Shown piece after piece: positions 1 through 20,902 of a stretch of 20,902 bases of DNA. Positions within the stretch are counted from its first letter, which is position 1; the number at the start of each line of letters is the position of its first letter. The notes below the pieces were generated by a model. The model was given only the letters and a program-made list of their open reading frames with translations. It had not been told where the DNA came from and ran no database searches. Made by a program: the position numbers and the translations under genes. Source of the DNA: a virus; the IMG/VR virus record IMGVR_UViG_3300025011_000219, positions 1-20,902 of that record. One strand, given 5' to 3'.

Positions 1-96
1 AAGAGATTACCGATAGACAGGTTACTGCAAGTGTGGAGAAACAACTACTTCAACCCTGACTGGAGGTTAGAGTTAAACACAAAGAAAAAGAGATAA
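1..96 (+). CDS. C-terminal end of an unidentified early gene (5' truncated)
   Basis: An open frame runs from the first base to a TAA at 94-96 and gives about 31 residues, including WRNNYFNPDW and a basic Lys/Arg end. It is read as a real gene end because the stop directly precedes the ribosome binding site of the next gene, as between other genes of this operon. No family can be assigned from so short a tail. The rest lies outside the window. Confidence 0.6.
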   Translation, partial: KRLPIDRLLQVWRNNYFNPDWRLELNTKKKR

Positions 97-109
97 GGGG
101 GTGGGAGGC

Positions 110-1129
110 TTGAGCAGGATACTCTACTTCGGTAACAAACCGTCACCAGACGAGTTTAAGAAACACGGTCTAATGGTCGGCACATACTCAGAAATGACAT
201 GCCGTAGACGTTGCCCTAAGATGCACGATTATTGCTACAAACAAAAACTCGAAAAGAAAATACCGAGTATGCCGTTAACACTTGGAGTGCTAGGCCACAG
301 CTTACTAGAGGCTCACTATAACGGTGATGATTGGTACGATAAGTTAAACTGTTATAATGAAAACGAGTGGGGTAGTTTAAGCGAGGAGCAACAACAAGAG
401 TATGGTAACCTGCCGGAAACGGCTTACAGACTCCTCACAGGTTACGACTACCACTGGCAGAACGAGTCATGGAACGTACTAGAGACTGAGGTATCGTTCC
501 TAGCCAAACTCACTGACAAGGTAGGGTACGCGGGAGTCATTGACTTAATTGTGGAGGATAGTAACGGCATGATATGGGTAGTTGACCACAAGTTTACTAA
601 GAACATACCGGATGACGACTACCTAAGCATAGACCCACAAACATCACTCTACTATTGGGTAGCAACGCTCAAATATGGTAAAGACCGTGTGGCGGGATCA
701 ATACTTAACTACATACGCACTAAGCCGCCCACAGTACCTAGCGTTAACAAAGACGGTACAATCAGCAAGGCTAAGATTGACACCGACATACCCACACTAA
801 TGAAAGTCATACACGATAACGGCCTTGACCCTGACGACTACAAGGATCACATTGAGCGAGCCAAAGTTACCACCGCTCAGTTCTACGTCAGGAAACGCCT
901 AGACCGTCCCGTTAACTTACTCAAGATGACGTTACGTGAGGCGGTTGCCACAATCCTAGACTGTAACAGCAAGCGTCCCATAACACGCACGTTAAACAAA
1001 AACTGCTCATGGGACTGTGACTACCAACCCCTGTGCATGGCAGAAATTCAAGGTGCTGACACAACCTTTATGATTAAACAACAGTACCAAACTAAGAAGG
1101 ATAAGAATAAGGAGGTGTTCAAAGTATGA
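110..1129 (+). CDS. Cas4/RecB-like PD-(D/E)XK nuclease with Fe-S cysteines
   Basis: Probable single-strand exonuclease of the Cas4/AddB-like PD-(D/E)XK group, acting in phage recombination or replication. Numbered from the TTG at 110, the visible motifs are a His in GHSLLEAH (63), Glu in LETEV (127), Asp in GVIDLI (145), the core VVDHKF (Asp159, Lys161) and a Gln in DPQTSLYYW (177). Cys31 and/or Cys35 near the N-terminus plus Cys299, Cys303 and Cys309 near the end (CSWDCDYQPLC) form the split cysteine set that holds a 4Fe-4S cluster in Cas4 and AddB. A GTG at 101 is in frame, but the G-rich Shine-Dalgarno (95-103) would touch it. The TTG at 110 has proper spacing and is preferred. The ATPase, ssDNA-binding protein and second nuclease downstream support a recombination role. 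No cas1/cas2 is present, so this is not a CRISPR locus. Confidence 0.85.
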   Translation: MSRILYFGNKPSPDEFKKHGLMVGTYSEMTCRRRCPKMHDYCYKQKLEKKIPSMPLTLGVLGHSLLEAHYNGDDWYDKLNCYNENEWGSLSEEQQQEYGNLPETAYRLLTGYDYHWQNESWNVLETEVSFLAKLTDKVGYAGVIDLIVEDSNGMIWVVDHKFTKNIPDDDYLSIDPQTSLYYWVATLKYGKDRVAGSILNYIRTKPPTVPSVNKDGTISKAKIDTDIPTLMKVIHDNGLDPDDYKDHIERAKVTTAQFYVRKRLDRPVNLLKMTLREAVATILDCNSKRPITRTLNKNCSWDCDYQPLCMAEIQGADTTFMIKQQYQTKKDKNKEVFKV

Positions 1130-1311
1130 AATGTATTAAATTTAGGTTGATAATAGACTTACGTAACAGTGAAGGGAAGTTAAACAGGAAGTTATTAGAT
1201 ATTGACAGGCCGGAGTTACTATCAAATGAAATACAAAAAGCCGTTAACCTGTACCTTAACCAAGGCTATGACATACAGCTAACAATAGAGAGGGTGAAAC
1301 TGAATGTCTAA
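1126..1311 (+). CDS. Small hypothetical protein, 61 aa
   Basis: The ATG overlaps the stop of the nuclease gene (ATGA) and follows a strong AAGGAGGTG at 8 bp, so translation is probably coupled. The protein alternates charged and hydrophobic residues (start MKCIKFRLIIDLRN, end LTIERVKLNV), suggesting a small alpha/beta fold. It has no signal peptide, membrane segment or recognisable motif. Its end overlaps the ATPase start by 8 bp, which places it firmly in the recombination operon. An accessory role to the nuclease or the ATPase is possible, but this rests on position only. Confidence 0.75.
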   Translation: MKCIKFRLIIDLRNSEGKLNRKLLDIDRPELLSNEIQKAVNLYLNQGYDIQLTIERVKLNV

Positions 1312-2080
1312 AGATTTTGTGGAACTAACCCCGCAGCCTGACAACTTCGACCCGTCTGAGATAGAGTGTCTGATACAAGAGGTAGACAATCAGCCGGTTC
1401 ATCTATCCGTAGTCGTGTATGGTGTATCCGGTATAGGCAAAACACGATTCGGTGCTACAGGCTCTAAGTGCCTTGTGGTAAACTGCGGTGAACAAAAACC
1501 TATCTCTATCCGAGGCATGGGCGCAAAGGTAATAAACATACGCAAAGTACCTGACGACCTTGAGAAAGTATTCTGGTACTTGCGTAACGGGGGGCATAAA
1601 AACTTCGATACACTGGTCATAGACGGAGTATCGAGTATGCAGAAAATGTTACAGCGCTTTGTGGTAGCCGAAAACTGTAAACTCAATGCCACAAAGAACA
1701 AGATACTTACCTCACAGCGAGATTACGGCGAGGTCGGTGACTATCTTACCACATGGATTATGAATTTCCGTAACCTGCAAGATGTAATGGATGTAGTGTT
1801 CCTAGCACTTGAAAGAGGGCCGGACGAGAAGAACGAACTGTACCGCCCTGACGTTATACCGTCTGTCCAAAGGATGCTTGAGTCGTCAGTAAACATCGTC
1901 GGTAGAATGTACTACAAAGACGTTGTAAGCAAGGGTAAGGAGTTAACTGTACCGTCACTGTACGTAGCACCACACGCAGAGTACATGACTAAGGACTGTA
2001 CTGGATGCTTAGGCAAAGAGATTCTACAGCCTAGCATACCCAAGATTTTGAAAAAGATTAATGAAAACTACAATAAATAA
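1304..2080 (+). CDS. Sak4-like RecA-fold ATPase (phage AAA_24 type)
   Basis: P-loop NTPase of the RecA-fold type common in phage recombination modules (Sak4/AAA_24 group), expected to act with a phage ssDNA-binding protein in annealing or strand exchange. Visible motifs are Walker A GVSGIGKT (40-47), Walker B TLVIDGVSSM (103-112), and a hydrophobic strand VVFLALER (164-171) where a sensor would sit. A family-typical PDVIPSVQRMLES segment follows (about 182-194). At 258 residues the length suits the family. The start follows GAGAGGGTGA and overlaps the preceding gene by 8 bp. The DUF669-like protein two genes downstream is the usual partner of such ATPases in phages. The nucleotide-binding assignment is firm; the Sak4-type role is inferred. 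Confidence 0.85.
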   Translation: MSKDFVELTPQPDNFDPSEIECLIQEVDNQPVHLSVVVYGVSGIGKTRFGATGSKCLVVNCGEQKPISIRGMGAKVINIRKVPDDLEKVFWYLRNGGHKNFDTLVIDGVSSMQKMLQRFVVAENCKLNATKNKILTSQRDYGEVGDYLTTWIMNFRNLQDVMDVVFLALERGPDEKNELYRPDVIPSVQRMLESSVNIVGRMYYKDVVSKGKELTVPSLYVAPHAEYMTKDCTGCLGKEILQPSIPKILKKINENYNK

Positions 2081-2097
2081 GGAGGACGTTGTAGGCG

Positions 2098-2340
2098 GTG
2101 AAAGGTTTAGTAGAGAGACTATCCGAAAAAGTACATGATGCCTGGATGAGGGAAAAAGATGTACAGGGCTTTCATGCCCCCTCATACCACGAGGACGGTT
2201 CTATTTGTAGTAAATGCCACTCTGACATGATCCCTTACGAGTGGTTAGAGGAGAATATAAAGGACTATGACCGCGTAACGGTTAGGGCTGTTTTGCAGGC
2301 ATTAGAGGATTTAGGTATTAAGTTAGAAAGTACACGCTGA
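2098..2340 (+). CDS. RyR-domain small protein, 80 aa
   Basis: The whole protein reads as a single RyR domain, the repeat first named in ryanodine receptors and also known from bacteria and phages. The family pattern shows in LSEKVHDAWMREKDVQGF (about 8-25) and in MIPYEWLEENIKDYDRVTV (42-60) followed by a helix RAVLQALEDLGI. The pattern is the usual order of helix with HxxW, polar loop, proline-tyrosine, DYDR and helix. A CSKC pair with nearby histidines is inserted in the middle loop and might bind a metal. The GTG start at 2098 follows GGAGG at 12 bp, a rather long spacing; TTG at 2089 is followed at once by a stop. The biochemical role of phage RyR domains is not established. Family recognition is from memory of the motif. 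Confidence 0.7.
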   Translation: MKGLVERLSEKVHDAWMREKDVQGFHAPSYHEDGSICSKCHSDMIPYEWLEENIKDYDRVTVRAVLQALEDLGIKLESTR

Positions 2341-2347
2341 TTATAAT
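2318..2347 (+). promoter_or_regulatory. Possible weak promoter before the ssDNA-binding protein gene
   Basis: A perfect TATAAT at 2342-2347 lies just after the RyR gene. The best -35 candidate (TTAAGT, 2318-2323, 18-bp spacer) matches only three consensus positions. It could raise expression of the ssDNA-binding protein above the rest of the operon, but the AT-rich gap could also produce the hexamer by chance. Confidence 0.3.
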
Positions 2348-2373
2348 AATTAAATGAGAGGGGATAAATTAAC

Positions 2374-3084
2374 ATGGCTAAAATAGTAGAAATAAACTTC
2401 ACAGGAGTACAAGAGGGCGGCGGTTCACGCATACCTGCCGGAGACTACATCTTCAAGATTACCGGCGTTGAGCAGAAAAAGTCCAAGAAAGAGGGCGGCG
2501 GGGATTACCTTAACTGGAAACTTTCTGGTGTAAACGGTGACGCTAAAGGTGCTACCATCTTTGAAATAACCTCACTGAAACCGGCAGCACTGTGGAATCT
2601 CTACAACTTCCTGATTTCCACAGGTTACGCTGTACCTAAGAATAAGGTCAAGATCGACCTTGATAAAGTTGTGGGTAAGTTCATCGGGTGTACCATTGAT
2701 GACGAGGAGTACACCAAGAACGATGGTACTAAGGCCAAGAAATCCTCTGTGGTATCCACATTCGCTGTTAAGAAAACGTCCGACGGTAAATGGGTTAAAG
2801 TCGGCGTAGAGGACGATGAGCCGGAGGATGAACCGGAACTCGACGAGGTAGACGAACTCGACGACGAGCCTGAGATTGAGGAAACACCGCCGCCGAAAAA
2901 GCCGCAGACCAAGAAAACTACCGATAAGAAAAAACCGGAAACCAAAAAGCCCGCACCGAAACCTGAGCCGGAGCCTGAGACAGATGACCTTGACGTAGAC
3001 GGTGATGACGACCTCAACGGTGACGAGTTAGACCTTGAAGGGCTTGAGGATGAACTTAACGACTTAGAAAATGAGTTAGACTAA
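2374..3084 (+). CDS. DUF669-like phage ssDNA-binding protein with acidic tail
   Basis: Probable single-stranded DNA-binding protein for replication and recombination. Residues 1-145 resemble the DUF669 family: an N-terminal INFTGVQEGGG segment, then PAGDYIFKITGVEQKKSKK, GGDYLNWKLSG, a helix ALWNLYNFLISTG, and a C-terminal strand region with basic patches. Residues 146-236 are a low-complexity tail, mostly Asp and Glu, split by a Pro/Lys stretch (about 172-195) and ending LEDELNDLENELD. Acidic tails of this kind are the protein-interaction ends of SSB and T7 gp2.5-like proteins; here the tail is about 90 residues and unusually long. The ATG follows GAGAGGGG at about 10 bp. The stop overlaps the next start (TAATG). 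Confidence 0.8.
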   Translation: MAKIVEINFTGVQEGGGSRIPAGDYIFKITGVEQKKSKKEGGGDYLNWKLSGVNGDAKGATIFEITSLKPAALWNLYNFLISTGYAVPKNKVKIDLDKVVGKFIGCTIDDEEYTKNDGTKAKKSSVVSTFAVKKTSDGKWVKVGVEDDEPEDEPELDEVDELDDEPEIEETPPPKKPQTKKTTDKKKPETKKPAPKPEPEPETDDLDVDGDDDLNGDELDLEGLEDELNDLENELD

Positions 3085-3380
3085 TGGCAGGCCCAGAAGC
3101 TAAACTTACCACACAAATACTAGCTGCTCTGCGTAAGCGGGGCGGCTGGTGGGCTAAGTTTCATGGGGGCGTGTACCAAAGAGGCATACCTGACTTACTC
3201 GGTTGCTACAAAGGTAAAATGGTCGGGCTTGAAGTTAAGATCGGCACAGCATACGGAGCCACAGAGTTACAGCAGAAAAACATAGACGACATTAATAAGT
3301 GTGGAGGCAACGCAAGCGTTATTTATTCTATACAAGATGCTTTAAAAATACTTGACTACATAGATGAGTCTGCCTTATAA
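3084..3380 (+). CDS. VRR-NUC nuclease (Holliday-junction-resolvase-like)
   Basis: A compact 98-residue VRR-NUC domain of the PD-(D/E)XK superfamily, the minimal form common in phages. Motifs in order: Glu5 in the first helix, KFHGGVYQRGIPDLLG with the catalytic Asp37, GLEVK with Glu50 and Lys52, and Gln63 in the following helix (ELQQKNID). Stand-alone proteins of this kind are thought to cut branched DNA such as Holliday junctions. The ATG overlaps the stop of the ssDNA-binding gene by one base, so translation is coupled. The gene closes the replication/recombination set, and its last bases carry the promoter of the next gene. Confidence 0.88.
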   Translation: MAGPEAKLTTQILAALRKRGGWWAKFHGGVYQRGIPDLLGCYKGKMVGLEVKIGTAYGATELQQKNIDDINKCGGNASVIYSIQDALKILDYIDESAL

Positions 3381-3381
3381 T
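3352..3381 (+). promoter_or_regulatory. Strong sigma-A/sigma-70-type promoter for the last early gene
   Basis: TTGACT at 3352-3357 (5 of 6) and a perfect TATAAT at 3376-3381 are separated by 18 bp. The element straddles the end of the VRR-NUC gene. Transcription would begin near 3388, about 28 bp before the ATG at 3417, leaving room for the AGGGAGATG ribosome binding site. It is the best-matching host-type promoter on the plus strand of the window. Confidence 0.65.
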
Positions 3382-3416
3382 AAGAGTATGAAAAATATTA
3401 AGGGAGATGTTACACA

Positions 3417-3725
3417 ATGGCTAAAGCAAATGCAAAGAGTAATGACGTAATTAATCTGGATTTCAGCGACTTGGATGAAAAACAACCAGCCCCGGCTGTT
3501 TCAGATAAACCCAAAAGAACTCGCAAGCCCGCACCGAAAAAAGTTGAGCCTATTCCTGAGCCTGTAGTTCCGGTAGTACCGACATTTACCGTTAAGCAAG
3601 TTACCGCTATTCTCGACTCGGCTAACCTTATCGCTAAGGAACTGATTGACGGGTCTGTTACCGAGGATACCTTGAAAACCACATATACCAAAGCGTTACG
3701 TATTGCAATGAAAACACATGCCTAA
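3417..3725 (+). CDS. Hypothetical early protein with basic Pro/Lys linker, 102 aa
   Basis: Not recognised. Residues 1-25 are polar with an acidic LDFSDLDE stretch. Residues 26-60 are a disordered Pro/Lys/Arg-rich linker (KPKRTRKPAPKK, then PIPEPVVPVVP). Residues 60-102 look like a small helical domain (VKQVTAILDSANLIAKELIDG, then TLKTTYTKALRIAMKTH). The linker resembles that in the tail of the ssDNA-binding protein, which hints at a DNA- or SSB-associated role. The start follows AGGGAGATG at about 7 bp. The gene is unusual here in having its own strong promoter, so it may be more abundant than its operon partners. It ends just before the converging terminator region. Confidence 0.75.
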   Translation: MAKANAKSNDVINLDFSDLDEKQPAPAVSDKPKRTRKPAPKKVEPIPEPVVPVVPTFTVKQVTAILDSANLIAKELIDGSVTEDTLKTTYTKALRIAMKTHA

Positions 3726-3728
3726 GAA

Positions 3729-3800
3729 TTACCGTTGGTTACGGTAAAATAAAATAAGTAAGCCTTTTTAACACTGGTCAGCGCAAATCCCAGTTTGTGC
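3729..3800 (+). other. Two hairpins in the 3' region of the early operon
   Basis: Directly after the last early stop codon, TTACCGT and ACGGTAA (3729-3735 and 3741-3747) form a perfect 7-bp stem with a 5-base loop. A second stem, GCGCAAA with TTTGTGC (3781-3787 and 3794-3800), has one G-U pair and a 6-base loop. Neither is followed by a T-tract, so they are not simple terminators. They may protect the 3' end of the transcript or form a small structured RNA. No ORF was found here. Confidence 0.4.
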
Positions 3801-3808
3801 GACAAACG

Positions 3809-3840
3809 AAAATAGCCCCCCTTATCAAGGGGCTATTTTT
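3809..3840. terminator. Bidirectional intrinsic terminator between converging operons
   Basis: AAAATAG(CC)CCCCTT, loop ATC, AAGGGGCTATTTTT forms a stable stem with a two-base bulge. It has a T-run on the plus strand and the matching A-run upstream, so it can end transcription from both sides. It lies between the last early gene (stop at 3725) and the last late gene (stop at 3846). Confidence 0.88.
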
Positions 3841-3845
3841 ATTGC

Positions 3846-4088
3846 CTATGCAAAGTTTCTGAAAGATGCTCTATCGTTAATCCTGCCTGCTGCTGAGGCT
3901 GTTTCTGTCTGCTGCGTTCTTGCTGCGTTTTCCATTTCTCTAACCTGAGACTCACGCTCCCTATCCTCTGACCGTGATGCTGTAGCTGTGGTTTGAGAAC
4001 GAGTCTGTAAAAGTCTTTGGATACCCGCCATATCGTTCTTTCTAGCCATTAATTGTAATGTTCTCATTTGACTTGCTGACAATCCCAT
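3846..4088 (-). CDS. Small hypothetical late protein, 80 aa, polar and helical
   Basis: Last gene of the late operon; not recognised. The ATG at 4088 follows AAAGGAG at 8 bp. An in-frame ATG at 4124 would overlap the preceding gene and lacks a good ribosome binding site. The protein starts MGLSASQMRTLQLMARKND, then is rich in Arg, Glu, Gln, Thr and Ser (a possible coiled coil, residues about 30-65), and ends NDRASFRNFA. It has no membrane segment or cysteine. Its place directly after two membrane lysis proteins allows a lysis-related or packaging-accessory role, but nothing in the sequence proves one. Confidence 0.65.
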   Translation of the reverse strand: MGLSASQMRTLQLMARKNDMAGIQRLLQTRSQTTATASRSEDRERESQVREMENAARTQQTETASAAGRINDRASFRNFA

Positions 4089-4110
4089 AATAAACACTCC
4101 TTTAAATTTA

Positions 4111-4317
4111 TTATATTTTACCATCTCTGCTCATGTTTTGTGGTGACTTCTTAGCGATAAACACGCTAGTCAGCGTGAAAAACCACTGAGCAAAATTATT
4201 ATTGTCACCTGATCCTTGGAAATATGATACCGCGTAACAAATAAATATTACCACAGTAAGAGCCATTAAAAACATATCCACACCGTCTAAGCCGCTTTCC
4301 CACATAAACTTAATCAT
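4111..4317 (-). CDS. Putative holin-like membrane protein, 68 aa
   Basis: Small protein with one clear membrane segment (FLMALTVVIFICYAVSYF, about residues 16-33) and a basic C-terminal end (KKSPQNMSRDGK). A second, weaker hydrophobic stretch (FAQWFFTLTSVFIA) follows. The ATG at 4317 overlaps the stop of the upstream XhlA-like gene (ATGA) and follows G-rich ribosome binding sequence. A longer reading frame from 4398 would overlap that gene extensively and is rejected. Size, membrane topology and late position suit a holin or an accessory lysis protein. No endolysin is adjacent. Confidence 0.6.
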   Translation of the reverse strand: MIKFMWESGLDGVDMFLMALTVVIFICYAVSYFQGSGDNNNFAQWFFTLTSVFIAKKSPQNMSRDGKI

Positions 4318-4568
4318 TTTCCTACCACCCCCAACACATACACTATTAAACCTATTGAGAGTGAGGATAAGAAGGTTATGATAACAGCCACAGCCCATGA
4401 CGGTTTTTTTAAGGCGGCGTCCAATTTTTCGAATATTTTCAAAATAGATGACTCAATATCTCCTACCTTTTCACTCATATGCAAAATGTCTCTCCCATGA
4501 CCGTGAACGATTTTTTCTAACTCATGCACAGTCTTATTCAACTCGCCAATCATCCCCTCGTCAACCAC
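4314..4568 (-). CDS. XhlA-like membrane-associated lysis protein
   Basis: The protein has an N-terminal amphipathic, coiled-coil-like region (IGELNKTVHELEKIVHGHGR through IFEKLDAAL) followed by one C-terminal membrane segment (AVAVIITFLSSLSIGLIVYVL). This is the layout of the XhlA hemolysin/holin-associated family of Gram-positive phages and prophages. The start is uncertain: in-frame GTG codons lie at 4577, 4574 and 4568 and an ATG at 4553. The GTG at 4568 has the best spacing from AAAAGGA. It is coupled to the putative holin by an ATGA overlap, so the pair is probably a lysis module. The family call rests on layout, not on conserved residues. Confidence 0.65.
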   Translation of the reverse strand: MVDEGMIGELNKTVHELEKIVHGHGRDILHMSEKVGDIESSILKIFEKLDAALKKPSWAVAVIITFLSSLSIGLIVYVLGVVGK

Positions 4569-4598
4569 ATTCACCACATCCTTTTATCGGTATCCGTC

Positions 4599-7500
4599 TT
4601 ACTCTAAATCCCTTACGTCGGGAATCTGCATCCCTTGGTCTTTCAGTAACCTAATTATTGCCCTGAGTCTATCCCTTTCCTCATATGTGGCAATCTCTTT
4701 AGCCCTGCCTGACGCTGCTAACTGTGGGCCTATGAGGAACGAGAGTAACTTGTTATAGTCCTTTGTTAAGTCAGGGCTATTGGCTACCTCCTCATTAAAG
4801 TTACCCCATATACGAGGATCGGCAAGAGGGGCCATTGTAGTTACATTGCGGTACAAAGGTATATTGTCGAGTATATAGTTTAGTCCTCGCTTGTCCTCTA
4901 CCCAAGGTACGCCTGACTGTCCGAGTAGTTCTCCCAAGGCTCCGTTATTCTTATCGGCTACCTGACCAGGATAGTTTTCAATCGGTAGGCCAGAGAAGAA
5001 CTTCTTATTGATAGCCATTTCCACAGGAACTCTGAACAGGGGATTGACATTGGATAACTGCTCCATCATGCCCTCTAAACTAAGAGGTAGCCTGCCTAAA
5101 TCTTGGTATGGCATAGGAGGCGTGAGGTACGACTTACCTCCAGGTAACAGCATAGACGCCTGTTTCTGCAAGTATCTAGGAGTGTTCTCCGGTGTAATCT
5201 CCTCGCTAATACCCTCGTGATACTTACCTGCTGTGGCGAGTTTCCCTGGTTGTTTAAGACTTTCCTTAATTTGTAAAGGGACATTTTTCCTAAGCCATGT
5301 ATAGAAAGGTATGACATTACGCATAACCTTCTGCTCAAACGGTGTCAATTCTGAGTAGTCAAACAGGTAAGTCTTAATCTTTGTGGCAGCTGTACCTAAG
5401 TCGTCGCCCTTCTGTAGGTTATCCACAAAGCCCATAATACGAGAGGTGTTGTCTGTCAACTTAGTCTGACGTACAAAAAACTGAGTCCAAGGGTGTTTTT
5501 GTGGGTTAAGTGTAGTCACCCATGATTTAGCCTTCTCAGACTTAGACATGGCTTTCATGCCTGCCGTTTCTGGCCCCTCGGTAGACCACCAACCTGTGTC
5601 GATAACGCCCCGGCTATTAGCTTCTCGGATTACGTCATACATACTTATATCACCGTTAGGTGTGGTGATGGTTTTATTCAACCTACGCTCTACGTTGCCT
5701 GCACGATTAGTCCTTACAAATGCCTCGAACTCACCGTCTACAGGTGCGTTGGATGCTTTCAGTTTACCTGACGCTGTTCGTACAAGATAACTCCAACCCT
5801 CGCCGGGAGGGTTATCTCTATTCAGTGTTGTGGGGAAGATAATATTTTTCTCTAAGTCCAAGGCGGCTGAGTGTGACGTACCTAAATGTTTAGGTGTACG
5901 CATACCCATTAACCACAGGTTATACATATTACTTGCAAAGTCCCTTGGTATATGTCCGGGCGTAACCATGTACGAGAGTGTACGAAACTGTGACGTTGCC
6001 TTAGTGATAAACTTATACAACGCACCCGACGACTCGTTATAATGTATCGACTGATAGTCCTGCCACACACGGGCAAAGTCTTTAGGCATAGCGAACATTG
6101 TGGAAGTATCTAGGGGTTTATCAGGTTTAGCCGAAACTTTCTTTAAATCTTTAGGGTTGAACACCAAGTAACTTAGATGTTCCCCTATTGCACCCTCGCC
6201 GCCCTCACTAGCAACCAACGCCTTATACCCTTTACCTTGAAGAAACTTAGTAAACTCGGCATTAAACCCGCCAATCATGCTCTTTAACGGGGCATCTTTG
6301 CCTAAAGACTCTAAAGCCTTGAGTGCCGCCCCTTGAACATAATGCTTATCGCTGTTCATTAAATCTCTTAGCACTAAAGCCCATCCCTGTTTCAGGGTGA
6401 TTGGTAATATATCTGACTTAGATAAATCTAATATTTCTTCTTCTTTTACTTTTAAGCGTGTTTCTAATACTTCACTTACTCCGTTTTTACCAGCGCGTAT
6501 ATCAGCATAACCTTTGGCCACTAAAGGATCGTCTGTTAAATACACTCCATTACCTATAGTAGACTCCTCAGCCAACCTGCCAACGGGTTGACCTTTAACG
6601 CCCCCTCTGTAAAATACTTTTCCCTTAGAGTCGTCAATGACGTTACCGCCGCCCATAAACGTAGCGTGTTCGGTAGCGTCCACAGGATTAAATACTATCT
6701 TACCTGTATTCTTATCCGTGGCTATCCTAAACACCTCGTAGCCGTCCGGCAGACTACGCATACCCCCTGCCTGTAAATCCTCCGGCTTTAACCCATACTG
6801 ATTGATTATCTTATCAACTGCTTTTTTAGTTTCCACAGCCCGAATAAATCTCTCGTTCACTGTGGACATTACATTGTAAAGGTGATCCTCGGCTATAGGC
6901 TTGTACCCTGTACCCTGTAGCACAGAGTTAACTTCGTGTGGTGAACCTGCCCCGAAAGTTAACTGACGCTGTAGCATGTTGGGGTAGTGCTTAGCCACAA
7001 GGTTAAGTAAGTCGTTGTCTAGCGTCTGTGGTACATAGTCTTTACCTCCAAAGGCTAATTTAATCGCCGCACCCTCTCCGGTACTAGGTTTACGTTTAAG
7101 GATCATCGGAACCCATGACCACATTTCATCCATAGGTATCTGATTGTCATTGAACGTCTTAGCAATAGTACCTCGTAAATCATGGAAAGCCTTAGCCGCT
7201 AACGCCTCCTGTGGGGAGTACCCTAACTTCTGTATCTCGTCAACGGCACTCTTACCGTAAGTATCAAATAGTTTAGTAAAGCCTCCCGAAGGTGATACTT
7301 GGTACAGTAACTCGCTCTGCCTGTCCTTAGACATACCATCGAATAAAGCGTTTAGGTATTTCTCGCCCTCGCCTGCTTGATACCTGATAGAGTCCTCAGT
7401 ACCTTTTACCACACCCTGTAGGAAGTCCTGAGCCTCGTTAAGTGTGGAACCTTCTACCCCCGGCTGACCCTCTAAACCTTTAAGAGTTTTGTAAACGTCT

Positions 7501-8408
7501 TTAGTATCCAAAGGTGAGACGTACCCCGGCATAAACTTCTTCTTGAAGTCATCTACGAGTTTATTCTTACCTAACCTATTCATGGCATTGCCTACAGACG
7601 TTACCACAGGGGCAGTACCGGGTATTCGTGTTTGTGGTAAAACTTTCGTGTTTACTAATGGTATCTGTAACCCTGCGGTGAGGTATTTCTTGTCTGTGGG
7701 TAACTTAGTCTTTAGGTTTAAACCCTGACTCTGAGCAGTATTCAAAAGACCTCGTATATTATTAACCTGATCCTCGGTTAAAGACGGGAATTTATTAATG
7801 ATATTATTTAGTAAATCCCCTGTGGTAGAACCTTTCAGTCCTCCCACAATCTCAGGGGAGAGGTGAGACGCTACCTGCTCTGCTGTACCCTGTCCTAACG
7901 CTTTACTCAACAACGGCATACCCTGTGCTGTACCCGCCGCAGCCCTACCCGTACCAAAAGTTAACCAGTTTAACGGGTCGAGAGGGTTAAGTACGTCACC
8001 CACAAAACCCGCTACGCCTGCTGTAGACGGGGCAACACGCACGTTAAGTATTTCTTTATCAAACCAAGGTTCGTCCGACACGCCCCAATTGGTGAGTATG
8101 TCCTTAGTGCGTAACTTCTCCTCGCCCATATAACCGCGCTTTAGTGCTTGTAATGGGTCAAACTCACCGGGAGTCTCGCCTATACCGGGAGCAAGCACCT
8201 CAGACACTAACCCTGTGGCGGCATGACCAGAACGCAAGAGATACTCAAAAATTTTGGGTAACGTCTGGTCATCTTTAGGAGGCATGGTTAAGTCATCCTG
8301 ACCCACAGCAGATAGACGCTTGCGCGTATTCAATATCTCATTCTGAACCCGTTGCTGATAATCTACCTCATCCTCAATAGGCTTTAAATTAAACGGTACA
8401 TATGCCAT
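4599..8408 (-). CDS. Large polyvalent virion/ejection protein with embedded ART-like domain
   Basis: A 1269-residue protein probably packaged in the head and injected with the DNA. Residues 1-590 carry Gly/Ala-rich stretches (about 125-190) and helical regions with no family I recognise. Residues about 597-758 look like an ADP-ribosyltransferase of polyvalent proteins: VFYRGG, then GNGVYLTDDPLVAKGYA, then EHLSYLVFNPKDLKKV. Residues about 800-1060 resemble the LPD38-type region of large polyvalent phage proteins (TPGHIPRDFASNMYNLWLMG, FDYSELTPFEQKVMRNVIPFYTWLRKNVPLQ). The C-terminal 200 residues are Pro/Leu-rich. The ATG follows AAAGGTAGGTGATAAATA. It is the largest gene here and lies where podoviruses keep internal virion proteins, after the tail nozzle and before lysis. 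The injected-effector role is inferred. Confidence 0.75.
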   Translation of the reverse strand: MAYVPFNLKPIEDEVDYQQRVQNEILNTRKRLSAVGQDDLTMPPKDDQTLPKIFEYLLRSGHAATGLVSEVLAPGIGETPGEFDPLQALKRGYMGEEKLRTKDILTNWGVSDEPWFDKEILNVRVAPSTAGVAGFVGDVLNPLDPLNWLTFGTGRAAAGTAQGMPLLSKALGQGTAEQVASHLSPEIVGGLKGSTTGDLLNNIINKFPSLTEDQVNNIRGLLNTAQSQGLNLKTKLPTDKKYLTAGLQIPLVNTKVLPQTRIPGTAPVVTSVGNAMNRLGKNKLVDDFKKKFMPGYVSPLDTKDVYKTLKGLEGQPGVEGSTLNEAQDFLQGVVKGTEDSIRYQAGEGEKYLNALFDGMSKDRQSELLYQVSPSGGFTKLFDTYGKSAVDEIQKLGYSPQEALAAKAFHDLRGTIAKTFNDNQIPMDEMWSWVPMILKRKPSTGEGAAIKLAFGGKDYVPQTLDNDLLNLVAKHYPNMLQRQLTFGAGSPHEVNSVLQGTGYKPIAEDHLYNVMSTVNERFIRAVETKKAVDKIINQYGLKPEDLQAGGMRSLPDGYEVFRIATDKNTGKIVFNPVDATEHATFMGGGNVIDDSKGKVFYRGGVKGQPVGRLAEESTIGNGVYLTDDPLVAKGYADIRAGKNGVSEVLETRLKVKEEEILDLSKSDILPITLKQGWALVLRDLMNSDKHYVQGAALKALESLGKDAPLKSMIGGFNAEFTKFLQGKGYKALVASEGGEGAIGEHLSYLVFNPKDLKKVSAKPDKPLDTSTMFAMPKDFARVWQDYQSIHYNESSGALYKFITKATSQFRTLSYMVTPGHIPRDFASNMYNLWLMGMRTPKHLGTSHSAALDLEKNIIFPTTLNRDNPPGEGWSYLVRTASGKLKASNAPVDGEFEAFVRTNRAGNVERRLNKTITTPNGDISMYDVIREANSRGVIDTGWWSTEGPETAGMKAMSKSEKAKSWVTTLNPQKHPWTQFFVRQTKLTDNTSRIMGFVDNLQKGDDLGTAATKIKTYLFDYSELTPFEQKVMRNVIPFYTWLRKNVPLQIKESLKQPGKLATAGKYHEGISEEITPENTPRYLQKQASMLLPGGKSYLTPPMPYQDLGRLPLSLEGMMEQLSNVNPLFRVPVEMAINKKFFSGLPIENYPGQVADKNNGALGELLGQSGVPWVEDKRGLNYILDNIPLYRNVTTMAPLADPRIWGNFNEEVANSPDLTKDYNKLLSFLIGPQLAASGRAKEIATYEERDRLRAIIRLLKDQGMQIPDVRDLE
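6129..6620 (-). other. ART-like (ADP-ribosyltransferase) domain segment inside the large virion protein
   Basis: Encodes residues about 597-760 of the large protein. The possible NAD-binding and catalytic elements are Arg601 in FYRGG, the GVYLTDDP block around Tyr623, and Glu743 in GEHLSYLVFNP. The DNA is visibly AT-richer than its flanks (especially about 6400-6500). It contains none of the CCACA/TGTGG pentamers that recur about every 130 bp elsewhere in the gene. Both traits suggest that the domain was acquired separately. Exact edges are estimates. Confidence 0.6.
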
Positions 8409-8418
8409 TATTTATCAC

Positions 8419-9777
8419 CTACCTTTGGAACCCACCGAGAATGTTTGATAAATGGTTAAACGGGTTAATAGTCATACTACCTGATCCTATGTTTGAGAGA
8501 AAGTCAAAGAAACCCCCACCTGAGTCTGTGGTACTCTTTGCCGCACCCCCATCATCATACAACTGCTCTAAGGTATTGATACCTTGATTGGCTAATGTCG
8601 GGGATAGTACACCTGCGTTACGCTGATAGTTCAAGTTCCTTATAGCATCTGCTATAACCGTGTTTCTCTCTTTTGTAGTCTTAGCCTGGCTTAACAAGTT
8701 TCCATAACCATTCATCATCTCGCCGTAGGCTACTTGCTGTGCCTGCATAGACTTAGAATCGCCCTCTTGGTTCCAACCGAAACCTGCCTTAATCTTAGCG
8801 TCAGTCTCAGTCTTAGAGGTATTAGCGTTCGTACGGCTAATATCATTCTGCTCTTTACCTAACTTATAAGAGTTATCCGTCTGCTTATTACCTAGCATAT
8901 AGTTCCACAAATTATTAAGCAGGCTATTATCAGTGTTCTGTTGTGGAATAGGCGTCTTACCTGCGACCTGAGCGAATAACTCTTGACCGGACGACTTAGG
9001 GTTAACCTGCATACCGAACAACTCTGACAATGCTGTGGCAGCCTGAGTATTAAACTGCCTCGTCTGCTCGTTTAGTTTCTCTCTGTCCATTGTAGGTGAT
9101 CCGAACAAGTTACCTGTACGGTCAGACATGCTCATAGTGTTAGCAAAGTTTTGATTGTCCATGTTAGAACTCAAACCGAGTACATCATACATATTCTTAA
9201 AGTCCTGCTGTTTCTGTGCCAACGCCTGAGCCATGAACATAGGTATCATTTCAGCAAGCCTAGCGTTATAGTCTGAGTCAATCTGAGCCATCCTGTCACC
9301 TGTGGATGCTGAGTTAACAATACCCCTTCGATTCAATTGGTTCATGGTCTTATTCTGCGAATCCCTAATACCTCTCTCGGCTACTGATTTCGCTGCTGTA
9401 TAGTTCGGGTCGCTTTTAGCGTCGTATTTAAAGTTCCTTAATTCATTCATGTAATTCTGTAGTGCAGTCATTTGACTACTCTGCGACTGTGGAGAGTCCT
9501 TATAGCGTTGTTGCATTGGATCGTATCCCACACTCTGTAACGCTCCCATTAAATCCTGTGGGTTCATATACGACCTACCCTCTACCACAGAGGTAGGTTT
9601 GAACGCTGACGTTTGACCATTCGACCCTTTCAGCGAGAATGTACCTGCACCCTGATCCCATCCGATATTACCTGGATTGTACCCGTACTGCGAAAGGAAT
9701 TGCCTAACCCCTACCGTACCTTGTGGGCCTCCAGGGTTAAGCGGTTTATTTATATCGTTTAAATAACTTACTGCCAT
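8419..9777 (-). CDS. Virion protein with copper-amine-oxidase-N-like (stalk) domain
   Basis: A 452-residue protein, probably an internal or tail-associated virion component. Residues about 22-90 (VGVRQFLSQYGYNPGNIGWDQ, then GTFSLKG, then NPQDLMGALQSVGY) show the two-repeat pattern of the copper amine oxidase N-terminal/stalk domain that is common in Firmicutes surface proteins. Residues about 95-240 are long, Gln/Asn/Met-rich helices, likely coiled coil (MIPMFMAQALAQKQQDFKNMYDVLG). The rest is polar and Gln/Asn/Ser-rich. The ATG follows a near-perfect AAGGAGGTG. It sits directly before the large ejection-type protein, so the two may be packaged or ejected together. No enzymatic motif is seen. 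Confidence 0.7.
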   Translation of the reverse strand: MAVSYLNDINKPLNPGGPQGTVGVRQFLSQYGYNPGNIGWDQGAGTFSLKGSNGQTSAFKPTSVVEGRSYMNPQDLMGALQSVGYDPMQQRYKDSPQSQSSQMTALQNYMNELRNFKYDAKSDPNYTAAKSVAERGIRDSQNKTMNQLNRRGIVNSASTGDRMAQIDSDYNARLAEMIPMFMAQALAQKQQDFKNMYDVLGLSSNMDNQNFANTMSMSDRTGNLFGSPTMDREKLNEQTRQFNTQAATALSELFGMQVNPKSSGQELFAQVAGKTPIPQQNTDNSLLNNLWNYMLGNKQTDNSYKLGKEQNDISRTNANTSKTETDAKIKAGFGWNQEGDSKSMQAQQVAYGEMMNGYGNLLSQAKTTKERNTVIADAIRNLNYQRNAGVLSPTLANQGINTLEQLYDDGGAAKSTTDSGGGFFDFLSNIGSGSMTINPFNHLSNILGGFQR

Positions 9778-9789
9778 TGAAACACCTCC

Positions 9790-10506
9790 TTAGTATTCAA
9801 ATGCTACTACGTGTGACGTAGATATTGACAGAAAATATCCTACACTCGTACTATATATTCTAGCAGGTGATAAGGTAGCATTAACCATTGCACCTACCAA
9901 CACAGGGAAGTCTGCCCACAAAACACCGTCTACGGGGTGCTTTAATTTACACTGAATTATACCGTAGGTACTACCCTCAAATAAACCTAACCCTGTACTA
10001 GGCATTAAATTGTGTATTCCGTCTATATCCGAGGCGTAAAAATACTGAGTTGTGTCATCTATCATGGAGTACACTTTCTCGTCTGATAGTGTAAAGTTAG
10101 CCACTAAAACTGTACTATAACCATCATTACTAAGCGTGATAACGTACCAACCTGCACCGTAGTAGTGCCTTAAATATGCACCTGCCATATACGGTATGCC
10201 ATGCTCGTAACTACCTAACAGGTCTATGGATACTGTACCGTCTACCGACCTTAAACTGTAAGCTATACTGTCATAAGGTGACGCAAGAGTAGTCCCTGCA
10301 ACTCTAAACCTGTGAGAACTACCTGCTGTATCTAATAAAACAGCACGTAGGACACTAGGGTCGGGGTCATTATCGCTGTATAGCGTGAAGTTTCCCGTAC
10401 TGATTAAAAAATCCTTAACGTAACCTACTGCATTATTCATATATTCATAGGTAGCTGTACTACCTAACACCGCGGCCGGAGGTAATTGATACTGTACTAC
10501 TGGCAA
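9790..10506 (-). CDS. Hypothetical beta-rich virion protein
   Basis: Not recognised. The protein is rich in Ser, Thr, Tyr, Val and Gly in alternating patterns typical of a beta-sandwich or trimeric appendage protein, without cysteine clusters, membrane segments or enzymatic motifs. A GTG at 10515 is in frame but overlaps its only ribosome binding site (TAGGTGAG). The TTG at 10506 has normal spacing and is preferred, giving 238 residues. It follows a carbohydrate-binding-type protein by a few bases in the block between tail nozzle and ejection protein, so a receptor-binding or tail-appendage role is the natural guess. Confidence 0.65.
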   Translation of the reverse strand: MPVVQYQLPPAAVLGSTATYEYMNNAVGYVKDFLISTGNFTLYSDNDPDPSVLRAVLLDTAGSSHRFRVAGTTLASPYDSIAYSLRSVDGTVSIDLLGSYEHGIPYMAGAYLRHYYGAGWYVITLSNDGYSTVLVANFTLSDEKVYSMIDDTTQYFYASDIDGIHNLMPSTGLGLFEGSTYGIIQCKLKHPVDGVLWADFPVLVGAMVNATLSPARIYSTSVGYFLSISTSHVVAFEY

Positions 10507-10519
10507 TACACTCACCTAC

Positions 10520-11329
10520 TTAAATTAAAGTTAAGTCTGCATAAGGGCCGAGTATAGGCGTTACTCCTTGCATCACATCAGTAAAACCCCCTCCCGTTGT
10601 TGGATTAAAAGCCACCGCACCCGCACCCAAGGACTTAGGGCCGTCCTGATACAGCATAGGCCACTTACCTGTGAAGTCAGGTGTTATGTCTACGTCGTCT
10701 ATATAAACCGTACCGCCTGCCGTAAATTTAACGTATACCTTACCGGGAGTACCGCTAGCATCTACTTGGAATGTCCTATGACCCACAACCCAATCTGACG
10801 CTGACGCATATGTTATAGACGTTCCTGTATTACCGTCAGAGTCAGTCAGTGTTAGTGCCGAGTCGTCGGATAGTTTATGGACACTTACCGTGACAGGGCC
10901 ACCTTTAGCCTTAAATGCTATACGAGTATACGGCGTAAACTCAGCCCACCACGCAGGGTCAGCCATCCCCACACTAGAAACCTGTTCCTGCTGACATACC
11001 TGACCGTTGGTGAGTTTAAGGCTGTACGTACCGTTGAATGTAGCGTCAGGACTTACCACACCTGCTGACCAATAGTGCGGTTTAAGTGTGGTGGAATCAA
11101 AACCCTCGAAACCACTATTCCAACACTTGTTAGGATAGCACCTGATAAAGAAAGGGTTAATGCCGAACCCGTCAAAAGGGTTCTCACCATTGGATGCTAC
11201 AAGGTTTACGTTATTCCAATCCAAGTGAGCAAGTAGCCAAGAGAGGGTTTTGGAATACTGCGCCACAATACCTTTTAACCCCTCTAGGTCTGTATCACGC
11301 TCAGGTATAGGAAATTTCATTTGTGGCAT
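10520..11329 (-). CDS. Carbohydrate-binding-module-containing tail/fibre protein
   Basis: Residues 1-45 carry a short helical region ending WLLAHLDWNNV, a kind of N-terminus often seen on phage tail and appendage proteins. Residues about 70-220 look like a jelly-roll carbohydrate-binding module of the CBM4/9/22 type: NSGFEGFD (71-78), PHYW (84-87), GTYSLKL, IAFKAKGGPVTVSV, FQVDASGTPGKVYVKFTA and YIDDVDITPDF (210-220). The last 50 residues are Gly-rich. It probably binds host cell-wall glycans. The ATG at 11329 lies one base after the upstream stop and follows GGGGG at about 8 bp. Confidence 0.72.
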   Translation of the reverse strand: MPQMKFPIPERDTDLEGLKGIVAQYSKTLSWLLAHLDWNNVNLVASNGENPFDGFGINPFFIRCYPNKCWNSGFEGFDSTTLKPHYWSAGVVSPDATFNGTYSLKLTNGQVCQQEQVSSVGMADPAWWAEFTPYTRIAFKAKGGPVTVSVHKLSDDSALTLTDSDGNTGTSITYASASDWVVGHRTFQVDASGTPGKVYVKFTAGGTVYIDDVDITPDFTGKWPMLYQDGPKSLGAGAVAFNPTTGGGFTDVMQGVTPILGPYADLTLI

Positions 11330-11330
11330 A

Positions 11331-12257
11331 CTACCAACCCCCTAGATCAATACCAAATACGTCCTGCATCAAATCGACTATCTTACGTCTAGGGTTATCA
11401 TACAAACCGTCAATCTGACTGGCGTATTTATTTACATACTGTGGGATACGACCAAGCACTCCATATGCACCTGACTCTGCTAAGTCCTCCACAGGATGAC
11501 TCATAGCGTAATTACCCCATGACTTAGGGGTTTCCACCGTAGGCTTAGTAGGCCACTTAGCCGCTGACTCGTAATGCTTATTAGCAAGTGCGTTATAATC
11601 AGGCATCCTACCAAACTGCTTTTCAATATCCCACCCCAAATTAGACAGATAATCCATAACGGCCTGAGACTGTTTAGCGTTACTTGAATCAAACATAGCG
11701 TGAGTCAATTCGTGAGGTAGCACAGACTCTATGTTATCTGAGAATGGAGATACCCGAACCGACTTACCTATACTACCCTCACTAGCACCTCTAAATATAC
11801 CGTCATTGAACCCTGCCGCCGCGTCAGGGTCTAACGCCACAACGTCAGCCTTATTGACTAAACCTTCTGGTAGGCTGTTTAAAGTATTTATGAAATTTTT
11901 AGTTTGTGGTAAAAAGCCCTCCCTAAAAGACTTATTAGTTGCTGTTAAATAACCGTAAGGTAAATTGATATGTGGTTTAAAGTTAGCATTAAGTAAACCA
12001 CTAATCTCATCTTTAATCGGTTTAAGATTTTCTTTAGACTCTCGCATGAGCCACTCAAATAAGTCGTCTAGCTTACTCATGCCTTTTTGACTCAGGCTGC
12101 CTACCCCCATTAACCCTTCTTCTGTACTATCAGGCACGAACATAGAAAGAAACTGTAGAAGTTTATTATCAGGGTTAGACTCGGCCATACTTTTAAGGTA
12201 AGGTTTAGGCATAGGCCTATCTTTTAACTCGTCTAATGAAGGCTGTTTATAAGCCAT
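11331..12257 (-). CDS. HELTH zinc-metallopeptidase-like virion protein
   Basis: A 308-residue protein with a canonical zincin motif, SVLPHELTHAMFD (His182, Glu183, His186), and a downstream SHPVEDLAES block (Glu257 or Glu261) that would supply the third zinc ligand, as in gluzincin-like peptidases of phage polyvalent and toxin-like proteins. Residues 1-100 are helical with no metal motif. No signal peptide is present. The ATG follows GAGGTGATGAT. It lies between the tail nozzle and the appendage proteins, so it may be a virion-associated peptidase that processes virion proteins, acts on the host surface, or enters the cell. The substrate is unknown. Confidence 0.72.
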   Translation of the reverse strand: MAYKQPSLDELKDRPMPKPYLKSMAESNPDNKLLQFLSMFVPDSTEEGLMGVGSLSQKGMSKLDDLFEWLMRESKENLKPIKDEISGLLNANFKPHINLPYGYLTATNKSFREGFLPQTKNFINTLNSLPEGLVNKADVVALDPDAAAGFNDGIFRGASEGSIGKSVRVSPFSDNIESVLPHELTHAMFDSSNAKQSQAVMDYLSNLGWDIEKQFGRMPDYNALANKHYESAAKWPTKPTVETPKSWGNYAMSHPVEDLAESGAYGVLGRIPQYVNKYASQIDGLYDNPRRKIVDLMQDVFGIDLGGW

Positions 12258-12261
12258 ATCA

Positions 12262-13698
12262 TCACCTCACCCTCATAACTAAAGTAATATTGTGGACTAT
12301 ACACGACCCTTTACCGCTAACCTTTAACATGCCCCACTCCTTGTCGTATACCTTAGAGAAGTCAGCAGGTATACGTGCCATTGCGGTATCTGTGGTCTGA
12401 TCTGTGATAGTCCTTAGTATCGTGTAGTCACCGCTTGCCAAGTCAGGTCTAATGGATGCCACAATCTCAGCGTCAGCGTGTAACACCTCGTAAGTCATCT
12501 CCACACGCTGTAAGGTTACTCGATTCGCCAAGTCCTGTATCTTGATAGGTTTCTCGAATGACCATGTAACGTCACCGTGTAAGGCTGTAACCTCTTTCTC
12601 ATACAATTTACCGTCAGCCTTACCCACAAACAACTCATTTTTATAGTTAGCCATTGCGGTATAAACTGCATCCTGCGACCAGAAGGTTTTTGTATAAGTA
12701 TCGTAAACAATCACCACATTATTTGTGGTACTTGATCCTGTCGCTACGGCGAGGTAGTAGAATCTACCGTCTGTGCATGATGTAAACTTAGCCTTTACCG
12801 AAAGGTTTAACGTATTGATATATTCTTGGACGGATGGGTCAGAGATTAAATACGGAGCCATCCCTCCCCCATAGGATACTATACCCAAGTGAGATAAGCA
12901 ATACATTGTGCCATCTATTACCTGCAAAGACCTTGGAGAGATACACCCGTAGGATGTGGAGATTTCTACAACCTCCATGTCACCATCAGCACCGGGAGTA
13001 AATCCCCACAATTCACTGATAGACCTCTCCTTGGCTATGACTAAATGATCCGCTATAACTGCTAATCCTGTAATGTCCTCGCCATACGTACCCTCTATGA
13101 CAATAATATCAGTCATGTCAACGGTAGTCCAATCGTTAGGTAAGAGTATGTTGCTTATATTGAGGTTCTTACCCTCGGCCGCGAACAGACGGTTCCTGTG
13201 AGCCACAATGAAATTACAGTTGTCCGGCGAACCTGAGATAGCACCACCTAGTGTAGAGGTGCTAGGATTGTATTCACGCACCTCCGTAGCACCGTCTACG
13301 AGATAATACTTACCGGACATAGGTGCTAACTGAACGTAGGAGGATGAACCGAATCCCGTTGCTATTGTGGAGAACGCTGTACCGCTCCATTTGTAAAGCG
13401 TAGTCCCTGCTAGTACAAGTATATGAGTGTCGGGGTCAATGACGAATATACTCCGAACATCCTGAACCGCACCTGTATACCCTAACTCTGAGTCTTTTTC
13501 TATAACTTTGAGAGAAGGTAACTCTGTGGGCGAAAGGTTTACCACAGAACTTAATTGACCCTCGGTTAACTGTACCGGAGGCGTACCGTTGTTTAAACCT
13601 GAGTATATAGGAAACGGCGACTTAGACACCTGCATACTCGCATAGTCAACAGGAGTCTTATTTAGCCATCTCGTCGTTTTGGGCTGTAACTTTCTCAA
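12262..13698 (-). CDS. Tail nozzle/tubular protein B-like beta-propeller (T7 gp12-like)
   Basis: A 478-residue protein with the N-terminal PFPIYSGLNNGTPP and repeated short strand blades (DTHILVLAGTTLYKW, GKYYLVDGATEVREY, NRLFAAEGKNLNIS, DHLVIAKERSISELWGF, GTMYCLSHLGIVSYGG, GRFYYLAVA, NELFVGKADGKLYE). This is the propeller layout of podovirus tail nozzle proteins. A C-terminal beta region follows. The nozzle closes the short tail and gates DNA release. The start is TTG at 13698, with GGGGTGA overlapping the stop of the adaptor gene. Its adjacency to an adaptor-type gene supports the call. Siphovirus tail proteins with propellers are an alternative, but no other long-tail genes are present. 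Confidence 0.75.
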   Translation of the reverse strand: MRKLQPKTTRWLNKTPVDYASMQVSKSPFPIYSGLNNGTPPVQLTEGQLSSVVNLSPTELPSLKVIEKDSELGYTGAVQDVRSIFVIDPDTHILVLAGTTLYKWSGTAFSTIATGFGSSSYVQLAPMSGKYYLVDGATEVREYNPSTSTLGGAISGSPDNCNFIVAHRNRLFAAEGKNLNISNILLPNDWTTVDMTDIIVIEGTYGEDITGLAVIADHLVIAKERSISELWGFTPGADGDMEVVEISTSYGCISPRSLQVIDGTMYCLSHLGIVSYGGGMAPYLISDPSVQEYINTLNLSVKAKFTSCTDGRFYYLAVATGSSTTNNVVIVYDTYTKTFWSQDAVYTAMANYKNELFVGKADGKLYEKEVTALHGDVTWSFEKPIKIQDLANRVTLQRVEMTYEVLHADAEIVASIRPDLASGDYTILRTITDQTTDTAMARIPADFSKVYDKEWGMLKVSGKGSCIVHNITLVMRVR

Positions 13699-13702
13699 CT
13701 TA

Positions 13703-14383
13703 TCACCCCGTTACGTTAGGAGTAACCGCATACCCCGCCTCGCCGTTATCCACAAAACTGTAATTCACGGCCATGAGCGAGAGTAAATCCTTGAACTCTG
13801 CGTTATACATATTTGCTTTCTCGCCATCGTCACTCGACTTAGCAAGCCTCATACATAACCCATGCACGAACAGGTCATGGTACTCCACAGGAATGATAGT
13901 TGGCGACTCTCCTAGCAGAACTGTGGTAGCCAAGGCGTCCGTACCTGCTGTATTAGTGAATACCTCAGTGTTACTTCTAAAGTATCTCGCCCGTATTCCT
14001 GTGGCGGCGAAAGTAGCGGCAGGGGTTGGGTATAGTGTAATGACGCAGGTACCATCTGCTGCATCCTCGGCAGTAAACTCGTACCTACCTTGGCGATTCT
14101 CACTACCGAATAGCCTAGGTTCGTACATTTTCCAATCGTCCTCTGTGGCTGTAGCAGATTGTTTAACTTTCAATACGTCTATGTTACGGGCTTTCATACC
14201 TGCCGTAGCAGGTACAGTGTATGCCGCCGTACCTGACGTTACCGCTACCTCGTAAATTTTAGGTATCTTTACCGCCTCTAAAATCTGACCGTATATTTGA
14301 TTCAGCCAACGAACCTTTGTGGCGGCGGTAATACTGTTAAACACGAACGTATCAGCATCTGCTAAAATTTCTGTCAATGTCAA
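13703..14383 (-). CDS. Head-tail adaptor (T7 gp11/tail tubular A-like)
   Basis: A 226-residue protein with N-terminal helices (TEILADADTFVFNSITAATKVRWLNQIYGQILEAVKIP), a middle beta region (AAYTVPATAGMKARNIDVLKVK through TCVITLYPTPAATFAATGIRARYFRS), and C-terminal helices (PVEYHDLFVHGLCMRLAKSSDDGEKANMY then FKDLLSLMA). This helical bundle with an inserted beta domain is the fold layout of T7 gp11 and P22 gp4 adaptors, which link portal and nozzle. The start is TTG at 14383 after GGGTGGTG. It is coupled closely to the nozzle gene downstream. Confidence 0.75.
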   Translation of the reverse strand: MTLTEILADADTFVFNSITAATKVRWLNQIYGQILEAVKIPKIYEVAVTSGTAAYTVPATAGMKARNIDVLKVKQSATATEDDWKMYEPRLFGSENRQGRYEFTAEDAADGTCVITLYPTPAATFAATGIRARYFRSNTEVFTNTAGTDALATTVLLGESPTIIPVEYHDLFVHGLCMRLAKSSDDGEKANMYNAEFKDLLSLMAVNYSFVDNGEAGYAVTPNVTG

Positions 14384-14398
14384 TTAATACACCACCCT

Positions 14399-14662
14399 TT
14401 AACAATCCCATTTACGTAAGGACAAAGCCTTTCTTGTAGGTCTGCCTTTTTCATCTTTCATAGGCCCTTCCATACCTCCCATTCTAGCACAGAAGGATTT
14501 TCTTCTTGATGCCGACTTAGGTGATTTCTTAGCTTGCTCTTTAGATACGGGAGGTTTAAGATTACTACCTGGGTTTTCCTTTTCATAAGACTTACGACCT
14601 TTTTCATTTAAACCACCTGATTTACTCTTGCCCTCTTTCCTACTCCAAGCTGGCGTTTTCAA
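14399..14662 (-). CDS. DUF6321-like small basic phage protein, 87 aa
   Basis: A Lys/Arg/Ser-rich protein with the conserved layout of a small family widespread in tailed phages: TPAWSRKEGKSKSGGLNEKGRKSY near the N-terminus, a LKPPVSKEQAKKSPKS linker, then RRKSFCARMGGMEGPMKDEKGRPTRKAL and a terminal KW-C. I recall this family as DUF6321; its function is unknown. The high positive charge and position among head-tail genes suggest a DNA-associated or head-internal role. The start is TTG at 14662 with AGAGGTG at 6 bp. It is the first gene after the internal terminator of the late operon. Confidence 0.75.
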   Translation of the reverse strand: MKTPAWSRKEGKSKSGGLNEKGRKSYEKENPGSNLKPPVSKEQAKKSPKSASRRKSFCARMGGMEGPMKDEKGRPTRKALSLRKWDC

Positions 14663-14682
14663 TTATCTCACCTCTTTATACA

Positions 14683-14720
14683 ATAAAAGCGAGGTAAGTT
14701 ATTACCCCGCCTTATTTTTT
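14683..14720. terminator. Intrinsic terminator inside the late operon (bidirectional form)
   Basis: GCGAGGTAA (14689-14697), loop GTTA, TTACCCCGC (14702-14710) forms a 9-bp stem with one G-U pair. On the minus strand it is followed by TTTTATTGT; on the plus strand by CTTATTTTTTTATT. It therefore has the form of a terminator in both directions. It lies 20 bp after the head-fibre gene and just before the DUF6321-like gene. Confidence 0.8.
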
Positions 14721-14731
14721 TATTCAATTCG

Positions 14732-15403
14732 TTATATTACAATGTACTGGATATATGCAAACCCCACAATCCCTGCCGATGCTCCGGAGGCTACCGAACC
14801 AGTAACCCACTTACCCGCAGCAAGTTTTTGTCTGCTAGTTCCGTTAGTGCCTTGATCCTCTACGTTGTCAAATACCCCTGCGGCAGCGTTAACATCTAAC
14901 CCGTCAATGAGGTTGTCTATCTTGGTAGTAGCCGAGGCTGCGGTAGTACCACAATCAAGGGTACAGGCTCCGGTTGATGCGGTTGTTACGTCAAGGATTA
15001 ACCGTTGAACGATGATTGATACTGTCTCGTCGTTCTGCCAAGAGAATACGCCACCCGCCGTATCTACCGCTGCTAGTGCTATCTTAGCCACCTTTACCAC
15101 ACAATCCGCGTTATCAAGCAGATTTAACTCTGCTGCGGTTACTAAGGCACCGTCTAATATGTTCAACTCGGCGGCAGTAGAGGTAACAGAAGTACCTGCC
15201 CCTGCACCTAGTTTTAAGTCAGCCACGGCAAGAACGTCCACATTTTTATTAGCCCCCAGTGCTAAGGCCTTACTTGCTACGGCTGTTCCTGCAACTGAAC
15301 CATCAAGCAAATTTAACTCAGCCGGTGTCGCTGTGACTTCCACACCATTAACTTTCAACCCCCCAGCATTTAAAGCACTAGGAGTAAAATCAGTATCAGG
15401 CAA
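14732..15403 (-). CDS. Head-fibre/decoration-like protein with AELNLLD repeats
   Basis: A low-complexity Ala/Gly/Val/Leu/Thr-rich protein with three copies of a (T/S)xxAELN(L/I)LD motif in its N-terminal half, the hallmark of many phage head-fibre and tail-fibre shaft proteins. The C-terminal half (VSIIVQRLILDVTTAST, TLDCGTTAASATTKIDNLIDGLDV and a GFAYIQYIVI end) looks like a beta-rich head domain. A GTG at 15412 is in frame but too near the ribosome binding site. The TTG at 15403 follows the same AAAGGTAGGTGATAAAT module that precedes the 1269-residue protein. It was probably the direct neighbour of the major capsid gene before the HNH gene entered between them. Confidence 0.72.
   Translation of the reverse strand: MPDTDFTPSALNAGGLKVNGVEVTATPAELNLLDGSVAGTAVASKALALGANKNVDVLAVADLKLGAGAGTSVTSTAAELNILDGALVTAAELNLLDNADCVVKVAKIALAAVDTAGGVFSWQNDETVSIIVQRLILDVTTASTGACTLDCGTTAASATTKIDNLIDGLDVNAAAGVFDNVEDQGTNGTSRQKLAAGKWVTGSVASGASAGIVGFAYIQYIVI
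15110..15331 (-). repeat. Three degenerate AELNLLD-coding repeats
   Basis: Units at 15299-15331, 15149-15181 and 15110-15139 encode TATPAELNLLDG, STAAELNILDG and TAAELNLLDN. At the DNA level only part is shared, such as ATTTAACTC on the plus strand in the first and third. They are ancient or selected protein repeats, not a recent duplication, and fit a trimeric fibre shaft. Confidence 0.7.
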
Positions 15404-15438
15404 ATTTATCACCTACCTTTAAACTTTCGTAATTAAAC

Positions 15439-16152
15439 CTAAGTACCTCTTACCACCTTACCGTAATTTTGAGGTCTTAATTCTAAGCCATACTCTCTGC
15501 GTTTGATTAACAGCGTTTTGCGTGTTATTCCTAACAACTCAGCCGCCTCTTTAACTTCTCTACCTTCTAAGGCTTTAATAATATCCTCTTTGGATATTTC
15601 TTTCTTATTCCAAGGCACTTTTTGATGGATACGTGCATGGCAAGAACGGCAAAGAGTTATTAGATTGGACATATCATTGTTAGGTTTTTCATCCTGACCT
15701 GACTTGTCAATGTGGTGTACCACTAACCTCTTAGTATTACCACAATGCTGACAGGTGTGGTTATCACGTTCAAGAACTTTGTATTTGTTACCGCCAAAAC
15801 GTTCTTGATTATGATACTCTAAATCTCTCGCATTAATCTTTTCCTTATGCTTTTCCCTGTGTTTTTTAGCATTAATGCTTTTTCTACCACTCTCCACGGC
15901 ACGTTTATACACCGCTAACCTAGAACACTCTGTAGAGCAGTATAGTTGATGACTATAGGAATACTTATCAGGTACAAACTCCTTGCTACACATGGGACAC
16001 ACCTTTGGGTACAAAAAATTAGACCAATCAGTATTATGTCTACAGTCTTTCTGCCTAATCAATTCTGCTTTATCAGCACATTTCTTAGAGCAGTATTTAA
16101 ACCTGCCCGAGTGTTTATCAATAGCCTCACCGCAAATAATACAAACTGACAT
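15439..16152 (-). CDS. Free-standing HNH homing-type endonuclease with zinc fingers and Fis-like HTH
   Basis: A 237-residue selfish-type endonuclease. Domains in order: two zinc-finger-like pairs (Cys4/Cys7 with Cys21/Cys25; Cys52/Cys55 with Cys72/Cys76), a basic helix (90-112), the HNH core with structural cysteines (Cys134/Cys137, Cys168/Cys171), LVVHHID (His147), Asn163 and His172/His176, and a C-terminal Fis-type helix-turn-helix (about 198-222, AAELLGITRKTLLIKRREYGL). Such enzymes cut phage DNA lacking the gene and spread by repair. It splits two virion genes, capsid and head fibre, without harming either frame. The ATG has an ideal AGGAGGTG at 6 bp and its own promoter, both tied to an inverted repeat described separately. 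Confidence 0.88.
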   Translation of the reverse strand: MSVCIICGEAIDKHSGRFKYCSKKCADKAELIRQKDCRHNTDWSNFLYPKVCPMCSKEFVPDKYSYSHQLYCSTECSRLAVYKRAVESGRKSINAKKHREKHKEKINARDLEYHNQERFGGNKYKVLERDNHTCQHCGNTKRLVVHHIDKSGQDEKPNNDMSNLITLCRSCHARIHQKVPWNKKEISKEDIIKALEGREVKEAAELLGITRKTLLIKRREYGLELRPQNYGKVVRGT

Positions 16153-16158
16153 TTAACA

Positions 16159-16202
16159 CACCTCCTAGATATATAATAACCTAGGAGTGCGGTTACTGTC
16201 AA
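16159..16202 (-). promoter_or_regulatory. Promoter nested in a hairpin that masks the HNH ribosome binding site
   Basis: On the minus strand, a perfect -35 TTGACA (16202-16197) and -10 TATTAT (16178-16173, 5 of 6) are 18 bp apart. A perfect 7-bp inverted repeat, CTCCTAG (16187-16181) and CTAGGAG (16168-16162), encloses the -10 in its 12-base loop region. The 3' arm is the Shine-Dalgarno of the HNH gene. A read-through capsid transcript can fold the hairpin and hide the site. A transcript from this promoter, starting near 16166, lacks the 5' arm. Confidence 0.7.
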
Positions 16203-16219
16203 GTGTAACTTATGTTATA

Positions 16220-17107
16220 CTAGGTTCCGAGGCTTGCAACCATGCCCCTCCAGTCCGAATACCCTTGGGTGCATCTCATGTAACCACTGTACTTTTGGAT
16301 ATGGGTATCGAAGTTAGTCTCACGATTAAATTCCGGTCTAATTCTCCACCAGTAAAGCAGGTTATCGAAGGAATCATCCTGCAAGAACCAAGCAGTTGCA
16401 GAAGTCAGGTAGTCCATGATAATCATCCTGAGTTTACCCTTAACAGAGTTAATGTTGTTGTTAGCGGAATCCACTTGCTGTGTGGATTGTAACAATACAG
16501 TACACTTGAACTCAAGGTCTGCCGGAATGATTAACTTCTTAGGCATACACTGAATTTTCAAACCTGCGTCATCTACCTGTCTACGAGCAAGCAATAAAGC
16601 CGCTTGTAGGTTAACTTCGTTCAATGCGCCAGACGCTAAGTTATCACAAGTACCGCCTGCATTACCTCTCAACGGGTGAGAATCGGAGAATAACGCCACA
16701 CCGTCATAGCCCGTGTTAGTGAAACCACCATTCAACACCGCTGCGGCATTTTTCTCTACCTTAACCCTACCTCCTTTACCCAAAGATTTAGGTAACTTAC
16801 GAATTACATCGTACATTTCATCGTCCACAAGTTTACGCTCGACTTGACAACCTTTCGCATACTCTGTGTGGGTATATACAACGTCGTCGCCGAGGTTAAT
16901 GCTCTCGTAGGAGATTGACCCCATGGATTCTTTTTCTTCCCATTCGCCCAAACCTGCAACGTGTTGGTCAGTCTCTTTGGCTTTCTTGGAGGTCATTACT
17001 TTAAATACCTGTGGGAACTGCTCCGGTAATTCGGTATAAGACTCGTAGAAAACTTTACGAAGTCCAGGCTCAAGAAGTACACCAAAATTTGAACTAGATA
17101 CAGCCAT
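16220..17107 (-). CDS. Major capsid protein (Mu gpT-like, HK97 fold)
   Basis: A 295-residue major head subunit. It resembles the Mu gpT-type major head family: a short N-terminal arm (FGVLLEPGLRKVFYESYTELP), an acidic E-loop-like region (LGEWEEKESMGSISYESINLGDDVVYTHTEYAKGCQVERKLVDDEMY), the characteristic DGVALFSDSHPLRGNAG (135-151), a long helix (EVNLQAALLLARRQVDD), LIIPADLEFKCTVLLQS and a C-terminal TQGYSDWRGMVAS. There is no internal scaffold domain, which fits the separate scaffold gene upstream. The ATG follows AAAGAGGTGA. It follows scaffold and decoration genes in normal head-gene order. Confidence 0.85.
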   Translation of the reverse strand: MAVSSSNFGVLLEPGLRKVFYESYTELPEQFPQVFKVMTSKKAKETDQHVAGLGEWEEKESMGSISYESINLGDDVVYTHTEYAKGCQVERKLVDDEMYDVIRKLPKSLGKGGRVKVEKNAAAVLNGGFTNTGYDGVALFSDSHPLRGNAGGTCDNLASGALNEVNLQAALLLARRQVDDAGLKIQCMPKKLIIPADLEFKCTVLLQSTQQVDSANNNINSVKGKLRMIIMDYLTSATAWFLQDDSFDNLLYWWRIRPEFNRETNFDTHIQKYSGYMRCTQGYSDWRGMVASLGT

Positions 17108-17133
17108 TTATATTTCACCTCTTTACTTTTTAA

Positions 17134-17577
17134 TTAGTTAACTACAAGTGCTTTCTTAGCCGCTAAACACTTAACGTACGCCACACCTGCTGTGTTGTCG
17201 TAACCCACAACAACCCAAGCACCGTCTGTAGTGTCATCCAAGTCAATCTTGTTTAGTGCTGTGGATTTCAAGTCAAAGGCTGTGCCAATGTCAGCATCAG
17301 CGAGTGATGTTTTAGAACCTGTTACGTAGTTAACTTTGAAAACTACGTCGGGTAAAGCAAGGATAACTTTTACAGGATCGCCTGCGGAAGTTGCCACGGA
17401 GATAGTATCCTGTACCACACCGACAACGGCAGTATCAGCCGCACCGCCGTTAGTAATCAAACCAGACGCTAATGCCACAGTGTACCCTTTGGTGTAAGTA
17501 AGACTTGCGGCAGAAGGAAACTCCTTTACGGGAATTACAGAATCCCCGCCCGTTCTGTGGGAGTATTGAAAAGCCAT
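17134..17577 (-). CDS. Capsid decoration/cement protein
   Basis: A 147-residue, beta-rich, Ala/Thr/Val/Gly-rich protein with no cysteine cluster, membrane segment or enzyme motif. The N-terminal SAASLTYTKGYTVALASGLIT followed by TAVVGVVQDTIS matches the usual opening of small capsid-stabilising (DUF2190-like) decoration proteins. It would bind the capsid surface after expansion. Its position between scaffold and major capsid genes, with a strong AAGAGGTGA ribosome binding site for high expression, supports this. The family name is inferred. Confidence 0.7.
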   Translation of the reverse strand: MAFQYSHRTGGDSVIPVKEFPSAASLTYTKGYTVALASGLITNGGAADTAVVGVVQDTISVATSAGDPVKVILALPDVVFKVNYVTGSKTSLADADIGTAFDLKSTALNKIDLDDTTDGAWVVVGYDNTAGVAYVKCLAAKKALVVN

Positions 17578-17591
17578 TTATAAATCACCTC

Positions 17592-18404
17592 TTATTTCTT
17601 CTTTTTCAAAAAGTTAAGCCAATCGTCAATGTTCTTGGAATTCTTCAAAGCGTTATGCTCGTCAGCCTCAATCCCAAAAGCGTTTGCCACAAAAGCCTCA
17701 TCCTGGCTCTCGAACTTATTGGCTTGACCTTGTGGTGAGCCTTTGGATGATACCACACCTGCGCCTGCATTAGACTCACGCTGTGCGATTGTACGCTGTT
17801 CTGCCTCCCTCGCTAACTGCTTAGAACGATTCTCGCCGTTTACCGACCAGTAAGCCTGCCGGAGTGTCATCCCTGTCTTTGCGGCATGGGCTTTCACGGA
17901 CTCGGCTACCTCGTCGTAGTCAGAATAGATAGGATCGGCCTTGAGTTCTGATTCTTCAATCTTTTGCTGTAAGGCTAAATTCTGCTCGTACACCTGACGA
18001 ACAGTACCAGCCATACCGGATAAATGTTGATATGTGGTAGGGTCTAAACCTGATTGTTTCATTTGCTGCTGCTGTTCAAATGCTTCGAGTTTTTCCGCTA
18101 ACTGCTTTTCGTTCATGCCTGTAGCCCTCATCATTCTATCAGTGAGAGCCTTGTACTGAGAGATCTCCGCATCGTGCTTTGCCTTGAGTTTAGCTTTCTC
18201 GGCACGTATCGCAGCGTTAGCGTCCGGTTGCTTGTCCTGCCCGGCGACAGCAGTATCATCAATCACGCCCGTAGTATCCCCGCCCTGCTCATCAGTTCCG
18301 GAGAAATCAGCACCCTCGCCACCTGCACCTGCACCATCGTCATCCACAAACTTCATAGACTTGTTGAAAAACTTCTCCCAAGGTCTTTTATTTACTCTAA
18401 ACAT
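17592..18404 (-). CDS. Capsid scaffolding protein
   Basis: A 270-residue, highly charged protein with scaffold layout: an acidic Gly/Asp-rich disordered segment (residues 20-60), a long coiled coil (about 65-155: AEKAKLKAKHDAEISQYKAL, then LAEKLEAFEQQQQMKQ and LALQQKIEESELK), a helical middle, and a short basic C-terminus ending FLKKKK that would bind the inner capsid surface. The ATG follows AAGGAGGATACT. Its location directly before the decoration and major capsid genes is standard for scaffolds. No protease motif is seen. Confidence 0.82.
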   Translation of the reverse strand: MFRVNKRPWEKFFNKSMKFVDDDGAGAGGEGADFSGTDEQGGDTTGVIDDTAVAGQDKQPDANAAIRAEKAKLKAKHDAEISQYKALTDRMMRATGMNEKQLAEKLEAFEQQQQMKQSGLDPTTYQHLSGMAGTVRQVYEQNLALQQKIEESELKADPIYSDYDEVAESVKAHAAKTGMTLRQAYWSVNGENRSKQLAREAEQRTIAQRESNAGAGVVSSKGSPQGQANKFESQDEAFVANAFGIEADEHNALKNSKNIDDWLNFLKKKK

Positions 18405-18495
18405 AGTATCCTCCTTAACGTCACTTGGACGACTCGCCCGACAATACCCCGGCGACGGGTTTATGTTTTGAAACTAACGCATTTTCGTTAGTTGG
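18405..18495 (-). other. Structured leader upstream of the scaffold gene
   Basis: This 91-bp non-coding gap contains a perfect 8-bp inverted repeat, AACTAACG (18472-18479) and CGTTAGTT (18486-18493), with a 6-base loop, and a GC-rich block (about 18433-18460) able to form further stems (TCGCC with GGCGA). No T-tract follows the hairpin on the minus strand, so it is not a normal terminator. It could be an RNA processing or stability element before the highly expressed head genes. Confidence 0.45.
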
Positions 18496-18630
18496 TCATG
18501 GCCTAATCCTTAAGGTCATAGTTGTTTCAGTTTCTTCTACAACTTCCCACCATTTCTCTTCCGTGTCGGGGCAATAGGGGTCATCTTGAGTACCTGTACC
18601 AATTTTTGCTACGGTGATTATTTCTCCCAT
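18496..18630 (-). CDS. Small hypothetical protein, 44 aa
   Basis: A short frame read directly from the sequence: ATG at 18630-18628, stop TGA at 18498-18496. The start overlaps the stop of the lectin-like gene by one base (TAATG) and follows GGAGGTGG at about 5 bp, both strong signs of a real gene. The protein is acidic with a Trp pair: starts MGEIITVAKIGTGTQDDPY, then EEKWWEVVEE, ending TLRIRP. It looks like a small beta-strand protein and is not recognised. Confidence 0.65.
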   Translation of the reverse strand: MGEIITVAKIGTGTQDDPYCPDTEEKWWEVVEETETTMTLRIRP

Positions 18631-19190
18631 TACGCCACCTCCACTTTGAAATTGTCATATCTATCGTCTATGTTGGTTAATTGCCTAAAACCGTGCTTAG
18701 TTGCAGTAATATTAAAATTTGATGTTATACTTATTCTCTCAATGTCGTCTAAGTAAACTATAATATTGGAGTCAATAGCTGAGATTTTAATTTTGTACGT
18801 ATTACCAGGCACAGGAGTAAAGGTATAATTACCAATTTCTGTAGGAGTATTAATTACAACTGAATACAACGATAACCCTGTCGATGATAACCTAGCAAGC
18901 ATGTAATTACTTACATCGGTAAGTCTAAAAGCAATACCCGCATATGTTTGAAATACTAAATCTGAGGAAATCGTAATATTTGCATGTTTAGTATCTATAG
19001 TTTCTATATTTGTTGCTCCACCAGACGAGACTAAATACGCCTTGTTATTACTAACACCCCATACCCCTCTTACCGCTTCCCATAATTGACCAGTATCACT
19101 TCTGCCAAGTGTAGTAATGGAATCTGCACGATTAAAACTATCTAATACACGCAAAATTCTACGATTTTCCAAAATACCTAACTGTCTCAT
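18630..19190 (-). CDS. LamG/concanavalin-like lectin-domain virion protein
   Basis: The protein reads as one concanavalin-A/laminin-G-like sandwich: DSFNRADSITTLGRSDTGQLW, WGVSNNKAYLVSS, ISSDLVFQTYAGIAFRLTDVSNYMLARLSSTGLSLYSV, NTYKIKISAIDSNIIVYLDDIERISI and a closing strand DDRYDNFKVEVA. Such domains bind glycans, so it may be a capsid-surface adhesin or part of a fibre. A GTG at 19205 is in frame. The ATG at 19190 is preferred because it overlaps the upstream stop (ATGA). The coding DNA is clearly AT-richer than its neighbours and has none of the CCACA/TGTGG pentamers common elsewhere, suggesting recent gain. It is unusual to find a lectin between portal and scaffold. Confidence 0.7.
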   Translation of the reverse strand: MRQLGILENRRILRVLDSFNRADSITTLGRSDTGQLWEAVRGVWGVSNNKAYLVSSGGATNIETIDTKHANITISSDLVFQTYAGIAFRLTDVSNYMLARLSSTGLSLYSVVINTPTEIGNYTFTPVPGNTYKIKISAIDSNIIVYLDDIERISITSNFNITATKHGFRQLTNIDDRYDNFKVEVA

Positions 19191-19792
19191 ACCGTATAAC
19201 CCCACATGGTCAACTCCGTAATTGCAGATGCACCAGCAGCACCAATAGTTAGAACCATGTCTGTATTTGCAGTACCCTCCACGATTGGAGTGCTTGATGA
19301 AACGCCTATGCGTGTACCCGTAGGACTTGCATTACCGACAACATCTGTAAATTTTACAGTTGTTCCATCCTTAATTTGCGATAAAAAATCGTTTCCTGCT
19401 GCTGCTGCTCTCAAACAAACAAGATACCCCATACAGTAATGTTTTTTACCTGATACTGCTGTTTGCGTTGCTGTTGCAATAGCGTTTGCACTACTTGTTG
19501 CAATTGCTGTCCATTTTGTTGCACCGTATGGGTATACTGCTCCCCCAGGTATACTACCAGTTAGTTGAGTAAGCACTTCTCCCTTAGCGTTAGTTCTTAT
19601 CGGTGCTAAGTCACCGTCTGTATAAGCAGGGTCGGCTACCACATACTTTCCTGCTACGAATGATGCTTTAGTTGGTACTGCTGCATCAGGCGTACTCTCT
19701 GTGGCAAGTTTAGACGCTAAAGAAAATGTACCGTCACCATTATCTACAAGTTTTACGGGGTTTCCACCCCATATCACAGTTGTATCTGCCAT
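19187..19792 (-). CDS. Hypothetical head-fibre/decoration-like protein
   Basis: A 201-residue, Ala/Thr/Gly/Val-rich protein. The N-terminus (WGGNPVKLVDNGDGTFSLAS) resembles the opening of phage and prophage structural proteins that display a C-terminal domain. The rest is predicted beta (SGKKHYCMGYLVCLRAAAAGND, TVKFTDVVGN, then MVLTIGAAGASAITELTMWGYTV). Its last codons overlap the start of the lectin-like gene, so the two are co-translated and may form one surface appendage, with this one as the capsid-bound base. The ATG follows GGAGGT at 7 bp. No firm family assignment. Confidence 0.65.
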   Translation of the reverse strand: MADTTVIWGGNPVKLVDNGDGTFSLASKLATESTPDAAVPTKASFVAGKYVVADPAYTDGDLAPIRTNAKGEVLTQLTGSIPGGAVYPYGATKWTAIATSSANAIATATQTAVSGKKHYCMGYLVCLRAAAAGNDFLSQIKDGTTVKFTDVVGNASPTGTRIGVSSSTPIVEGTANTDMVLTIGAAGASAITELTMWGYTV

Positions 19793-19795
19793 ACT

Positions 19796-20107
19796 CTATA
19801 CCTCCAATACATGAACATTTACAGGTGGCCCACCCATGCCATGATACCCACAATGAGGGCAGGTAACATAAAGTTTATCCTGTGGGTCTCCTGGTCTGCG
19901 GTCACGTAACGCTACTCGCTCGCATCTTACGCAAGTAGGATTACGCATAATGTGACCCTGTAAATCCCTGCTACGTGTTAGATTATCTTGAAACGCGTGT
20001 CTTAAATATTTTTGTTCAATCTCTCGCATACCAATTTTAGGCTTGGGTGCTATCTGTGCAAGATAATCAGCAACACGTTTAACTTTTTGCTCAAATGTCA
20101 ATGCCAT
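19796..20107 (-). CDS. Small zinc-ribbon protein next to portal, 103 aa
   Basis: Residues 1-55 are helical and basic (FEQKVKRVADYLAQIAP, then REIEQKYLRHAFQDN). Residues 59-89 hold a zinc-ribbon-like set, CVRC ... CPHCGYHG (Cys59, Cys62, Cys83, Cys86). No DNA-modifying or helicase motif is present. The ATG overlaps the portal stop (TAATG) after GGGAGGTGG. Its location between portal and fibre genes suggests a role in head assembly, or simple co-expression. Function unknown. Confidence 0.7.
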   Translation of the reverse strand: MALTFEQKVKRVADYLAQIAPKPKIGMREIEQKYLRHAFQDNLTRSRDLQGHIMRNPTCVRCERVALRDRRPGDPQDKLYVTCPHCGYHGMGGPPVNVHVLEV

Positions 20108-20902
20108 TACTGACCACCTCCCATAGCACCCATTAATGCTTGTAGTATCTCAGGCGGTATATCCCCGCCCTGAGGTTGACCGTCCTGTGGAAACGCTTGT
20201 CCCTCCATACCCGGAGGTATTTGACCATTCATCTGTGCCGTTACTTCCGGCGGTACGTTACGACCTGCGAATGTACCCTGTGGGTTAAGCGGGTCGATAA
20301 TCGGCCAATTCATCTGATTCTTGAGGAACAGCCTTGCCTCCTCTGTGGTAACAATACCATTCTGGTGCAACTCGTTAGTTGCTTGGTAGAGGAAGGATAC
20401 ACTTGTCGGTAATCCTGCACCGATACTGAACTCTAGGTCGAAGTCAGCATCTTTAGTAATCTGCTGTTGGCCTGACTCGTCCATAAGAGGTACGAGAGTA
20501 TGTCCCTCCATGCCCGTCTCCGGATTGAATATAGATTTAGGTATAAGTTTCGGTATTGAATTAAGGTCTGAACCTCTAAACCAAATGTAGTCGTTATCTT
20601 TAGAATTAAGTATACGGAACGCTCTTTCCTCTGTGAAATATTCTTTCACGTAGTCGAGCATGAGTTCCATGACTTCCTGCATCCCTGCCTGTAGCATCAT
20701 TCGTTTGTGGTTTGCTCGTCTGTTCCCCGCCTCTTGTAATGCAAGGATGGCGGCGGCGGCTCGGAGCGATCCAGGCTTACGCCCTTCCACAATATCTGAC
20801 CTACCTGATATAATCTCAGCCTCACGAAAACCCATGTCACGGCGGTTCTGTATGTACGCTGGCATATTCGGAGGTTCGACCATTTTCCAGGCAGACGGGT
20901 CA
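20107..20902 (-). CDS. Portal protein, C-terminal part (5' truncated by window)
   Basis: The frame stays open to the edge of the window, adding about six codons (DPSAWK) upstream of the first visible Met at 20883, so that Met is probably internal. The visible part has long helices with typical portal features (ISGRSDIVEGRKPGSLRAAAAILALQEAGNRRANHKRMMLQAGMQEVMELMLDYVKEYF), a beta region (YIWFRGSDLN, then DADFDLEFSIGAGLPTS), the helix-turn segment QNGIVTTEEARLFLKNQ, and a Pro/Gly/Gln-rich C-terminus. This fits the stem, crown and tail of a podovirus-type portal, the ring through which DNA enters and leaves the head. The assignment is supported by the order portal, scaffold, capsid. Confidence 0.75.
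   Translation of the reverse strand, partial: DPSAWKMVEPPNMPAYIQNRRDMGFREAEIISGRSDIVEGRKPGSLRAAAAILALQEAGNRRANHKRMMLQAGMQEVMELMLDYVKEYFTEERAFRILNSKDNDYIWFRGSDLNSIPKLIPKSIFNPETGMEGHTLVPLMDESGQQQITKDADFDLEFSIGAGLPTSVSFLYQATNELHQNGIVTTEEARLFLKNQMNWPIIDPLNPQGTFAGRNVPPEVTAQMNGQIPPGMEGQAFPQDGQPQGGDIPPEILQALMGAMGGGQ

Follow-up and report, generated by a model that had tools for sequence, protein, structure and literature searches.

In this viral DNA, an HNH endonuclease gene directly follows the major capsid gene and is preceded by a match to a host-type promoter that lies inside a long inverted repeat, the 3' arm of which holds the ribosome-binding site of the endonuclease gene. The sequence itself shows the control elements and how they overlap, an empty site in relatives and the recurrence of the arrangement beside other endonuclease genes. 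We consider it likely that the whole forms a cassette at the 3' end of the capsid gene, encoding a free-standing HNH endonuclease, possessing its own promoter and insulated from read-through transcription. The term window denotes the whole stretch of 20,902 nucleotides that was analysed.

The endonuclease gene and its predicted nested promoter

The endonuclease gene and its neighbours all lie on the minus strand. L009 and L010 are two related viral contigs.

16220..17107, minus strand: major capsid gene (Mu gpT-like; Mu-like_gpT, E 1e-17; phrog_371, E 3e-26), adjoining the HNH gene upstream
15439..16152, minus strand: HNH endonuclease gene, 237 aa (Pfam HNH, E 4e-7; phrog_1271 HNH endonuclease, E 9e-24)
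14732..15412, minus strand: next gene of the operon, downstream of the HNH gene; directly after the capsid gene in L009 and L010
14686..14713, minus strand: intrinsic terminator, the sole one detected in 14500-18500; also in L009 and L010

The gap between the capsid and HNH genes is 67 bases, and the scan of 14500-18500 found no terminator between them. Since none intervenes, and since the downstream gene and the terminator are common to the relatives, an RNA reading through from the capsid gene into the HNH gene is to be expected. After the terminator, at 14399-14662, is an 87-aa gene (phrog_4689) that is not at that place in L009 or L010. The HNH protein has an HNH domain at residues 134-177 with the motif residues intact (Pfam HNH above the cut-off, and phrog_1271), a helix-turn-helix at residues 185-221 of its C-terminus (HTH_8, E 1e-4) and, read by eye, two Cys4-type motifs at its N-terminus. 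Its gene is a separate ORF past the capsid stop codon and the capsid protein is complete, so that the gene does not lie within an intron or intein; its product is probably a homing endonuclease of the free-standing kind.

The control elements overlap one another as follows.

16197..16202, minus strand: -35 hexamer TTGACA, which doubles as the base of the hairpin 5' arm
16179..16202, minus strand: 5' arm of a 22-pair hairpin (-35 and spacer), missing from the predicted RNA of the nested promoter
16173..16178, minus strand: -10 hexamer TATTAT, within the hairpin loop (16178-16171)
16146..16170, minus strand: 3' arm of the hairpin (Shine-Dalgarno, leader, start codon, codons 2-3)
16161..16166, minus strand: Shine-Dalgarno AGGAGG, all bases paired in the predicted long RNA; 16166 is the predicted transcription start
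16150..16152, minus strand: start codon ATG of the HNH gene, two of its three bases paired in the hairpin

The promoter, TTGACA and TATTAT with an 18-bp spacer, matches the host sigma-70 type at 11 of 12 positions and is the best and only such site on the minus strand; sites matching at least 11 of 12 are expected by chance 0.39 times per shuffled window, both strands counted. The initial annotation had described the repeat CTCCTAG (16187-16181) and CTAGGAG (16168-16162, minus strand), with the Shine-Dalgarno in its 3' arm and the -10 in its loop, and all three are found where it placed them. The seven pairs that it recognised hold as the inner part of the hairpin, the full stem of which is longer: the predicted RNA fold of 16202-16146 has 22 pairs, some of them G-U, is interrupted by bulges and runs from an outermost pair 16202/16146 to an innermost pair 16179/16170, with a stability of about -26 kcal/mol. 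No dinucleotide shuffle was equally stable (z -5.7). The -35 hexamer has its pairing partners in the start codon and in codons 2-3. The predicted start at 16166, the first base of the Shine-Dalgarno, is downstream of the entire 5' arm, in line with the suggestion that an RNA from the nested promoter would begin at or inside the 3' arm.

The proposal that the ribosome-binding site is hidden on a long RNA and open on a short one also agrees with the calculated folds. By prediction, 19-20 kcal/mol would be needed to open positions -14 to +3 in the long RNA and about 4 kcal/mol in short RNAs starting at 16164-16170; no other of the 21 gene starts in the window is as costly, the runner-up being at 13. 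When the sequence was shuffled with the -35, -10, Shine-Dalgarno and start codon held fixed, 1 of 5000 shuffles folded equally well and 0 of 1000 masked the start region equally well. The hairpin is thus far outside what chance gives with these motifs in place. Since the leader of the short RNA would start at the Shine-Dalgarno, its translation may be weak.

An insertion at the capsid gene end

The capsid proteins of L009 and L010 are 94-95% identical to that of the window, and both contigs are without the HNH gene, the capsid gene being followed by the homologue of 14732-15412. The promoter and the repeat are likewise absent at this place; L010 has one 7-base CTAGGAG elsewhere. The joint absence of gene, promoter and hairpin indicates that they arrived together. 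The GC content of 15440-16219 is 37.8% compared with 44.3% for the whole window. The junctions are placed as follows.

16220..16240, minus strand: capsid-gene end (VASLGT stop), the final six sense codons of which are all different in L009, five silently and one with a residue change
15464..16219, minus strand: the insert, with promoter, hairpin and the greater part of the HNH gene; L009 and L010 do not have it
15439..15463, minus strand: right-hand insertion junction, formed by the last HNH codons (GKVVRGT stop); aligns in frame with the L009 capsid-gene end

The HNH gene terminus GTGGTAAGAGGTACTTAG can be aligned in frame with the terminus GTGGGAAGTTTAGGTACTTAG of the L009 capsid gene. The simplest reading of this one insertion would be that the element brought a recoded capsid end, leaving the HNH gene to end at the old capsid stop. 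Of 291 six-codon stretches of the capsid gene, 16 have an equal number of base changes, and the tract may simply be variable given that the L010 end is divergent too. The capsid 3' end diverges among close relatives (window 16220-16260; about 6848-6888 in L010), and in L010 the last capsid codons and the stop are strongly different despite there being no insert, as if by an earlier conversion. Elsewhere in the head operon, which is otherwise 88% identical, neither L009 nor L010 gave a match to window 18496-19536 (a 191-aa gene and most of a 201-aa gene); this variable block sits between scaffold-like and portal-side genes.

No DNA match was found in the phage collection and no close relative carrying the HNH gene in the collections. 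HNH relatives from viral and genome contigs were mostly IscB-like, commonly sharing the HNH core alone, and were set aside as of no use for comparing leaders. A further relative, L011, is part of L147 (IMGVR_UViG_3300024999_000722) and is 98% identical to window 16879-20902. At 583-2154 of L147, a gene that matches thymidylate synthase (phrog_85, probably ThyX) at its two ends is split by an HNH-bearing intein-like segment, and the amidase-like ORF beside it has an S-layer-homology-like end, which suggests a Bacillota host. The relatives, all of them fragments, gave no match to sigma-70 region 4 or to an integrase; a search of them for a T7-type RNA polymerase was of a kind that gave no match in any control genome.

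Related arrangements at other loci

Two pattern scans of viral contigs and one control scan were made, keeping ORFs with a Shine-Dalgarno and a start, so that the pattern by which the majority of the comparison cases were picked up itself contains the hairpin. Masked starts with nested promoters were found before an HNH_3 gene (L239, the upstream gene of which is a possible virion protein, E 7e-4), before an endonuclease VII gene following a gpT-like major head gene (L111) and before a LAGLIDADG_1 gene (L020). Among the 2253 background genes that the patterns missed, 64 have a promoter with its -10 ending 12-28 nt before the start, and 3 of them have a start masked by at least 12 kcal/mol, the strongest being a small HNH gene, L360 (Pfam HNH E 0.009, under the cut-off). 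In the window and in L239, L111, L020 and L360 the predicted leaders are 12-17 nt long and begin at the Shine-Dalgarno or just before it. L232 and L112 were excluded as clean cases; in L232 an HNH ORF (phrog_1271) at 8374-9150 (reverse complement coordinates) lies wholly within a 984-aa ORF in a different frame.

As clustered, 5 of 29 hairpin-gene clusters are endonucleases, compared with an estimated ~1% of genes, a share that is exploratory because the endonuclease seeds were drawn partly from the same hits. The complementary pattern gave 49 ORF-linked hits and a control pattern with a non-complementary arm gave 47, so that raw counts hold no excess and the difference is only in masking and gene identity. 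Nested-promoter hairpins are also found before dCMP deaminase genes (L199, L243) and regulators (L265, L227), and hence the device is not specific to endonucleases; it may belong to a wider class of read-through-insulated promoters. A nested sigma-70 promoter with an anti-Shine-Dalgarno in its spacer precedes non-endonuclease phage genes in L199, L243, L218, L242, L197, L275 and L265.

A case retrieved through its capsid protein (L152, 43% identity), and not through hairpin or endonuclease, has an unrelated endonuclease gene (phrog_3322, endonuclease-VII-like) directly after the capsid gene, one that L150 and L151 (48%) are without. Its promoter is TTGTTA-17-TATAAT, the -10 region of which pairs with the Shine-Dalgarno/start region (z -4.75). 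The masking is modest, with an opening cost of about 9-11 compared with 4, which 102 of 1000 motif-fixed shuffles reach.

The initial annotation had pointed to covarying changes in the arms, and these were examined in another family, one of capsid-adjacent endonuclease-VII genes, because no close relative with the HNH gene of the window was in the collections. The family (L013) was collected by protein similarity alone and has 19 close members. All 19 stand after the major head gene, and each carries a strong stem at its start region (opening cost 16-25), with the Shine-Dalgarno arm itself paired in 18. The remaining member, L471, was not counted as masked, its stem standing before the Shine-Dalgarno and its arms being unrelated in sequence to those of the rest; this leader stem, upstream of 1501, resembles the seg43(25) hairpin (PMC2988022). 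Across the seven distinct leaders of the family, 99.1% of the cells are paired and two pairs are changed on both sides, each double change in one sequence, with 10 of the 16 pairs invariant. The covariation score is 0.155, compared with a shuffle mean of 0.110 (12 of 500 shuffles reach the observed value) and 0-0.071 for slid versions. This is moderate evidence, drawn from the aligned leaders, for selection on the structure of the hairpin. The masking hairpin with its two compensatory pairs was thus found and the nested promoter was not: no clear sigma-70 promoter was seen nested in the family, which therefore backs only the masking half of the model.

Masking is not general among genes of this type. 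A survey of 50 viral contigs took in 46 endonuclease genes, of which 28 had a Shine-Dalgarno and could be scored; a general masking of HNH-type genes was rejected, the median opening cost being 6.8 compared with 6.4 for 2301 background genes (p 0.5). One endonuclease VII gene, in the 170-kb viral contig L438, is masked at 17.5 kcal/mol. If the device matters, then it would be under special circumstances, for instance in an operon with strong transcription.

Mechanism, precedents and alternative readings

From the elements described above we infer promoter activity, the start site, the difference in translation and homing activity. A polymerase arriving from the capsid operon would copy both arms of the hairpin, and the folded read-through RNA would conceal the Shine-Dalgarno and the start codon, so that an abundant late message would give little endonuclease. 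RNA from the nested sigma-70-type promoter would start at the Shine-Dalgarno, without the 5' arm, and would be translatable. Insulation from capsid-operon read-through is better supported than an early-on/late-off timing. The latter had been part of the initial proposal and goes beyond what the sequence shows: should the phage depend on the polymerase of its host from beginning to end, a sigma-70-type promoter may fire at every stage of infection, perhaps dampened by the traffic from upstream, and the hairpin would only keep read-through mRNA from contributing to the product.

The logic is that known from the I-TevI gene of T4, and the host-type promoter is the variant; the likeness in logic and the difference in promoter class had both been recognised at the outset, and the comparison with other loci strengthens them. 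In I-TevI, I-TevII, I-TevIII, segB and mobE of Aeh1, hairpins sequester the ribosome-binding site and a phage promoter gives RNA without the 5' part (PMC2988022; PMC3014915), the endonuclease-specific promoters of T4 being middle or late and never early (PMC2988022). As with I-TevI, the endonuclease gene of the window lies within another transcription unit, a long RNA would cover its Shine-Dalgarno and the RNA of the adjacent promoter would be too short to fold. The nested promoter of I-TevI is of the phage late class and its masked RNAs are early or middle, whereas here the promoter is of the host sigma-70 type, TTGACA-18-TATTAT, and follows the major capsid gene, with a read-through RNA that is presumed to be late. 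The T4 genes e, soc and 49 also have a start region masked on a long RNA (PMC3014915), but they are resident phage genes under phage control and not mobile elements. T4 and Aeh1 belong to a different phage group, and no kinship in sequence is claimed. Davis, Simons and Kleckner are reported to have described in 1985 how the IS10/Tn10 transposase is protected from outside promoters, a work that PMC2965389 cites along with that of Beuzon (1999) on IS200. In IS10 and IS200, RNA structure over the ribosome-binding site of the transposase blocks expression driven from outside while the element's own sigma-70 promoter works. The cassette would resemble IS10 in being a mobile element with folding of the ribosome-binding site against outside transcription and a sigma-70 promoter of its own; it differs in that IS10 is an insertion sequence encoding a transposase, the structure there uses the element end and an antisense RNA adds a further layer. 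A literature search, mostly without subscription papers, found no capsid-adjacent or sigma-70 version and nothing beyond the two T4 reviews.

The palindrome may instead be a DNA operator at which either the HNH protein, by way of the helix-turn-helix in its C-terminus, or another repressor would block the promoter, in the way that I-TevI acts on its own late promoter, with the RNA hairpin as a by-product or a second layer. The inverted repeat does flank the -10, and the protein has a predicted helix-turn-helix. The promoter region is also weakly similar to the empty capsid-gene end of L009, which would agree with the homing-site-like operators of the T4 intron endonucleases (PMC2988022), but the similarity does not reach significance (shuffle p 0.07) and was set aside. 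The extension of the pairing past the 7-bp repeat to 22 pairs, with bulges and G-U, fits an RNA rather than an operator, and at other endonuclease genes the arms differ yet still hold the Shine-Dalgarno. We regard the operator as an unlikely replacement for RNA masking, and the two could coexist, as in I-TevI.

Slightly less likely still is that the hairpin alone matters, silencing the read-through RNA, while the promoter match is incidental or inactive and the endonuclease is made at trace level. Chance sigma-70 matches do occur at the rate given above, and the L013 family retains its masking hairpin without a clear nested promoter; against this, the match is the best of its strand, its -10 falls in the loop and the placement recurs in L239, L111, L020 and L360. 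That hairpin and promoter together are a functionless coincidence seems very improbable: there is but one example of the long inverted repeat and no gene-carrying relative was found, but the shuffled controls, the 22 pairs, the arrival with the insertion and the analogous arrangements at other loci all argue otherwise.

The read-through-insulated cassette that we prefer might extend further. Tentatively, and with the odds rather against it, unrelated endonuclease families (HNH, HNH_3, endonuclease VII, LAGLIDADG) may have settled repeatedly behind major capsid or other structural genes with a compact cassette whose host sigma-70 promoter makes up the 5' arm and loop of a hairpin covering the Shine-Dalgarno. 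Their expression would come from that promoter, perhaps early in infection, and late capsid RNA would give none; the recoded capsid 3' end carried by the element may in addition shield the element against self-cleavage. For free-standing endonuclease genes there is a dilemma, in that the best-conserved sites adjoin essential and very strongly transcribed genes. An element of 57 bases acting as promoter, insulator and translational lock would explain their persistence behind capsid genes and would permit a timing reversed relative to that in T4. The device is short, and could serve as a search signature for mobile endonucleases and for other genes that need shielding from read-through.
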